Positions 1 to 64,000 of a stretch of 64,000 nucleotides of DNA are shown piece after piece. Location of the stretch: contig NZ_CP048222.1 in assembly GCF_010119975.1 (NCBI RefSeq), positions 4,916,501-4,980,500 of the forward strand, in the 5' to 3' direction. Made by a program: the position numbers and the translations under genes. Under the pieces are notes generated by a model. It did no database searches and was not told where the DNA came from. It saw nothing but the letters and a program-made list of their open reading frames with translations. Numbering within the stretch: the first letter of the stretch is position 1; each line of letters begins with the position of its first letter. The stretch is from Rhodocytophaga rosea (GTDB taxonomy: Bacteria; Bacteroidota; Bacteroidia; Cytophagales; 172606-1).

Positions 1-1
1 C

Positions 2-352
2 TCTTGGTCTTCGCCAGTAAAGATCAGACAAATGTTAATCGGAGGCGATAGAAAAATGATTTTATATAATGATATGGAGCCTACCGAAAAGGTAAAAGTA
101 TATGATACCGGCTTTGAGGTGAACTCGCATGAAGATAGAACAAAAATAATTGTGGATTACCGTATTGGTGATATATATACCCCAAAACTGCAAACTAACG
201 AGGCATTAACAGGTATGGCAGGAGATTTTGTAAATGCTATTCTCTCCGAAACCGAACCTGTGTCTAACTGGAAGATCGGTCTGAAGGTAGTTAAAGTGCT
301 GGAGGGAGCCTCAGTATCAATAAAAGCCAAGGGAAAAGAAGTTACATTGTAA
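2..352 (+). CDS. Gfo/Idh/MocA-family sugar oxidoreductase, C-terminal part
   Basis: The reading frame is open to the left edge, so only the last ~116 residues are present. The visible start, [20 protein letters not shown], followed by [14 protein letters not shown], is typical of the C-terminal domain of Gfo/Idh/MocA NAD(P)-dependent oxidoreductases acting on nucleotide sugars (WlbA/WbpB type). An internal ATG exists but lies inside the conserved domain, so it is not the true start. The acetyltransferase and PLP aminotransferase that follow suggest that this enzyme oxidises C3 of a UDP- or dTDP-sugar ahead of transamination. The substrate is inferred from gene order only. Confidence 0.85.
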
Positions 353-377
353 TAATAGCTCGAGCAAAACAGCGCAT

Positions 378-878
378 ATGGAAATATTGAATATAAGTAC
401 TGATCGACAGGCACTGGCCAATGTAAAGGTCGGAAAGGATGTTAAAATTTATAATTTCGTAAATGCCTATGGCTGTACCATTGATGATGGTTCTAAAATA
501 GGTTCTTTTGTAGAAATACAAAAAGGCGTAAGTATAGGTAAAAACTGTAAAATATCAAGTCATACCTTTATTTGTGAAGGAGTAGAGATCAGAGATGGCG
601 TATTTGTGGGGCATAATGTTTCCTTTATCAATGATAAATTTCCCAGAGCTGTCAATAATGATGGCTCCTTACAGACTGAGGCTGACTGGCACCTGATTAA
701 AACTCTGGTGGAAGAACATGCCTCTATTGGTACTGGTTCTACTATTTTAGGTGGAATTACTATTGGGAAAAATGCTGTTGTCGGTGCCGGAGCCGTAGTA
801 ACCAAAGATGTGCCGGCAAATGTGGTAGTAGCAGGAAACCCTGCAAAAATCTTAAAATACCTTAGCGAGCATGAATAA
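378..878 (+). CDS. Hexapeptide-repeat N-acetyltransferase, WlbB/WbpD-like
   Basis: This 166-aa protein is almost entirely left-handed beta-helix hexapeptide repeats (for example [16 protein letters not shown]). It ends with the usual [20 protein letters not shown] closure of acyl-CoA-dependent sugar acetyltransferases. Size and composition match the WlbB/WbpD group, which N-acetylates a 3-amino sugar nucleotide. It sits 25 bp after the oxidoreductase and overlaps the aminotransferase by 8 bp, so the three are probably cotranscribed as an amino-sugar module. The exact sugar cannot be read from the sequence. Confidence 0.85.
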
Positions 879-1988
879 AGAAATTCTGGTTGCCCATAAA
901 ATCCCGTTTCTGGATCTCAAGAAACAATATCTTCAGATCAAAGAGGAGGTTCTGGTTAAAATTGAAGAAGTGCTGGATAGTACCCAATATTCAGGCGGTA
1001 AATATGTGGAGGACTTTGAAAATAGTTTTGCTGCTTATTGTCAAACTAAGTATGCCATTGGTGTGAACAACGGAACCTCTGCTTTGCATCTGGCTATGCT
1101 TGCTTTAGGCATAGGAAAAGGAGACGAAGTAATTATTCCTGCTAATACCTTTATTGCTACTGCCTGGGGGTTACGCATGCAGGCGCTACACCTGTTTTTG
1201 CAGATTGCCATCCACAAACCTGGCAAATAGATCCGGAAAAAATTGAAGAAAAAATTACCAGCAGAACCAAAGCCATTATCGGTGTTCATTTATATGGGCA
1301 GCCTTTTGATATAGAGGCTGTAAAAAAAATAGTAGATAAACATAAACTATTTCTGGTAGAAGATGCAGCCCAGGCGCATGGGGCTTTGTATAAAAATACA
1401 CCGGTAGGAGGTTTTGGAGAAATGGCTTGTTTTAGCTTCTATCCCGGAAAGAATCTGGGCACCTATGGAGAAGGTGGCGGAATTACAACCAATACTACTT
1501 CGTATCAGCAGCATTTGCATAGCTTGCGGAATCATGGCTCTACCGTACGTTACTATCACGATGAAGTGGGTTTTAATATGCGGATGGGTGGTATCGAAGC
1601 GGCTGTTTTAGATATAAAACTAAAGTACCTTGATAGCTGGAATAACCGGCGAAGAGAAATTGCCGGTATGTATCAGCAGGGAATCAACAATGCAGCGATC
1701 ACCTTGCAGCAACAGCCAGATTTTACCCGGTCGGTCTATCATTTATTTGTGATTACCACTGATGACAGGGAACGCTTACAGCAGCATTTGAACAAGCATC
1801 AAATTTTTCCGGGCATGCATTATCCGGTGTCTTGCCATTTGCAGAAAGCTTATGCAGACCTGGGTTATAAACCCGGAGATTTTCCACATGCAGAATATCT
1901 GGCTTCACATTGCCTCTCATTGCCTATGTATGCAGAACTAAGCAATGAGGAAGTAGAAAAAGTAATAGAAACTCTTAATATATTCTAA
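871..1988 (+). pseudogene. DegT/DnrJ/EryC1 PLP aminotransferase, frameshifted (WlbC-like)
   Basis: Two ORFs in different frames encode consecutive parts of one sugar aminotransferase. The N-terminal part (KIPFLDLKKQY ... GVNNGTSALHLAMLALG ... IPANTFIATAW) is in frame 1. The rest (THAGATPVFAD ... LVEDAAQAHGA ... FYPGKNLGTYGEGG) continues in frame 3 after a run of five G at 1166-1170. One added G would restore a protein of about 372 residues, the family's normal length, with the PLP lysine near residue 194. All expected motifs survive on both sides, so this is either a recent mutation or a homopolymer sequencing error. The predicted role is transamination of the keto sugar made by the upstream oxidoreductase. 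Confidence 0.85.
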
Positions 1989-1989
1989 T

Positions 1990-2550
1990 ATGAAGTATTT
2001 CTTTCAAGATACTAATCAAGATGCAGCAAGCATTAGAGAAGAAATCTTAAAATACAGATCAACTTTTCTCATGAATGATAAGGAGAGGGCAATATTTCTG
2101 GAATTGCCAGAGGGCTGCCGTATTAGAGAAAATGCTAAAATATTTGCACCTTCTAAATTTAAATGTGGAACAAACGTGTGGATTGGTGAGGGAGCTATAC
2201 TCGATGCTCAAGGAGGATTAGAAATAGGGAATTTTTGCCAGATAGGATTATATGTAATGATATGGTCACACTCTTCACACAAACAGGCACTAGCAGGAGA
2301 AACAACCATTTCCAGAGATAAGATTACTTATACTCCTACTAAAATAGGTAATAATTGCTTTATTGCAGGCCATAGTGTAATTTCTGCAGGAGTAACTATT
2401 GGAAATAATGTAATCATTGCACCTATGAGCTTTGTTGACCGGGATTTACCTGACAATAGTGTTTTTAGCAACAATAGAAAAATGAGAGAAATGGAACGAA
2501 AAATTGATTCCTTAGAAAAGGAACTCATGTTGATTAAAGCAAAATTATAA
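1990..2550 (+). CDS. Hexapeptide acyltransferase with C-terminal coiled coil
   Basis: The protein has 186 residues. Residues ~50-155 form hexapeptide repeats (FKCGTNVWIGEGAILDAQGG, KIGNNCFIAGHSVISAGVTI) as in sugar O- or N-acyltransferases. The WSHSSHKQAL segment contributes histidines that could be catalytic. The last ~25 residues (MREMERKIDSLEKELMLIKA) are charged heptads, probably a short coiled coil, which is uncommon for this family. It starts 2 bp after the aminotransferase and so belongs to the same transcription unit. Acceptor and donor are unknown. Confidence 0.75.
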   Translation: MKYFFQDTNQDAASIREEILKYRSTFLMNDKERAIFLELPEGCRIRENAKIFAPSKFKCGTNVWIGEGAILDAQGGLEIGNFCQIGLYVMIWSHSSHKQALAGETTISRDKITYTPTKIGNNCFIAGHSVISAGVTIGNNVIIAPMSFVDRDLPDNSVFSNNRKMREMERKIDSLEKELMLIKAKL

Positions 2551-2651
2551 CACAGTTCAGTAATATAATCTTTGTGTCCAGATAATTACCTGTATACTGG
2601 TTTAATGACGAAGTAGTATACCCGATTAATTTGATTCAACGTATAAAAAAT

Positions 2652-3617
2652 ATGAAAGATGAAGTTTCCGTTATCATTCCTTTTTTAAATGAATCTGAGA
2701 ATATTCACTTTCTGACACATGCTTTAGACTCGTTTTTTGAAAAAAATAATAACCTCCAGCCTGAAGTTATATTCGTTGATGATGGTTCTGAGGACAATTC
2801 AGTAGAATTACTTAAAAAGTATACACCTCAATATTTTACCAGTAAAATAATTAAATTATCTAAAAATTATGGTTCCCATGCTGCCTTGAGAGCCGGCATT
2901 TTACATGCTCAAGGTAAATACATTACATTTATGTACGCAGATCTACAAGATCCACTTGAACTTGTAAATCAATTACATATGCTATGTAAACAAGGCAATG
3001 AAATAGTCTGGGCGGTGAGGGCCTCAACAGCATCAAACTTTTTTGAAAAAAGCTTTTCTCAGTTCTATGCTTTTATGATGAAAAAGTTTGCCATCCGTAC
3101 TTTTCCTGAAAAAGGATTTGATGTAGTAATGTTCACTGGTAAGGTACAAAAGATACTAAATGAAAATATAGAGGCAAATTCTTCAATATTTTTACAAATA
3201 CTTACTTTGGGGTTTCGCCAAAGTACCATTACTTATCATAAACAATCCCGGAAAGCTGGTAAGTCTAAATGGACGATCAATAAAAAAATCAAAATATTTA
3301 TAGATTCCTTCGTTTCTTTTTCATTTGCACCTATTCGCCTGGTCACATTGATAGGTTTTGCAATGTTTTTGTTAGGCCTATTATGGACTTTATATATTAT
3401 TGGCAGAAAGCTATTATTTAACGATCTGGAACCTGGATGGCCTGCCTTAGTATCCATCCTGATGATCGGATTCGGCATTACAAATATATCACTAGGAATT
3501 ATAGCAGAATACCTGTGGCGTACTTTAGATGCCTCACGTAAAAGGCCTGTATTTATAGTAGACGAAATACTGGAGGCACCTGTACAATACAAATTAAGGA
3601 ATGAAATATCAAAATAG
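2652..3617 (+). CDS. GT2 glycosyltransferase, DPM1/ArnC-like, two C-terminal TM helices
   Basis: The N-terminal domain is GT-A family 2: VSVIIPFLNESENI, the VIFVDDGSEDNS nucleotide-binding segment and DLQDP for the metal-binding DXD region. Two hydrophobic helices follow near residues 230-300 (LIGFAMFLLGLLW, LVSILMIGFGITN). This layout matches polyprenyl-phosphate glycosyltransferases that load a sugar onto a lipid carrier at the inner face of the membrane. I chose the ATG leading into MKDEVSVIIPF rather than a TTG seven codons upstream. Together with the following small EamA/SMR-like protein it resembles an ArnC plus ArnE/F-type flippase pair, which is an inference. Confidence 0.85.
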   Translation: MKDEVSVIIPFLNESENIHFLTHALDSFFEKNNNLQPEVIFVDDGSEDNSVELLKKYTPQYFTSKIIKLSKNYGSHAALRAGILHAQGKYITFMYADLQDPLELVNQLHMLCKQGNEIVWAVRASTASNFFEKSFSQFYAFMMKKFAIRTFPEKGFDVVMFTGKVQKILNENIEANSSIFLQILTLGFRQSTITYHKQSRKAGKSKWTINKKIKIFIDSFVSFSFAPIRLVTLIGFAMFLLGLLWTLYIIGRKLLFNDLEPGWPALVSILMIGFGITNISLGIIAEYLWRTLDASRKRPVFIVDEILEAPVQYKLRNEISK

Positions 3618-3683
3618 TATAATATTATCAGCTTTATAGATATTATAGAGCAGGAAAAATAATTTCAATGATTTTTAAATTGT

Positions 3684-4040
3684 ATGATATTTAAAACCAT
3701 CTTATACATTTTTTTGTATGCCCTATTTAATGTGTCAGGTGCTGCCATCATTAAATTTAATTTAAAGGGCAAGAGCCTGAATACGGTGAATGAGTGGATT
3801 AGTTTAATAAATATACCCTTTATTGCTGCCTTTGCCCTTATCCTGATTTCGGCACTGGCTCTTTTTAAGGCACTTTCCTTAAATAACTTTTCGCTGATCA
3901 TTCCAATTGCTACAGGTATTAATTTTATATTAACCATCTGTGTCGGCTACTATTTATTTCATGATAAACTTTCATTACTAAGTTTCGTAGGATTTGCCCT
4001 TATCATAAGTGGAATCATTGTTTTGAGTTTAAATAATTAA
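3684..4040 (+). CDS. Small four-helix membrane protein, EamA/SMR-like
   Basis: This 118-aa protein is nearly all hydrophobic, with four predicted membrane helices. The third and fourth carry the small-residue-rich pattern of EamA/SMR half-transporters (FSLIIPIATGINFILTICVG, FVGFALIISGIIVLS). Such proteins occur beside lipid-linked sugar transferases, where ArnE/ArnF-type dimers flip the glycolipid. Its position between a DPM1-like GT2 and a sugar epimerase fits that role, but no residue decides between a flippase and a drug or ion exporter. Confidence 0.65.
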   Translation: MIFKTILYIFLYALFNVSGAAIIKFNLKGKSLNTVNEWISLINIPFIAAFALILISALALFKALSLNNFSLIIPIATGINFILTICVGYYLFHDKLSLLSFVGFALIISGIIVLSLNN

Positions 4041-4044
4041 TCAA

Positions 4045-5019
4045 ATGCCTGATAAAATCGAGAATGCCAAAATATTTATTACCGGAGGTGCCGGATTTAT
4101 CGGTTCTTATGTGGTAGAAGAATTGCTCGCCTATAAGCCTGCCAGAATTATTATCCTAGATAACTTGATCAGAGGCTCATTAGAAAACATGCAGGCCTTT
4201 ATCAATAATCCGGTAATAGAGTTTGTGGAAGGCGATATCAGAGATAGAGAATTGCTCGAAAAATGTGTGGCAGGCGCAGATTATGTTTTCCATATGGCTG
4301 CCTTACGCATCAATTCCTGTGCTGCCAATCCCAGAGATGGATTTGAAGTAATGCTGCAATCTACTTTTGAGTTAGCCGAGCTTTGCCTAAAACATAAAGT
4401 AAAAAAGGTAATCTACAGTTCAAGCGCTTCGGTGTATGGACTGGCACAGCATTTTCCTACCCCCGAAACCGATAATCCGTACGACAACCAGACATTTTAT
4501 GGGGGTGCCAAGCTATGGGGTGAGCAGTTATTCAGAAGTTATAAATTCATGTTTGGGTTAGATTATGTAGCTCTTCGCTATTTTAATGTGTATGGTGCCC
4601 GCATGGATACAGATGGAAAATATACCGAAGTAATGATTAAGTGGCTTGATTGTATACGGGATGGCAAAGCTCCTTTGATTTATGGAGATGGCTCTACTAC
4701 GATGGATTTTGTATATGTGCGGGACGTAGCCAAAGCCAATGTAGCCGCATTATTGGCAGAGGTGACAGATGAGGCATTTAATGTAGGAAATTGTGAAGAA
4801 ACCAGTCTGAAACAACTCTTGCATACCTTATTGAAAGTAAATAACTCAACACTTGCCCCAGAGTACAGAGAAGCAAACTCAGTAAATCCGGTAAGCCGCA
4901 GACTGGCAGATAATACAAAAGCGAAAAACTTTTTGGCTTTTCAGCCTTCTATAAGCCTGGAAGAGGGATTATATGAGTTGAGCCAATGGTATTTTGAAAA
5001 GCAAAAGATCAAAATATGA
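4045..5019 (+). CDS. NAD-dependent epimerase/dehydratase (extended SDR)
   Basis: The protein has 324 residues. A Rossmann GxxGxxG motif lies near the start (ITGGAGFIGSYVVEELL), the active-site YxxxK is Y152/K156 (FYGGAKLWGE), and an SSSASVYG strand contributes the catalytic serine region. This is the UDP-glucose 4-epimerase / nucleotide-sugar dehydratase branch of the extended SDR family and acts on a nucleotide sugar in the cytoplasm. It begins 5 bp after the small membrane protein, and its stop codon overlaps the ATG of the methyltransferase remnant in an ATGA arrangement, indicating an operon. Confidence 0.88.
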   Translation: MPDKIENAKIFITGGAGFIGSYVVEELLAYKPARIIILDNLIRGSLENMQAFINNPVIEFVEGDIRDRELLEKCVAGADYVFHMAALRINSCAANPRDGFEVMLQSTFELAELCLKHKVKKVIYSSSASVYGLAQHFPTPETDNPYDNQTFYGGAKLWGEQLFRSYKFMFGLDYVALRYFNVYGARMDTDGKYTEVMIKWLDCIRDGKAPLIYGDGSTTMDFVYVRDVAKANVAALLAEVTDEAFNVGNCEETSLKQLLHTLLKVNNSTLAPEYREANSVNPVSRRLADNTKAKNFLAFQPSISLEEGLYELSQWYFEKQKIKI

Positions 5020-5274
5020 TCAATATGGAATGCCCTTCCTGTGGATCAGCAGAAAATCAGTTAATAGAGGATCTTGCTTATCCGGGTAGGTCAGGTTATA
5101 AAAATGTGGAAGTACGCCATTTTTAATTATGATACCCTAGGGTCAGGCCAGAAGGTATCTGCTATTGCAAAACCTGGCATAAGTGCATTGGAAAAAATAG
5201 GTAATATAATTGGCTTCAACGGTTTCAGACTAGTTGTTTTTGCCAGACATAAAAATAATTCAACCATAAAATGA
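5016..5274 (+). pseudogene. Remnant of a class I SAM methyltransferase, internally deleted
   Basis: A frame starting at the ATGA overlap with the epimerase encodes MINMECPSCGSAENQ and about 20 more residues, a CxxC ribbon-like N-terminus found on some sugar-cluster methyltransferases, and stops at 5126. The other frame then gives LGSGQKVSAIAKPGISALEK and IGFNGFRLVVFARHK, which looks like the C-terminal strands of such an enzyme. The SAM-binding core is absent: about 85 codons remain of an expected 250-300, with a frame change near 5110-5135. The last codons overlap the next gene in ATGA form, so the original operon spacing is kept. The family assignment rests on short segments. Confidence 0.6.
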
Positions 5275-6401
5275 TACCGATAGCTAAACCTTATTTGACG
5301 CAGGATGAAGCACAGGCCACTTATGACACAATTCTTACCGGGTGGATTACGCAAGGACCAAAAGTTCAGGAGTTTGAAGAAAAATTTGCTGCATATACAG
5401 GTGCTAAATATGCAATAGCTCTTTCTAACTGCACTACTGCCCTGCATTTATCTATGATCGTATCAGGAATAGGCCCTGGTGATGAAGTAATATGCCCATC
5501 TATGAGTTATATTGCTACGGCCAATGCCATTAGATATGTGGGAGCAAAACCAGTATTTGCTGAAGTAGACCCTTGTACTTATAATATAGATCTGGCAGAT
5601 GTAGAAAAGAAAATTACGCCTAAAACAAAGGCTATCCTTGTTGTACATCAGATTGGCATGCCAGCAGATATCAATGCTTTTAAAAAACTATGTAATACGC
5701 ATAATCTTAAGCTAATTGAGGATGCTGCTTGTGCAGTAGGCTCTTCTTATAAAGGGGAAAAAATCGGAACCCATTCCGACTTAGTTTGTTTTTCTTTTCA
5801 CCCCCGTAAAGTAATGTCTACCGGCGATGGGGGTATGATCACTACATCTAAAGAGGAGTATTACACTAGATTAAAATTATTACGTCAGCATGGTATGTCT
5901 GTGAATGACCGTACACGCCATTTGTCTAGCAAAGTGGTATTTGAAGATCATGTGGAATTGGGGTATAATTACAGATTGACTGACATTCAGGCTGCTGTAG
6001 GAATAAAACAATTAGAAAAACTAGACTGGATTATAGCAGAGAGACGTAAAATTGCTCTGAGGTACCACCAGGCATTCCAGCAAATAGATTGTATACGATT
6101 GCCAGTTGAACAGGAAGGATACTTTTCAAACTACCAGTCGTATTCTGTTTACCTGAAAGAAAATTGTCCGATTTCTAGAAATGAACTGATGCAAAAGTTA
6201 CTGGATGCAGGCGTTTCTACCAGGCGCGGTATTATGACAACTCACCGGGAAACTGCCTATGCTGAATACAGTAAAGGCATTAAATTGCCAGTTTCAGAAG
6301 ATGCGTCTGATAGAAGTATTATTATTCCATTGTACGTACCCATGCCTGAAGAAGAAATAAGTGAAGTAATTAACAAGATAAAAGAAATTCTCGGTAGATA
6401 A
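5271..6401 (+). CDS. DegT/DnrJ/EryC1 PLP aminotransferase, perosamine-synthase-like
   Basis: This is a full-length 376-aa sugar aminotransferase. Visible hallmarks are IPIAKPYLTQDE, GWITQGPKVQEFEE, the cofactor-phosphate segment SNCTTALHLSMIVSGIGPGD, EDAACAVGS, and the PLP-forming K180 in FSFHPRKVMSTGDGG. It resembles GDP-perosamine or UDP-4-amino-sugar synthases, making an amino sugar in the cytoplasm from a 4-keto nucleotide sugar. It overlaps the methyltransferase remnant by 4 bp and is followed 3 bp later by an acetyltransferase that could acylate its product. Confidence 0.88.
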   Translation: MIPIAKPYLTQDEAQATYDTILTGWITQGPKVQEFEEKFAAYTGAKYAIALSNCTTALHLSMIVSGIGPGDEVICPSMSYIATANAIRYVGAKPVFAEVDPCTYNIDLADVEKKITPKTKAILVVHQIGMPADINAFKKLCNTHNLKLIEDAACAVGSSYKGEKIGTHSDLVCFSFHPRKVMSTGDGGMITTSKEEYYTRLKLLRQHGMSVNDRTRHLSSKVVFEDHVELGYNYRLTDIQAAVGIKQLEKLDWIIAERRKIALRYHQAFQQIDCIRLPVEQEGYFSNYQSYSVYLKENCPISRNELMQKLLDAGVSTRRGIMTTHRETAYAEYSKGIKLPVSEDASDRSIIIPLYVPMPEEEISEVINKIKEILGR

Positions 6402-6404
6402 TGC

Positions 6405-7088
6405 ATGTGGGAATATATTATAAAAAACCCTGTTAGCCTGTGGATACAATGGATAGTGGCAACTGCTGTGTTGAAATATAAACACAGACATAAGAAATTG
6501 AATATTAGAAACGGAGCTATTATTAAAAAAACACATATAGGATACTGTACTAAGTTTTATGAGTATGCTTATGTATACAATTGTACGATAGGTGATTTTT
6601 CATATGTAGGCCGTAATTCCAGAGTTGGAAATTGTGTAATAGGAAAATTTTGTTCTATTGGTCCTGAATTTAAATGCGGTTTAGGGAAACATCCATCCCA
6701 TACATTTGTTTCTAGCAGTCCCATATTCTATTCCACCGGACAGCAACTTCCCCTTTCTTTTGTTTCAGCAGATTATTTTGAAGAATTTGCGCAGGTTAGC
6801 GTTGGCAATGACGTCTGGATAGGAACGAGTGTGATAATTATGGATGGTGTAACGGTAGGAGATGGCGCCATTATTGCCTCTGGTGCAGTCGTAACCAAAG
6901 ATATTCCGCCGTATTCCATTGTGGGCGGGGTACCTGCCAGGCATATCAGATACAGATTCGGCCCCGAAGAGATCGAATTTTTGTTGAAGTTTAAATGGTG
7001 GGACAAAGATCCTCAATGGTTACAGACTCATGCAGCCGAATTCCGGAATATATCAGAATTTATAGCAAAGAACCCTTCCAGCTTATAA
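6405..7088 (+). CDS. CatB/VatD-type hexapeptide O-acetyltransferase
   Basis: The protein has 227 residues. Hexapeptide repeats run from about residue 45, interrupted by a loop with the conserved KHPSH segment; a histidine in that loop is catalytic in xenobiotic and sugar acetyltransferases. The repeat ends with GAIIASGAVVTKDIPPYSIV and VGGVPAR, followed by the usual C-terminal tail (KWWDKDPQWLQTH). The true start is the ATG 3 bp after the aminotransferase stop; another ATG at that stop is out of frame. It probably acetylates a sugar of the repeat unit. It is the last gene before a 160-bp gap. Confidence 0.82.
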   Translation: MWEYIIKNPVSLWIQWIVATAVLKYKHRHKKLNIRNGAIIKKTHIGYCTKFYEYAYVYNCTIGDFSYVGRNSRVGNCVIGKFCSIGPEFKCGLGKHPSHTFVSSSPIFYSTGQQLPLSFVSADYFEEFAQVSVGNDVWIGTSVIIMDGVTVGDGAIIASGAVVTKDIPPYSIVGGVPARHIRYRFGPEEIEFLLKFKWWDKDPQWLQTHAAEFRNISEFIAKNPSSL

Positions 7089-7153
7089 TTTTTTATTTCT
7101 ATCTTATCCGGAAAGCCTTCAGCGCTATAATCGTTCCAGGATAAAAAATTTAT

Positions 7154-7161
7154 TACTTTTG
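7154..7161 (+). promoter_or_regulatory. Possible -7 promoter element
   Basis: TACTTTTG matches the Bacteroidota -7 consensus TAnnTTTG about 90 bp upstream of the FkbM gene, in the first sizeable gap of the cluster. No TTTG element is seen at the right distance upstream, so it may be weak or need an activator. Confidence 0.3.
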
Positions 7162-7250
7162 CAAAAAAATATAAGCCCAAGATAACTTCCTGGATCAGGC
7201 AAGCTTTGGCAAGGTTATCCGAACCTGCCATTTAATATGAGTAGTACAAT

Positions 7251-8003
7251 ATGAAAAAAACACTTAAGAATTTATTCAGAAAGCTTGGTTACGAAGTATC
7301 TAAATATTCACTTGCCCATTCCGCACATGCTTTACAAAAGCACCTCATTCAACAAAACCAGTTTGATTTAATAATTGATGTAGGAGCCAATTCGGGGCAG
7401 TATGGTGTTTTGCTGCGCGAAATAGGATATGTGGGAAAAATTATTTCTTTTGAACCTATTCCGGCGATTTTTACACTGCTTCAGAAAACAGCTTCGCAAG
7501 ATTCAAAATGGGAAATTCATAACTATGCGATTGGCAATGAAGATGGTACTATTTCAATCAATGTTTCCGAAAATACATACAGCAGTTCAATTCTTCCTAT
7601 GCTAAATACCCATTTGGAGGCTGCACCGGAATCAAGATACGTAAAACAGGAAAGTATTGCGATAAAAAAGCTCTCCTCCATTTTAACTTCAGCTTATTTA
7701 ACCAAGTATAAGTCAATTTTGCTAAAAATCGACGTACAAGGGTATGAAATGCCTGTTATAGAAGGAGCTATTCCGTTGCTGCCTGGTATTAAAATGGTGC
7801 AAACTGAATTATCTTTTGTTCCGCTGTATGAACAAGCTCCTTTGTATACAGATATAATCGAGAAAATGAAAGAAACCGGCTTTGATTTCTTTACCTTTAT
7901 TCCAGAATTTATAGATCAGTCGAGTGGGCGCTTATTACAGGCAGATGGTGTATTTGTAAATAGAAAATTATTGTCGCCTGATCTGAGCGGGAAAGCCAAA
8001 TAA
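7251..8003 (+). CDS. FkbM-family SAM-dependent methyltransferase (first copy)
   Basis: The protein has 250 residues. The SAM-binding motif I is IIDVGANSGQYG, followed by ISFEPIP and YAIGNEDGTISINVS. The conserved KIDVQGYEMPVIEGA segment near the C-terminal third is diagnostic of FkbM methyltransferases, which O-methylate sugars or other natural products. Its 5' untranslated region is the largest gap in this part of the cluster. It is followed with no gap by a GT2 gene and then by a second FkbM gene, so two methylation steps may decorate the glycan. Confidence 0.88.
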   Translation: MKKTLKNLFRKLGYEVSKYSLAHSAHALQKHLIQQNQFDLIIDVGANSGQYGVLLREIGYVGKIISFEPIPAIFTLLQKTASQDSKWEIHNYAIGNEDGTISINVSENTYSSSILPMLNTHLEAAPESRYVKQESIAIKKLSSILTSAYLTKYKSILLKIDVQGYEMPVIEGAIPLLPGIKMVQTELSFVPLYEQAPLYTDIIEKMKETGFDFFTFIPEFIDQSSGRLLQADGVFVNRKLLSPDLSGKAK

Positions 8004-8861
8004 ATGAAAAAAAAGGGCGGTTTACGTACAAAAGGCATTCTGAAAAGTGGGGATGCTACCCATCCTTTGGTGAGTATTATTACTGTTGTATATAATGGTG
8101 AAAAACATATAAAAGACACGATACAAAGTGTACAACAGCAAACATACAGTCCAATAGAATATATTATTATCGATGGAGGCTCTAAGGATAATACGCTAAC
8201 GATTATAGAAAAACATGAAGGAAGTATAGACTATTGGGTAAGTGAGCCGGATAAGGGAATAAGCGATGGATTTAATAAAGGGATACAAGCGTGCAGGGGA
8301 GAAATAGTAGGGATAATTAATTCAGATGACTGGTATGAAAGAGATGCGGTGGAAAAAATTGTGAAGAACATAGGAGATAACGATGTAGCTTATGGTAAAA
8401 TAGTATATTGGCGTCATAATAAAATAGATAAAGTATCTCCGGCAAACCATACATTGCTGCCCAGAGAAATGAGTGTAAACCATATGGCTGTATTTGTCAG
8501 AAAGACTGCTTATGAGAAATGGGGCTCATTTGATACTGCGTTAAAATATGCGATGGATTATGATTTGCTGCTGCGTTTTTTTCTTGGAGGAGCAACATAT
8601 GTATATATAGATGCAATTATTGCTAATATGCGGTGGGGAGGCTTGTCTGATAACCTGTGGATCAGCGCAGTAAAAGAGGTACATGCGATAAAGTTGAAAA
8701 ACAAATTGCCTAAAACATTTGCCTGGTTCTATACGCTCAAAATTTTTCTATTTATTTCGGGTTCCAAACTGATGAATGTGTTAAAAATACGAAAGCCTTA
8801 CTTGAGGTTAAAACAGATATTGCAGGCCAAACAGGTAGATAACATGTATGAGGAGAGTTAA
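8004..8861 (+). CDS. GT2 family glycosyltransferase
   Basis: A 285-aa single-domain GT-A transferase. Visible motifs are VSIITVVYNGEKHIKDTIQ, the YIIIDGGSKDNT loop, and NSDDWY, where the DXD-type acidic residues bind the metal-nucleotide. It is of the WcaA/EpsE-like class that adds a sugar to a lipid-linked repeat unit. It begins directly after the stop of the first FkbM gene and overlaps the second by 14 bp, indicating tight translational coupling. Confidence 0.88.
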   Translation: MKKKGGLRTKGILKSGDATHPLVSIITVVYNGEKHIKDTIQSVQQQTYSPIEYIIIDGGSKDNTLTIIEKHEGSIDYWVSEPDKGISDGFNKGIQACRGEIVGIINSDDWYERDAVEKIVKNIGDNDVAYGKIVYWRHNKIDKVSPANHTLLPREMSVNHMAVFVRKTAYEKWGSFDTALKYAMDYDLLLRFFLGGATYVYIDAIIANMRWGGLSDNLWISAVKEVHAIKLKNKLPKTFAWFYTLKIFLFISGSKLMNVLKIRKPYLRLKQILQAKQVDNMYEES

Positions 8862-9657
8862 AATTTTGCTTTACTGGATTTTCCGGGCCAGATTTAATGT
8901 AAGCCTTCCGGAACTCTTGCAGTTTCTCAAGAAGCCCACTGTGAAAAATATTGGGTCCCGGTACATAAAAAATATCACAAAAACCGACGGCTACGAAATT
9001 TCTTTTGAGCCAATTCCAGACAAACTGTACTGGCCAGGGAATTTTCCGGTGGAGGGTATTTATCAGGTTACAGCTGAAACTTTTGATAAAGATGACTGGC
9101 ATTTCTACCAGAAACAGCATACTGAAATTGAGGAAGGGGAAATTCTGCTGGATATCGGAACAGCCGAAGGTTTATTTCCCTTATCGGTTATACAGAAATG
9201 TAAACAGGTATTTTTAGTAGAACCCAACAAATACTTTTTTGCTGCACTACAGCGAACCTTTCGCAACTACCAGGATAAAGTTGTCTTGATACATTCCGCT
9301 GTAGGCAATAAAGATGATATTATCTCCTTGCAGGGAGAATCTTTGAGTGGCCAGATTTCTGATGATCTTTCTTCAGGAGATACGGTAGAAATCCATAAGA
9401 TTGATCATTTGATTGCCGGACACAGAATAACTTATCTTAAAGCTGATATAGAAGGGTTTGAGTATGAAATGTTGAAAGGTGCCGCTGCTATCATCAAGGA
9501 GAATAAACCTAAAATTGCTATAACTACCTACCACCCACAGAATAATGCAGAAGAGATCATCAGTCTGATCCGGAGTTATGTACCGGAATATAAGTATTAT
9601 GTAAAAGGGATATATGATGTAGAATGCAAACCTGTAATGATCCACTTATGGTGTTAA
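8848..9657 (+). CDS. FkbM-family methyltransferase (second copy)
   Basis: The protein has 269 residues. After a ~95-residue N-terminal extension, motif I appears as ILLDIGTAEGLFPLSV, then FLVEPNKYF, the SAVGNKDDIISL segment and KADIEGFEYEMLKGA. All are hallmarks of FkbM enzymes. It is clearly diverged from the copy 0.8 kb upstream, so a recent tandem duplication is unlikely. It overlaps the GT2 gene and precedes the polymerase-like membrane protein by 6 bp. Confidence 0.85.
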   Translation: MRRVKILLYWIFRARFNVSLPELLQFLKKPTVKNIGSRYIKNITKTDGYEISFEPIPDKLYWPGNFPVEGIYQVTAETFDKDDWHFYQKQHTEIEEGEILLDIGTAEGLFPLSVIQKCKQVFLVEPNKYFFAALQRTFRNYQDKVVLIHSAVGNKDDIISLQGESLSGQISDDLSSGDTVEIHKIDHLIAGHRITYLKADIEGFEYEMLKGAAAIIKENKPKIAITTYHPQNNAEEIISLIRSYVPEYKYYVKGIYDVECKPVMIHLWC

Positions 9658-9663
9658 GCGCTT

Positions 9664-10887
9664 ATGAAAATCAATAAGTATTATCCGTTTGCATTTATAT
9701 ATTTTTTTCTAAATAGTGTAGCGCTTCCCTTAGGCGTATTATATACAACGCTGCTTACCCCGGTTTTTTATATATGGTTGCTTATCAAGGGAAGAAAACA
9801 TATATTAATCTACTTTCTGCTTATTTCTGCTGTTTTTGGCATTGCTCACCTGCTCAATGGAGTATTGCTTATCGACTATGTAAAATCGTATATTCTTTTT
9901 CTGTCTACCTATATTTTCTGTTATACTTTCTATGTCTTCTGTATAAAAAAAGCTTACTTGCTGGAAGATATATACAACCGCCTCGCTAAAGCAAATTTTG
10001 TACTTACCCTAGCTGCTATATTCTCTCTGTTTACGGCTTTCTCCTATTTATTCTGGACTACCAGTCTGGTATCTGCCAGTTTAGCTGATTTTCCAAGGCT
10101 CACCATGTTTACTTATGAGCCTTCTTATTATTCTACACTGCTTGCCCCATTGTTTTTGTTTTTCTTTCTCAAATTTTTTCTCAGGGCAAATACAACTCAT
10201 TTTCTTAAGGTGTTCATTCTCGGTCTGCCATTGTTATTGTCTTTTTCATTAGGCGTTCTGTCTGCTATTATTTTATCGATCACCTTATTTTTCCTGATCA
10301 ACTATTGGAGCATACTTACCAAAACCCGCTTTTTTAAATGGTTTACCAGGATACTGTTTTTACTTGTATTCACCGGCATTGTCCTATTGTTGTTTTATCC
10401 GGATAATCCTTTATTCATCAGAATAGGTGATATTATGGCTGGTACTGATACCTCAGCCAAGGGACGCACCTTTGAAGCCTTTGAACTGGCATATATTATT
10501 GCCGGCCTGAAAAGCCTGTGGTGGGGAGTGGGGCTTGGACAAGTGAAAACGGTGGGTTATGAAACCATTATTAATTACTACAATTATCCCAGAGAACTTT
10601 TTCCAGTAGTAAGAATTCCTAATGCATTCGCTGAAACACTGGCTGTTTTCGGTATAGTAGGTATTAGTCTGAGACTGCTGATTCAAATTTATCTTTTCTT
10701 TAAAACAAACGTACTCAACAATTACTATCAAACGTTACTATTTTTTTACGTTTTTATATATCAGTTTACGGGAAGCTATTTAACTAATATCGCTGAGTAT
10801 ATTATCTGGATAATGGCGTTTACAAACTGCTTTCCACAATTTAATAAAGATTACTTGAATAGATTTACGACATCAAAATTTAACTAA
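9664..10887 (+). CDS. O-antigen polymerase/ligase-like membrane protein (Wzy candidate)
   Basis: The protein has 407 residues with about ten to twelve hydrophobic helices throughout. It has a soluble loop near residues 255-330 containing GRTFEAFELAY and WWGVGLGQVK, similar to the large periplasmic loop of Wzy/WaaL proteins. One of the two such genes in this cluster presumably polymerises repeat units and the other ligates chains or serves a second polymer. Sequence alone cannot assign which. It follows the methyltransferase by 6 bp. Confidence 0.75.
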   Translation: MKINKYYPFAFIYFFLNSVALPLGVLYTTLLTPVFYIWLLIKGRKHILIYFLLISAVFGIAHLLNGVLLIDYVKSYILFLSTYIFCYTFYVFCIKKAYLLEDIYNRLAKANFVLTLAAIFSLFTAFSYLFWTTSLVSASLADFPRLTMFTYEPSYYSTLLAPLFLFFFLKFFLRANTTHFLKVFILGLPLLLSFSLGVLSAIILSITLFFLINYWSILTKTRFFKWFTRILFLLVFTGIVLLLFYPDNPLFIRIGDIMAGTDTSAKGRTFEAFELAYIIAGLKSLWWGVGLGQVKTVGYETIINYYNYPRELFPVVRIPNAFAETLAVFGIVGISLRLLIQIYLFFKTNVLNNYYQTLLFFYVFIYQFTGSYLTNIAEYIIWIMAFTNCFPQFNKDYLNRFTTSKFN

Positions 10888-10908
10888 CACCAATTGCTGG
10901 GTAATATA

Positions 10909-12012
10909 ATGGCACGAGATCTACGCACCCTGAAGATACTTTTTATTGCCAGAGCTACCTTGTATAGTTCACCCGGAGGAGATACGGTACAGATTGATTC
11001 CACCGCCAAATATTTGCGCAAATTAAATGTACATGTAGATATAAAAATGGCTAATGAGCAAATAAAATATAGTACATATGACCTACTGCACTTTTTCAAC
11101 ATTATCCGTCCGGCAGATATTCTATGGCATGTGAAGGCATCTAAAAAGCCATATGTTATTTCAACTATTTTTGTTGATTACTCGGAGTATGATCAATATC
11201 ACAGGAAAGATACATTAGGATACGTTAGTAAATTTTTGCCTGCTGACTTGATTGAATATGCAAAAGTGATAGCAAGGATGATAAAGAACGGGGAAAAAAT
11301 CAATAGCTGGGATTATCTGTTAAAAGGCCATAAAAGTTCAATTCAGTACCTGATAAAAAACGCTAAGTGTTTGTTACCAAATTCAACCAGTGAGTACAAC
11401 CGATTATATGCAGCTTATCGTACGCCACAAAAGTATTTTGTGATACCCAATGCAATAGATACTGAAAGATTTTATGCTTCTGATTCAGAAACTCATGAAA
11501 GACACAACTTGTTGTCGGTGGCCAGAATAGAAGGCAGAAAAAACCAGCTCAATCTAATTCGGGCTGTACGAAATTCACCTTATGAATTATATATTGTAGG
11601 CAAGCCTTCTCCAAACAACCTATCCTATTATGAAGCCTGCTTGAAAGAGACTACGTCAAATATTCATTTTATTGGCCACTTAACACAGGAACAGGTTAGT
11701 ATCTATTATCAGCAGGCGAAGGTACACATCCTGCCTAGCTGGTTTGAAACTACTGGCCTTTCTACTCTGGAAGCGGCTATTATGGGCTGTAATATTGTAA
11801 TTACCAATAAAGGAGATACCCAGGAATATTTTGGCGAACATGCTTATTATTGTGACCCGGAAAGCCCTGAATCAATTCGTCAGGCTATTGATGCGGCTTA
11901 TAAAGCTCCGTCGAATGAAGCACTGAGAGAACTTATTCTGAAAAATTATATCTGGGAGAAAACGGCCCAAAAAACGTTAGAGGCGTATCTTTCTGTGCTT
12001 AGCTTTGATTAG
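10909..12012 (+). CDS. GT4 family glycosyltransferase
   Basis: A GT-B enzyme of about 367 residues. The N-terminal Rossmann domain has LFIARATLYSSPGGDTVQI. The C-terminal domain has LLSVARIEGRKNQLNLIRAV, IHFIGHLTQEQV and the donor-binding acidic segment PSWFETTGLSTLEAAIMG of GT4 transferases. I chose the ATG (MARDLRTLKILF) over a TTG five codons upstream. It should add a hexose to the lipid-linked intermediate. The linkage is not predictable. Confidence 0.87.
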   Translation: MARDLRTLKILFIARATLYSSPGGDTVQIDSTAKYLRKLNVHVDIKMANEQIKYSTYDLLHFFNIIRPADILWHVKASKKPYVISTIFVDYSEYDQYHRKDTLGYVSKFLPADLIEYAKVIARMIKNGEKINSWDYLLKGHKSSIQYLIKNAKCLLPNSTSEYNRLYAAYRTPQKYFVIPNAIDTERFYASDSETHERHNLLSVARIEGRKNQLNLIRAVRNSPYELYIVGKPSPNNLSYYEACLKETTSNIHFIGHLTQEQVSIYYQQAKVHILPSWFETTGLSTLEAAIMGCNIVITNKGDTQEYFGEHAYYCDPESPESIRQAIDAAYKAPSNEALRELILKNYIWEKTAQKTLEAYLSVLSFD

Positions 12013-12045
12013 AAACAGCTTTAAAATATATTTGATCTATATTTG
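12004..12045 (+). promoter_or_regulatory. Internal promoter with duplicated -7 box
   Basis: TTTG at 12004-12007 is separated by 19 bp from TATATTTG at 12027-12034, matching the Bacteroidota -33/-7 pattern. A second TATATTTG follows at 12038-12045, only 6 bp before the next start codon. Transcription from the first box would start just upstream of the ATG. The second box may be coincidental in AT-rich DNA. Confidence 0.5.
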
Positions 12046-12050
12046 TTGGA

Positions 12051-13160
12051 ATGAAGATAGCTATTTTAGGAACAAGAGGGATTCCTAATCACTATGGTGG
12101 TTTTGAGCAGTTTGCAGAATATCTTTCAAAGGGGCTTGTTCAATTTGGCCACTCCGTTTATGTATATAATCCACATAATCATGTGTATCAGCAAAAAAAC
12201 TGGGAGGGCGTGCATATACTGCATCAGTTTGATCCGGAATATAAGTTAGGAACATTTGGACAGTTTATTTATGATTTCAACTGCATTGCAGATAGCCGCA
12301 AAAGAGATTTTGATATCATCCTGCAGCTAGGCTATACCAGCAGTTCTGTATGGGGTTGGATGCTCCCTAAGCAGGCTGTCATCATTACCAATATGGATGG
12401 GTTAGAATGGCGTAGGACCAAATATAGCAGAATGGTACAGAAGGGATTAAAACATGCCGAAAAATGGGCCGTACAAACAAGTGATTATTTGATAGCAGAT
12501 TCTATCGGGATTCAGAATTATCTGAAAAATAATTATAATAAAGACTCATTTTTTATTCCTTACGGCGCTTTTTTATTTCACTCTCCTGACTTTACCACTA
12601 TTGCATCTTACTATTTTCAGCCTTTCTCTTATGATATGTTAATAGCCAGGCTCGAACCCGAAAACAGCATTGAAGAGATTTTGCAGGGAGTTACAGATTC
12701 AAAGACAGAGCGGCCTTTTTTAGTTATTGGCAATCACGCATCTGCGTATGGTAATTATCTTAAAACTAAATTCACCGATAAAAGAATTAGATTCTTAGGA
12801 GCTATTTATAATATAGTAACTTTGAACAATTTGAGATATTATAGTAATCTATATTTTCATGGACATACAGTAGGTGGTACCAATCCTTCTTTACTGGAAG
12901 CCATGGCTTCGTCGGCTCTTATATGTGCTAATGATAATGAATTTAATCGATCTATTCTGGGAGAAGATGCCTATTATTTTACTGATAGCACATCGGCTAA
13001 ACAGATACTGGAAGCAGTAATAAAAAGCGGTGCAAAGGAAAATAGTAAGATCAATCAAAATATACGGAAAATTGAGCAATATTATTCCTGGGATAAAATA
13101 ATTAAAGATTATGAAAAGTTTATGGAACAATGCCTGCAGCAAAAAGTAGTTGTTTCTTAA
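12051..13160 (+). CDS. GT4 glycosyltransferase with DUF1972 (rhamnosyltransferase-like)
   Basis: The protein has 369 residues. The N-terminus (MKIAILGTRGIPNHYGGFEQ) is the signature of the DUF1972 domain found in cps/RmlT-type rhamnosyl- and related transferases. It continues with VYNPHNHVY and NMDGLEWRR. The GT4 domain shows HGHTVGGTNPSLLEAMAS, with the acidic donor-binding residue, and WDKIIKDYEKF at the end. It has its own promoter-like element in the 38-bp gap upstream. It is expected to act on the cytoplasmic side of lipid-linked repeat-unit assembly. Confidence 0.88.
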   Translation: MKIAILGTRGIPNHYGGFEQFAEYLSKGLVQFGHSVYVYNPHNHVYQQKNWEGVHILHQFDPEYKLGTFGQFIYDFNCIADSRKRDFDIILQLGYTSSSVWGWMLPKQAVIITNMDGLEWRRTKYSRMVQKGLKHAEKWAVQTSDYLIADSIGIQNYLKNNYNKDSFFIPYGAFLFHSPDFTTIASYYFQPFSYDMLIARLEPENSIEEILQGVTDSKTERPFLVIGNHASAYGNYLKTKFTDKRIRFLGAIYNIVTLNNLRYYSNLYFHGHTVGGTNPSLLEAMASSALICANDNEFNRSILGEDAYYFTDSTSAKQILEAVIKSGAKENSKINQNIRKIEQYYSWDKIIKDYEKFMEQCLQQKVVVS

Positions 13161-13197
13161 GATTAGCCAAGCGTCTGTTCTATTTTAGTTAAGCATA

Positions 13198-14478
13198 ATG
13201 CTCCACAACAGAACGAATTTACATCAGCAAATACTGTTTTATTTACTGGTTTTAATTACCGTTACTTTACCTTTTACTGTTCGTATAAATAGCTTTTTTA
13301 TTATATTATTAGCGACAAACTGGGTATTGGAGGGAAGTTTTAAATCAAAGTTTATCAGACTAAAATCAAGCAAACTGGCTTTACTTAGCATAGGATTTTA
13401 TATTTATCATCTGATAGGCCTTACGTACACGGACGATTTGCAGTCGGGTTTTTCAGATATAGAAACCAAATTATCTCTTTTTCTATTTCCGATGGTTATC
13501 GGCAGTTCTCCACCATTAAGCCGGAAAAAATTGGATATACTATTAAAAGGGTTTATTGCTGCTTGCATAGTGGCTATTCTTATCTGTTTTGGCTATGCAT
13601 TCTATCAATATTTTATTAACCACACTACTACCTATTTTTATTATCATGAGCTAAGTAGAACTATCCGTATACATGCCATTTATTTAGCAATGTATCTGAA
13701 TTTTTCAATCGGAATCATTATCTATTTTTTAAGCAGAGACTGGAATAGAATATACACAATACATAAATTATTATATATCGCCATTATTGTTTTCTTTTCA
13801 GTAGGTATTTTTTTTCTGGCCTCTAAAATTATTATCATTTGTTTTTTCATCTTTTGTAATGTATTTATAGCCAGGTTAGTTTTCTTAAAAAGGGGATTAG
13901 CAACAGCTATAATTCTTACTGCCCTAATCAATATTGTAATTTTTGCTTTACTCCTCAGTATTCCCTATACCAAAGAAAGGTTTCTGGTAGAGAAGGATCT
14001 GAATTTTGACTTTATTGAGAAAAATGAGTATGATAGAGAGTACAGCGGGTTTGTATTACGGGTGGTATTATGGAAGTTTAGTGCAGACATATTAAATGCC
14101 CAGCAAGGATGGATTGCTGGTGTAGGAACCGGAGATGGACAAAAATTCCTGGATCAACGCTACCGGGATCATGGCATGTATACTGGTAATATCAACTTCA
14201 ATGATCGTGGATACCTGGGATATAACACCCACAACCAGTATATGCAATTTCTACTTTCTCTAGGTATAATAGGCATTCTGTATTTTATAGTAATTCTTTG
14301 TTTATCTACTGCTCAGGCAATACAACATAAAAATTATTTGTATCTATATTTTTTACTTTTATTTGCAATAAGTGCTGTTTCTGAGGCAAATCTTTGTACG
14401 CAGAAAGGGGTTGTGTTTTATGCACTTTTTCATACACTTTTTGTTGCCAGCTATCAAAAATCACAATTTGCTGTTTGA
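13198..14478 (+). CDS. O-antigen ligase family membrane protein (Wzy_C domain)
   Basis: The protein has 426 residues with roughly eleven hydrophobic helices. The Wzy_C/WaaL-type periplasmic loop includes VLWKFSADIL, GVGTGDGQKFLDQRY and NTHNQYMQFLLSLGIIGILY; the H-N-x-Y and GxGxG elements are typical of this family. It is the second polymerase/ligase-like protein in the cluster and looks closer to the canonical O-antigen ligase family than the first. It acts in the inner membrane on undecaprenyl-linked glycans. Confidence 0.82.
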   Translation: MLHNRTNLHQQILFYLLVLITVTLPFTVRINSFFIILLATNWVLEGSFKSKFIRLKSSKLALLSIGFYIYHLIGLTYTDDLQSGFSDIETKLSLFLFPMVIGSSPPLSRKKLDILLKGFIAACIVAILICFGYAFYQYFINHTTTYFYYHELSRTIRIHAIYLAMYLNFSIGIIIYFLSRDWNRIYTIHKLLYIAIIVFFSVGIFFLASKIIIICFFIFCNVFIARLVFLKRGLATAIILTALINIVIFALLLSIPYTKERFLVEKDLNFDFIEKNEYDREYSGFVLRVVLWKFSADILNAQQGWIAGVGTGDGQKFLDQRYRDHGMYTGNINFNDRGYLGYNTHNQYMQFLLSLGIIGILYFIVILCLSTAQAIQHKNYLYLYFLLLFAISAVSEANLCTQKGVVFYALFHTLFVASYQKSQFAV

Positions 14479-14536
14479 GTGCAGTAATCAATTAGCTTTA
14501 TCTGAAAATTTAGTTCTTACTTCTTTAAAATAGTAT

Positions 14537-15985
14537 ATGGTTAAAATAACTGAAAGAAACCAGTATATTTTTTTAGCTCTATTTGTGCTTATAGGGATCT
14601 GCTTGCGACTTTTCAGACTAGACTATCAAAGTCTCTGGTACGATGAATTACATTCTATCATTCCAACAGCTCCTGGCAATACTGTTGCCTCTATTATTGA
14701 ATATTGTAAAAAAGATCAACCACCTGCCTTTTTTCTTTTGCTACATGGATGGTTTCAAGTATTTCCCTACAACGATTATTCTGGAAGACTCCTTTCAGTT
14801 ATACTGGGTATTGGGGGAATAATTGCTATATTCTTTCTGGGTAAAGAAATAAAAAATAGCACAGTTGGTATAGCTGCAAGTGCCATTACTACTTTTAACT
14901 GGTTTCACATCAATTATTCGCAGGAACTACGGTTTTATACATTATTATTTTTATTAACGGTATTATCTTTCTGGTTCTTTATCAGAGCGTATAAGCAAAG
15001 TACTTTCCTCCATTTTTTTCTGTACTCCGTTTGCTCGGTTGCATTAATTTATACACATTATTATGCGATGGTCGTACTAGCTTCACAACTTATTATATTT
15101 ATTGGCCTACTCATCTTTTTTGATAAAAGAGGTATTAAAATGATCGTATTAGCTATACTATCAGGTATACTTATATGTGTTGCCTTTATTCCTTGGATGC
15201 CTACTGTACTAGCAGATAACAATTACAGTTCATTCTGGATTGCGATGCCTAAGTTGTATTTCCCGGCAGTATACTTATATGTTTATTTAGGTAAAGATCC
15301 TTATTATGGTATCGTTGTTCTTGTTCTTGGCATATTGCTAATTAGTTATGCTATTCAATTATATAAGCAAACTGTGACAACCTCAGAAGAGAAAACTGCT
15401 AAAAAATCTATATTTATTCTTTTCCTATGGATTATACTTTCCTATCTGATTCCTTTCTTATACTCTGTGTTGGCATTGCCTATGTTACATGAGCGGTATA
15501 CTATTATTTCTTTGCCTGCTTTGTTTATTGCATTTGGTTGGGGCTGGAGCCTTATTGAGAACATGAATATTCGCCGGTTTGTGCCAATAAGCATATTTTT
15601 GTCTACTATTATTAACCTGCTATTCTTTAATCAACATTATTCCCGTATTTATAAGATGCAATTGCGAGAGTTATCTCAGGAAGTAATCAATATAAATCGG
15701 GCCACTCATTCTAATCCACTTATATACAGTACTGGAGCCTGGTATTTCAATTATTATTTTAATCTTTTACAGCCTGATACCCTAGTAAGAGACATAAATG
15801 GAATCAACCTGGAACAAAATATGGCAAATGCTGATTCTATATGGGTATTAGAAGCAGCAGCCTTGGATCAAATAGATGAGATAAATAAAACTTATATTGA
15901 AAAACACTTTGTACCTAGAAAAGAAATAAGCCTTTTTCAGACATCTGCGGTATTATATGAACGTGTCCTCGCAAGTTCAAAATAA
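14537..15985 (+). CDS. GT39-like membrane glycosyltransferase (ArnT/PMT family)
   Basis: The protein has 482 residues and about eleven membrane helices. The first periplasmic loop carries FRLDYQSLWYDELHSI, with the acidic pair (D-E) that in ArnT/PMT enzymes is catalytic, and then KKDQPPAFFLLLHGWF. Such proteins transfer a sugar from a polyprenyl-phosphate donor to a glycan or protein outside the cytoplasmic membrane. The DPM1-like GT2 earlier in the cluster could supply such a donor. This link is an inference. Confidence 0.82.
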   Translation: MVKITERNQYIFLALFVLIGICLRLFRLDYQSLWYDELHSIIPTAPGNTVASIIEYCKKDQPPAFFLLLHGWFQVFPYNDYSGRLLSVILGIGGIIAIFFLGKEIKNSTVGIAASAITTFNWFHINYSQELRFYTLLFLLTVLSFWFFIRAYKQSTFLHFFLYSVCSVALIYTHYYAMVVLASQLIIFIGLLIFFDKRGIKMIVLAILSGILICVAFIPWMPTVLADNNYSSFWIAMPKLYFPAVYLYVYLGKDPYYGIVVLVLGILLISYAIQLYKQTVTTSEEKTAKKSIFILFLWIILSYLIPFLYSVLALPMLHERYTIISLPALFIAFGWGWSLIENMNIRRFVPISIFLSTIINLLFFNQHYSRIYKMQLRELSQEVININRATHSNPLIYSTGAWYFNYYFNLLQPDTLVRDINGINLEQNMANADSIWVLEAAALDQIDEINKTYIEKHFVPRKEISLFQTSAVLYERVLASSK

Positions 15986-16139
15986 AAAGCAACTATTGTA
16001 TTGATGCTGAATTGGTTAAGTAAAGCTATTTTTTATATTGAAACAATAAATATAATTTTACAAAAAACTAGCTTTATGTTTTAAAAGACGTTAAAATTCG
16101 AATACTAATATTATAATTTTAAATTAATTAATATAGAAC

Positions 16140-17519
16140 TTGACAACCAGATATTCTAAATTTACGAGAAGCATATACCTGATAGGAGATATTATTTTAA
16201 TTAATCTGTCTTTTATCATCTCCTATATATTAAAGTTTTATAATATCCCTGATGTGGACCAGGATGCATACATTATTCTGGCTCTCTACTTTAATCTTAC
16301 CTGGGTAGCAGCGGCTTTTTTTCTACGGATTTATGATATCAGCCGGGTAGAACAGAATAAAAATATTATTCTTAATATTTTAAGGATCTTAGTTTTTCAT
16401 GTGCTGCTGGTAACTGCCTTTTTCGTAGCTCGTAAAGGCTATTATTATTCCAGGGAACATCTGCTGGTAACCTATTTATTAACAACAGTTTTTGTAACTT
16501 CCTGGAGGCTGGCTTGTATTCAATTTTTTAGGGTATACCGAAAAACAGGCTATAACTATCGCAATGTAATTATTATTGGCTGTGGAGAAATAGCTTACGA
16601 ACTTAAAAATTTCTTTCAGTCAAATCCGCAGTATGGCTACCGTTTCCTGGGCTTTTTTGACGATCATACCAAAGACAGTGAGGTTAAAGGTGACCTGCAG
16701 GATGTTCAGGGATATTCGTTGCTTCATGAAGTAGATGAAATATATTGTGCCAAACCTGACCTGGCCAATGACCGCATTAATGATCTGATTGACTTTGCTG
16801 AGAATAACCTGATCCGGGTAAAATTGATTCCGGATTTTCGGGGTATCAATTATAAACGTATAAATATTGATTTTTATGGCCATTTCCCCATACTGACCTT
16901 CCGGGAAATTCCCTTGGATGACGTATTGAATCAGGCTACGAAGCGGACATTCGACATTATATTCTCACTGTTTATTCTCATTTTTATCGCCAGCTGGCTT
17001 TTTCCCATTATTGCTCTTTTTGTAAGATTAGATTCACGGGGGCCAGTATTTTTCAAACAAAAACGTTCTGGCCGTGATAATCAGGATTTCTGGTGCTGGA
17101 AGTTCAGGACCATGTATGTTAATCAGGAGTCGAACATCAAACAGGCAGAAAGAAATGACTCCAGAGTCACGCCAGTCGGACGGTTTTTGAGAAGAACCAA
17201 CCTGGATGAATTACCTCAGTTTTTTAATGTATTGGTAGGAAATATGTCGGTAGTGGGACCAAGACCGCATATGCTGGCACATACTGAAGAATATTCCAAA
17301 CTCATAGATAAATACATGATGCGCCACCATGTAAAACCTGGCGTTACCGGCCTGGCGCAAGCAAAAGGATACCGTGGCGAAACCAAAGATCCGCAGTCGA
17401 TGAAAAACCGGATCCGGGTAGATACCTTTTATGTAGAAAACTGGTCATTTTTGTTAGATCTGAAAATTATTTTCATGACCATTAACAGCATGATCAAAGG
17501 CGACAGGAATGCCTTCTGA
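16140..17519 (+). CDS. Polyprenyl-phosphate sugar phosphotransferase (WbaP/WcaJ-like), TTG start
   Basis: The protein has 459 residues. The N-terminal half has four to five membrane helices and a CoA-binding-like Rossmann domain (NVIIIGCGEIAYELKNF). The C-terminal catalytic domain has KRTFDIIFSLF, SRGPVFFKQKRSG, FWCWKFRTMYV, LRRTNLDELPQF, NVLVGNMSVVGPRPH and HHVKPGVTGLAQ, the full signature of initiating sugar-1-phosphate transferases. There is an in-frame stop 4 bp upstream and no early internal ATG, so the start must be TTG. It commits the first sugar to undecaprenyl phosphate, and it ends the polysaccharide cluster. Confidence 0.9.
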   Translation: MTTRYSKFTRSIYLIGDIILINLSFIISYILKFYNIPDVDQDAYIILALYFNLTWVAAAFFLRIYDISRVEQNKNIILNILRILVFHVLLVTAFFVARKGYYYSREHLLVTYLLTTVFVTSWRLACIQFFRVYRKTGYNYRNVIIIGCGEIAYELKNFFQSNPQYGYRFLGFFDDHTKDSEVKGDLQDVQGYSLLHEVDEIYCAKPDLANDRINDLIDFAENNLIRVKLIPDFRGINYKRINIDFYGHFPILTFREIPLDDVLNQATKRTFDIIFSLFILIFIASWLFPIIALFVRLDSRGPVFFKQKRSGRDNQDFWCWKFRTMYVNQESNIKQAERNDSRVTPVGRFLRRTNLDELPQFFNVLVGNMSVVGPRPHMLAHTEEYSKLIDKYMMRHHVKPGVTGLAQAKGYRGETKDPQSMKNRIRVDTFYVENWSFLLDLKIIFMTINSMIKGDRNAF

Positions 17520-17559
17520 TAGTTAAAATGCAGTTTACGAATCTAGCTTTAGCAGCAGT

Positions 17560-18882
17560 TTATAATTTCATTTCCCATCCTTTTTCGTATTCTCTCGACC
17601 AAAGTTTAGAAGCTTCTTTGTTATTTAAGATGTGGCCATTGGCAGGATCACAATTCAGTGTTTTTCCACTGCGGAAAGCAATGTTTCCAAGTTGAGGCAG
17701 CAAGGTAGATTTATGCCCTTCGGAAATAGGTGCGGTTAATTGTGAGGTTCCCTGGATAGATTCTATGAAGTTAGATAAAATAATGCTGTCTAATTTTTCG
17801 CCCATGCCCATGGTATTGGTAGCTTCTGCTTCCTGAAGGCCAGTTTTTACCTCCTTAATCAATTTGTTTTCCAGGTCATATACCTTATAATCATCACCCC
17901 CGGGAATAACCATGGTGCCTTTTTCTCCATAGAAAATCACTCCTCTGCCTGCGCCTTCCCCAGGATAGCCATTGCAACTTCTTCCTTCCCAGAGAATGGC
18001 AGTATTGTTTGAAAACTCAAAGGTAATAGTTTGGGTATCTGGTGTTTCCCAATCGTCTTTATAAGCAAAACGTCCACCAGCGGATACGACTCTTGACGGA
18101 TAATCTACCCCCAGGCCCCATCGCATCACATCCAGTTCATGCGTACCATTGTTGAGCGCCTCGCCAGTTCCCCAGTTCCAGAACCAGTGCCAGTTGTAAT
18201 GCACCAGATTATCCCGGTAAGGTTTTCTGGGTGCTGGCCCTTGCCATAATTCAAAATCTAAATTGGCAGGCACGGCTACTTCCTTTCCATTGCCGATAGG
18301 CTTACGGGCATTGGCATACCAGCCTTTGGCAAAATACACCCGTCCGATAATGCCCTCACGCAGCGATTGCATAGCTTCTATTACCTTCGGAAAGGAACGG
18401 CGCTGGCTTCCCATCTGAATCAGTTTATTATATTTTTTGGCAGCAGCTACCAGTATTTCACCTTCTGCCGGATTATGGGAACAGGGTTTTTCTACGTACA
18501 CATGTTTTCCGGCTTTTACACCCATTAATGCGGCAGGTGCATGCCAGTGGTCCGGAGCGGCAATCACAAGGGCATCCATGTCTTTCTCTTCCAGCATTTT
18601 ACGCACATCCTTAAAGCTTTTTGGCTTCTTGCCCGTCATTTTCTCTATTTCAGCTACCGTTTTTTCTATCACTTTGTCGTCTACATCACATACAAAACCT
18701 ATTTCTACATTAGGGATTTGTGCATACATTCTGGCTAAGAAAAAACCACGGCTATTGCTACCCATTATGCCTATAACTACCTTTTCATTGGGAGAACTGT
18801 TAAAAAAAGATACCTGGGGCGCTACCCAAAGTCCGGCTCCGGCCAGGGAGGTTTGCTTAATAAAGTCTCTGCGAGTGGTCAT
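17560..18882 (-). CDS. Tat-exported Gfo/Idh/MocA oxidoreductase
   Basis: About 440 residues. A twin-arginine signal (MTTRRDFIKQTSLAGAGLWV) leads the protein, so the start is set at this ATG rather than one five codons upstream. The NAD(P)-binding domain has KVVIGIMGSNSRGFFLARM, APDHWHAP and GKHVYVEKPCSHN, the EKP motif of the family. The C-terminal domain begins near WHWFWNWGTG. Periplasmic members of this family in Bacteroidota act on sugars or glycosides with tightly bound cofactor. The gene converges on the polysaccharide cluster with 40 bp between the ends. Confidence 0.88.
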   Translation of the reverse strand: MTTRRDFIKQTSLAGAGLWVAPQVSFFNSSPNEKVVIGIMGSNSRGFFLARMYAQIPNVEIGFVCDVDDKVIEKTVAEIEKMTGKKPKSFKDVRKMLEEKDMDALVIAAPDHWHAPAALMGVKAGKHVYVEKPCSHNPAEGEILVAAAKKYNKLIQMGSQRRSFPKVIEAMQSLREGIIGRVYFAKGWYANARKPIGNGKEVAVPANLDFELWQGPAPRKPYRDNLVHYNWHWFWNWGTGEALNNGTHELDVMRWGLGVDYPSRVVSAGGRFAYKDDWETPDTQTITFEFSNNTAILWEGRSCNGYPGEGAGRGVIFYGEKGTMVIPGGDDYKVYDLENKLIKEVKTGLQEAEATNTMGMGEKLDSIILSNFIESIQGTSQLTAPISEGHKSTLLPQLGNIAFRSGKTLNCDPANGHILNNKEASKLWSREYEKGWEMKL

Positions 18883-19009
18883 CTGGAAATAAGTCAAAGT
18901 TTACGTGGTTAAATTACAAAATTCCGGTGGGTTTATGATAGGATATCTACTATTTTACACGAAAGAAAGGCTTACAGAGAGGGAGTTTAGCTAGATATAT
19001 AATACTTAC

Positions 19010-19441
19010 TTACTTTCTTTCATTTATTTCTATCAGATAGCCATCCGGGTCTGAAAAGTAGATCTGAACTACCTTGTCAAAGCGGGTTTGTTTATGGAAC
19101 TGAATCTTATATTTGGTAAGAAAAGTTTCTGCCTGAGTAATGGATTCTACAAAAAACGCAATATGCCCACCATTCCGGTCATGGTAGATCTTTTCGGTTC
19201 GGCCTGCCAATAAATGTATTTGCTGGCCATTGCCTATATCGAACCAGGAACGTATGGCTTTCAGATCATCAGGTACTGGTATGGGCCGAAGCCCTATTAT
19301 ATCCCGGTAGAATGCAGTGCTCTTGCCAATATCGGCTACGTGTAATCCAACATGATTGTGTCCGGCAAATCCCAGCTTATCCTGACCAAAAGTTACTACT
19401 GATGAGAAGATAAGCATTAAAAAAATAATAAATTGGCGCAT
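19010..19441 (-). CDS. Secreted VOC-superfamily (glyoxalase-like) protein
   Basis: The protein has 143 residues. Residues 1-19 form a signal peptide ending in FGQ. The mature part has the betaalpha-beta-beta-beta repeats of the vicinal oxygen chelate fold: HNHVGLHVADIGKSTAFYRD, then GGHIAFFVE, and DPDGYLIEINE, where the histidines and last glutamate are typical metal ligands. The reaction is unknown; export makes a classical glyoxalase I role unlikely. It lies between two other secreted carbohydrate-type oxidoreductases on the same strand. Confidence 0.8.
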   Translation of the reverse strand: MRQFIIFLMLIFSSVVTFGQDKLGFAGHNHVGLHVADIGKSTAFYRDIIGLRPIPVPDDLKAIRSWFDIGNGQQIHLLAGRTEKIYHDRNGGHIAFFVESITQAETFLTKYKIQFHKQTRFDKVVQIYFSDPDGYLIEINERK

Positions 19442-19524
19442 AAAAGGTGGTTTATAATTGAATTAGAAGGTAAAAGAAATGCTGCTATTTCCTGAAACTA
19501 ATGCAGCCCAAACTATATATTTTT

Positions 19525-21339
19525 TTAATTACTTACTGAGCAGCTTTTGATCTTATATATTCTCCCGTCTGCTTTTGTATAGAGATAAAAATCATTGTTA
19601 AGACCTACACCAAACCGTAGATCAGTTTTTTTATTATCGCTTAATGCCTGAAAGTTGGTTGTTTTGCCTGCCACTTGTATTTCCATTTCCTGTATTAATG
19701 CCTGTTTCCCCAAGGCTAAATTCTTATTTTCCACATAGAATACACGGCCATTTACAATATCGCCAAAAATATATTTGCCAGAAAGCAGGGGAATCGCCGT
19801 TCCATTATAAACAAATCCACCAGAAATGGCATTTCCTTCATCATGATCATAGAAGGCTACCGGGTAGGTATAATGTAAACCCGGATCATTTTCAGGTAGA
19901 TTATAAACGACTTTCATGTCGCCCTCGTGGTTGATTACAAATGTACCTTCCCGTTCAGGCCATCCATATTCTGCGCCAGGAATACCAATATTTAATTCTT
20001 CTGCATTGGCATGGCCAATATCAGTAATGAGCATTTTCCCGTCAGACGTCCAGCAGATACGGTTTGGATTACGGAAGCCCCGGCAAAAAATTTCTCCTAG
20101 GCTGGCATCATCAGAATCTTGTGCAAAGGGATTAATGGCAGGAATACCATAGCGGCCATTCCGACTGTTTCTGCCTGCCGGGTCTATACGCAACACCGAA
20201 CTCCACACCCGTTTGTTGCTATTACAGAGAAAATAAAAGCCATTTTCCGAAGCCCCGCCATCTCCTACACCTATATATAACAAACCGTAATCAGGCGAAC
20301 CGGGTTTGGCTAATGGATTAAAGGTGATTTCCTGTACGCCATGGATGTTAGAAACCATATTTATCCGCATCATTTCTCTGCCGGTACCCGAAAATTGTTC
20401 TGCTGCCGGTTTATTTGCTTTCCATTCTGTAAGCACCCATTGTGAGGTAACTTTAATAGAATCATCATAGGCAAAATCCGCTGGAGCTGAATTAGGTTTT
20501 TCGGTATGGGTGGTGTATAAGAGGCCATTCTTGTAAAAATCCGGATGAAACGCATAGCTGCCAAAACCATTTGCCAGACCAGGGATGATAACAAAGCCAG
20601 GGCGTTCCTTTTGCATATCCATGTATACCTGCAGTTGTTTGTCTTTCATTTCATATAAAATTCCACGTAGGTCTTCAATAAACAAACGGTTTTTCTGGCC
20701 AGGCAATACCTGCATTTTATTGATACGCGCCAGAGGTACTTTATCCGCTGTAGCAGGAGCAGTAGTTACTTCTTCCAGAATGAGTTGTAAGCCTGATTTA
20801 GGAATAGCTGTAGGAACAGGATTATTGAGTGCTGTACCCAGATGGGCAGCAGTTTCGTTGGTAGGCGGTTGTTTCTGGTTTTTATGAATATATGAAAGCA
20901 ATGCTTGTATATCTGTATCAGTTAATTGAGTAAAAGGAGGCATATATTGTTTGTATTCCTCAAAAAGCTGTTTGCCTCTGGCATCGCCAGCCGTGATAAC
21001 TCCAGGAGCATTGCGGATAAACTTTGCGAGCCATTCAGAAGAGTTTTGTGAAGTTGCCTGTGCCAGATTAGGCCCTATGCCTTTTTGCAGAAAATTATGG
21101 CAAGCCGAGCAATTGGTTTCGAATAATTGCTGTCCTTTGGCTAAAACCTGTTCATCCGTGATATAATAAGAAGTACTACTAGTTTTTATTTCTGTGGTTT
21201 GCTCTACTGGATGGCTCGCTTCAGACGTTTTTGTACCGGCTTTCTTTTCAGAGGCACATGCATAGCAGCCCATGATTCCAGCCAGAATTAATGCCAGGAA
21301 ATATATTTTTTTAATGAAGGGAGTAACGATGAATGGCAT
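19525..21339 (-). CDS. Cytochrome c-PQQ-type sugar dehydrogenase fusion lipoprotein
   Basis: The protein has 604 residues. A hydrophobic leader ends at a likely lipobox cysteine (LAGIMGC, C25). A class I cytochrome c domain follows, with the haem motif C77-S-A-C80-H81 and a distal methionine candidate in YMPPFTQL. From about residue 185 onward comes the glucose/sorbosone dehydrogenase beta-propeller (RPGFVIIPGLANGFGSYAFH, GVGDGGASENG, CRGFRNPNRICWTSDGKMLI, ADGRIYKI). The fusion implies periplasmic sugar oxidation with direct electron transfer to the haem and then the respiratory chain. PQQ dependence is inferred from family membership. Confidence 0.85.
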   Translation of the reverse strand: MPFIVTPFIKKIYFLALILAGIMGCYACASEKKAGTKTSEASHPVEQTTEIKTSSTSYYITDEQVLAKGQQLFETNCSACHNFLQKGIGPNLAQATSQNSSEWLAKFIRNAPGVITAGDARGKQLFEEYKQYMPPFTQLTDTDIQALLSYIHKNQKQPPTNETAAHLGTALNNPVPTAIPKSGLQLILEEVTTAPATADKVPLARINKMQVLPGQKNRLFIEDLRGILYEMKDKQLQVYMDMQKERPGFVIIPGLANGFGSYAFHPDFYKNGLLYTTHTEKPNSAPADFAYDDSIKVTSQWVLTEWKANKPAAEQFSGTGREMMRINMVSNIHGVQEITFNPLAKPGSPDYGLLYIGVGDGGASENGFYFLCNSNKRVWSSVLRIDPAGRNSRNGRYGIPAINPFAQDSDDASLGEIFCRGFRNPNRICWTSDGKMLITDIGHANAEELNIGIPGAEYGWPEREGTFVINHEGDMKVVYNLPENDPGLHYTYPVAFYDHDEGNAISGGFVYNGTAIPLLSGKYIFGDIVNGRVFYVENKNLALGKQALIQEMEIQVAGKTTNFQALSDNKKTDLRFGVGLNNDFYLYTKADGRIYKIKSCSVSN

Positions 21340-21469
21340 TCGTTTAAGGTTAGGTAATATATTTCCAAGGTACGTTATTTTAGATAAATAGTAAACCTCT
21401 GTTCAAATTGCTAAGATTAGTGCCGGTAAACTATAGATCTGATCAACCCATAATAAATACCCGGGGATA

Positions 21470-21973
21470 TTACAAAGCAGCTCTTTTGCCAAGCTCAATC
21501 ACCTGCATATTGCTCACTTTTTTGTCCTGTATATCAAAACGGAGTACTGTTCGCATGTGATGAAAACCATGTTTACCAGCCGCTCCAGGATTCAGGTGCA
21601 ACAAATTATTATGTACACGGTCTGGCATCACTTTCAGAATATGCGAATGACCACAAATAAATATATCTGGCGGCGTTTTCTTGATAGCGGCCAGCACAGC
21701 CGGATTATACCTGGGCGGATACCCTCCAATATGTGTGATCCACACTTGTAGACCTTCACACGTGAATTTCTGGTCTTTGGGATAAGCAATTCGGATGTCC
21801 TGCCCATCAATATTGCCATATACTGCCCGTACCGGTTTAAAAGCAGCCAGCCGGTCAATTAAGGCTATATCACCTATATCGCCGGCATGCCATATTTCAT
21901 CACAGGTTTCAAAGTAAGTAAAAAGCCGCTCATCCAAATACCCATGTGTATCAGACATCAATCCTATTTTCAT
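21470..21973 (-). CDS. YfcE/MJ0936-type metallophosphoesterase
   Basis: The protein has 167 residues, normal for the family. All dinuclear metal-binding blocks are present: MSDTHG, EIWHAGDIGD, VYGNIDGQ, FICGHSHI and NPGAAG. These enzymes hydrolyse phosphodiesters in the cytoplasm; physiological substrates are poorly known. It is transcribed away from the neighbouring alkaline-phosphatase-superfamily gene across a 228-bp shared upstream region. Confidence 0.9.
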   Translation of the reverse strand: MKIGLMSDTHGYLDERLFTYFETCDEIWHAGDIGDIALIDRLAAFKPVRAVYGNIDGQDIRIAYPKDQKFTCEGLQVWITHIGGYPPRYNPAVLAAIKKTPPDIFICGHSHILKVMPDRVHNNLLHLNPGAAGKHGFHHMRTVLRFDIQDKKVSNMQVIELGKRAAL

Positions 21974-22147
21974 TGCTATGCATTCAAAAGTGAAGAGACA
22001 AAAATACCTTTTTTGTCCTCAGATAAATGATTTTTTTATCTTGGAAACCGGAAACCTCCTAGAGTGTTCTTATGTTTTCCTCCAGAACAGGCAAACAGGT
22101 TTGGCAGGAGAAAGTATATATTTGAACATACATCCATAAAATAATCC

Positions 22148-22175
22148 TTTGCCATTGCTTATTGTCCTACCTTTG
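22148..22175 (+). promoter_or_regulatory. Promoter-like TTTG-N16-TACCTTTG
   Basis: TTTG at 22148-22151 and TACCTTTG at 22168-22175 form a Bacteroidota-type promoter ending 26 bp before the ATG of the following gene. The spacer is slightly short (16 instead of about 19). A further TATATTTG occurs at 22117-22124. Confidence 0.4.
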
Positions 22176-22201
22176 CCAGCTAAAATTTGAATGAAGCAAG
22201 T

Positions 22202-23575
22202 ATGCGTAAAACGGTTGTATTAAATGTAGTAGGGCTTACTCCGGGTTTAATAGGCCAATATACTCCCTTTTTAAATGAATGGTCGAAGCAGGCGAAAACC
22301 ACTTTTATAAAACCAGTTGTGCCTGCCGTAACCTGTTCTGTGCAGGCGACTTACCTTACCGGGAAAACGCCTGATGTACACGGAATAGTGGGAAACGGAT
22401 GGTATTTTAGGGATGAGTGCGAAATTAAGTTCTGGCGGCAGTCGAATAAGCTAATGGAAGCGCCTAAAATATGGGAAGTGGCCAGAAAAGAAGATCCCTC
22501 GTTCACTTGTGCCAATATGTTCTGGTGGTATAATATGTATTCTTCAGCCGATTATTCCGTTACGCCCCGACCGCAATACCTGGCTGATGGCCGCAAAATG
22601 CCCGATTGTTATGCATATCCGGCCAGTTTGCGCGATAAATTACAGGCCGAATTAGGTACATTTCCGTTGTTCGATTTCTGGGGGCCACGTACAACTATTA
22701 AGTCCAGCCAGTGGATTGCGGATGCTTCCAAGAAGGTAGATGAATGGCATAATCCTACGCTTACCCTCATTTACCTGCCACACTTGGATTATAATATCCA
22801 GCGTTTTGGTCCGGACCTTATGAAAATAAGTAAAGATTTGCAGGAGATTGATGCGGTTTGCAAAGACCTGATTCAGTTTTATGAGAAAAGAGGTGCCCAG
22901 GTATTGGTGCTTTCTGAATATGGTATTACGCCGGTAGACCGCCCGGTTCATTTAAATAGGGTATTACGGGAGAAAGGATATATTGCTGTACGGGAGGAAC
23001 GTGGACTGGAATTGCTGGATGCAGGCGTAAGTACTGCTTTTGCTGTAGCCGATCATCAGGTAGCTCATATTTATGTGAATGAGGCAAGTAAAATTAATCA
23101 GGTCAGAAAACTTATAGAGGCCATACCTGGGGTACAAGAGGTATGGGGAGAAGCAGAAAAAAAGCAGCATCACCTGAATCATGACCGTGCTGGAGAATTA
23201 ATAGCTATTGCTGACAACCATTCCTGGTTTACATATTATTACTGGCTGGACGATGCCAAAGCGCCTGACTTTGCCCGGATTGTAGATATTCATAAAAAGC
23301 CAGGATATGACCCGGTAGAAATGTTTGCAGACCCAAACATTACAATGCTTCCGGTGAAAGTAGGTATGAAATTAATCAAGAAAAAATTAGGCTTCCGTAT
23401 GCTCATGGACATTATTCCCCTGGATGGATCTCTGGTAAAAGGTTCGCATGGACGTTATCCGGATAGACCAGTAGATGGCCCTTTTCTGATGACAAAACAA
23501 GCTGCAACGTTGCCAGCTTCTCAAGTGGAAGCTACCCGGGTATTTGATATATTGCTTTCACATTTAAGGGATTAA
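22202..23575 (+). CDS. Alkaline phosphatase superfamily phosphodiesterase (NPP-like)
   Basis: About 457 residues from the ATG; an upstream TTG five codons earlier was rejected. VLNVVGLTPGLIGQ carries the first metal region, VTCSVQATYLTGKTPDVHGI the nucleophile region, and HLDYNIQRFGPD, VLSEYGI and KGSHGRYP further metal-ligand blocks of the nucleotide pyrophosphatase/phosphodiesterase family. No signal peptide is visible, so it appears cytoplasmic. Substrate unknown. Confidence 0.82.
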   Translation: MRKTVVLNVVGLTPGLIGQYTPFLNEWSKQAKTTFIKPVVPAVTCSVQATYLTGKTPDVHGIVGNGWYFRDECEIKFWRQSNKLMEAPKIWEVARKEDPSFTCANMFWWYNMYSSADYSVTPRPQYLADGRKMPDCYAYPASLRDKLQAELGTFPLFDFWGPRTTIKSSQWIADASKKVDEWHNPTLTLIYLPHLDYNIQRFGPDLMKISKDLQEIDAVCKDLIQFYEKRGAQVLVLSEYGITPVDRPVHLNRVLREKGYIAVREERGLELLDAGVSTAFAVADHQVAHIYVNEASKINQVRKLIEAIPGVQEVWGEAEKKQHHLNHDRAGELIAIADNHSWFTYYYWLDDAKAPDFARIVDIHKKPGYDPVEMFADPNITMLPVKVGMKLIKKKLGFRMLMDIIPLDGSLVKGSHGRYPDRPVDGPFLMTKQAATLPASQVEATRVFDILLSHLRD

Positions 23576-23609
23576 GTAGAGATAGTAACAATAAATTAAT
23601 CAATTTTTA

Positions 23610-23894
23610 ATGGAGCATTCTCGTTTTTTTCTTACATTTGATTTTAAGACCTACTATATTTTTGCTTTGGTAAAGGACTATATCACATTAACGGCCATTT
23701 TTTCCAGTAGCCATTCCGGCGGATTCTATGCATATATAGAGGAGATACCGGAAGTATGTACAACTGCGGGCACTTTTGATAAAGCCATTACTCATCTCAG
23801 AATGAAATTACAAAGGGCTGTGCAGGATACCAGCCGGCTGAGATTAGCAGTACGTTATAAACATGTATTTCTTAAAAACAGCCATGCTAATTAG
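23610..23894 (+). CDS. Solo HicB-like small protein
   Basis: The segment YITLTAIFSSSHSGGFYAYIEE and the following TFDKAITHLRMKLQRAV match the partial RNase H fold of HicB antitoxins and related stand-alone domains. No HicA-like toxin lies beside it and no DNA-binding tail is seen, so it is probably not a working toxin-antitoxin pair. The first ~19 residues look unlike protein and contain a promoter-like element (23637-23664). The real start may therefore be the TTG at 23667, giving a protein of about 75 residues. Confidence 0.55.
   Translation: MEHSRFFLTFDFKTYYIFALVKDYITLTAIFSSSHSGGFYAYIEEIPEVCTTAGTFDKAITHLRMKLQRAVQDTSRLRLAVRYKHVFLKNSHAN
23637..23664 (+). promoter_or_regulatory. Promoter-like TTTG-N16-TATTTTTG inside the annotated HicB-like ORF
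   Basis: TTTG at 23637-23640 and TATTTTTG at 23657-23664 have the same 16-bp spacing as the element upstream of the phosphodiesterase gene. If used, the transcript would begin close to the TTG at 23667, so translation would have to start there or slightly later. Confidence 0.35.
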
Positions 23895-24000
23895 TAAACA
23901 ACATAGCTGTACGGGTATTAAATATAGTTTTCTTAAAAACAGCCTCTTTTCGCCTTCTGATTATATGTTTGAATTACATTAACTAATCCCTCTTTGTAGT

Positions 24001-24390
24001 ATGCGCTACCTTGCAGTTTTTTTTACGGTCATTTTTATCTTGTTTGCTATTGTTCAATACAATGATCCTGATCCAATTTTATGGATTCCAATTTACGCCT
24101 ATGCTGCATTGATGTCGTATCTGGCGTACCGGCAAAAATACATTATTCCTGCCTTACTTATTGGGTTTGTGGCATATTTGGTCGGTGCTATCTATTATTT
24201 TCCACCATCGGTTGGCGAGTGGATTAACGCGGAGGAAACTGCCAAATCTCTTCAAATGAAGATGCCCTTTGTAGAAGAAGCCCGGGAATCGATGGGTTTG
24301 GGCATTTGTGTTATCGCCATGGGTATATTTTTGTATGCGGCCTACCGCCAGCGTAAAACTCAGACAAGCCCGGTATCTAAGATAGTATAG
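24001..24390 (+). CDS. TMEM220-family small membrane protein
   Basis: The protein has 129 residues and four predicted membrane helices. The N-terminal block (FAIVQYNDPDPILWIPIYAY) and the ARESMGLGICVIAMGIFLYA block near the end are characteristic of the transmembrane 220 family, conserved from bacteria to vertebrates without a known function. It stands alone, 106 bp after the HicB-like gene, with no obvious operon partner. Confidence 0.78.
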   Translation: MRYLAVFFTVIFILFAIVQYNDPDPILWIPIYAYAALMSYLAYRQKYIIPALLIGFVAYLVGAIYYFPPSVGEWINAEETAKSLQMKMPFVEEARESMGLGICVIAMGIFLYAAYRQRKTQTSPVSKIV

Positions 24391-24480
24391 ATTTATTTAT
24401 CGGTAGAGTAAACAGAGATAGTCTTGTCCGGGAATACGATTTTTATTAATATTCCGGTCAAACTCTATCATCCTATATTT

Positions 24481-24783
24481 ATGTTTGTACATACCGTATA
24501 TTTCTGGCTTCACTATTCTGCTACAGCCGCAGACAGGACTTTTTTTGAGCAACAATTGCAGCAACTTTCTACCATCGAATATATTCATACAGCTTATGTT
24601 GGCGTTCCGGCACCTACCCGCCGCGAAGTTATCGACAGTTCGTATGATTATTCCATCACCTTTATATTTAAAAGCCAGGTTGAACAGGATCTGTACCAGC
24701 CGCATCCGGCTCATAAGGCCTTTGTTGATAAATGCGCGCATTTATGGCGGAGAGTACAAGTGTATGATGCTATTCCGTTCTAG
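24481..24783 (+). CDS. Dabb-family (stress-responsive A/B barrel) protein
   Basis: About 100 residues from the ATG giving MFVHTVYFWLHYSA; the longer reading frame upstream lacks family features. Typical dimeric alpha-beta barrel elements are visible: VHTVYFWL, RREVIDSSYDYSITFIF and HPAHKAFVDKCAHLW. Dabb proteins form homodimers with a shared pocket; function in bacteria is unclear. A strong hairpin terminator follows 20 bp after the stop. Confidence 0.82.
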   Translation: MFVHTVYFWLHYSATAADRTFFEQQLQQLSTIEYIHTAYVGVPAPTRREVIDSSYDYSITFIFKSQVEQDLYQPHPAHKAFVDKCAHLWRRVQVYDAIPF

Positions 24784-24802
24784 GTAATATATACATTAAC
24801 AC

Positions 24803-24837
24803 AAATACCTGACAGATTTTATATTTGTCAGGTATTT
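24803..24837 (+). terminator. Intrinsic terminator after the Dabb gene
   Basis: A perfect 12-bp stem (arms 24803-24814 and 24826-24837, loop 11 nt) is followed by a T-rich stretch. It ends transcription of the Dabb gene. Confidence 0.8.
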
Positions 24838-24941
24838 ATTTTTAGGGAATTACATTTAGAAATAGAAGTGTGATATAGAGCCATTTCTTACACAACAGAT
24901 ATTTGGATGCACTCTCTGTATAATTGTTTGTGAAGGCAGGA

Positions 24942-24949
24942 TAGATTTG
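24942..24949 (+). promoter_or_regulatory. -7 promoter element of the DUF6340 gene
   Basis: TAGATTTG fits TAnnTTTG and lies 23 bp before the start codon. The upstream element is only a TTG at 24924-24926, with a short 15-bp spacer. Confidence 0.4.
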
Positions 24950-24972
24950 TAAAGTACCATACGTCTATTCTT

Positions 24973-26016
24973 ATGAAAAACAAATACAGCTTATTTCTTC
25001 TCCTTCCTAGCCTCTTTCTATGTAGCTGCATGACTAGTACTTACTTAAAAGTAATGCGTCCGGCACAGGTTACGGTAGGGCCACATATTAAAAAAATAGC
25101 TATTGTCAACCGGACTGTTCCTGAAAAAAAAGCCGTCAATATTATAGAAGGTATCCTTACAGGGGAAATGCCCGGACGTGATAAACAAGGTGTACAGAAA
25201 GCTATCGATGGATTACAGGAAAGCTTTATAAATTCTCCCAGATTTGAAGTCATCAGGACAAATGAAGAACTAAAAGGCTCTGGCATTGGTGATATGTTGC
25301 CCACACCCTTGAACTGGACAGTAATAACTGATCTGTGTAAAAAATACCAGGTAGATGCCATTTTAGCTGTTGAAAATTATGATTCAGATTTTATTATAAC
25401 GAAAGGTGATAAAATCAATAAGAAGGTGAATGAAAAAGGCGATACAATTAAAGTGCTTGAATATTATGCAGAAGGAATAGCTACTGTTAACTTAGGCTAC
25501 CGCTTGTATGATCCTCAGAAAAAGGCAATTGTAGACCAGTTACAAAACAGCAATAAGAATAAATGGAATACAAAAGGAAATTCTGTTCAGGATGCACTGG
25601 TGCAACTCATTGATGCCAATACAGCTATTCAACGGGTGAGCTTTGCTTCAGGCGGAAATTATGGTAGCCGTATTACCCCAAATTGGGTTTCTGTGCGGAG
25701 AGAATTTTATAAGAAAAATAAGCGGGATAGCTATTTTACCATTGGCTCCCGAAAAGCACAGGTAAACGACTGGAATGGCGCTGCTGATTACTGGCTAAAA
25801 GCTACTCAATCCAGAAGCAGCAAAGTAGCAGGAAAAGCATGTTATAACCTGGCATTGGCTTATGAAGTACTCGGCGACCTGGATGGTGCAAAAAAATGGG
25901 TAACTACCTCCTATGCAGATTATGGCAATAAAAAAGCCCGCCGGTATTCTTATCTCATAGATGGCCGTATCTGGGAAATGCAGAAACTCAATGAGCAAAT
26001 GAGCCAGGCGAATTAA
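24973..26016 (+). CDS. DUF6340-like lipoprotein with C-terminal TPR-like region
   Basis: The protein has 347 residues. The leader ends at a lipobox (LFLCSC), so it should be lipid-anchored. The body (IKKIAIVNRTVPEKKAVNII, YQVDAILAVENYDSDF, VNLGYRLYDPQKKAIVD) resembles the DUF6340 group of Bacteroidota lipoproteins, with no known activity. Residues ~265-335 (WNGAADYWLKATQ, ACYNLALAYEVLGDLDGAKK) look like one to two tetratricopeptide-type helical pairs. It is a single-gene unit bounded by terminator hairpins. Confidence 0.75.
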   Translation: MKNKYSLFLLLPSLFLCSCMTSTYLKVMRPAQVTVGPHIKKIAIVNRTVPEKKAVNIIEGILTGEMPGRDKQGVQKAIDGLQESFINSPRFEVIRTNEELKGSGIGDMLPTPLNWTVITDLCKKYQVDAILAVENYDSDFIITKGDKINKKVNEKGDTIKVLEYYAEGIATVNLGYRLYDPQKKAIVDQLQNSNKNKWNTKGNSVQDALVQLIDANTAIQRVSFASGGNYGSRITPNWVSVRREFYKKNKRDSYFTIGSRKAQVNDWNGAADYWLKATQSRSSKVAGKACYNLALAYEVLGDLDGAKKWVTTSYADYGNKKARRYSYLIDGRIWEMQKLNEQMSQAN

Positions 26017-26049
26017 ATACAATATACACTACTTTCAAGTAGAAGCACA

Positions 26050-26093
26050 AACCCTGATAGGCTGGTTAATTTTAATTCCGGTATATCAGGGTT
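26050..26093 (+). terminator. Terminator between convergent DUF6340 and ppk1 genes
   Basis: A 10-bp perfect stem (26050-26059 with 26084-26093) enclosing a 24-nt loop is followed by TATTATTTTT. It is suited to stop the lipoprotein transcript before the convergent polyphosphate kinase gene. Confidence 0.6.
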
Positions 26094-26119
26094 ATTATTT
26101 TTAGAGAAATTAAACTTCT

Positions 26120-28237
26120 TCAGGAAGTAACTATAACATCTTCTCCCGCAACTTGTTCTTGTATCCGCTCCTCACGAGCTTTAAGCCAGTTGTAGGTATC
26201 AATTTGCGATTGAATAGGTTTGTTTTTTTTGCTCACCTCAATGGATAAGTTATTATGCTTACTATCCAGGTGTCTGCCTTTAACCGAATCTTCCAGTTGT
26301 AGTGCCAGCATTTGCCTGAGTTCAACTTTGATAGATTCGTTGTATACAGGAAAAGCTACTTCAATTCTTTTATACAGATTGCGCTTCATCCAGTCAGCGG
26401 AAGAGAGGTAGATTTCATCTTTGCCATTGTTATAAAACCAGAAAACCCTGGCATGTTCCAGAAAACGGTCAACTATTCTGGTAACCCGTATATTTTCACT
26501 GATACCTGCTATCCCTGGTATCAGGCAGCATATCCCCCGCACAATCAATTCAATCTGTACGCCTGCCTTACTGGCTTCGTATAACTCATCAATCATTACT
26601 CTGTCTTCCAGGTTGTTGATTTTAATAATGATTTTGGCAGATTTTTCTTTTTTAGCCGCATTTTTTTCCCGGTTAAGCAGCACCAGAAAACGATCCTGCA
26701 TGTTGAACTGAGCCACCAGTAAATGTCTGAACCGCATGGCACTTTTCTTATTGACCAGGTGATTAAAAACTTGCTGTAATTCTCCGGCTATACCCTTATG
26801 CGCCGTTAATAAACCATGATCGGCATAAATACCTGCAGTACGTTCATTAAAATTTCCGGTACCCAGGTAAGCAAAATTTTGTAGTTTGCCTTTGGAAGAA
26901 GTGCGTTGAATAAGTGCAATCTTGGCATGTACTTTTAATCCGGGAATACTGTACATAATGTGAATTCCGGCAGATTCCATTTCCTCAGCCCAGCGTAAAT
27001 TATTAGCCTCATCAAAACGGGCTTTTACTTCTACAAATACAATTACTTTTTTGCCATTTCTGGCCGCTGTAATTAAGGCGTTGGCAATTAAAGAATTAGA
27101 AGCAATCCGGTAAAAAGTTACTTTTATTTCACGTACGCAAGGGTCGATGGCAGCTTCGTTGAAGAACCGCAACACATAATCGTAAGAGTGATACGGAAAA
27201 TGCAGAATATGATCTTGTCTGCTGATAGCTTCAAATATAGATTCTGATTCCTCCAGGGCAGATTTGCTAATAGCGGGCAAAGGTGTATACTCTAATTTAG
27301 GTGATAAAGGATTAGGCAACTGCATCAGGTCGTCGAGGTTATGATACCTGCCCCCAGGTGCCATATCTTCGGGTTCCAGTTGAAATCTACGAGTAAGAAA
27401 CTCCAACATTTCCGGCGGCATAATATCTTCATACTGAAAACGGGTAGGTTCGCCAGCATGGCGTTTTTTAAGTTGCTCTTTAATTTTTCGCACCAGATCA
27501 CCAGAGTATTCATCTTCGATACTCAGGTCGCCATTACGGGTCATTTTAATACTATAACAGCCCAATGCCTCGTACCCGGGAAAAATAGTAGCCAGGTTCT
27601 GGCGGATAATATCCTCTATAAAAACAAAATACTTATTTCCTTTCATTGAAGACAGCTTAACAAAGCGACCCAACGGCTGAGAAGGAATATTTAGGTAAGC
27701 AATAATCTTTTCTTCTTTGCCATCCAGATTGTGTTTGCGGCGCAGGGAAATGGCAAAATACAGAGCATCATTCTGCATGAATGGCACATTTTTACCAGAA
27801 CCGGAAATAAATATAGGCTGCAGGTAAGATAGGATTTTAGATTTGAAGAAATGAGTCATTTCTTTCAGGTGCGCTTTTGCTGGTTCTTCTTCGTGATACA
27901 AAATAATATGATTGGCTTGTAGCTCAGGCAAAATAGTTTCCTTAAAAATGCGCTCAAATTCATAGTGCTGCCGGATTACATCCTGCTGAACTGCACTCAT
28001 TATATCTTTAGGATCGAAATCGAGTTGTTTGTGTATCCTGGCTTTACTGAATTTTAATAAGTTTTGCAAGGAGGCTACCCTCACCCTGAAAAATTCATCC
28101 AGGTTGGAAGAATAAATTGCCAGAAACTTAATGCGTTCATACAAAGGAACTTGTTTGTCTTCCGCTTCCTGTAATACCCGGTAATTAAAGGTTAACCAGC
28201 TGAGTTCGCGGTTAAAGTAAGGATTTACTTGGCCCAT
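26120..28237 (-). CDS. ppk1: Polyphosphate kinase 1
   Basis: The protein has 705 residues, full length for PPK1. The N-terminal domain opens with YFNRELSWLTFNYRVLQEA and SNLDEFFRVRVASL. The catalytic domain has FYRIASNS, GLKVHAKIALIQR (containing the phosphorylated histidine region), YLGTGNFNERTA, and a second histidine in LEHARVFWFYNNG. It reversibly transfers the ATP gamma-phosphate to polyphosphate and is usually membrane-associated. It is a single gene on this strand. Confidence 0.95.
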   Translation of the reverse strand: MGQVNPYFNRELSWLTFNYRVLQEAEDKQVPLYERIKFLAIYSSNLDEFFRVRVASLQNLLKFSKARIHKQLDFDPKDIMSAVQQDVIRQHYEFERIFKETILPELQANHIILYHEEEPAKAHLKEMTHFFKSKILSYLQPIFISGSGKNVPFMQNDALYFAISLRRKHNLDGKEEKIIAYLNIPSQPLGRFVKLSSMKGNKYFVFIEDIIRQNLATIFPGYEALGCYSIKMTRNGDLSIEDEYSGDLVRKIKEQLKKRHAGEPTRFQYEDIMPPEMLEFLTRRFQLEPEDMAPGGRYHNLDDLMQLPNPLSPKLEYTPLPAISKSALEESESIFEAISRQDHILHFPYHSYDYVLRFFNEAAIDPCVREIKVTFYRIASNSLIANALITAARNGKKVIVFVEVKARFDEANNLRWAEEMESAGIHIMYSIPGLKVHAKIALIQRTSSKGKLQNFAYLGTGNFNERTAGIYADHGLLTAHKGIAGELQQVFNHLVNKKSAMRFRHLLVAQFNMQDRFLVLLNREKNAAKKEKSAKIIIKINNLEDRVMIDELYEASKAGVQIELIVRGICCLIPGIAGISENIRVTRIVDRFLEHARVFWFYNNGKDEIYLSSADWMKRNLYKRIEVAFPVYNESIKVELRQMLALQLEDSVKGRHLDSKHNNLSIEVSKKNKPIQSQIDTYNWLKAREERIQEQVAGEDVIVTS

Positions 28238-28589
28238 GTCCGACTAATTTGAAGCAACAGAGTGATCGCCTGCTGCCTTGAATAGGTTTAGCCAGTAAAG
28301 GTAAATAAAATAGGCTGCTTTCTGGAATGTATCCGGATAATACCCGGGGAGAATAGAATGAATGATTGTTCAATATAGGGTACACATTCCACCATATTGG
28401 CTTCTTTATGTTTGGAAGTGTAGAGGTGTTGTTAGCAAGACGCTCAGAGGCAATCTTAGAATAGCTTTGGAAAAATTGAACCTCCACTTCATGCACAGAG
28501 GTGGAGGTTCAATTAAAATTGGCTTATGTGTATTATAATTTTGTAAATCTCTGCACTATTTTCAATTATTCATTTAAAAGTAAATGATT
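28238..28589 (-). other. Intergenic region between histidine-kinase unit and ppk1
   Basis: No convincing coding sequence: a 94-codon frame here has no recognisable protein character. The right part holds a strong terminator (28476-28512) for the upstream minus-strand genes. The left part presumably contains the ppk1 promoter; TACCTTTA about 50 bp upstream of ppk1 differs from the -7 consensus by one base. Confidence 0.5.
28476..28512 (-). terminator. Terminator of the GAF-PAS histidine kinase unit
   Basis: A 12-bp perfect stem (28476-28487 with 28501-28512) with a 13-nt loop. On the minus strand it is followed by a short U-tract (TTTTT). Confidence 0.75.
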
Positions 28590-28778
28590 CTAGGATAAAC
28601 CAGTATCTGTAGTACGTGTATCTGACATTCTTTTCTCATCTTTTGCTAAATTGTGTTCTGTCATAAATTCATCAAAGGAGAGTATGTCCAACTCCAATCT
28701 GTTGATATTTTGCTTTAGTAACAGATTGGAGTTGACAATAGTCTCCAAAAAATGCCTTATGGTATATTGTGTTTCCAT
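28590..28778 (-). CDS. Small uncharacterised protein downstream of the histidine kinase
   Basis: 62 residues, charged and mostly helical in appearance (FLETIVNSNLLLKQNINRLE, EFMTEHNLAKDEKRMSD). No family recognised. It begins 8 bp after the histidine kinase stop and precedes the unit's terminator, so it would be cotranscribed. A 15-bp perfect inverted repeat lies inside it (28689-28703 with 28720-28734). It may be a real small protein or a structured RNA segment. Confidence 0.4.
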   Translation of the reverse strand: METQYTIRHFLETIVNSNLLLKQNINRLELDILSFDEFMTEHNLAKDEKRMSDTRTTDTGLS

Positions 28779-28786
28779 ACGAGGAT

Positions 28787-30469
28787 TTATGATTTTTGTT
28801 GATTGGGTAATACCAGTTCAATTCTGGTACCTTCTCCCAAAGTACTATATAGTTGAATAGTGCCGCCTAGTTTATCAGCTGCTTTTTTTACTAAGTATAA
28901 GCCAAGTCCTGAACCTTTAGAACGTTCATCACACCTGCTAAACATGGCAAATGCCTTCTGCTGAAAATGTTGAGGAATACCTGTTCCATTATCTTCAAAT
29001 ACAATGACAAGGTCTTTTTGCTCGCTTTCTGCAAACCAGATATTAACATAAGGGTTTGATATGTTATTCTTTTTATACCGGATGGCATTCTCTAAAATAT
29101 GTTTACAAATAACTTTAATTGAAAAATGATCAGCATTCACATGAATATCCTGTTCACATTCTAGTCTGATATCTACTTCTTTACTTTGATCCTGGAGAAA
29201 ACTCAACTCAGTAGCCGTCTCTTTTAGGAGTTGATTTAAGTTGATAGATACCTTTTCCGGATAGTTAATCTTAATATGATTTACCTCCATAAGATTTGTA
29301 AGCACCTGATTTGTCTGGACAGCCTTGTCAGCAATCAGTTTAAAATAATGTCTTACTTTATCATCCGTAAATTCCATCAAGGCAACCTGACATATGCCTA
29401 AAAAAGAAGCAAGAGGTCCTCGTAAATCATGAGAGGCACGATAGATAAATGTATCTAGTTCCTGATTAATTTCAAGTAAATTTTGGTTTGATTGTTCAAG
29501 CTGTGTAGTTCTTTCTTTTACTCTATCCTCAAGCTCCAGCTTTGATTTCAGTAAGAACTTTTTTGCCTGATGCTTCTCCGTAATATCCATAGCCGAGCCA
29601 ATGATATAAGGCTCATACCCATCTTCTTCAAATCTGATAGTATGGTATTCCCAGAAATATTCCACTCCATCTTTTGTCAGAACATTTACTACACCTGAAA
29701 ATATTTCGTTCTGACTAACCTTGTGCATATAGTCGCTAAAGCAGGCAATGGCTCTTGGGGCAAGAATACAGGAAATATTTTCTCCGATCAGCTCTTCTTC
29801 TGTATATTTTAAAGCCTTGCAAATTGCCGGATTTACAGATAATATATGTCCTTGTAAATCATGGGTACAAATAAAGCTTTGATTATTTTCTACCAGATCA
29901 CGGTATTTTTTCTCACTGCTCAGCGCATGTTTCTTCTCTATCTCTAATTGCATCTTCTGACGCTGAAGTTCAAAAAACGTAGCTGCATTCTTTGCCAGAG
30001 TTTCTAAAGCTAATTTCTGTTGTATGGTAAGTTCTTTAGGTTTAAAATCAACTACACACAAAGAACCTATCATACTATTCTCTGAAGTCATAAGAGGTAC
30101 TCCACAGTAAAACCGAATATTTGAATGAGTTGATCTCTGAAAACCATTTGTAAACCTCTCGTCAATCCAGGCATCCTTTACTTCGAAGATACTTTTCCGG
30201 CTGATGGTTTGTCTGCAGAATGCCAGACATTTTTCTGTTTGAGGAATTCTTAATCCATATTTAGGTTTTAACCATTTTCCCTGCTCATCAAGCAAATTTA
30301 TAAGAGCGACCGGAGTATTGCATATCAATGCTGCTAGTTTGGTTATATCATTTAATTGCTGTTCTTCATGCGTATCAAAAACAGGATAACTTTCTATGGC
30401 TGTTTTACGGGCCTTCTGATGGAAGGCTTGAGAGGTGGGTTTTTCTAGCAGAGGGTAGAATGTTTCCAT
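28787..30469 (-). CDS. GAF-PAS sensor histidine kinase
   Basis: About 560 residues from the ATG (METFYPLLEKP); a GTG six codons upstream is an alternative. Order: GAF ~30-175 (LAALICNTPVALINLLDEQG, RFYCGVPLMTSENSMIGSLC), PAS ~190-305 (YRDLVENNQSFICTHDLQGH), a coiled linker, HisKA ~345-405 with the phospho-acceptor in ASHDLRGPLASFLG, and HATPase_c ~440-555 (HILENAIRYKK, DNGTGIP, GSGLGLYLVKKAADKLGG). There are no membrane helices, so it senses a cytoplasmic signal. No response regulator is adjacent. It is divergent from the cbb3 oxidase operon, a suggestive but unproven link. Confidence 0.88.
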   Translation of the reverse strand: METFYPLLEKPTSQAFHQKARKTAIESYPVFDTHEEQQLNDITKLAALICNTPVALINLLDEQGKWLKPKYGLRIPQTEKCLAFCRQTISRKSIFEVKDAWIDERFTNGFQRSTHSNIRFYCGVPLMTSENSMIGSLCVVDFKPKELTIQQKLALETLAKNAATFFELQRQKMQLEIEKKHALSSEKKYRDLVENNQSFICTHDLQGHILSVNPAICKALKYTEEELIGENISCILAPRAIACFSDYMHKVSQNEIFSGVVNVLTKDGVEYFWEYHTIRFEEDGYEPYIIGSAMDITEKHQAKKFLLKSKLELEDRVKERTTQLEQSNQNLLEINQELDTFIYRASHDLRGPLASFLGICQVALMEFTDDKVRHYFKLIADKAVQTNQVLTNLMEVNHIKINYPEKVSINLNQLLKETATELSFLQDQSKEVDIRLECEQDIHVNADHFSIKVICKHILENAIRYKKNNISNPYVNIWFAESEQKDLVIVFEDNGTGIPQHFQQKAFAMFSRCDERSKGSGLGLYLVKKAADKLGGTIQLYSTLGEGTRIELVLPNQQKS

Positions 30470-30916
30470 AACTTTAATAATGAGCACTTTATAAAATTAC
30501 AGGTAAGATTTGACCATGATAAACTACATACTTACTTGTAATATATATATTAATTTATATAGAAAATTTAATGCAGTAGTTAATATAAACTATGTATTTA
30601 TTTCTAATTCTACCATTAATGAGCTTTAGAGTGATGTAAGTAAATGAAATGTAAAAAATATTTACTCACTCAATATTTCTAATCCATAAGTAAGATCATT
30701 TTAAAACTGTTGATCAAAACTTATAATCTTTTGCTAAACTCATAAATACCCATTATGGCTTATGCCATTAACATTATAAAGGAAACAGTATTCTATCTTC
30801 TTAGCTTTTGACGGCAGGCAAAACTGATAAATATCATCTTTTGCTCTAATTTCCATCATTCATATTCCTTGCGCCCACAAGTAGTTTTACAAAAGAAAAA
30901 TTACTAATAGGGCTTT
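30470..30916. other. Divergent intergenic region, histidine kinase / cbb3 oxidase
   Basis: About 450 bp of AT-rich DNA with no ORF of protein character. It should contain promoters in both directions, but no clean TTTG / TAnnTTTG pair was found. A TTGATCAA palindrome occurs at 30710-30717; it lacks the central four bases of a true FNR site. Confidence 0.5.
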
Positions 30917-33049
30917 ATGGAACTTGAAAAATTCAGTTACGACAATAAAATAGTAAAGTATTTTGCTATTGCCACCGTTGTCTGGGGTGTTGTCGGTATG
31001 AGTGTAGGATTGCTTGCCGCTTTACAAATGGTGTTTCCTATTCTCAATTTTGATCTGCAATATACCTCTTTTGGGCGTATTCGCCCTTTGCATACGAATG
31101 CTGTGATCTTCGCTTTTGTAGGCAATGGTATTTTTGCAGGGGTTTATTATTCTTTGCAGCGTTTGCTGAAAGCAAGAATGTTCAGCGATACGCTAAGCTG
31201 GATTAACTTCTGGGGATGGCAACTCATTATTTTATCAGCAGCCATCACTTTACCACTCGGCTATACGACCTCAAAAGAATACGCCGAACTGGAATGGCCA
31301 ATTGACATTGCCATTACCTTAATCTGGGTAGTATTTGGATGGAACATGCTCGGAACGATTATCAAGCGCCGGGAGAAACACATGTATGTGGCCATCTGGT
31401 TTTATATCGCCACTCTGGTTACTGTAGCCGTGCTGCACATAGTAAACTCTTTCGAGCTGCCACTGCATGGATTAAAAAGCTATTCTTTCTATGCCGGTGT
31501 TCAGGATGCTCTGGTGCAATGGTGGTATGGTCATAATGCAGTCGCGTTCTTCCTGACTACGCCTTACTTAGGGTTGATGTATTACTTCCTTCCTAAAGCG
31601 GCTAATCGCCCGGTATATTCTTATAAATTATCTATTGTACACTTCTGGGCGCTCATTTTTATCTATATCTGGGCTGGTCCGCACCACTTATTGTATACTT
31701 CCCTGCCAGACTGGGCACAGGCCATGGGAACTGCGTTCTCAATTATGTTACTTGCCCCTTCCTGGGGTGGTATGATAAATGGGTTACTTACTTTGAGAGG
31801 CGCATGGGATAGGGTACGTGAAGAACCAGTATTGAAATTTATGGTAGTGGCCATTACAGCCTATGGGATGGCCGTGTTTGAAGGTCCGATGCTTTCGCTG
31901 AAAAATGTAAATGCCATTGGCCACTTTACCGACTGGATTGTAGCTCACGTACACGTGGGTGCCCTGGGATGGAATGGCTTTCTGACTTTCGGTATGCTCT
32001 ACTGGTTAATCCCTCAAATGTGGAAAACCTCTCTGTATTCTAAAAAATTAGCCAACCTACACTTCTGGCTGGGAACCCTGGGTATCTTATTCTATGCACT
32101 TCCTTTATACTGGGCAGGTATTACTCAGAGTTTGATGTGGAAAGAGTTTACACCTGAAGGGTTTTTGAAATACCCCAACTTCCTGGAAACAGTTCAGCAG
32201 ATTCTCCCCATGTATATGACCCGTGCTGTGGGTGGCATGTTATACCTGAGTGGGGTGTTCGTAATGGTGTATAACTTATTTAAAACTGCTGCACAAGGAA
32301 CATTCGTTGCCAACGAAGCTGCTGAAGCACCAGCCTTGGCCAAAGAAACCAGCGAACACAAAGAATACTGGCACAGAGTACTCGAGAAAAAACCAGTGGT
32401 ATTCACTGTATTGGCTACGGTTGCCATATTGATCGGTGGTATTTTCGAACTGATTCCTACATTCCTGATCAAATCTAATGTGCCTACCATTTCAGCAGTG
32501 AAACCTTATACACCCCTTGAATTGCACGGAAGGGATCTTTATATCAAAGAAGGTTGTGTAAACTGCCACTCTCAAATGGTGCGGCCATTCCGCTCCGAAA
32601 CTGAACGCTACGGCGAGTATTCCAAAGCTGGCGAGTTTGTATACGACCATCCATTTCTGTGGGGCTCTAAACGTACCGGTCCGGATTTGCAGCGCTTAGG
32701 TCAGAAGTATCCCGATAGCTGGCACTACCACCACATGCTCGATCCAAGCTCGATGTCTCCAGGTTCTATTATGCCGCCTTATCCCTGGTTACTTGAACAG
32801 TCTTACGATAAATCTTTAACACCAGATATGATTACGGTTATGAGAAAATTAGGTGTGCCCTATGAAGATGGATATGAAAAGCAGGCCAACGCCGATGTAG
32901 AAAAGCAAGCCGACCAGATTGTTCAGCGCCTGAAAGATGCTGGTATCGCTACCAAATCTGATAAGGAAATCGTAGCCCTGATCGCTTACCTGCAACGCCT
33001 GGGTACTGATATCAAAGTGAAAAAAGAAATGATTGTAACGACAGAATAG
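30917..33049 (+). CDS. ccoNO: cbb3-type cytochrome c oxidase, fused subunits I and II
   Basis: The protein has 710 residues. Residues ~1-480 are CcoN, a twelve-helix haem-copper oxidase subunit with ligand-region histidines visible in RPLHTNAVIF, WWYGHNAVAFFLT, GPHHLLYTSLPDW and IVAHVHVGALGWNG. Residues ~500-710 are CcoO, anchored by one helix and carrying a mono-haem cytochrome c (C547-V-N-C550-H551, then SQMVRPFRSE). Fusion of the two is common in Bacteroidota. It is the catalytic part of a high-affinity terminal oxidase and first gene of the operon. Confidence 0.93.
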   Translation: MELEKFSYDNKIVKYFAIATVVWGVVGMSVGLLAALQMVFPILNFDLQYTSFGRIRPLHTNAVIFAFVGNGIFAGVYYSLQRLLKARMFSDTLSWINFWGWQLIILSAAITLPLGYTTSKEYAELEWPIDIAITLIWVVFGWNMLGTIIKRREKHMYVAIWFYIATLVTVAVLHIVNSFELPLHGLKSYSFYAGVQDALVQWWYGHNAVAFFLTTPYLGLMYYFLPKAANRPVYSYKLSIVHFWALIFIYIWAGPHHLLYTSLPDWAQAMGTAFSIMLLAPSWGGMINGLLTLRGAWDRVREEPVLKFMVVAITAYGMAVFEGPMLSLKNVNAIGHFTDWIVAHVHVGALGWNGFLTFGMLYWLIPQMWKTSLYSKKLANLHFWLGTLGILFYALPLYWAGITQSLMWKEFTPEGFLKYPNFLETVQQILPMYMTRAVGGMLYLSGVFVMVYNLFKTAAQGTFVANEAAEAPALAKETSEHKEYWHRVLEKKPVVFTVLATVAILIGGIFELIPTFLIKSNVPTISAVKPYTPLELHGRDLYIKEGCVNCHSQMVRPFRSETERYGEYSKAGEFVYDHPFLWGSKRTGPDLQRLGQKYPDSWHYHHMLDPSSMSPGSIMPPYPWLLEQSYDKSLTPDMITVMRKLGVPYEDGYEKQANADVEKQADQIVQRLKDAGIATKSDKEIVALIAYLQRLGTDIKVKKEMIVTTE

Positions 33050-33102
33050 GTGAATGAGCAATTGAGTAATTAATAGTTAAGTAAAAATTCATACTCATTC
33101 AC
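33050..33102 (+). repeat. Intercistronic inverted repeat, ccoNO-ccoQ gap
   Basis: A 9-bp perfect inverted repeat (33050-33058 with 33094-33102) encloses AT-rich DNA in the 103-bp gap. No T-tract follows, so it is not an obvious terminator; it may tune mRNA stability or differential expression. Confidence 0.4.
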
Positions 33103-33152
33103 TCCATCTCGCAATCACCCAGTCACACAAATAACCAACAACGATTACGAAC

Positions 33153-33341
33153 ATGTTTAAATATTATTTTGAGCGCATCCAGGATATTGAAATTTTTCCG
33201 GTGATATCCCTGCTCATATTCGTCCTCTTCTTCATTGCGTTACTCATCTGGGTAATGAAAGCCGACAAGCAGTACATCCGGTCTATGGAGCACCTGCCGC
33301 TGGAAGAAGAAAAACCTGGTAAAGAAAATTCTATCAATTAA
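33153..33341 (+). CDS. CcoQ-like small cbb3 oxidase subunit
   Basis: 62 residues with one membrane helix (VISLLIFVLFFIALLIWVM) and a charged C-terminal tail. Size, topology and position between ccoNO and ccoP match CcoQ, which stabilises the complex. It is followed 5 bp later by ccoP. The sequence itself is too short to be decisive. Confidence 0.7.
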   Translation: MFKYYFERIQDIEIFPVISLLIFVLFFIALLIWVMKADKQYIRSMEHLPLEEEKPGKENSIN

Positions 33342-33346
33342 AAGCC

Positions 33347-34261
33347 ATGAACGCATTCCGCATTTCAACATTCAAAAAGAAAGCTTTGGCAGGTTTAATC
33401 CTGATGTTCTTCTTGAGCCAGGGACTTTCTGCCCAAGGACAATATGCTGCTGATACACAAACCATACAACTGTATGTAGTGGCTGTCATGCTCATATTTG
33501 TGTGTGTTGCTGTATTGATTACAGCCATTTACACTTTGCAGGTCATGCAGTTTCTCCTGGTGAAAGATTCGCCGGAAACCGCTATAGTTCAGGAAAGTTT
33601 ATGGAGCCGTATCTACAAACGCTATATTGCAGGTGATATGACTCCTGTTGACCCAGAGAAGGAAAAAGCGATTGCCCTCAGTCACAGCTACGATGGCATA
33701 GTGGAATTGGATAACTACATGCCGCCCTGGTTGAAATACATTTTTTATGGTACCATCGCTTTTGCCATTATTTACCTGGTTAACTTCTTTTCTCTGGGCC
33801 TGGTACAAACCAGCGAACAGGAATATATGGCGGAAGTGCAACAAGCTGAGATACAAATAGCTGAATACCGCAAAGCAAACGCAGCCGCTATTGATGAAAA
33901 TACGGCTAAAGTGGTAAAAGAAGAAGCATTACTGGCTCAGGCAAAATCTATTTATGAACAAAACTGTAAAGCTTGTCATGGGGGCGCTGGTGAAGGTGGC
34001 GTAGGCCCGAACCTGACAGATGAGTACTGGATTCATGGCGGAGATGTAAAAGGAGTGTTCAAGACCATTAAATATGGCATACCACAGAAAGGGATGATCG
34101 CCTGGCAACAAAAACTGAAGCCAGATGAAATTCAAAGTGTAGCCAGCTATATTCTTTCTCTGCAAGGAACAAATCCAGCCAATGCCAAAGAACCACAAGG
34201 GGAGAAATTAACAAGTGCAACTAATACATCTGGACCTGCAACTCTTTCTGTAACTGATTAA
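33347..34261 (+). CDS. ccoP: cbb3 oxidase subunit III, cytochrome c
   Basis: The protein has 304 residues. It has a hydrophobic N-terminus (LAGLILMFFLSQGLSAQ), a membrane helix near residue 45, and the CcoP N-terminal domain with SHSYDGIVELDNYMPPWLKY and a further helix. The C-terminal cytochrome c domain has C207-K-A-C210-H211, GVGPNLTDEYWIHGG and a distal methionine candidate in GMIAWQ. Only one haem motif is present, whereas proteobacterial CcoP is usually di-haem; mono-haem forms occur in Bacteroidota. It passes electrons from soluble cytochromes to the catalytic subunit. Confidence 0.88.
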   Translation: MNAFRISTFKKKALAGLILMFFLSQGLSAQGQYAADTQTIQLYVVAVMLIFVCVAVLITAIYTLQVMQFLLVKDSPETAIVQESLWSRIYKRYIAGDMTPVDPEKEKAIALSHSYDGIVELDNYMPPWLKYIFYGTIAFAIIYLVNFFSLGLVQTSEQEYMAEVQQAEIQIAEYRKANAAAIDENTAKVVKEEALLAQAKSIYEQNCKACHGGAGEGGVGPNLTDEYWIHGGDVKGVFKTIKYGIPQKGMIAWQQKLKPDEIQSVASYILSLQGTNPANAKEPQGEKLTSATNTSGPATLSVTD

Positions 34262-34405
34262 TTAGTCAGAATTAAGATTCTTGGGATAATTAAGATTTCA
34301 GGATGATGGGTTAAGTAAGCTTAACCATTTCAATAAGAAACTACAGTAAAATCCTGCAATCTTTTAATAAAATAAATCCTAATTCTGGACCGATAAAATA
34401 CCGCT
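34262..34405 (+). repeat. Large multi-tier hairpin in the ccoP-ccoG gap
   Basis: Nested inverted repeats fill the gap. Outer arms 34267-34279 / 34375-34387 are 13 bp with one mismatch; middle arms 34292-34304 / 34351-34363 are 13 bp with one mismatch; the inner arms 34309-34315 / 34320-34326 are 7 bp perfect with a 4-nt loop. The word ATTAAGATT occurs twice in the left half. There is no long T-run, so a structural or attenuating role is more likely than simple termination. Confidence 0.6.
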
Positions 34406-35962
34406 ATGCAAGCCTTCGCTGAACAAGAAAACAAAGAAACCTTCCGGAATCATCTTTCTACGGTAGATGAAACCGGAAAACGGGTATGGGTATATCCTAA
34501 AAAGCCTAAAGGCAATTGGCATCAGGCACGGGTAATAGTAGCCATTATTCTGCTTACCTGCTTGTTTGGAATTCCTTTTATCCAGGTGGATGGCTTGCCT
34601 TTCTTTCTGTGCAATATTTTCGAACGCAAATTTGTACTGTTTGGCTATCCGTTTTTTCCGCAGGATTTTTACCTGTTCGGATTGGCTATGATCACCTTTT
34701 TTGTATTTATAATTCTGTTTACGGTGGTATTTGGCAGAGTATGGTGTGGTTGGGCTTGTCCGCAAACCATTTTTATGGAAATGGTTTTCCGCAAAATTGA
34801 ATACTGGATTGAAGGCGATGCCAACCAGCAGAAAATACTCGATAAAGCTCCGTGGACAGCGGATAAACTATTTAAGAAATCTGCTAAACACCTGATCTTC
34901 CTGCTGATTTCTGTATTGATTGCCCATACTCTGATGGCGTATATAATTGGTTTGGAAGAGGTTAAATTAATTGTAACTCAGTCTCCGGCAGAGAACCCGG
35001 CAGGATTTGTTGGCCTGGTGGCTTTTACCGGAATATTTTACCTGGTATTTGCCCGCTTACGTGAACAAGCCTGTACGGTGGTTTGTCCATATGGCAGGTT
35101 ACAAGGGGTGTTGTTAACCAGAGAGAGTATTGTAGTAGCCTATGATTTTGTACGGGGCGAACCAAGAGGAAAAAAGAAAAAAGCCGGTAAAGAAGTAAAA
35201 CAGATTCCTACGGAAGATGTACATGCAGATTGCAGCGGAAAATGTACTGGTTGTACTTTACAGCATACTGCTGTTGAGAAAATAGGTACACTGGCAGATA
35301 TTGCCTCTGTAACAGAAAGACCTATGCAGTTACAGGACTTAATGAAGCAAGGTGATTGTATTGATTGTAAACTTTGCGTACAGGTTTGTCCGACAGGTAT
35401 AGATATTCGCAATGGTACCCAACTGGAATGCATCAACTGTACGGCTTGTATGGATGCCTGCGATGAAGTGATGGAGAAAATAGGAAAACCTAAAGGACTG
35501 ATCCGTTTTGATTCACACAAAGGCATTACTGATAAGGTAAAGCTGAAATTCACTCCCAGAATAGCTGCCTATGCCGCCGTATTGATGCTGTTAATTGGGT
35601 TGCAGGGTTTTATGATCACTACCAGAAGCCAGATGGAAGCAACTTTTCTGAGGGTTCCTGGAATGTTATATCAGGAGCAAGCAGAAAACAAGATCAGCAA
35701 CCTGTATAATGTGCAGCTGGTAAATAAAACCAATCATGCTATGCCGGTTACACTGAAATTACTGGGTGATCATTTAGGAGACATAAAAGTAGTGGGCAAA
35801 CAGATTATGATTCCCGAAAGTGCATCTGCGGAGGTAGTTTGCTTTATAGAACTGCCCAAAAGTGAAATTCATTCTGTTAAAACAACGCTGGAAATAGGAA
35901 TTTACTCGAATGGCACTTTATTGAAGCGAATCAAAACCAGCTTTGTCGGGCCTGTTCAATAA
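34406..35962 (+). CDS. ccoG: CcoG/RdxA/FixG cupric reductase, oxidase assembly, with Cys-rich insertion
   Basis: The protein has 518 residues. It has five to six membrane helices, the WCGWACPQTIFMEMVF block, EQACTVVCPYGRLQG, two [4Fe-4S] motifs (CIDCKLCVQVCPTG and CINCTACMDACDE) and a C-terminal Ig-like periplasmic domain. CcoG reduces copper for cbb3 oxidase maturation. Between GEPRG (~255) and GDCIDC (~316) is an insertion of about 60 residues containing C276-x3-C280-x2-C283, not expected in the family members I know. The product is therefore longer than the usual ~460-480. Confidence 0.9.
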   Translation: MQAFAEQENKETFRNHLSTVDETGKRVWVYPKKPKGNWHQARVIVAIILLTCLFGIPFIQVDGLPFFLCNIFERKFVLFGYPFFPQDFYLFGLAMITFFVFIILFTVVFGRVWCGWACPQTIFMEMVFRKIEYWIEGDANQQKILDKAPWTADKLFKKSAKHLIFLLISVLIAHTLMAYIIGLEEVKLIVTQSPAENPAGFVGLVAFTGIFYLVFARLREQACTVVCPYGRLQGVLLTRESIVVAYDFVRGEPRGKKKKAGKEVKQIPTEDVHADCSGKCTGCTLQHTAVEKIGTLADIASVTERPMQLQDLMKQGDCIDCKLCVQVCPTGIDIRNGTQLECINCTACMDACDEVMEKIGKPKGLIRFDSHKGITDKVKLKFTPRIAAYAAVLMLLIGLQGFMITTRSQMEATFLRVPGMLYQEQAENKISNLYNVQLVNKTNHAMPVTLKLLGDHLGDIKVVGKQIMIPESASAEVVCFIELPKSEIHSVKTTLEIGIYSNGTLLKRIKTSFVGPVQ

Positions 35963-35971
35963 TACAAAACT

Positions 35972-36199
35972 ATGAAAAGTAATATAGGCGAAACAGACAG
36001 AATAGTAAGAGTCTTTCTAGGCTTAACAATCATTGGTATAGGCTTGTCTGTGCAGAACTGGTTAGGGTTGATTGGGATGATTTCACTGGCAACTGCCTTG
36101 ATCGGTAAATGCCCTTTGTATGTGCCATTTGGCATTTCAACAATTGAATCAAGAGATACTTCTGGCGGTGCCGCACTGCCAGGTCAAAGAAAATCATAA
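35972..36199 (+). CDS. DUF2892 (YgaP-like) small membrane protein
   Basis: 75 residues. It starts MKSNIGETDRIVRVFLGL and contains two hydrophobic helices ending in ALIGKCPLYVPFGIST, the signature of DUF2892 inner-membrane proteins (the membrane part of YgaP). The conserved cysteine lies in KCPLY. It begins 9 bp after ccoG and so belongs to the cbb3 operon, an unusual place for it. Its role here is unknown. Confidence 0.8.
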   Translation: MKSNIGETDRIVRVFLGLTIIGIGLSVQNWLGLIGMISLATALIGKCPLYVPFGISTIESRDTSGGAALPGQRKS

Positions 36200-36216
36200 T
36201 GCGAAAAGTGTATATT

Positions 36217-36249
36217 ATGGAGGCTGCTGCCATTGGTAGCAGTTTCCAT
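36217..36249 (+). repeat. Hairpin in the DUF2892-fixH gap
   Basis: A 12-bp stem with two G-T pairs (36217-36228 with 36238-36249) and a 9-nt loop. No U-tract follows. It is one of four inverted-repeat structures in gaps of this operon. Confidence 0.5.
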
Positions 36250-36296
36250 CCCAAGTTTAAATTTAAATAATAGTCAATAATTAAAACAGTAATAAA

Positions 36297-36737
36297 ATGA
36301 GCTGGGGAACGAAAATAGCATTTATCTACGGAGGCTTTGTTGCTTTTATAATAGGGATGGTAACGCTATGTATCAAACAAGATGATATTCATCTGGTAAG
36401 TAAAGAATACTATAAAGAAGAGATTGCCTACCAGGAACAGATTAATAAACTTACTAATACCCAACAGTTACAGGGGCAAATGGGCTTTCAATATGAAGGA
36501 AGCAAACAGATGGTAGAATTCTTTTTTCCTAAATCTTTGCTGGATACCAAGGGTGAGATCCTGTTTTTCCGTCCGTCTGATGCCAGGAAGGATGTGAAAA
36601 TAGATATTCAAATGGATGAAAACGGACGTCAGGTAGTACCAGTTGCCAACCTGGACAAAGGATTATGGAAAGTAAAAGTGAAGTGGTCGTCAAATGACAA
36701 AGAATATTTCAGTGAAGAGACATTAATTATTCAATAG
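36297..36737 (+). CDS. fixH: FixH family protein
   Basis: The protein has 146 residues. An N-terminal membrane helix (IAFIYGGFVAFIIGMVTLC) is followed by LVSKEYYKEEIAYQEQINK, the conserved FixH segment, then a beta-rich domain outside the membrane. FixH is needed for copper insertion and assembly of cbb3 oxidase, usually with the copper ATPase FixI/CcoI, which is not in this window. It sits between the DUF2892 gene and the SafE-like gene. Confidence 0.85.
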   Translation: MSWGTKIAFIYGGFVAFIIGMVTLCIKQDDIHLVSKEYYKEEIAYQEQINKLTNTQQLQGQMGFQYEGSKQMVEFFFPKSLLDTKGEILFFRPSDARKDVKIDIQMDENGRQVVPVANLDKGLWKVKVKWSSNDKEYFSEETLIIQ

Positions 36738-36810
36738 CCGACAGGCTACAGCTTATGGTCTACAAAATTTTAGAGTAGATTTTTCACTGTGAGCTGTAGT
36801 CTGTCAGCTA
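36735..36810 (+). repeat. Long imperfect hairpin in the fixH-safE gap
   Basis: 19-bp arms (36735-36753 and 36792-36810) with one mismatch and one G-T pair; an inner 5-bp repeat lies within the loop. The left arm starts inside the fixH stop codon region. It nearly fills the 91-bp gap. Confidence 0.55.
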
Positions 36811-36828
36811 AAAATTTATACATACACT

Positions 36829-37539
36829 ATGTTGTATTCTGCTTTTGTTATTGGATTATTAGGGAGCCTGCATTGCCTGGGTATGTGTGGACCACTCGTA
36901 CTGGCTTTACCAGTGCCAGCAGCTAGCCAATTGCAAGCCTTTTCAGGTAGATTAATATATAATATGGGGCGTATTCTCACTTATGCGTTTATTGGACTTA
37001 TTCTCGGTATTTTCGGAGAAAGCCTTACTTTTTTTACTTCCCAGCAAAAACTTTCGGTGGTGATCGGGTCAGTAATGTTGCTGTTGATTGTATTACCTAC
37101 CTATGTTTCCCGGCAAATGAATGGCCTGAGTCCACTCACCAGACTTACTGGAAAAATCAAGCAGCAATTTGCTTTACAGTTCTGCAAACGTACCTATAGC
37201 GCCTATTTTCTCAGCGGTATGCTCAATGGCTTGCTGCCCTGCGGACTGGTGTACATGGCACTAGCCGGAGCAATAGCCACAGGGAATAGCTTTTCTGGCA
37301 TGTTCTTTATGGCTTTATTTGGACTAGGAACTTTACCTATGATGCTGGCAGTATCTGTAGCCGGACAATATATTACCCTGCAATGGCGTAGTAAGCTTAC
37401 CCGAATCGTTCCTGTTTTCACCATTTTTATTGCTTGCCTGTTTATTCTCCGGGGGTTAAATCTGGGTATTCCACTCGTAAGCCCGGCCATCGCCCAAACC
37501 AAAGCAACTATTCATGTGACGTGCTGCCACAAAAAGTAG
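36829..37539 (+). CDS. SafE/TauE-family membrane protein (CcoH-like)
   Basis: The protein has 236 residues and about six helices. GLLGSLHCLGMCGPLVLALP near the N-terminus and LSGMLNGLLPCGLVYMALAG at mid-protein are the conserved cysteine/histidine blocks of the UreH/SafE-type family associated with cbb3 oxidase assembly in Bacteroidota. It ends with a CCHKK tail that could bind a metal. It is probably involved in copper or other metal handling for the oxidase; direct function is inferred from context. Last gene of the operon. Confidence 0.8.
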   Translation: MLYSAFVIGLLGSLHCLGMCGPLVLALPVPAASQLQAFSGRLIYNMGRILTYAFIGLILGIFGESLTFFTSQQKLSVVIGSVMLLLIVLPTYVSRQMNGLSPLTRLTGKIKQQFALQFCKRTYSAYFLSGMLNGLLPCGLVYMALAGAIATGNSFSGMFFMALFGLGTLPMMLAVSVAGQYITLQWRSKLTRIVPVFTIFIACLFILRGLNLGIPLVSPAIAQTKATIHVTCCHKK

Positions 37540-37989
37540 TTTCCTGCTGCTATCATTTCTGGTACAATCCTATAAAGTTGGATTCTGAGTCTATAGAAAT
37601 AAGCGCTGAAGTTGCGCTCATCGTCTTAATTAGCCTGTTCCAAACTTCACTTATACCTTCGATACTTTCCTGTACTGGCACTTTGCACAGGTAATCCTTA
37701 ATCTGATGAAATGGTTAGGTGGATTATCTAACTTATTATAAGTAATGGTTTTGTTACCCTTGCTATGTAATTGTATTTATTTCTGAATTATGCAATAAGC
37801 CTCCTGAAAAATGAGGATCTTTTCAAATCTTTACTAGGAGAGATTTTATTGTTGGCATTGATGACATATTACCAGTACTCCTGGTAGGTTTGCTAAAAAT
37901 ACTCCAACTTGTAAACGAACATCAGCAGACGATGGTAAGTTGAAAAATCGGATATGTAGTATTGTCATTTATTTAATTGGCTAATTCTT
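37540..37989. other. Intergenic region after the cbb3 operon
   Basis: 450 bp without a convincing gene; a short frame beginning inside the preceding gene lacks protein character. No strong terminator hairpin was seen after the SafE-like gene. The right end presumably holds the promoter for the hydrolase: TTCTTTTG at its start codon resembles a -7 box but lacks the TA. Confidence 0.4.
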
Positions 37990-38796
37990 TTGCAAACGCA
38001 TATATTCACCTATCAGCAGGCAAGCCTTAGTTATAACCGGCTGGGTAGTGGCAACCAGATATTATTGGTATTTCATGGATTTGGGCAGAATAAATCATAT
38101 TTCCGGCATTTAGCAGCAACTCTAAGTACTCAATATACGGTATATACTTTTGACCTGTTTTACCATGGGCAAAGTGTATGGCCGCTGCCGGAGAATCCTC
38201 TCACCAAAACATTCTGGGCAGAATGGCTGAAAGCTTTTTTGAAGCAGGAGCAAATTGAAAAATTCTCATTACTAGGTTTCAGTATGGGCGGAAAATTTGT
38301 ACTGGCCACCCTGGAATCCTTTTCGGATCGTATTTCTAAACTTATACTTATTGCACCAGATGGCGTAAAAACAAGTTTCTGGTATAGCCTGGCTACCTAT
38401 CCAGGCTGGACAAGCAACTATTTCCGCAAAATGGTCACTTCTCCGGATGCTTTCTCCAGGCTAGTGGGAATATGTTATAAACTTCGATTGGTAGATAAAG
38501 GTATCATCCGGTTTGCTGCCAGCCAGATGGATACACCAGAGAAAAGGCGCAAGGTATACAACACCTGGATGCTTTGCCGTCAACTCAGATTCAATATGAA
38601 GCATATCGCTCAGCTTATCAACTACCATCAGATCCAGGTGTATATTTTTCTGGGTTCTTACGACCGTATTATCACCCGGAAAAATATGTTACACTTATTG
38701 AAGAAGCTGACAAAATACGAACTGGTGATGCTGCAAACGGGCCACAATCAATTAATTGATGAAGTAACCAAGTACATGAGTGCCAATAGGATATAA
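37990..38796 (+). CDS. Alpha/beta hydrolase, TTG start
   Basis: The protein has 268 residues. HGFGQNKSYFRHLA forms the oxyanion region, FDLFYHGQS precedes the nucleophile elbow LGFSMGGKFVLA (serine nucleophile), and LQTGHNQLIDE provides the catalytic histidine. There is no signal peptide, so it is cytoplasmic. The only start compatible with the conserved N-terminal strand (THIFTYQQASLSYNRLG) is TTG. Substrate unknown; it stands alone. Confidence 0.85.
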   Translation: MQTHIFTYQQASLSYNRLGSGNQILLVFHGFGQNKSYFRHLAATLSTQYTVYTFDLFYHGQSVWPLPENPLTKTFWAEWLKAFLKQEQIEKFSLLGFSMGGKFVLATLESFSDRISKLILIAPDGVKTSFWYSLATYPGWTSNYFRKMVTSPDAFSRLVGICYKLRLVDKGIIRFAASQMDTPEKRRKVYNTWMLCRQLRFNMKHIAQLINYHQIQVYIFLGSYDRIITRKNMLHLLKKLTKYELVMLQTGHNQLIDEVTKYMSANRI

Positions 38797-39396
38797 GGGG
38801 AGGTAGATATAATATATACTGTTATTATCCATCCTTTTTATTCTTCAGGTAGGTCATTTTGATAATTTATAAACCTTTTGTTTGTTAACAAATACTGTTT
38901 TATCAATCCCTTTGTAAACATTACTCACCCTATATTTCAATACTTCCTCTTATAAAGTGCTGCCATATCTGTTACTTGTAAAATCCTCATAGTGAATATT
39001 ATACCCTGTAAAACTTGATAATCGGTATATTTAGGTCAATGCGCATTCATGTATGAAAAGTGACATATTCATGCACCAGTGATTTTTGATATCTGCTTAT
39101 ATTTATTTGCTGGGTTATATGCAAAATAAAGTCTTGCATTTGTAAAGCAGGGAATAAAAAAGGTGTATAAGCAGCCAAATGAGGATTTAAATTCAACAGA
39201 GAGTCATACGTTCCAACACCTTTTAGGTATAACTGCCTGTAAAGTAATTTTTCAGGAAGGTCCAGAACGAGGAAATAGTTTTAGAGCATGTAATAATTAA
39301 CCCAATTCTGCAAAAGTAAAGAGTTTGAAAGATATCCTTTGCTACACGGAGAGCTCCAAAACAAATAATTTGACTTACTGCACAAGCTTTAGTATA
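38797..39396. other. 600-bp intergenic region before the hybrid kinase
   Basis: No coding sequence recognised. Notable are a 12-bp palindrome around 38880-38893 (TTTGTTAACAAA) and a 9-bp inverted repeat 39158-39166 / 39216-39224 with a 49-bp spacer. It is long for this genome and may hold a regulatory leader. No known riboswitch pattern was recognised. Confidence 0.4.
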
Positions 39397-41919
39397 ATGA
39401 ATAATTTGAATACAACCCTTTTAACAACCTTACAAAACCTGACTGAAGTGGGAGTGATCGCTACCGATGAGAAGGGTGGAATACATTTTTTTAATAAGGG
39501 GGCACAGCAACTTTTAGGCTATACTCCTGAAGAAGTGCTTTCAACAGATATTTCTTTTTTGATCTATACCAATCCAGAATCTAAATCCCAACACAACCAG
39601 CTACAGATACTAACCCTGCATCCGGAAGGAAGACATACTTTTATTCATCAAACTAGACAAAGGATATTTGTAGCACTTAGCATACAGCCCTATGCTGAGG
39701 AAGATAGTTCTCCGGGTGGGTATATTCTGACTTTTACTTCAGTTCAGACAGAGGAGAAAACCCCTGAATCACAAATAGCCTCGCAAAGTATTAAGCAGCA
39801 GACAAATGAAGCATTTGACAACGAATCAACCCTGCCACATGCCATTTTCGAAAACATAGTACTAACTAAAGGTGGCCAGAGAATTCCGGTAGAAATCAGT
39901 ACTAACATTCCGGCAGCAGAGGAGATAACTACCAATTTAGCACTCATCAAAGACTTCAGCCAGCACAAGGGGGTGGAACAAGAAATACAAAACGCTCAGG
40001 CGGCCTTTAAAGCTATTTTTGATGAGAGTCCTATTGGGGTGTCCATTGTGGATGAAACTGACAGATTAATACAAATCAATCAGTCACACTGCCGCATGCT
40101 GGGGTATCAGAAAGAAGAATTACTTAACATGCGTTTTTCTGATTTTACCCACCCTGAAGATATTCAAGCCACTGCGGAAGTCAGGCAGAGCATACTTAAG
40201 GGTGAAATCAATAGTTATCAGTTAGAGAAAAGATTGCTCACCAAAAATAGAGGTTATATCTGGGTACGGCTCACCAGAATAGGTTTTAAACAGAACAATC
40301 ATACTTTCATAGTAGGTATTACAGAAGACATCACAGAACGAAAGAAATGGGAAGAAGAACTGATGCGGGCCAAACAACAAGCCGAAGAAACTGCCTTAAC
40401 CAAGCAGCAGTTTTTGTCTACAATGAGCCATGAACTCCGCACGCCGATGAATGCGGTGATTGGGCTTACTCATTTATTATTGCTGGAAAATCCGCTGCCT
40501 GACCAGGTAGAAAACTTACAAATGCTTAAGTTTTCCTCCGAAAATTTGCTGGCGTTAATTAATGATATTCTCGATTTTAGTAAAATAGAGGCAGGAAAAG
40601 TTAGCCTGGAAAACGTTAATTTCAGTATCAGGAGTCTGGTTATAAGCATTATTAATTCTCTTCAGTTAAAAGCCAACGAAAAGGGAATTGCCTTAGTAAT
40701 GAGAATAGACGAGCAGATTCCTCAGTTAGTAACCGGCGATCCTGTAAGGCTGACACAGATATTGAACAACTTATTGAGCAATGCCATTAAATTCACACAA
40801 AAAGGCAGTGTTACGCTCAGTATAGCGCTGGAGCAAGTTCTTTCCAATCATGTCCAGCTTCATTTTTCAGTAACGGATACTGGTATAGGCATTCCTGCTG
40901 ATAAACTCACACACATATTTGAAAGCTTTTCTCAGGCTGGGAACGATACCACCCGTAAATATGGCGGTACAGGCTTGGGGCTGGCCATTACCAAACGTTT
41001 GCTGGAATTACAAGGCAGTACCATTCAGGTAGAAAGCACACTTGGCGAAGGATCAACTTTTTATTTTAGCCTGAAAATAGGTTCTACTATAGCTGGGCAA
41101 GAGAAGGCATCTTTATATGCAAATACTGAGAAGTTCATTACGCTGGAATCTCTCCGCTTACTACTGGTAGAAGACAATGAAATTAACCAGATGATTGCAA
41201 CTAAGTTTCTGACGAAGTGGAACATTTACCCCGATTATGCAAACAATGGACGGGAAGCGGTTGAGAAAGTGAAGCAAAATCATTATGATGTCATTCTGAT
41301 GGATTTACAGATGCCTGAAATGAACGGATATGAGGCAACACATACTATCCGTAGTTTCGGTGAAGAACGTTTCAAACAAATACCTATTATTGCCCTAACG
41401 GCCGATGCTGTGATAGATGTGAAGGAAAGAGCAATAGCGGCAGGTATGTCTGATTTTATAACCAAGCCGTTCAACCCGGATGAGTTATACCAGAAATTGG
41501 TTAGGTATGCAAGCAAAAGTCAGGAAGATACTCAAACGTCCTTTCTCCATACACAACAAGTAGAAGCAACAAAAATGCTGTTGAGCTATAAGCAAGTGTA
41601 TGAACTGGCGGCAGGTGATATGATTTTTGTAGAACAATTAATTCATTCCAGTATTGATCAAATACAGCAGTTTAAAGGAATGATTCACGACATTGTTGAA
41701 GCTAAAAATAAATACCGGTTCGACTCAGCTGTACATAAAATTCAACCCATGATCCGGCTGTTTGAGATGAACCTGCTGGCACAGCACCTGGAGGAAACCC
41801 GTACTCTGATGGAGAATTCAAGTATTACCTTTGAGCAGTTGAACTATAAGATCATTGATATTATGCGGGCTTGCAGTACCCTGACAGAAAAGCTTGCCCA
41901 GCCTCAGCATCAATCCTAA
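39397..41919 (+). CDS. Hybrid histidine kinase (PAS-PAS-HisKA-HATPase-REC-Hpt-like)
   Basis: About 840 residues from the ATG (MNNLNTTLLTTLQNLTE); a TTG 24 codons upstream was rejected. Order: PAS (~5-105), a remnant-like PAS C-terminal segment (KGGQRIPVEISTNI), a full PAS (~205-320, FDESPIGVSIVDETDRL), HisKA with MSHELRTPMNAVIGL, HATPase (NNLLSNAIKFTQKGS, DTGIGIP, KYGGTGLGLAITKRL), a receiver domain (LLVEDNEINQM, phospho-acceptor D in ILMDLQMPEMNGYEA), and a C-terminal helical region with AVHKIQPMIRLFEM resembling an Hpt domain. It is cytoplasmic with no membrane helices. Partner output unknown. Confidence 0.88.
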   Translation: MNNLNTTLLTTLQNLTEVGVIATDEKGGIHFFNKGAQQLLGYTPEEVLSTDISFLIYTNPESKSQHNQLQILTLHPEGRHTFIHQTRQRIFVALSIQPYAEEDSSPGGYILTFTSVQTEEKTPESQIASQSIKQQTNEAFDNESTLPHAIFENIVLTKGGQRIPVEISTNIPAAEEITTNLALIKDFSQHKGVEQEIQNAQAAFKAIFDESPIGVSIVDETDRLIQINQSHCRMLGYQKEELLNMRFSDFTHPEDIQATAEVRQSILKGEINSYQLEKRLLTKNRGYIWVRLTRIGFKQNNHTFIVGITEDITERKKWEEELMRAKQQAEETALTKQQFLSTMSHELRTPMNAVIGLTHLLLLENPLPDQVENLQMLKFSSENLLALINDILDFSKIEAGKVSLENVNFSIRSLVISIINSLQLKANEKGIALVMRIDEQIPQLVTGDPVRLTQILNNLLSNAIKFTQKGSVTLSIALEQVLSNHVQLHFSVTDTGIGIPADKLTHIFESFSQAGNDTTRKYGGTGLGLAITKRLLELQGSTIQVESTLGEGSTFYFSLKIGSTIAGQEKASLYANTEKFITLESLRLLLVEDNEINQMIATKFLTKWNIYPDYANNGREAVEKVKQNHYDVILMDLQMPEMNGYEATHTIRSFGEERFKQIPIIALTADAVIDVKERAIAAGMSDFITKPFNPDELYQKLVRYASKSQEDTQTSFLHTQQVEATKMLLSYKQVYELAAGDMIFVEQLIHSSIDQIQQFKGMIHDIVEAKNKYRFDSAVHKIQPMIRLFEMNLLAQHLEETRTLMENSSITFEQLNYKIIDIMRACSTLTEKLAQPQHQS

Positions 41920-41967
41920 GCATCTACAGCCGTTCTCTTCCCTGAAAGCCAGCGCTAGCAAACTTTT

Positions 41968-41989
41968 GCCTTGATTGAGGCTTTTTTTT
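41968..41989 (+). terminator. Intrinsic terminator of the hybrid kinase gene
   Basis: A short GC stem (GCCT...AGGC with a T-G pair) is directly followed by eight T, 48 bp after the stop codon. A typical though short rho-independent terminator. Confidence 0.6.
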
Positions 41990-42040
41990 ACTGCCACTAA
42001 CCATAGATTTCGTCTTTTCCCGGCTGAATCCTATTAAAAA

Positions 42041-42068
42041 GTAAAACCTCCCGGGCAGGAGGTTTTAC
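42041..42068 (-). terminator. Terminator of the small minus-strand gene
   Basis: An 11-bp perfect stem (42041-42051 with 42058-42068) and a 6-nt loop. On the minus strand it continues into TTTTT. It lies 25 bp beyond the stop of the 62-aa ORF, supporting that this ORF is transcribed. Confidence 0.75.
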
Positions 42069-42093
42069 AAAGGCAGGAATAAAAAAGTAGATG

Positions 42094-42282
42094 TTAGCTA
42101 AAAGCAGCAAAACACCTGTTTAGAATAGTGGCATACACATTACCAAATTTTTCATAACACCAGGATTTTAGCATCCTGACTTCTTCGCCTATAAGTGAAT
42201 TAATGGCTTTTTTTAATTCTTTTTCAAATAGCTTGTTGTCAAAACTTACTTTTTGAAGAATTAATTTCATGTATTCAAGCAT
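42094..42282 (-). CDS. Small conserved-looking hypothetical protein
   Basis: 62 residues (starts MLEYMKLILQKVSFDNKLFE), amphipathic and charged, with EEVRMLKSWCYEKFG near the middle and no signal peptide. It resembles small proteins of unknown function found in Cytophagales genomes, from memory and unverified. Its own terminator follows closely, and no other gene shares its strand nearby. Function unknown. Confidence 0.55.
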   Translation of the reverse strand: MLEYMKLILQKVSFDNKLFEKELKKAINSLIGEEVRMLKSWCYEKFGNVYATILNRCFAAFS

Positions 42283-42630
42283 AGCCTTTTAAATTTTTTG
42301 TGGGTTGAGTTAATAAAATTGCTAATCAAACTATTATACGGCAAGAACACCAGGTGGTTAGCAGGTTTCCTGCAACAATTTATATTAGTAATTTTAAAAC
42401 TTTTTGTTAATACCTAATCTTCTGTCTACTACATAATTACCTCAAAACATACAAAGTTTTGAAGTCATAAAAACACAACTAAATATACGTCTAAAAATGA
42501 GTTTTATTATCCGTTTTTAGATTATTTTTTCGGGGTTGCTAAGATACAAAAAATATACATATTTAAATAAAAAATATGTATTAAATTATAATTACTGTAC
42601 TATTAAGTGTTTTCTTCGGAACTTTGTTTA
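42283..42630. other. Divergent intergenic region
   Basis: 350 bp of very AT-rich DNA between divergent genes. A hairpin with 8-bp arms (42490-42497 / 42514-42521) is followed by a T-rich stretch; it could act as an attenuator in the leader of the BatD-like gene. No clear promoter pair was identified. Confidence 0.4.
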
Positions 42631-44073
42631 ATGCATATATTCCTAAGCAAATTCCTGCTTGTTTGTTGGTTATTAGGCATATCTCTACTGAATCTTCAGG
42701 CTCAAAATGTTGAGGTTGAATTCGGAAAAAAAGTCATTGCTTTAGACGAATCTTTCACCATAAAACTGCTGATTGAAAGTAATAGTTCGAAGAATAATTA
42801 TTCTGCTTTTCCACAGATTCCTGGTATGCTGAAAAGTGGCCTTTCGGCTTCTATGTCTACCGTCCTTCAGAACGGCCGGTCGGTTATTGTTGAAACGGTT
42901 ACCCAAAACTATATCGCTCCGAAGCCAGGATCATATGTTCTGAAACCTTTTATGATAAAAGTAAATGGCGCCGAGGTGACGTCTGCCAGCGTTACGGTTC
43001 AGGTGGGGCCACCTAAAGACCCAAATTATGTATTTGGAAATGAGGTGTATGATGAACTGCTGGAACTGGAAAGAAAAAGAAACGAATATACCGATGTAAA
43101 AGCGGATGCTTTTTTTGCCCTCAACACCAGCAAAGACAAGGTATATGTGGGAGAGGGTTTTATGATTTCACTCGGATTATACATAGCAGAAACCAATAAA
43201 GCAGAACTTGAATTTTACAAATTAGAAGAGCAACTGGCAGATATATTGCGAAAAATACGGCCAGCCAGTTGCTGGGAAGAAAATTATGATATTGTTGAAG
43301 TAAAAGGCTCTGATGTAACCATTAATAACAAAAAATATGTCAGGTATACAGTTTATCAGGCTATGTATTATCCCTTAAATGCTACACCTATTGTATTTCC
43401 CGAAATCGGCCTGACAATAATTAAGTTTAGAGTAAAGGAAAATGCCGACTCTTTACAGAATAGTAAAAAGCAGGATTTACGGACTTTTTATACCAATACC
43501 AGAAAAGTAACTGTAATGCCTTTACCTCCTCATCCATTAAAAGAGCAGGTAACAGTAGGTAAATTCCGTTTGAAAGAAGCCATCAGCAAGCGTAGCCTGG
43601 AAACCGGCAAAAGCTTTACCTATCAGATTGATATTATTGGAGAAGGAAATCTTTCTACCATTGAGTTTAAACCCGGGAATAGTCCGGCATTTGATTTTTT
43701 TGCACCTGCTATTAAAACACAGCAGAATCGCACCGGGAATTCCAGTTCAGGAGTTAAGTCTTTTAGTTTCCAGATTGTGCCAAAAGAACCGGGCTTGCAT
43801 GTGTTACGGAATTATTTTGAATGGATTTATTTCAATGTCGAAAAATCAACATACGATACGCTTTCTTCTACCATTACTGTGCAGGTAAGCGGTGAAAGCC
43901 AGAAAAATACGGATATTTCATTGAAAGAAATGGGACCGGTTTACAAGAATATGATGCGGGAAAGCAACCGTTTGCGGGATGCACATGAAGAGGATTGGAT
44001 ACGCATGTTTGCGAACCTGTTTATTTTAGGTATGTTGCTGGCTACTTTTGTTTTGTTTTTTATCAAACGGTAA
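42631..44073 (+). CDS. BatD-like secreted protein with C-terminal membrane anchor
   Basis: About 480 residues from an ATG that begins a good signal peptide (MHIFLSKFLLVCWLLGISLL, cleavage after LQAQ); an upstream GTG was rejected. The body consists of Ig-like beta domains (VEVEFGKKVIALDESFTIKL, FALNTSKDKVYVGEGFMISL, GKSFTYQIDIIGEGNLSTIE), as in BatD, and one C-terminal helix (LFILGMLLATFVLFFI). BatD proteins act in the periplasm with Bat A-C partners in stress tolerance; those partners are not nearby, so this is an orphan. Confidence 0.78.
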   Translation: MHIFLSKFLLVCWLLGISLLNLQAQNVEVEFGKKVIALDESFTIKLLIESNSSKNNYSAFPQIPGMLKSGLSASMSTVLQNGRSVIVETVTQNYIAPKPGSYVLKPFMIKVNGAEVTSASVTVQVGPPKDPNYVFGNEVYDELLELERKRNEYTDVKADAFFALNTSKDKVYVGEGFMISLGLYIAETNKAELEFYKLEEQLADILRKIRPASCWEENYDIVEVKGSDVTINNKKYVRYTVYQAMYYPLNATPIVFPEIGLTIIKFRVKENADSLQNSKKQDLRTFYTNTRKVTVMPLPPHPLKEQVTVGKFRLKEAISKRSLETGKSFTYQIDIIGEGNLSTIEFKPGNSPAFDFFAPAIKTQQNRTGNSSSGVKSFSFQIVPKEPGLHVLRNYFEWIYFNVEKSTYDTLSSTITVQVSGESQKNTDISLKEMGPVYKNMMRESNRLRDAHEEDWIRMFANLFILGMLLATFVLFFIKR

Positions 44074-44079
44074 AAACTA

Positions 44080-44652
44080 ATGGGATTAGATATTCGTGTT
44101 GTTGCTGACATACCAAGTGATCTATTTTATACAGATGAGTATTTTGACAAACATTTAAAGGAGTTCTCACTAAGCAGAACATTCTGTAATTTATATTTTA
44201 CATATCAGAATTATCTTGACAACAGTGAATTTATACAAATCAGTAAAATAATAGGTGTTGATTTTACACCTTTACTAAAAATGGCTTCTTATCCTTCACC
44301 AGAGTATATAGAGGCTATGTTAGAAATAGAAGCAAAAACAGAAGAAGAAAAGACTCAATTATTAAAGAATTTTGAGAGAGAAAAACTTGAATCAAAACAA
44401 AGTATAGCAGATATCAAGGTATTATTGAGGCAATTACATCAAAAGTTAGAAAGAATAGAGAACCTACAGGATTTAATAAAATACAATGAATATCATAAAG
44501 AAAGATTTTATAGATATTTCGAAGATTTTGTTATTGATGTAGGAGACGGATACATAGGTAATAACTTTGGCCAGGATGTGCGTAATTTTATTAAAATATT
44601 GGAATATTCAGAAAAGCAAGGAGCCCAAAACGTGTACTTTGATTTTGGTTAG
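44080..44652 (+). CDS. Unrecognised 190-aa protein (MGLDIRVVADIP start)
   Basis: No family recognised. The protein is soluble and acidic to mixed, with a helical, lysine- and glutamate-rich middle (residues ~85-140, LLRQLHQKLERIENLQDLIK) and a C-terminal segment DGYIGNNFGQDVRNFIKILE. Short proteins starting MGLDI occur in accessory DNA, but that is only a resemblance. It starts 6 bp after the BatD-like gene and is AT-rich compared with chorismate synthase downstream, suggesting acquisition by transfer. Confidence 0.6.
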   Translation: MGLDIRVVADIPSDLFYTDEYFDKHLKEFSLSRTFCNLYFTYQNYLDNSEFIQISKIIGVDFTPLLKMASYPSPEYIEAMLEIEAKTEEEKTQLLKNFEREKLESKQSIADIKVLLRQLHQKLERIENLQDLIKYNEYHKERFYRYFEDFVIDVGDGYIGNNFGQDVRNFIKILEYSEKQGAQNVYFDFG

Positions 44653-44753
44653 GTTTTTTGGAAATGAGTGATCTAATTTTGACTTATAAAACACATAAGT
44701 TTTCTGCTTTAAAAATACTGGAACCATTGCAGATGGTTTAATAAAACATTTAC

Positions 44754-45833
44754 ATGAATACATACGGTAAACAATTCAGAATAACCACTTTTGGCGAATC
44801 GCATGGTGCCGGCATAGGCGTAGTGATAGATGGCTGCCCGGCAGGTTTACACCTCGACCTGGATTTTATTCAACATGAACTAGACAGACGCAAGCCAGGG
44901 CAATCTAAAATTACGACCCAGCGCAAAGAAAAAGACGAATTTCAGATTTTGTCTGGCATCTTCGAGGGCAAAACTACTGGCACACCGCTTACGCTGATGA
45001 TATGGAATGAAGATGCTAAAAGTAAGGATTATGCTCACATTGCCGAGCAGTTCCGCCCTTCTCATGCCGATTATACCTATCAGCAAAAGTATGGTGTACG
45101 TGATTATAGAGGCGGCGGCAGAAGTTCAGCCAGAGAAACAGCGGCCAGGGTAGCATCAGGCGCAATAGCTAAATTATTGCTGCAACCTTTGGGTGTACAG
45201 ATATATGCCTATGTTTCGCAGGTGGGCAAACTGAAACTGGAGAAAGCCTACCAGGAACTTGACCTCAGTTTAACAGAAGATAATATCGTTCGTTGTCCCG
45301 ACCAGGCTGTTGCCCAGCAAATGATTGCTTTAATTGATGAAACCCGAAAAAAAGGCGATTCCATTGGCGGTATTGTAACTGGTGTTATTAAAGGTGTTCC
45401 GGTAGGCTGGGGTGAACCAGTATTTGATAAATTACATGCGGAACTGGGTAAGGCTATGCTGAGTATCAATGCGGTGAAAGGATTTGAATATGGCAGCGGC
45501 TTTGAAGGCGTACAATTATACGGTTCGCAGCATAACGATGCTTTTTATACAGAAGAAGGAAAGATTAAAACCCGTACGAATCATTCTGGGGGCATTCAGG
45601 GAGGCATTTCCAATGGAGCAGATATTTACTTCAATGTAGCATTTAAACCAGTTGCAACGCTTATGCGCGATCAGGAGAGCATCAATACCAAAGGTGAAGC
45701 AGTAACCGTTTCAGGCAAAGGCCGTCACGATCCTTGTGTGGTACCCAGAGCCGTTCCTATTGTAGAATCGATGTCGGCATTGGTACTGGCTGATTTCTAT
45801 TTGCGTAACAAAGCTTCCCGGATGAATGATTAA
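44754..45833 (+). CDS. aroC: Chorismate synthase
   Basis: The protein has 359 residues, normal length. Signature blocks: [70 protein letters not shown] and [13 protein letters not shown]. It catalyses the last shikimate step, EPSP to chorismate, with reduced FMN, in the cytoplasm. It stands alone, with no other aro genes nearby. It is followed by an 89-bp gap with the 8-bp repeat array. Confidence 0.97.
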
Positions 45834-45842
45834 CCAATGTTT

Positions 45843-45920
45843 ACAGAATTACAGAAGGATAGAATAAATTCTGTAATTCTGTAATTCTGTAATTCTGTAA
45901 TTCTGTAATTCTGTAATTCT
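45843..45920 (+). repeat. 8-bp tandem repeat array with inverted copies
   Basis: Six perfect copies of AATTCTGT plus a partial seventh run from 45867 to 45920, ending 2 bp before the start codon of the alkyltransferase-like gene. Just upstream, 45843-45856 holds the reverse complement of nearly two units, so the array can fold into hairpins in several registers. Copy number changes would alter the leader of the next gene. Confidence 0.9.
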
Positions 45921-45922
45921 TT

Positions 45923-46255
45923 ATGGCTTTAGATAAGAATTTCTTCCAGGATGTATATGAAGTAGTCAAGTTGGTTCCGGAGGGCAGAGTGACTACCTAT
46001 GGCGCTATAGCTCAATATTTAGGCTTAAAAAGTTCTGCCCGGATGGTAGGCTGGGCTATGAACCAGGCACATGTCGTTAGCGGAGTTCCGGCACACCGGG
46101 TAGTAAACAGAAATGGACTGCTCACGGGCAAACATCATTTTGAAACACCCCAGGCGATGCAACTACGGTTGGAGCAGGAAGGAATTATTATTGTGAATGA
46201 CAAAGTACAGAACTTTGATACATTAGTCTGGTATCCGGTAAAGGAATTGTTGTAA
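45923..46255 (+). CDS. Alkyltransferase-like protein (ATL), cysteine replaced
   Basis: 110 residues, the MGMT C-terminal domain only. VYEVVKLVPEGRVTTYGAIA and SARMVGWAMNQAH form the DNA-binding helix-turn-helix region. The canonical PCHRV active site reads PAHRV, with alanine at residue 57, so it cannot accept alkyl groups. ATL proteins bind O6-alkylguanine and hand lesions to nucleotide excision repair. Its start codon directly follows the 8-bp repeat array. It ends 11 bp from the convergent MFS gene. Confidence 0.88.
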   Translation: MALDKNFFQDVYEVVKLVPEGRVTTYGAIAQYLGLKSSARMVGWAMNQAHVVSGVPAHRVVNRNGLLTGKHHFETPQAMQLRLEQEGIIIVNDKVQNFDTLVWYPVKELL

Positions 46256-46266
46256 GCACCTTTAAA

Positions 46267-47478
46267 TTACAAATTCCTGTTTAGCGATACCCTGGACATA
46301 AATATACTCACAAACGTAAGTATAGCACCTAACACGAAGGGAGCACCCGGAAAATATACCGGCGCACTGGATTCTGTAAAATAGGCAAATAAATTTGTCA
46401 TTAAAGGAGGGCCGATAATACTGGTTACGCTCACTAAACTGGTAAGCGCACCTTGTAATTCTCCCTGCTCATTGGCAGGTACCTGGCTGGAAATAATTCC
46501 CTGCAAAGCTGGTCCTGCGATACCTCCCATTGCGTATGGGATGATAAAAGCAAACATCATCCAACTCTTGCTTGCAAAGGCGAATAATATAAAGCCTATC
46601 GTATATAAGAATAAACCTACGTATACCGAACGTTTTTGTCCCAGTTTAGGGATAATAATCCGGATCAAGACTCCCTGTACAATGGCCACCATTAAGCCTA
46701 CAAATCCCAGCGAATAACCTACCCAGGCTTCATTCCACTTAAATTTTTCGATAGTAAAATAAGACCAGGTGCTTTGCGTAGCATGTGCCGCTATGTACAA
46801 ACAAATTAACGAACCAATCAAGCCGGAAATAACCGGATACTTTCGTAATTGCATTAATGAACCCAGTGGATTTGCTCGTTTCCAGTCGAAGGCACGGCGA
46901 TTTTTGGTAGACAGAGATTCAGGCAAGATAAAATAACCATACAAGCAGTTCAATAAAGTAAGGCCAGCTGCGGCCAGAAAAGGCACTCTCGGACCAAATT
47001 GACCCAACACACCACCTATTACCGGGCCTATGATAAAACCAAGCCCAAAGGCCGCTCCGATCATTCCAAAATTCTGTGACCGGTTTTCAGGGGTACTAAT
47101 ATCAGCAATATAAGCAGATGCGGTAGTAATACTGGCCCCGGTAATACCAGCCAGTAATCTACCTACAAATAACCATCCTATACTTGGTGCAAAAGCTAGA
47201 AACAGATAATCCAGTCCGAAACCTAACAAAGAGAGAAGCAGTACCGGTCTTCTCCCGAAACGGTCGCTAAGGCCACCCATTACCGGAGAGAACAAAAACT
47301 GCATCACTGCATACGCAAACACAAGCCAGCCACCATACCTGGAAGCGTCACTGATATCTCCTTGAATAAGGTCACTGATGAGCCGGGGTAACACAGGAAT
47401 AATAATACCTAAACCTATTACATCAATCAGAAGGGTAATAAAAATAAAACCAAGTGCAGCTTTCCGTTGAACAGCCAT
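46267..47478 (-). CDS. TCR/Tet-family MFS transporter
   Basis: The protein has 403 residues and twelve predicted helices. The N-terminal helix contains [19 protein letters not shown], and loop 2-3 holds the MFS motif A ([16 protein letters not shown]), followed by [20 protein letters not shown]. These define the TetA-like drug:H+ antiporter group (DHA1). It probably exports a small hydrophobic compound across the inner membrane; resistance to tetracycline cannot be claimed. A possible operator is upstream. Confidence 0.88.
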
Positions 47479-47507
47479 AATTGCAATATAGGTTAAGGCA
47501 GTAGACC

Positions 47508-47538
47508 CATTCCTGTTACTCGTTTGTTCTCAGGAATG
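47508..47538 (-). promoter_or_regulatory. Inverted repeat, possible operator of the MFS gene
   Basis: CATTCCTG and CAGGAATG (47508-47515 and 47531-47538) form an 8-bp inverted repeat with a 15-bp spacer, centred about 45 bp upstream of the MFS start codon. Spacing of ~23 bp between half-site centres fits a dimeric repressor. No regulator gene is adjacent. Confidence 0.4.
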
Positions 47539-47633
47539 TTGCCGCAAGTTGTGAAATACCGGGCAGAAATTGCAGTTCAGCGAGGTATTTTTTAGAAGTG
47601 TGATGCCGTATGCTTTCCTGAGAGATTATACAA

Positions 47634-47673
47634 AAATAACCGGAGACATAGATAGTCTATGCTCCGGTTATTT
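47634..47673 (-). terminator. Terminator of the haloperoxidase-like gene
   Basis: An 18-bp stem with a single-base bulge and a tiny loop, starting 39 bp past the stop codon. On the minus strand it runs into a T-rich stretch. It is largely symmetric and could work in both directions. Confidence 0.8.
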
Positions 47674-47711
47674 CCCAACATAAAACTTGTACTTAAGATT
47701 AAATGGCTGTA

Positions 47712-49001
47712 CTATTTAGCGGCCGATAAAGGCAATAAATGATTCTTAACCGTCCAGTTACCTACCTTATCACCCAATTTCTGACCTGCTTCGCAGGAAA
47801 AACGGAAGTGAATTCCTACCATTACCCTTGAATCTGCATTTTCATTGGCTGCCTGGCTAAAGCTTTTAAAAGAACGAGTTACATTTGCCGGATCAGAAGT
47901 TGTAGAAGTCATAGTAAAGGAGGTTTTATCTCCCAGAATTTCTCCCAATACGGCTGCACCTGCATTACCCAAGGCACTATGTGTAGATGGATAATCCTGT
48001 ACCGGGGGTGTAGGCATTAAAGGTTCCCAGGTTGGGTCGGCAACAGTAGCATTATTTCCATCTGTTTCCGCAGCACGAATAGCGGTAAAAGGTCTCCAGA
48101 AATCATAATGAAATTTAGAATCCCAGCCAGCTGTATACGAATCAGCCAAGGCCATATTCAATAAGGCAAAAAGACGTGCTGTTTCTAACAGATCCAGTTT
48201 CTTGGTAACAAGCGCTGAGCGGGCAACCCGGTTCCAGCCAATTTCAGAGAATTCATACCAGAATTTAGCATAGAAAGTTTGTGCTGCCGTACGGGTAGTA
48301 CTATTCAATTTTCCTACACTTTTAACCTCTTCAAATGCCTGTGCATAGGCAGTACTGTTAAGGGCCGGACGTGGTTCGCTGCGGAACTGGTCATAGGATT
48401 CCAGCGCAAAGGGCTTCATGGTTTTCCAGTGAGGCGCAAATACAAAGTTGAAAGGCGGTACAACCTGATACAAACCCGGCTCCTGAGGATTATTTACCGG
48501 GCCAATTGGGTCCTGGAAAGCGCCATCATTCGCGCGTAACGCTAATACAGCCTGTGCAGCTTGTTTGCCTAGGGCAATACCACGTGTTTTGCTATCCCCT
48601 TCTTTTACGCCGACTACAGATTGGGCAAAACGTTCGTCGAGCATGCTTTGCTTATCTGGAAAGGATGCGGCTAGTACTTCACGGGCAGCTGAGGCAGCAG
48701 CAGCAACAGGATCTGCCTGGGAATCGGTTCCGTTGAAGGCATACATCTGATAATCGGCTGAAATCGCATTGATGGCATCATGCATGGCTATATGTGTCAT
48801 GGCATGGATATGGGCCCCTAATAAAGAATGCTGATAGGTTGGCCCTCCCAGAGCCTCTAGCGTAATCTGATTCCAGTCTAATATCACCTGGTTGGAGAGT
48901 CCTTTTAATTTGTTCTTTTTCCCGGGTTTTGCTTCGTCTCCGTTACAAGATACAAAGAAGAATGCCCAAAGAATGAGTGTAAATAATGCTGTTTTTTTCA
49001 T
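47712..49001 (-). CDS. Vanadium-dependent haloperoxidase/PAP2-like lipoprotein
   Basis: About 430 residues from MKKTALFTLILWAFFFVSC, a lipoprotein signal; a longer frame 17 codons upstream was rejected. The active-site triad of the vanadium haloperoxidase / acid phosphatase fold is visible in order: KFHYDFWRPFTAIRA, YPSTHSALGNAG and ADSRVMVGIHFRFSCEAG. Family members oxidise halides with hydrogen peroxide or hydrolyse phosphate, and motifs alone cannot tell which. It is anchored outside the cytoplasm, and its upstream region carries a paired direct repeat. Confidence 0.85.
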   Translation of the reverse strand: MKKTALFTLILWAFFFVSCNGDEAKPGKKNKLKGLSNQVILDWNQITLEALGGPTYQHSLLGAHIHAMTHIAMHDAINAISADYQMYAFNGTDSQADPVAAAASAAREVLAASFPDKQSMLDERFAQSVVGVKEGDSKTRGIALGKQAAQAVLALRANDGAFQDPIGPVNNPQEPGLYQVVPPFNFVFAPHWKTMKPFALESYDQFRSEPRPALNSTAYAQAFEEVKSVGKLNSTTRTAAQTFYAKFWYEFSEIGWNRVARSALVTKKLDLLETARLFALLNMALADSYTAGWDSKFHYDFWRPFTAIRAAETDGNNATVADPTWEPLMPTPPVQDYPSTHSALGNAGAAVLGEILGDKTSFTMTSTTSDPANVTRSFKSFSQAANENADSRVMVGIHFRFSCEAGQKLGDKVGNWTVKNHLLPLSAAK

Positions 49002-49064
49002 GATCGTGTAGTGTTTTTTGTTGACGCAAAGGAATAGCGTGCTGGCGGGCATTCAAAAAAACAC

Positions 49065-49117
49065 AGGTAGATACCAGGTATGCACCTGAAAAGCGTTAGG
49101 TAGATTCCAGGTATGCA
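49065..49117 (-). repeat. Paired 20-bp direct repeat upstream of haloperoxidase-like gene
   Basis: Two copies of a 20-bp sequence (49065-49084 and 49098-49117) differ at one base and are spaced 33 bp start to start, about three helical turns. They lie 64-116 bp upstream of the start codon, as expected for an activator or response-regulator site. Confidence 0.6.
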
Positions 49118-49176
49118 ACAGCAAAATGTCTGGTTTTAAGCTAAAGCGATCTTGAAATAGTTTAAATAGATTATAA

Positions 49177-49213
49177 TAATACCAAATAGGGCGAAGGCTA
49201 TTCCATAGAGGTT
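49177..49213. repeat. IS630 terminal inverted repeat, left
   Basis: It pairs with the right end over 37 bp. Conserved blocks are TACC, AATAG and TTCCATAGA. Confidence 0.75.
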
Positions 49214-49794
49214 GTAATCTTGCTGATGGCTTCTAAAATGTAAGGGTATCCGGTTAGAGAGGCGATCTGTCTTTGCCCATAACTTTTAGCCGTATTAGTG
49301 ATCCAGGCTTCCAGTTCTTGTTCATGGCTGAAGTTGTGAAAAGCTACTTTGTTTTTCATATCCCCCCACAGCCTTTCGACCGGATTGAGTTCAGGGTTGG
49401 AAGAAGGTAAATACACCAGGCGGATATTTTGGGGCACTTGCAAGGCTTTTGCCCGGTGATAGCCTGCTTTGTCTACAAAGATAAACTTGAACACTTGCGG
49501 TTGATGGCGGCTAAACTCCTCAAGCATATACTCAAAGTAAAGCGTGTTAACCTGTGGGGCAGTAATAAAGAAGTGATCTCCTGTCAGCGGTTCTACCAAT
49601 CCATAGCAGTAGCGGTAGATGAAGCGGTGCTGATAGGCTCCTACCGGTTTTATGCCGGCAAGGGTGATGGCTCTTCTCAAAACAGTCATCAAACCAAAGC
49701 GGCTCTCATCCTGATAGTACACCTTCCAATGGCTGACTACCCCTTTGGCAGCCAAAGGAGCATAGTAGCGCTGTAAGAGGAAAGTGAGCACCAA
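49198..49794 (-). CDS. IS630 transposase, DDE domain (orfB)
   Basis: 198 residues of the DDE superfamily catalytic domain: YYQDESRFGL holds the first acidic residue, FIFVDKAGYHRAKAL the second, and LPSSNPELNPVERLWGDMK the glutamate and typical IS630 tail. It lacks its own good start; the nominal TTG lies after the orfA stop in another frame. It is probably made as a fusion with orfA by -1 frameshifting. It overlaps the left terminal repeat. Confidence 0.88.
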   Translation of the reverse strand: MVLTFLLQRYYAPLAAKGVVSHWKVYYQDESRFGLMTVLRRAITLAGIKPVGAYQHRFIYRYCYGLVEPLTGDHFFITAPQVNTLYFEYMLEEFSRHQPQVFKFIFVDKAGYHRAKALQVPQNIRLVYLPSSNPELNPVERLWGDMKNKVAFHNFSHEQELEAWITNTAKSYGQRQIASLTGYPYILEAISKITTSME

Positions 49795-49796
49795 GT

Positions 49797-50291
49797 TTAG
49801 TTTTTTTTATACTTCTGCTCATAGGCTAGATCCTTTTTCAGGTTGCTCTTTCTAACCACTTTCAGCTTTGCCCCCAGCTGTCGGTGGACAAACCAATGTA
49901 CATGCTCATAGCTCAGATCAATGCCATGCGCCGTGTGCAACCACTCATGGATTTGCTTATAAGAAGTAAAATAGTTGTTTGGATCAGCAAGCTTTGCCTT
50001 CAACTGCTCAAGTACTTTACCTGCAATCTGTGATGCCCTTTTGTGGCCGCCCGGATCTATCTGAAGACAGGCTTGCAGCCCTTTCTGTTTGTAAAGCCGG
50101 AACCACTGGCCCACTGCATGACGCTCATAGCCTACGGCAGCAGCTATTTGTCCATACGCTTTAGCCTGCCCACTCTTGTAGAGGTAAAAAGCCCGCAGTC
50201 TGGCTCCGGCTAGCGGATGGGCTATTTTTTTGCTCATCTTCAGCAACTGCTCGGCACTCTCGATGAGCTCAGTTTTGGTTACTCTTCCCAT
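49797..50291 (-). CDS. IS630 transposase, DNA-binding part (orfA)
   Basis: 164 residues with two helix-turn-helix segments (GQIAAAVGYERHAVGQWFRL and the winged part around YKQIHEWLHTAHGIDLSYEH), the usual N-terminal half of IS630 transposases. It ends at an A8 run (plus-strand T8 at 49801-49808) just before its stop; slipping -1 on this run reads directly into orfB. Confidence 0.88.
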   Translation of the reverse strand: MGRVTKTELIESAEQLLKMSKKIAHPLAGARLRAFYLYKSGQAKAYGQIAAAVGYERHAVGQWFRLYKQKGLQACLQIDPGGHKRASQIAGKVLEQLKAKLADPNNYFTSYKQIHEWLHTAHGIDLSYEHVHWFVHRQLGAKLKVVRKSNLKKDLAYEQKYKKN

Positions 50292-50306
50292 ACTTGATCA
50301 ACATAT

Positions 50307-50343
50307 AACATCTATGGAAGGTTCTTTATACTATTCGGTATAA
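50307..50343. repeat. IS630 terminal inverted repeat, right
   Basis: Reverse-complement partner of the left end, with the same TACC / AATAG / TTCCATAGA blocks. Confidence 0.75.
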
Positions 50344-50390
50344 TTCGGGATTTAATGAATATATAACACTCTTTTAGAGATGGAAAAGAA

Positions 50391-50410
50391 AAAGCGCCCG
50401 AAGACGCTTT
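50391..50410 (-). terminator. Terminator of the glgB transcript
   Basis: On the minus strand, an 8-bp stem (one G-T pair) closed by a TTCG tetraloop runs into a pyrimidine-rich CTTTTTCTTTT tail. A strong intrinsic terminator 34 bp after the glgB stop. Confidence 0.85.
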
Positions 50411-50444
50411 AATAATAAAATACCATATGAAATATAAAGACTTA

Positions 50445-52406
50445 TTAACTGCCGGCTTTTTTCTGGTATTTGAAATACATAATGCCTAATGGAGGCAAGT
50501 TTACTGCAATAGAATTTTCCCGGCCATGTGCAGGAGCAGGCAGCGATTCAGCTACCGGCAGATTTCCGATTCCGCTTCCTCCGAAAATCTCGGCATCAGT
50601 ATTTAATATCTGTGCATAAAATCCTTTTTTAGGTACGCCCACCCGGTAATTTTCTCTGGGCACAGGTGTAAAATTAGCAATAACTACGATTTGGTCTTTT
50701 TCAGCTTTTCCTTTCCGGAGCCAGCAGATCACACTGTTTTCAGAATCATTGATATCAATCCATTCAAAGCCGCTTTCTTCAAAATTATATTCATACAAAG
50801 CGCCTTCCTCTTTATAGATTGTATTCAATGCACTCATCAGGCTTTTCATGCCCTGGTGTGGTGCATATTGCATCAAATGCCAGTCTAAACTTTTCTCGTG
50901 CGCCCATTCTGTAGTTTGTCCAAATTCTCCTCCCATAAATATTAGCTTGGTGCCAGGGTGTGCAAACATATAGCCATATAGTAAGCGCAGATTAGCAAAC
51001 TGTTGCCAGTGATCGCCAGGCATTTTATACACCAGAGGTTTTTTTCCATATACTACCTCATCATGAGAGAGTGGCAGCATAAAATTTTCAGTAAAGGCAT
51101 AATACAAACTGAAGGTGAGCATATTCTGGTGAAACTTGCGGTAAACTGGCTCTTTGGCAAAATATTCGAGTGTGTCATGCATCCAGCCCATCATCCATTT
51201 CATACCAAAACCTAAGCCGCCAATATATGTAGGCCGGGATACCATAGGCCACGCCGTGGATTCTTCTGCAATAGTTTGTACATCCGGAAAATTGCCATAT
51301 ACAGCTGTATTAAATTCTTTCAGAAAAGAAATAGCCTCCAGGTTTTCACGTCCGCCATATTCATTGGGTATCCATTCGCCTTCTTTCCGGGAGTAATCGA
51401 GATATAACATAGAAGCCACCGCATCTACCCTTAGGCCATCAATATGGTACACATCCAGCCAGAATAAAGCATTACTAATCAGGAATGAGCGTACCTCGTT
51501 GCGGCTATAATTAAATATATAGCTTTTCCAGTCAGGATGATAACCCTTGCGCATATCGGCATGTTCATACAAGTGTGTACCATCGAAATAGGCAAGTCCA
51601 TGCAGGTCAGAGGGGAAATGAGAGGGAACCCAGTCGAGTATGACACCGATGCCTTCTTCATGCAAAGCATTTATCAGGAGCATAAAATCCTGTGGAGAAC
51701 CATACCGGCTACTAGGCGCAAAATATCCGGTAATCTGATAGCCCCAGGAACCAAAGAAAGGATGTTCCATTACCGGCATAAATTCTATATGGGTAAAACC
51801 TAATTCTTTGACATAAGCAGGCAGTTCCTGTGCCAGCTCCCGGTAGGTAAATGAACGGTTATCTTCTTCAGGTACTCTTTTCCAGGAGCCCATATGCAGT
51901 TCATACACGGAATAGGGCTGGGGTTGACCCTTTAATTTAAGCCGTTTTTCAAGCCACAATTTATCAGTCCATTTATGGGTGATGTCCCATACAATAGAAG
52001 CCGTACGGGGTGGGATTTCCCATAAAAGTCCATAGGGATCACCTTTTTCCGCACTATAGCCGTCTACCCTGGAGGCGATAAAATATTTATATACGGTTCC
52101 ATGTCCTAAACCGGGAATAAACGCTTCCCAGACACCGGAACTATCAAAACGGACGTACATGGGATGAGATTCCCGGTTCCATCCGTTAAAATCTCCAATC
52201 ACAGAAACTTTTTCTGCATTAGGTGCCCACACAGCAAAATAGGTACCCATTACCCCCTCATGTTCCATAATATGGGCACCTAATTTATTATACAAGGAAT
52301 AATGTTTACCTTCTCTGAAAAGATAAATATCGAATTCAGTAAAGCGGCTTACGCCTGGTATAGAAGCAGCCTGTCCAGACTGGTTTTTGTTTTCGGATGC
52401 GATCAT
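50445..52406 (-). CDS. glgB: 1,4-alpha-glucan branching enzyme
   Basis: The protein has 653 residues. An N-terminal CBM48 domain (GTYFAVWAPNAEKVSVIGDF) precedes a GH13 catalytic barrel: GVILDWVPSHFP, GLRVDAVASMLYLDY (nucleophile D), TIAEESTAWP (acid/base E) and LSHDEVVYGK (transition-state D). The C-terminal beta domain ends the protein. It forms alpha-1,6 branches in alpha-glucan. It starts 1 bp after the trehalose synthase-maltokinase gene and is cotranscribed with it. Confidence 0.95.
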   Translation of the reverse strand: MIASENKNQSGQAASIPGVSRFTEFDIYLFREGKHYSLYNKLGAHIMEHEGVMGTYFAVWAPNAEKVSVIGDFNGWNRESHPMYVRFDSSGVWEAFIPGLGHGTVYKYFIASRVDGYSAEKGDPYGLLWEIPPRTASIVWDITHKWTDKLWLEKRLKLKGQPQPYSVYELHMGSWKRVPEEDNRSFTYRELAQELPAYVKELGFTHIEFMPVMEHPFFGSWGYQITGYFAPSSRYGSPQDFMLLINALHEEGIGVILDWVPSHFPSDLHGLAYFDGTHLYEHADMRKGYHPDWKSYIFNYSRNEVRSFLISNALFWLDVYHIDGLRVDAVASMLYLDYSRKEGEWIPNEYGGRENLEAISFLKEFNTAVYGNFPDVQTIAEESTAWPMVSRPTYIGGLGFGMKWMMGWMHDTLEYFAKEPVYRKFHQNMLTFSLYYAFTENFMLPLSHDEVVYGKKPLVYKMPGDHWQQFANLRLLYGYMFAHPGTKLIFMGGEFGQTTEWAHEKSLDWHLMQYAPHQGMKSLMSALNTIYKEEGALYEYNFEESGFEWIDINDSENSVICWLRKGKAEKDQIVVIANFTPVPRENYRVGVPKKGFYAQILNTDAEIFGGSGIGNLPVAESLPAPAHGRENSIAVNLPPLGIMYFKYQKKAGS

Positions 52407-52407
52407 A

Positions 52408-55400
52408 TTATTTAGTTTTTTCTTCTCCTTTTAAGTATCTGTCCATAATGTACTTGATGCCTCTGATCGGAATAACTACCCAGTCGGGGCGGTTGTTGAG
52501 TTCGTAACTCAGTTCATATACAGCTTTTTCCAATAAGAATACTTGCATTAACACGTCAAAGTCTTCCTTATTGTTGGGAATAAAGCTCTGGCCTTTTACT
52601 TTTTCCAGGTAAGCACTTAAATAGAAGCCACTTATATAATGATACCATTGCTCTGCCCATTTCTCGAGATAGGGTGCATCTTCGGCACGTACAGAAGATT
52701 GTTGCAATAAAGCATGATAGGCTGCATAATGGAATGAACGGATCATACCCGCCAGGTCACGCAAGGGGGAACGCTTGAGCCGCCGTTCGCTGAAAGCACG
52801 GGCTGGTTCGCCTTCGAAGTCGATAATAACAAAGTCTTTACCAGTAAACAGTACTTGTCCTAAATGGAAATCGCCATGTATCCTGATTTTATTGGTGTCA
52901 ATTTTATGGGCGAAAACACGCTGCATATTTTTTAATACATCGCTTTTCATTCCGAGTACTTCTTCGGCTTCTGCCCGTACATTAGCCGGCAATTGCTTCA
53001 TCTGCTTATCCAGGCTTGTGTAAGCACCTCGTACCAGAGATTGGAGCGAGGAATACACCGAACGCTGGTAGTGCAAAGAGAATGCTTCTGGCTCAAAGTT
53101 TTTCTCTTGCGGATTGGCCGCTAGTGCCAGGTGCATTTCGGCTGTGCGTTGTGCCAGCAGGCGTACCCTTTCTGCATTAGGGCCACCAATCATGTTACGC
53201 ACTTCCTCTGGTATATCTTCAAATTTGGCCGGAGCCGATAAGTTTCCCACAGTAGGTGCAATTGTTTTAAATTCTGGCTGGCCCAGTACCCGCTCAAAAT
53301 ACCTTTGCAGAGAATCGTTAAAATATTCCCAGGCATCGCCCTGGTTAGGTACAAGTTCGAGCATCATACCAATCACAATCGGAGCCTGACGGGGTATCTG
53401 GTGTTCGATGGCACCGGCGAATTTGGGTATCTGTGTGAAGTCTGTTTTGTCGGTAAGGTATTTTGTAATTTCCAGATCTGGATTAATTACCCGGTCGAGT
53501 TTACGGTACAACTTCATAAAGAAGGCATTTTCAAACGTAATGGACGTATTGCTTTGTTCGGCACTTAATAGTTTTGAACTCACTTTTCCATTTTTAGCCT
53601 TCAGCAGGGTTTCAGCGGACCTTTCTGCATAAAATACCAGTTCCGCTTCTTCTCCATCTTTGATCCGGCGTTTTTTTGCCATCATGACAAATAAGGCTTG
53701 CTGGAACTCTTCATTGTATATCGCATCGTACAATATGCCTTTTTCTTCCTTGAGTGCTATGGTGGCCAGTACACTTTTGGGGCAATTGTCCCGGAGTTTT
53801 TTCTCCAGTTCATCTTTGGCAAACGCTACCGGAATCTGATACAGTTCAGGCATACCTTCATTGTAGTTGACTTCAATAACGAGCAAAGCTGCCCGGTCTT
53901 TGCCAAAAGGAATTTCTACATTATCTACCACTTTCACACGTTGCAGCACCCTTGCTTTTCCGCCAAACCACCGGCAGGTTTTGATATATTCCGGAATAAT
54001 TTTTCCCTCCAGTCGCTGCAGCGGCATGTTCTCAAATAAGCTATCCCAGGTGTTAAGACTTACTATGGGCTGTCTGTCATCGGCTGCCTGGGCTATTTGT
54101 GCATTCTCATTTTTAAGCAGGAACCAGTAATAGGCATGAGGCCCCATTGTGAATAAATAGGGTTCTTCTTTAATGTTGGGAAATTTATTCTGACTAAATA
54201 CTTCGGTAGGAGTATATCCTTTATAAGCAGACAGGTCTATTTCTACAGCCTGGGTAAACCTGGATAAATTGACAACGACCAGGATTATTTCTTCTTCATA
54301 GGTACGTGTAAAAGTAAGAATTTTGGCATTGGCCGGTGTAAGAAACTGAATATCTCCTCTGCCAAAAGCTTTGAACCGCTTGCGCATACCAATCACCCGT
54401 TTCATCCACCACAAGAGCGAAGAAAGATTTTTCTGCTGTGTTTCTACGTTTACTGACTCATATTTATATTCCGGATCAATGATAATGGGCAGATACAATT
54501 GATGCGGATTAGCGGCTGAGAATCCGGCATTACGGTCTACTGTCCACTGCATAGGTGTGCGTACGCCATCCCGGTCGCCGAGGTAATAATTATCGCCCAT
54601 CCCGATTTCATCTCCATAATAAATAACCGGAGTTCCTGGCAGAGAGAATAACAATGTATTCATCAACTCAATTTTCCGGCGGTTATTATCTAGCAAGGGA
54701 GCCAGGCGGTGCCTGATACCCAGGTTGATTCTGGCTTGTGGGTCTTTGGCATATACCTTATACATATAATCCCGTTCTTCATCGGTTACCATCTCCAGTG
54801 TAAGCTCATCGTGGTTGCGCAGGAAAATCGCCCACTGGCAGGTTTCAGGTATCGCTGGAGTCTGGTCTATAATATCTGTAATGGGATAGCGGTCTTCCAT
54901 CCTCACTGACATAAACATCCGGGGCATAATGGGGAAGTGGTAATTCATGTGGCATTCGTCGCCATTCCCAAAGTACGAAGCAGAATCTTCGGGCCACATA
55001 TTGGCTTCGGCCAGAAATAAGCGGCCAGGATATTTTTTATCTAAGTGTGCCCGTAATTTTTTAAGATAGGCATGAGTTTCTGGTAAATTTTCGCCGTTGG
55101 TTCCTTCCCGTTCATAGAGGTAGGGAACAGCATCCAGCCGGAAACCATCAACACCCATATTGAGCCAGTATTCGAGAATTTTAAAGATCTCTTTCTGTAC
55201 ATTGGGATTGTCATAGTTCAGGTCGGGCTGGTGGGAGAAAAAGCGGTGCCAGTAATAGGCATTTGCTACCGGATCCCAGGTCCAGTTAGAACGTTCGGTA
55301 TCAGTAAAAATAATCCGTACGTCTTTATACTTATTTGAGTCGTCGCTCCATACATAATAATCCCGGTAGTTGGAACCAGGTTTTGCCAGACGTGCCCGCT

Positions 55401-55755
55401 GGAACCAGGGATGCTGGTCGGAGGTATGGTTGATGACCAGTTCTGTAATTACACGCAAACCCCGTTTGTGGGCTTCTTTAAGGAAAGTCTTAAAATCATT
55501 AATATCTCCGTAAGAGGGATTAACATTGTAATAATCCGCAATATCGTAGCCATCGTCACGCAGGGGAGAGGGGTAGAAAGGCAAGAGCCAGATTGCTGTT
55601 ACACCCAGGTCTTCCAGGTAATCCAGCTTGGAAAGCAAACCTTTAAAATCGCCGATGCCATCGCCTGAACTGTCTTTGAAGGCTTTGATATGCAATTCGT
55701 AAATAATAGCATCTTTATACCAGTGAAGGTTATCGTCTATTACACTTTTAGCCAT
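52408..55755 (-). CDS. treS: Trehalose synthase-maltokinase fusion
   Basis: The protein has 1115 residues. Residues ~1-550 are TreS, a GH13 maltose alpha-glucosyltransferase: [50 protein letters not shown] and [12 protein letters not shown]. Residues ~570-1110 form a maltokinase with [20 protein letters not shown], carrying the kinase-like HGD catalytic and DFEG metal motifs. The fused enzyme isomerises trehalose to maltose and phosphorylates it to maltose 1-phosphate, the GlgE donor. It is followed by glgB. Confidence 0.95.
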
Positions 55756-55886
55756 GTAGGGTTAATGTTTAACGGGTTAAAGTTTTAGGTTAGATATTGA
55801 TCTGTTAAATAGCTGGAAAACTGAGTTAAAACTTCTGATGCACATTTATTATATACCACACCTGGGTTGATTTATATGGAAAAAGT

Positions 55887-55924
55887 AAGCCTGCCTGGTA
55901 TTTTTTATACTATTGAGCAGGCTT
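55887..55924 (-). terminator. Terminator after glgE
   Basis: An 8-bp perfect stem (55887-55894 with 55917-55924), 6 bp past the glgE stop; the minus strand continues ACTTTTT. It suggests that glgE is at least partly a separate transcript from treS-glgB. Confidence 0.55.
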
Positions 55925-55930
55925 TAGCTA

Positions 55931-57886
55931 TTATACTTCAATTTTGAACACATGTGCCGGAATTAAGGTAGGATGTAGTTCTACATAATTCCATTCGTTA
56001 TTCCAGGTGTATCGGCTGCCTGTTAATAAATCAATCACCTTATAGGATGAGCCAGGAGAAATACCCAGATAGAAGATAGGTACTTTTATAAACCCAGCCT
56101 GCATATGATGGGGATCTATATTTACTACCATCATTAAGCTATTCGTACCGGCATCGTCTTTTTTGGCATAACACAATATCTGCTCATTATCTGTATCAGA
56201 AAACTGAATGTTCCAGGTCGTTTGTAAAGCCGGATTTTCGTGCCTGATGCGGTTGATGCGGTACATGACATCTTTTATTTTGGTATGGGCATAGAAATCC
56301 CATTGTTTGATCTCATATTTCTCAGAATCCAGGTATTCTTCTTTGCCAGCCGCCATCGGTGCATTAATTGCGAATTCATATACAGGACCATATAATCCAT
56401 AATTGGAAGATAAAGTAGCTGCCATAATCAGGCGGGAGACGAAAGCGGCTTCACCACCCTGTTGCAAGGAATGCGGCAGAATATCAGGTGTATTGGGCCA
56501 AAAGTTCGGACGGAAATATTCACGCATATCTGTCTGAGTTAGTTCAGTCAGATATTGTTTGAGTTCATAGCCGGAGTTTCTCCAGGTATAATAGGTATAG
56601 GATTGAGTAAAGCCAATTTTAGCCAGCCGTTCCATAATCCGTGGACGGGTGAATGCTTCAGAGAGGAAAATAATATCCGGATGTACGCTGCGGACTTCCC
56701 GGATAAGCCATTCCCAGAAGTTGAAAGGCTTGGTATGCGGATTATCTACCCTGAAAACGTTTACGCCTTTATCAATCCAGAAGTCTACAATACTTTTGAG
56801 TTCATGCCAGAGGTTTTCCCAGTCGTGGGTTTCAAAATTGATAGGTAATACATCCTGGTATTTTTTCGGCGGATTTTCGGCGTATTGTACAGTTCCGTCG
56901 GGGCGCCACTTAAACCATTGCGGATGCGATTTTACATATGGATGGTCTTGCGAACATTGCAGGGCAAGGTCCAGAGCGATCTCCAGTCCTGCTTCTTTGG
57001 CTGTGCTTACAAAACTTACAAAATCATCGATGGTTCCTAGTTCCGGGTGAATAGATTTATGGCCGCCTTCATCTGCACCAATTGCCCAGGGAGAACCTGG
57101 CTCTCCTGGTTGTGAATTGACATTATTATTTTTTCCTTTCCGGAATGCACGTCCAATAGGATGGACAGGAGGCAGATACAACACATCAAACCCCATGCGT
57201 ACAATTTCCGGAATGAGTTTTTCGCAATCTTTGAAAGTGCCGTGTTTGCCTGGTTCCTGGGAAGTAGAACGGGGAAATAATTCATACCAGGTGCTGAATG
57301 CTGCTTTTTTACGTTCTACATCTACCCTGAGAATGCGCTTATAGGCACCTGATTCGCTTTTGTCGCCAAATACAGTCATCAGACTTGAAACTTCTTCGCT
57401 CAGGGCATGCAATACAGAGGCTTGTACATCGGAGGAGTTTCTGAATTCATGCGCCCATCTGAATAAATCATCTTTATTCTGGCCTTCTGCCCGCGTAGCT
57501 GCTTCTTCCATCAGTTGTGCACCAATCACTAGCTCTATCTGTACATCCTGTCCGGCGTCAAATTTCTTTTTCAAGCCTTTTTGCCAGGTCAGGAAATGAT
57601 CTATCCAGCCATGTACCCGGTATTCGTACATGCCAGGTGTATCTGGCGTAAAGGAACCTTCCCAGTGGTCATTGACTAAAAAGGTCATTGGCGTTTCTTC
57701 CCAATGGGCATTATTTACATGTCTGTAGCGAATATAGGCACGTACTTCATCGTGACCATCTCCAAATACATCAGCCCGGACTACTACTTTCTCTCCCACT
57801 ATACGTTTGATGGGAAATTGTCCGCAGTTAATCTGTGGCTTTACATGTTCAATGATGGCTCTTTTTCTTCCTTCAAATTCTTGCAT
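55931..57886 (-). CDS. glgE: Alpha-1,4-glucan:maltose-1-phosphate maltosyltransferase
   Basis: The protein has 651 residues. An N-terminal beta domain (residues ~20-110) and helical region precede the GH13_3 barrel: FDVLYLPPVHPIGRAFRKGK, VFRVDNPHTKPFNFWEW (nucleophile D) and IIFLSEAFTRP (acid E). It extends linear alpha-1,4-glucan by maltosyl units from maltose 1-phosphate. Together with the downstream TreS-maltokinase and GlgB it makes a complete GlgE pathway, also known from mycobacteria; no glgA or glgC is present here. Confidence 0.95.
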   Translation of the reverse strand: MQEFEGRKRAIIEHVKPQINCGQFPIKRIVGEKVVVRADVFGDGHDEVRAYIRYRHVNNAHWEETPMTFLVNDHWEGSFTPDTPGMYEYRVHGWIDHFLTWQKGLKKKFDAGQDVQIELVIGAQLMEEAATRAEGQNKDDLFRWAHEFRNSSDVQASVLHALSEEVSSLMTVFGDKSESGAYKRILRVDVERKKAAFSTWYELFPRSTSQEPGKHGTFKDCEKLIPEIVRMGFDVLYLPPVHPIGRAFRKGKNNNVNSQPGEPGSPWAIGADEGGHKSIHPELGTIDDFVSFVSTAKEAGLEIALDLALQCSQDHPYVKSHPQWFKWRPDGTVQYAENPPKKYQDVLPINFETHDWENLWHELKSIVDFWIDKGVNVFRVDNPHTKPFNFWEWLIREVRSVHPDIIFLSEAFTRPRIMERLAKIGFTQSYTYYTWRNSGYELKQYLTELTQTDMREYFRPNFWPNTPDILPHSLQQGGEAAFVSRLIMAATLSSNYGLYGPVYEFAINAPMAAGKEEYLDSEKYEIKQWDFYAHTKIKDVMYRINRIRHENPALQTTWNIQFSDTDNEQILCYAKKDDAGTNSLMMVVNIDPHHMQAGFIKVPIFYLGISPGSSYKVIDLLTGSRYTWNNEWNYVELHPTLIPAHVFKIEV

Positions 57887-58038
57887 AGGTAGTTAAAGGT
57901 TTAAGGCAGGAGGTTGGTTACACCAGCATATACTGCAATGGGCAATTTCTGTTACATAGCCTGCTGCTGGTTATACTCAGGTGCACTAATTACAGAAATG
58001 ATTGTAAAAAAATGAAATTTTTCAGTAAAAATACTTAT

Positions 58039-58329
58039 TCACCTCTTTTTTCTTTTGTTAGCTATCTTTTCTATGGGTTTTCCCTGTATCCATTGCAAAT
58101 ATTTCTGTAAAGGTGCTGCTGATTTTAGTTTTTCAATACTATTATATTCACTGGCAAGCTCCCGGTTAGAAAAAGTAAGATGAATGGTGGTATGACATGG
58201 CTGACACAAAGGAACGGTGTCCGTATATTTACCTCCTTTTTGTTTTGGAATCAGGTGATGATACGTAAGCATACTTACGTTACGTCCGCATAATGCACAG
58301 GTTACATCTTCACTTTTAAAATATGGCAT
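58039..58329 (-). CDS. HNH endonuclease
   Basis: 96 residues. A zinc-binding pair (CALCG and CQPCH) frames the HNH catalytic core MLTYHHLIPKQKGGKY, with the closing histidine in CHTTIHLTF. It matches the small stand-alone HNH group resembling McrA-like nucleases. No restriction or phage partner is adjacent, so its role is open. A 23-bp perfect inverted repeat begins 41 bp upstream of its start. Confidence 0.85.
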   Translation of the reverse strand: MPYFKSEDVTCALCGRNVSMLTYHHLIPKQKGGKYTDTVPLCQPCHTTIHLTFSNRELASEYNSIEKLKSAAPLQKYLQWIQGKPIEKIANKRKKR

Positions 58330-58683
58330 ATACCAATAATCTTACAACCCTTCTTCAAAATTATTGCTACGATAATATTATGTAATATTTTCACTTTGGC
58401 TGAAAATATTACATAATATTATCTTTCGGTTCAGGCTAATTAAAAGTGCTCAAATAAATATGGGTGCTTTTATGGAAAATCAAACCATTATACTTTATTT
58501 GCATAAAACAAGATAATTACCCAGGTAGAATACAAATTTTTATATTACATTCCAGGGATGTATGGTATTTGTTTAATGTGTGAAATATAAGTTCTGGCAG
58601 AAAAATAGCACATGTAATAAAAATTGTATTTACATTTTATTATCTCCTGGTATACACGTAAACAAATAATTATCACACGTAGT
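58330..58683. other. Divergent intergenic region
   Basis: 350 bp of very AT-rich DNA separating the HNH gene and the 109-aa gene. Apart from the 23-bp inverted repeat at 58371-58423 nothing is recognised, and no clear -33/-7 pair is seen. Confidence 0.45.
58371..58423. repeat. 23-bp perfect inverted repeat with 7-nt loop
   Basis: Arms 58371-58393 and 58401-58423 are perfectly complementary and almost all A/T. No T-run follows on either side, so it is not a standard terminator. It could be an operator, a cruciform, or a fold in the leader of the HNH mRNA. Confidence 0.9.
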
Positions 58684-59013
58684 ATGAGCGAGCTGTACAG
58701 CAATATCCATCATAAAAATCTGATTATATCTTTGATCAGAGAGCATATGTCCATAGCAGATCAGCAGCAACATTTGCTGGAGAATAAGATTTGCCCCGGT
58801 GTGGAAGAAACGAGTATGTATGTGCATACGATCAGTGGATTAAGTATTTGCAATGAACTGAGTTTGAGAAATACACAATTGAAGGAGCTGTATTACTATA
58901 AAATAAAGATGATGCGCCACGAGTTGAATGGCCTGTCTCAAAAATTAGAGCAGTTTAAGGATGCATTAAAAGTATATGCTGAAAAGCACAACCGAAATAA
59001 AGCAACAGAGTAA
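58684..59013 (+). CDS. Unrecognised 109-aa protein
   Basis: The ATG giving MSELYSNIHHKNLIISLIRE was chosen; the longer frame adds 20 non-protein-like residues. The protein is helical, with a heptad-like C-terminal half (LKELYYYKIKMMRHELNGLS, QKLEQFKDALKVYAEKHNRN) likely to form a coiled coil. No signal or membrane segment; no family recognised. A very strong terminator follows 27 bp after the stop, so the gene is probably expressed alone. Confidence 0.6.
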   Translation: MSELYSNIHHKNLIISLIREHMSIADQQQHLLENKICPGVEETSMYVHTISGLSICNELSLRNTQLKELYYYKIKMMRHELNGLSQKLEQFKDALKVYAEKHNRNKATE

Positions 59014-59040
59014 AAGCAAAAGTTTTAAATTAGTTATACA

Positions 59041-59092
59041 GATTTAAATAAAAAGCCGGTTTCTATTGAGAAACCGGCTTTTTATTTAAATC
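59041..59092. terminator. Bidirectional terminator with 24-bp perfect stem
   Basis: Arms 59041-59064 and 59069-59092 pair perfectly around a 4-nt loop, with a GC-rich centre and T-runs on both sides. It separates the convergent 109-aa gene and the susD-like gene. Confidence 0.92.
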
Positions 59093-59114
59093 TAATAAGT
59101 TTGCAGCTAGCAAA

Positions 59115-60677
59115 TTACTGTTGTGGATACCCTGGATTTTGTGGTTTCAGGTTAGCATTATTCTGCATTTCTGGTCTTGGAATAGGGAACAGGAGATGTT
59201 TTTCCTGTAAAGCTTGGTTTGAACCTATGTTCACATGGCCTACAAAGTTATCGAATCCCTGCGTAGTCTCATTGTATACCTTCCGGAGACGTACCATGTC
59301 AAACCAGGTAATGAATTCGTAACAGAACTCATGCCAGCGCTCTCTCCATATGGCTTCCCGGAATGAGTTCTGATCATAAGTACCTAATTCTGGTGTTGTC
59401 AGCTGTGCTCTGTCTCTAATCCGTTTGAATGCATCGTATGCCTCCTGGGTAGGTCCGCCCAGCTCATTTTGCGCTTCTGCATACATTAACAGCACTTCTG
59501 CATAACGGATCAATGGCACATTGAGGTTGTTATTACGGGTACCAGCTACACCAGAGGTGCCATTTGCAGTTACATTAAAGTGCTTAAAAATATAAGGTGC
59601 TCCTAAATCAAAGGGATCTCCATTACCATTGCGGAAATAGCTGGTATAAAAGTAGCCTTCTCTGTCTTTTGCCCGCAAGTCGCCAGCTTCGTAAGAATTA
59701 TAAAATGATCTGGTTGGCACCGTACTTCCGGTACCAGCATTCCCGGCAAAAGTAACAGGCTTAAAATTAGGATGCATGTCCTGCATAGGATTACCTGCCA
59801 CCAGTATATTATATTGAAGCATAAAAATATGCTCTACTGTATTCTTCTTAGCCTCCAGATGCACATCGCCGTAAGTAGGGAAAAGATTAATTGTACCCGG
59901 ATTAGCATTGGCATAGGTTATTACTTCCGCTGCTTTATCTGCTGCTAATTTGTAATGAGATGCCCCTTTGTTGAGAGGTTGTCCTGCCATAGTCAGGTAG
60001 ACTTTAGCCAACAGAGATTTTACAGCGGCTTGTGAAACCCGTCCATTAGAATTCATCCATGCTAAACCAGCGGCCTCAGCGGCTACCAGGTCATCTACAA
60101 TGAGTTGATATATTTCTTCCTGCGAATTACGGGAAGGCAGGAAATCTGGAGATTCTATCGTTTGAGGTTTTGTAATTAAAGGTGCATCACCCCAAAGCCT
60201 GACCACGTAAAAATAGGCCCAGGCACGGAGAAATTGTGCTTCACCAATGATACGGGCTTTTTGGGCATCGTTCATGGGCGTAATACCAGGAACTCTATCA
60301 ATAACTATATTGGCATTGGCAATAACTCTGTATAAACCATTCCACCAGTTAATGATATGCTGGGTATTGCCATCATACGAAAGAGAATACAAGTTGTTTA
60401 GATCTGAATTCTGGGCTGTTTCTGTAGTAGAAGTTCCGGTGGGCGCTTCCAGCATTTGCCAGGTTACCGAAAAAATTCCGGCACCGTTCCCTATAAACCG
60501 GGTATCTGCATATACAGCCGCAATAGCTGCCTCGGCCTGGTCGGGTATGGTATAAAAGTTATCCGGGGTTAGGTTAGAGGGAGGTGTTTCCTCCAGAAAA
60601 TCATTACAGGCTGTGCCCAGCAACATGGCTCCGCAAAGAAAGACGTTGCCAGCAATTTTGACTATATTAAACTTCAT
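59115..60677 (-). CDS. RagB/SusD-family outer-membrane nutrient-binding lipoprotein
   Basis: The protein has 520 residues. The signal ends with a lipobox-like MLLGTAC, then CNDFLEETPPSNLTPDNFYT, a typical SusD start. TPR-like helices and the C-terminal RagB/SusD part follow, with IRYAEVLLMYAEAQNELGG, RERWHEFCYEFITWFDMVRL and LFPIPRPEMQNN. It caps the SusC channel and binds the substrate at the cell surface. No glycoside hydrolase lies beside it in the window, so the substrate is unknown. Confidence 0.93.
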   Translation of the reverse strand: MKFNIVKIAGNVFLCGAMLLGTACNDFLEETPPSNLTPDNFYTIPDQAEAAIAAVYADTRFIGNGAGIFSVTWQMLEAPTGTSTTETAQNSDLNNLYSLSYDGNTQHIINWWNGLYRVIANANIVIDRVPGITPMNDAQKARIIGEAQFLRAWAYFYVVRLWGDAPLITKPQTIESPDFLPSRNSQEEIYQLIVDDLVAAEAAGLAWMNSNGRVSQAAVKSLLAKVYLTMAGQPLNKGASHYKLAADKAAEVITYANANPGTINLFPTYGDVHLEAKKNTVEHIFMLQYNILVAGNPMQDMHPNFKPVTFAGNAGTGSTVPTRSFYNSYEAGDLRAKDREGYFYTSYFRNGNGDPFDLGAPYIFKHFNVTANGTSGVAGTRNNNLNVPLIRYAEVLLMYAEAQNELGGPTQEAYDAFKRIRDRAQLTTPELGTYDQNSFREAIWRERWHEFCYEFITWFDMVRLRKVYNETTQGFDNFVGHVNIGSNQALQEKHLLFPIPRPEMQNNANLKPQNPGYPQQ

Positions 60678-60722
60678 AAGAAATGTCTGTTATAATGATA
60701 TAGATTTGAATAAGCAGATAGT

Positions 60723-60812
60723 AAGACCTTAAACAAGAGATATAAGAAATACAGGAATCTGTTCTGCCATCTTCTCATTTCTACTACACGTATATCTCTT
60801 ATTTTGTGTCTT
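60723..60812 (-). repeat. Hairpin between susC-like and susD-like genes
   Basis: 22-bp arms (60723-60744 and 60791-60812) match at 18 positions, including a 10-bp perfect inner block, around a 46-nt loop in the 154-bp intercistronic gap. It could lower SusD expression or protect the susC 3' end. Confidence 0.55.
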
Positions 60813-60831
60813 ATATCTTTGGATAAATTAG

Positions 60832-63800
60832 TTAAATACCAATATTAATACCTGCTGTAAAAATTCTTGGTCTGGGATATTCATGCCATTTTATACCTTG
60901 TGAGAAAGCACTGCTGTCATTACCCTGATTAGTTGGTGTTACTTCAGGATCTCCGATGAGATCTTTATTAACAATCAGGAATGCGTTCTGAGCGGAAGCA
61001 TAAATCCTAAGCCTGCTCAATTTTAATTTAGAATAAACGGCTTCAGGGAAACTATATCCTAATAATATATTTCTGCCCCGGATAAAGGAGCCATCTTTCA
61101 CCCACCAGCTATCCACATTGGTTACATAGCCAGCCCGTGTATCACGAACTTCGGCAATCATCGTATTCTGGTTGGTAGGTGTCCAGGCGTTCAATACCGT
61201 TTTGTAACTGTTGGCAAGTGCCTGACGGTCTTCACTGGCATGTCTGGTTAAGTCTAACACATCGTTACCATAGTTAAATTGAAGTTCAACAGTCAGATCC
61301 AGGTTTTTATAGCGGAACGTGTTGGTCATGGCTCCCCAGGCCTTAGGCGTACCGTTGCCTATAATCTTCCGGTCAGCATCAGAGATGATGTAATCGCCAT
61401 TTACATCCAGGTATTTAACATCACCAGGCAAAATGGTCAGGTTATTGCGGTAACTGGTATATTTAGCCGCTTCATCCGCTTCAGCAGTACCCCAGATGCC
61501 CAGACGTGTCAGTCCCCAGAAAGAACCTACTGGCTCTCCAACCCGAATAACACTGGTTTGATTGGTAAAATTAGGACCGCCTACACCAAAAATATCAGCA
61601 GGTGTAGCCAATGTAAGCACTTTATTCCTATTCAGAGAAATATTGAAATTGGTATTCCATGAAAAATCTCCGGCTTGAACGTTTATGGTATTCAGAGCAA
61701 ATTCTAACCCTTTATTTTCCATTGAACCCACATTCTTTCTGATGGTAGCATAACCACTGGTACGTGGAACAGGTGCATCCAGCAGCATATCAGTTGTTTT
61801 TCTGTAGTAAAGATCTACTTCCAAGTTTATTCTGCCTTTGAATAAGCCCAGTTCCAGGCCAACATCTGTTTGAGCGGTTTTTTCCCATCTCAGGTCAGGG
61901 TTAGCTAATCTGTTCAAACCAGTGCCTCCTACCCTTGTATCTCCATATACCGCAGCATAGGTTGAACTTAATGTGCCTAAAGAGTTATAAGCAGGTATTT
62001 CAGAGTTACCGGTTAACCCATAGCTGGTGCGCAGCTTCAAATTGGAGATAACATTGCTACCTTTTAAAAATTCTTCTTCAGAAACTCTCCAGGCCAGGGC
62101 GGCAGATGGGAAGAAGGCAAATTTGTTATTTTTTCCAAATTTAGAAGAACCGTCGGCACGGCCAGTAAAGGTTACTAAGTATTTATCCATCAAGCCATAG
62201 TTGATCCTTCCAAAATAAGAATTAAATGAATTCTGGGAAGCCTCAGAAAAAACCTGAGGGTTAGTGGCGCCAGCATCTAAATTATTAAAAATAAAATAAT
62301 CTGTTGCAAATCCGCGTACTCTGGCATCCATGTCAAAATAATTTGTCCTCTGCCAGGAAATACCTAACAAAGCAGTAAGTGAATGAATGTCAGCAAAGCG
62401 TTTTGTATAGGTCAAATAGTTTTCTAAAGACCAGAACATTTCACGTTTGTTAAAAGTAGAGGCTGTACCTTGTTCATTAATAGCTAATGTACGGGTTTGG
62501 GATTGGTTATTTTCCTGTGTCAGGATATTAGCACCCAATACTGTACGCATTTCTAAACCTGGAAAGAAAGTAATATTAGAATAAAGACTTCCTATACTGG
62601 TTTGCGTATTTAAGATGTATTTACGGCCATATAACCGGTGTACAGAACTCATGGTGCCTTCTGCATTCGGATAATCCCGGTTATTGGCAAAAGTGCCATC
62701 TTCGTATCTGACAGGCATAAAAGGAAAATCTTCCACAATCTGCCGGGAAACTGCGTCATTCACATCCACCAGGTTTTCGTTTTGGTAGGTATAACTCAAG
62801 GTTCCACCTATCTTTAACCATTTTTTAACCTGGTCATCAATAGAGAATCTTCCTGAATAGCGTTTCAGATAGGAAGTTTTTACAAACCCCTGGTCATCCC
62901 GGTAACCCAGTGAAAGAGCATAAGTCGTACGTTCATTACCACCACTAAAGCCTAACTGGTGATTCTGAGACAGTTTATTTTGTGTGGCTTCTCTCATCCA
63001 GTTCGTATCAAACAATGGCTGGCCATTGGCATCAAAAATCCGTGGATCTTTTCTGGCAAGTGCGGGATCTCTGAATGCCCATTTGCCTTCTGCCCATCCT
63101 TTAGGATCATATTTTGCCATGTTCTGGTAAGCCAGATCTTCTACAGCTAAATATTCCTGTGCATTAAGTACTTTTGGTGCATTAGGACCAAGCGTTGGCA
63201 CACTAAAATCTGCATCATAGGTTACTCTTCCTTCACCTGATCTGCCCTTTCTGGTCGTAACCAGAATAACGCCATTTGCACCTCTTGCCCCATAAATAGC
63301 TGTAGAGGAAGCATCTTTTAATACTTCAACCGAAACAATATCATTGGGATTAATATAATCTATGGCATTACTGAACTGATTCTGATTGCCTTGAGGTAAC
63401 ATTACGCCATCTACCACATACAAAGGATTATTGGAGGAGTTGATAGAGCTGAACCCACGCACCCGAACTGTAGTTCTACCACCTGGGCGGCCGGAGTTTG
63501 TATTTACTTGTACACCAGCCATTCTACCGGCTAAAGCCTGATTAAGCGATGGAGCTGGGCGTTCCTGCAAAGTTTCTGCTTTTATGGATGAAACTGAACC
63601 GGTTAAGTCAGATTTTTGCGCTGTACCATATCCGATTACTACTACTTCACTCAACGATTGAACATCTGGCACCATGCTAATATCAATGGTAGTGCGGCCA
63701 CCTATCGATACTTCTTCGGTAGTAAAACCAATATAAGAGAATACCAGTACTCCATTGCTGCCGGCATTATCTGGTATATTCAGGGAGTACCCACCATTAA

Positions 63801-64000
63801 CGTCAGTGGTCGTTCCTGTAGTAGTTCCTTTTAACAAAACGTTTACCCCTGGTATAGGATCGCCGTTATCATCTTTTACTGTACCTCTCACTGGGATATC
63901 TGCTTTAAAGATAACTTTGTCAACAATGGCAATTCCGGCTGGAGCAGCTATCAGGGAACTAGCGGAAGCTTTAGCTTCGGTGTTAGCAGTGGAGTAAATC
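60832..64000 (-). CDS. SusC/RagA-family TonB-dependent outer-membrane channel, partial
   Basis: The frame stays open to the right edge, so the signal peptide and true start lie outside. Visible order: a carboxypeptidase-regulatory-like domain (RGTVKDDNGDPIPGVNV, GYSLNIPD), the SusC TonB-box-like SLSEVVVIGYG, a plug domain (NQALAGRMAGVQV, TTVRVRGFSSINSSNNPLYV) and a beta-barrel closing with RPRIFTAGINIGI. It imports glycans or other large nutrients with the SusD protein downstream. A GTG at 63891 is an internal codon, not the start. Confidence 0.93.
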   Translation of the reverse strand, partial: IYSTANTEAKASASSLIAAPAGIAIVDKVIFKADIPVRGTVKDDNGDPIPGVNVLLKGTTTGTTTDVNGGYSLNIPDNAGSNGVLVFSYIGFTTEEVSIGGRTTIDISMVPDVQSLSEVVVIGYGTAQKSDLTGSVSSIKAETLQERPAPSLNQALAGRMAGVQVNTNSGRPGGRTTVRVRGFSSINSSNNPLYVVDGVMLPQGNQNQFSNAIDYINPNDIVSVEVLKDASSTAIYGARGANGVILVTTRKGRSGEGRVTYDADFSVPTLGPNAPKVLNAQEYLAVEDLAYQNMAKYDPKGWAEGKWAFRDPALARKDPRIFDANGQPLFDTNWMREATQNKLSQNHQLGFSGGNERTTYALSLGYRDDQGFVKTSYLKRYSGRFSIDDQVKKWLKIGGTLSYTYQNENLVDVNDAVSRQIVEDFPFMPVRYEDGTFANNRDYPNAEGTMSSVHRLYGRKYILNTQTSIGSLYSNITFFPGLEMRTVLGANILTQENNQSQTRTLAINEQGTASTFNKREMFWSLENYLTYTKRFADIHSLTALLGISWQRTNYFDMDARVRGFATDYFIFNNLDAGATNPQVFSEASQNSFNSYFGRINYGLMDKYLVTFTGRADGSSKFGKNNKFAFFPSAALAWRVSEEEFLKGSNVISNLKLRTSYGLTGNSEIPAYNSLGTLSSTYAAVYGDTRVGGTGLNRLANPDLRWEKTAQTDVGLELGLFKGRINLEVDLYYRKTTDMLLDAPVPRTSGYATIRKNVGSMENKGLEFALNTINVQAGDFSWNTNFNISLNRNKVLTLATPADIFGVGGPNFTNQTSVIRVGEPVGSFWGLTRLGIWGTAEADEAAKYTSYRNNLTILPGDVKYLDVNGDYIISDADRKIIGNGTPKAWGAMTNTFRYKNLDLTVELQFNYGNDVLDLTRHASEDRQALANSYKTVLNAWTPTNQNTMIAEVRDTRAGYVTNVDSWWVKDGSFIRGRNILLGYSFPEAVYSKLKLSRLRIYASAQNAFLIVNKDLIGDPEVTPTNQGNDSSAFSQGIKWHEYPRPRIFTAGINIGI

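Follow-up and report, generated by a model that had tools for sequence, protein, structure and literature searches.

Operons subject to selective RNA processing and stabilization (SRPS) carry stem-loops 3′ of selected cistrons of a protein complex. In the available part of the cellulosome work, a U run followed 2 of 33 such stems, the stem-loops were called orthologous among species, and processing sites and transcript ratios were measured. In the differential-decay operons of Escherichia coli, as far as the accessible text goes, the structures generally lie within coding regions and are often conserved (PMC5927463). REP and BIME elements are presented, in the portion of the source available, as dispersed intergenic palindromes that are often read as RNA hairpins, a REP measuring 20–40 bp and carrying GTAG or CGTC as its unpaired tag, with inverted copies being paired (PMC3733652). 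Heptamer direct repeats such as TAACTGA occur in Beggiatoaceae, Cyanobacteria and some Bacteroidetes; in the sections available they are 7-nt intergenic words, patchy between species and mostly just upstream of starts, with 169 direct sets and one indirect in the genome studied (PMC4679880). The BrickBuilt MITE of Porphyromonas gingivalis, also from the Bacteroidota, combines tandem repeats with inverted ends as a direct array of a 23-nt unit with leader and tail, and the available text does not describe a word-built stem (PMC4596501). Among the best matches of a literature search confined to papers free of subscription, none described hairpins built of words from Bacteroidota genomes.

The cbb3 operon of Rhodocytophaga rosea has stem-loops in intergenic gaps 3′ of cistrons of a protein-complex operon, as in SRPS operons, and its genes are inferred from spacing and strand to form one transcript. 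In contrast to the SRPS operons, the hairpins are known here from sequence alone, and in contrast to the cellulosome stem-loops their place stays while their sequence is replaced. Unlike the E. coli structures, they are intergenic and unconserved in sequence between genera. Many dispersed genome copies, as for REPs, were found for the tested words only, and the arms are often runs of 7- or 8-mer words around a loop rather than tagged palindromes. No GTAG or CGTC tag lay within 10 nt of the four stems described below, and 10 of 74 long-loop elements carried such a tag at a distance of up to 8 nt, compared with a mean of 5.9 and a maximum of 12 in shuffles. Of the marks of a MITE, inverted repeats are present; the corresponding gaps of the sister species R. 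aerolata are mostly not clean empty sites.

Hairpins in the gaps of the cbb3 operon

The window is a stretch of 64,000 nucleotides of R. rosea contig NZ_CP048222.1. The features concerned are as follows.

30917–33049, + strand: ccoNO, one ORF (COX1 PF00115, E = 6.4e-121; FixO PF02433, E = 2e-100)
33050–33152: gap ccoNO-ccoQ (gap 1), 103 nt
33050–33102, + strand: hairpin 1, starting at the first base past the ccoNO stop; arms 33050–33058 / 33094–33102, 9/9 pairs
33103–33152, + strand: leader 5′ of ccoQ with further antisense words of the GTGAWTGA octad (antisense octad 21/24)
33153–33341, + strand: ccoQ-like small membrane protein, named from position and conservation
33347–34261, + strand: ccoP (PF14715, PF13442)
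34262–34405: gap ccoP-ccoG (gap 2), 144 nt
34266–34388, + strand: hairpin 2, three-part stem 3′ of ccoP
34406–35962, + strand: ccoG (FixG; PF13746, PF11614)
35972–36199, + strand: DUF2892/YgaP-like TM gene (PF11127)
36200–36296: gap DUF2892-fixH (gap 3), 97 nt
36217–36249, + strand: hairpin 3, compact, 3-nt loop, 15 pairs, 3 of them G-U
36297–36737, + strand: fixH (PF05751)
36735–36810, + strand: hairpin 4, from the fixH stop codon; outer arms 36735–36753 / 36792–36810, 17/19 pairs
36738–36828: gap fixH-DsbD_2 (gap 4), 91 nt
36829–37539, + strand: DsbD_2-family membrane protein (PF13386)
45841–45916, + strand: hairpin of octad words (TTACAGAA/TTCTGTAA) 5′ of the ATL gene, the same kind of element outside the operon
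45923–46255: ATL gene (PF01035)

The original prediction held that every sizeable gap of this operon contains inverted repeats, and all four gaps of at least 90 nt do (p = 0.005 to 0.03 relative to shuffles, taking the strongest gapless inverted repeat of each); the remaining two gaps are just 5 and 9 nt. Folded on the sense strand against 300 dinucleotide shuffles each, gaps 1 to 4 all beat the shuffles (z = −3.32, −2.49, −4.01 and −7.01, with 0, 3, 1 and 0 of 300 shuffles folding as low). With 10 nt of flanking gene on each side, z weakened to −1.87 for gap 1 (11/300) and −2.00 for gap 2 (13/300). The repeat of 9 bp proposed for gap 1 was recovered, and the 12 bp proposed for gap 3 proved to be 15 pairs. 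Hairpin 2 consists of an outer stem of 9+4 pairs, a middle stem of 12/13 pairs (34292–34304 / 34351–34363) and an inner stem of 7 pairs (34309–34315 / 34320–34326). The four gaps contain no terminator-like site (a G+C-rich stem followed by a U-tract), and Rfam gave 0 matches over the gathering score within the window.

The ccoQ-like protein had no Pfam match and was found by tblastn in R. aerolata at 79%; the DUF2892 gene had no match there between ccoG and fixH. Hairpin 3 resembles the R. aerolata hairpin 5′ of fixH, the arm ATGGAGGCT being common to both. The R. aerolata counterpart of hairpin 4 is a 53-nt gap without a significant hairpin.

Similar structures had also been predicted between susC and susD and before the ATL gene, and both gaps contain one, weak in the former (60627–60831, p = 0.02) and strong in the latter (45834–45922, p = 0.005). 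In an 864 kb sample of the genome, inverted repeats with p ≤ 0.05 were found in 65/276 co-directional (24%), 35/54 convergent and 4/60 divergent gaps. The hairpins are therefore not this operon's own device, because the same kind occupies many other gaps, convergent ones included, and some of these are dispersed repeats.

Word families in Rhodocytophaga and Pontibacter

In long-loop hairpins, one arm is often made of degenerate 7- or 8-nt words in tandem and the opposite arm of their reverse complement. In the arm regions of hairpin 1, the octad score was equalled in 0 and 1 of 500 shuffles, and the hairpin matched that in L081 with E = 2.9e-5. Judged by its sequence, hairpin 1 is a decayed member of a genome-wide GTGAWTGA octad family. 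The statement that the hairpins do not form one repeat family thus stands for the four as a set and fails for gap 1, which belongs to such a family. For gaps 2, 3 and 4, the 864 kb sample of the genome yielded no relatives beyond the level of shuffles. The word of hairpin 4 had 17 genome matches with at most 2 mismatches, two of them its own arms, against 3 for the reversed control.

The word TGAGTGAW had 92 matches in this genome against 1 for its reversed control, and a longer form of it had no match in the sister species and was present in 6 of 59 genomes, among them that of R. rosea. In Pontibacter, ATCACGT and GACAMAA form dispersed families, and in P. amylolyticus a second word family was nested symmetrically within the first at 10 of 20 places read. 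The words tested were patchy between genomes, and elements also lay in convergent gaps. A shared vocabulary across genera was not supported by the sample: among 72 elements with 14 labels, 5 pairs with differing labels shared an 8-mer, against a shuffled mean of 9.0. The genome has 5 matches to PF01797 (Y1 transposase, RAYT).

Orthologous gaps in R. aerolata are mostly of similar length with a different hairpin or none. Of the orthologous gaps, 12 measured 45 nt or more in each species: 4 of them, three co-directional and one convergent, had a hairpin in both genomes, 3 in R. rosea alone and 5 in neither, and no clean insertion into an empty site was seen. A G-rich 5′ arm, or masked Rho site, was considered as a rule and dropped: G exceeded C in 52 and fell below it in 30 of 100 class R elements (classes T and R follow rules specific to this analysis), and at ccoNO-ccoQ the counts were just 11 against 8, so that it is not a rule.

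Hairpin-bearing junctions in related operons

In related operons, gaps of 45–400 nt were tested and a hairpin was accepted at p ≤ 0.05, with each start codon taken as the start nearest the extrapolated position. Hairpins were found in 39/45 gaps at ccoNO-ccoQ and 40/48 at ccoP-ccoG, compared with 97/306 control co-directional gaps and 9/240 coding pieces (Fisher's exact test against control gaps: 1.7e-12 and 1.8e-11, the loci not being independent). The control gaps came from long-ORF calls by a simple caller that overlooks small genes, including ccoQ and the DUF2892 gene, and the operon gaps from tblastn. The rates at other junctions were 7/38 for ccoG-fixH, 5/14 for fixH and the next gene, and 2/34 for ccoQ-ccoP, where the median gap of 332 nt probably reflects a divergent ccoP N-terminus. 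When Pontibacter was left out, hairpins remained in 19/24 gaps at ccoNO-ccoQ and 23/30 at ccoP-ccoG, and in 6/24, near control, at ccoG-fixH. By genus or isolate label, taken from record titles with each unlabelled other-family genome counted singly, a majority with hairpins was seen in 16/19, 20/26 and 6/19 labels at ccoNO-ccoQ, ccoP-ccoG and ccoG-fixH, and in 5/38 for controls.

Sixteen other-family loci were added last, five of which had been read by eye; the 11 previously unseen ones had hairpins in 4/4 gaps at ccoNO-ccoQ and 7/7 at ccoP-ccoG. The other-family loci also had a hairpin in 4/6 tested ccoG-fixH gaps, so that the contrast between junctions leans heavily on Pontibacter and Pedobacter. 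Among adjacent ccoNO-ccoQ pairs of the main set, 49/80 lacked a significant hairpin, and 43 of these had a gap of at most 42 nt, outside the tested range. The long hairpin is therefore dispensable where the gap is short, as in Pedobacter, Fulvivirga and Marivirga.

The stem lay a median of 9 nt past the stop and 20 nt before the next start. Hairpin sequences differed from genus to genus, and many in other families were compact stems rather than word repeats. A U-tract accompanied 3/39 ccoNO-ccoQ hairpins, leaving 36/39 without one; at ccoP-ccoG, 23/40 significant hairpins had at least 5 T in 8 on the 3′ side, 15 of them from Pontibacter. Hairpins without a U-tract occupied 36/45 ccoNO-ccoQ gaps, 17/48 ccoP-ccoG gaps and 36/306 controls. 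The proposal of a systematic operon device stands in part: two of four junctions carry hairpins across many genera, well above controls and with no sequence conserved between genera, and those at ccoNO-ccoQ nearly always lack a U-tract, but a role of ccoG-fixH and of fixH with the next gene as regular hairpin sites is not supported by these sequences.

In Pontibacter, the ccoNO-ccoQ gap is kept at 87–152 nt in 21/21 species, and 20/21 have a significant hairpin there. Word labels, assigned by eye, required 11 changes on a tree of ccoNO only (quick method; SH-aLRT ≥ 95 on 8/20 inner branches), the same as shuffled labels. In the 34 of 210 species pairs that passed an identity cut-off of 0.65, a criterion biased towards similar gaps, mean identity was 0.89 in arms, 0.72 in loops, 0.73 in tails and 0.57 at ccoNO fourfold sites. 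Arm identity exceeded that of the loop in 32/34 pairs and that of fourfold sites in 34/34. The covariation expected in related gaps was weak in these 34 pairs, double changes keeping a pair 18 times and breaking one 14 times, and single changes 46 and 72 times. At ccoP-ccoG, 15/17 significant Pontibacter hairpins were U-tracted by T count and are therefore probably terminators; the stem usually lies 150–225 nt upstream of ccoG.

Possible role and origin of the hairpins

The hairpin recurs while its sequence is replaced, which suggests that the hairpin, rather than the sequence, matters. Recurrence at two junctions without sequence conservation between genera is the appearance expected of a structure-only mRNA element. 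It is close to an even call whether the gaps hold U-less intercistronic hairpins, interchangeable at the two junctions, that act in the manner of SRPS. A hairpin recurs after ccoNO and after ccoP across many genera, its sequence being free for replacement, and dispersed word-hairpin families, as seen for gap 1 here and in Pontibacter, supply part of the raw material. Transcription would pass through a U-less stem placed a few nucleotides past the stop codon, and the ccoP-side stem would divide structural from assembly genes, a place that in Pontibacter mostly holds hairpins of terminator type. Neither hairpin 3 nor hairpin 4 lies at a regular hairpin junction. Against this reading weigh the short ccoNO-ccoQ gaps without a significant hairpin, the hairpins at ccoG-fixH in the other-family loci, the minority of U-less hairpins at ccoP-ccoG, the weak covariation and the weaker z of gaps 1 and 2 with flanking gene. 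CcoN, CcoO and CcoP are usually taken to be needed in equal amounts, which leaves no obvious role in setting a ratio between ccoNO and ccoQP.

With dispersed repeats present in gaps of this kind, a reading free of function is also allowed, in which selfish or neutral non-autonomous elements, REP- or MITE-like, spread within genomes, settle harmlessly just past stop codons and go unused by the operon. The word families are dispersed and patchy, convergent gaps hold elements too, and changes of word family at the cbb3 site are out of step with the gene tree. We consider this account rather unlikely: taken alone, it does not explain why ccoNO-ccoQ and ccoP-ccoG are so often filled and ccoG-fixH much less, nor the retention of the Pontibacter gap, and the compact stems of other families and the better conservation of arms than of loops speak against it. 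The hairpins could also be a by-product of mutation: through quasipalindrome correction, in which the template is switched within a DNA hairpin, one arm would be copied from the other, so that stems persist, and slippage would multiply the words, all without selection. This would fit arms made of tandem 7- or 8-mers with their complement on the opposite side, as well as the nested family of P. amylolyticus. It is nonetheless improbable, leaving unexplained both the junction pattern of this one operon and the compact stems without repeats that other families have in this position.

The stems might instead be terminators or attenuators that end part of the transcripts, read-through setting the downstream level. 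The T-rich ccoP-ccoG hairpins, the distance of the Pontibacter stem from ccoG and the highest hairpin rate being in convergent gaps, where terminators are expected, agree with this. The near absence of T tracts at ccoNO-ccoQ and of any terminator-like site in the gaps of the window makes it quite unlikely.

Beyond the SRPS-like reading of this operon, a broader proposal is possible but somewhat doubtful: a Bacteroidota class of word-arm hairpins would spread within genomes, differ between species and be adopted as interchangeable mRNA-stability modules, selection at fixed operon junctions keeping a hairpin of any family while the same gap is refilled repeatedly. If true, a functional RNA element would be conserved in place and shape without conserved sequence, and alignment-based covariation searches would be blind to it. 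Pontibacter, with several different hairpins in one gap among related species, is a natural swap experiment. Short-word repeats would be tied to a use in mRNA stability, and Bacteroidota would have a sequence-free means to set the stabilities of genes apart within one operon.

Gap hairpins of the Rhodocytophaga rosea cbb3 operon

The genome of R. rosea is 8.98 Mb in one contig, and its cbb3 operon is ordered as ccoNO (a single ORF with COX1 and FixO), a ccoQ-like ORF, ccoP, ccoG, a DUF2892 gene, fixH and a DsbD_2-family gene. Four of the six gaps span 91-144 nt, and all four contain inverted repeats (hairpins 1 to 4, in the ccoNO-ccoQ, ccoP-ccoG, DUF2892-fixH and fixH-DsbD_2 gaps). Sense-strand folding of these gaps gave energies below 300 dinucleotide shuffles (z = -3.3, -2.5, -4.0 and -7.0, respectively). 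With 10 nt of gene flank on each side, gaps 1 and 2 dropped to about -1.9 and -2.0, and gaps 3 and 4 kept -4.0 and -7.2. None of the four hairpins was a terminator-like site or matched Rfam. Therefore, the original prediction that every sizeable gap of the operon holds an inverted repeat was right, also by the folding check against shuffles that it proposed. Its details of the repeats differed only slightly from ours, the correction being hairpin 3, whose 15 pairs include 3 G-U pairs. This hairpin lies 3' of the DUF2892 gene (YgaP-like TM; window 35972-36199, between ccoG and fixH) and is similar to the hairpin before fixH in Rhodocytophaga aerolata, the closest named relative in the searches run (94% ccoNO identity), whose operon has no match to the DUF2892 gene.

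In an 864-kb genome sample (the window and 40 stretches of 20 kb, with genes from a simple coding-score caller), inverted repeats scoring at least 30 numbered 80 in intergenic DNA against 3 in one shuffle, and 16 in coding DNA against 7. Of the gaps 45-400 nt in length, 65/276 with co-directional, 35/54 with convergent and 4/60 with divergent flanking genes had a repeat significant at p ≤ 0.05. Therefore, hairpins are common behind genes and about at chance level in divergent gaps. The four of four gaps in the cbb3 operon exceed the 24% background, although the operon is not unique. The window also has near-perfect inverted repeats of 23 and 25 bp at 58371-58423 and 59040-59093; the latter, between a susD-type gene and a gene called on the + strand, resembles a bidirectional terminator.

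Hairpins at cbb3 junctions of other genomes

Genes were located by tblastn in 80 cbb3 loci from GTDB genomes and in further loci of relatives, and the best inverted repeat of each 45-400 nt gap was compared with 100 shuffles. The main set consisted of the window, two relatives and the GTDB loci; 16 loci of other families were added to it.

Significant hairpins per gap at operon junctions and in control gaps of the same loci
Gap; main set, 45-400 nt; main set, all adjacent pairs of any gap length; other-family loci; all loci; all loci, hairpins without U-tract; genus or isolate labels with hairpin majority; Pontibacter excluded
ccoNO-ccoQ; 31/37; 31/80; 8/8; 39/45; 36/45; 16/19; 19/24
ccoP-ccoG; 30/37; 30/77; 10/11; 40/48; 17/48; 20/26; 23/30
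ccoG-fixH; 3/32; 3/74; 4/6; 7/38; 5/38; 6/19; 6/24
ccoQ-ccoP; 2/30; 2/79; -; -; -; -; -
fixH-next gene; 4/11; -; -; -; -; -; -
Controls; co-directional 97/306, convergent 45/86, divergent 14/118, coding pieces 9/240; 97/580; -; -; 36/306; 5/38; -

Against the control, Fisher's test gave 1.7e-12 for ccoNO-ccoQ and 1.8e-11 for ccoP-ccoG, the loci being mutually related; genus and isolate labels were also counted for this reason. Five of the 16 other-family loci had already been read by eye when the junction pattern was first noticed, and the remaining 11, unseen before, had hairpins in 4/4 ccoNO-ccoQ and 7/7 ccoP-ccoG gaps. The junction contrast persists over all adjacent pairs and so does not stem from the 45-nt lower limit on gap length. 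A significant ccoNO-ccoQ hairpin was absent in 49 of 80 pairs, 43 of which have a gap of at most 42 nt (e.g. Pedobacter, Fulvivirga and Marivirga), outside the tested length.

The ccoP-ccoG junction divides the structural from the assembly genes. A U-rich tail follows 23 of its 40 hairpins, suggesting that this boundary is filled by a terminator in some lineages and by a U-less stem in others. In the Pontibacter ccoP-ccoG gaps (fetched loci L119-L161), 15 of 17 significant hairpins were U-tracted and usually lay 150-225 nt upstream of ccoG; ccoG-fixH is therefore probably a separate transcription unit there.

Periodic arms and dispersed words

The hairpins fall into two classes. Class T stems have short loops and carry an A-run on their 5' side or a T-run on their 3' side; these are ordinary, often bidirectional terminators. 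Class R stems lack such a mark, and many have loops of 10-70 nt. Periodic arms (p ≤ 0.05 against shuffled arms) were found in class R in 26 of 53 5' arms and 25 of 53 3' arms (loop ≥10 nt, arm ≥16 nt), and in class T in 2 and 3 of 58, respectively. In a second run over lags 3 to 12, 25 arms passed, with a best lag of 7 in 19 and 8 in 5 (24/25), and the best lags of shuffled arms were evenly distributed; because one Pontibacter site contributed six near-identical arms, the independent cases are fewer than 25. Typical 5' arms of class R, built of degenerate 7- or 8-nt words, open with GATGTTCGATGTTCGATGTCCGATG, TGAGATATGAGATGTGAGATATGAG or TAGATACTAGATTGTAGATGTTAG, and the 3' arm is mostly the reverse complement of the 5' arm.

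Several words are dispersed. In the R. rosea genome, TGAGTGAWTGAGTGAWTGAG had 92 matches with at most 2 mismatches, against 1 for the reversed control. Sixty-two of these positions form 48 TGAGTGA clusters, and the 14 two-strand clusters all read TGAGTGA and then TCACTCA. A longer form of the word occurred in 6 of 59 genomes including R. rosea and had zero matches in R. aerolata; two genomes from the order of R. rosea stood out with 38 and 40 matches. Twenty TGAGTGA places were fetched, one lying within a called gene and 19 classed as co-directional (14), convergent (3) or divergent (2) gaps; these 19 had both arms in the same order in 11, in the opposite order in 0 and on a single strand only in 8. 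In gaps of the R. rosea genome, GAATTAC heptad or TTACAGAA/TTCTGTAA octad runs stand beside or instead of TGAGTGA at fetched loci L200, L211 and L213 and at window 45841-45916, and GAATTACG arrays are direct repeats with no inverted partner visible in the gaps read. Five matches to Y1 (IS200/RAYT-type) transposases are located in this genome (G000:C1: 8883265, 11174, 3020690, 2445066 and 11094).

At E ≤ 0.5, the ccoNO-ccoQ gap of the window gave 12 hits where shuffles gave 1.15, the best being a hairpin in the fetched stretch L081 (E 2.9e-5 over 63 nt). Its two arm regions scored 20 and 21 of 24 for the octad, values that none and one, respectively, of 500 shuffles equalled; the reversed octad also scored 18 (left arm) and 16 (right arm). 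By these hits and scores, the gap is a decayed member of the octad word family of the genome. Gaps 2, 3 and 4 had no relatives above shuffles in the 864-kb sample.

In Pontibacter, each of the six species with ATCACGT at the cbb3 site has the word dispersed through its genome (matches against control, the site itself included: P. amylolyticus 57 vs 2, P. anaerobius 25 vs 1, the others 20 vs 3, 16 vs 1, 12 vs 3 and 9 vs 2). Among six species with another word at the site, it was at control level in three (1 vs 3, 1 vs 4, 3 vs 4), slightly above in two (7 vs 3, 5 vs 0) and clearly present in 172403-2 (18 vs 2). GACAMAA exceeded its control in 10 of 12 Pontibacter genomes, weakly in isolate 903 (20 vs 9), and not in HSC-14F20 (14 vs 14) and FD36 (4 vs 8), both of which have the GACAMAA type at the cbb3 site. 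Twenty P. amylolyticus places comprised 14 co-directional, 4 convergent and 1 divergent gap and 1 perhaps in a gene, and 17 had both ATCACGT arms. Of these 20 places (L176-L195), 10 (e.g. L177, L178 and L180) are large compound hairpins with a GACAAAG-type stem nested symmetrically in the ATCACGT stem; L190 folds at about -175 kcal/mol in a 345-nt gap. The ccoNO-ccoQ gaps of Hymenobacter loci L166 and L168 hold long near-perfect stems on GTCATGCTGAGC...GAAGCATCTCTAC, and a similar stem in a convergent gap of L166 suggests that this is probably another dispersed family.

Kept positions and replaced sequences

From the stop to the ccoNO-ccoQ stem the median distance is 9 nt, and from the stem to the next start 20 nt. 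By eye, the ccoNO-ccoQ hairpins of different genera have no sequence resemblance, and over the whole set of long-loop elements, word sharing between labels did not exceed shuffles. In Pontibacter, this gap is 87-152 nt in 21 of 21 species and holds a significant hairpin in 20, made of at least four word families. On a quick ccoNO tree with word labels assigned by eye, the families required 11 changes, about as many as shuffled labels (mean 11.4). Counting well-supported branches only, at least 3 or 4 changes are unavoidable for each of the four larger families. Word family can differ between sister species, as in P. fetidus and Pontibacter sp. Tf4, while distant ones agree.

Pontibacter species of the same word family closely keep the hairpin arms. 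In the 34 of 210 pairs aligning at ≥0.65, identity was 0.89 in arms, 0.72 in loop, 0.73 in tail and 0.57 at ccoNO fourfold sites, with arms above loop in 32. Covariation, which the original prediction proposed as a check in related gaps, is weak in these pairs: double changes preserve a pair in 18 cases and break it in 14, and single changes in 46 and 72, respectively.

Between R. rosea and R. aerolata, 12 orthologous gap pairs have both members 45 nt or longer. Both have a hairpin with different arms in four (ccoNO-ccoQ, ccoP-ccoG and two TGAGTGA sites), only R. rosea has one in three (one more TGAGTGA site, a further gap in the fetched locus L015, and the gap 3' of fixH), and neither has one in five. 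Since most orthologous gaps are of similar length in the two species, the picture is one of overwriting, not of clean insertion.

The position and shape of the hairpins, the lack of a U-tract at ccoNO-ccoQ, the turnover of sequence and the dispersal of the tested words are shown by these comparisons. The strongest rival reading takes the word hairpins for REP- or MITE-like passengers lodging behind stop codons, which accounts for their dispersal and patchiness but leaves unexplained the much higher hairpin frequency at two junctions of the operon than at a third. The junction pattern is likewise at odds with a purely mutational origin of the arms, even though their symmetry agrees with it. The stems may act as RNA 3' barriers that would stabilize the upstream cistron. 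Such a putative role would parallel selective RNA processing and stabilization (PMC4423207, PMC8219983) and differential decay in E. coli (PMC5927463).

The pattern is real, and broader and stranger than the original prediction: hairpin positions recur, and their sequence is interchangeable and partly drawn from dispersed word repeats. The gap hairpins may plausibly function at the mRNA level.
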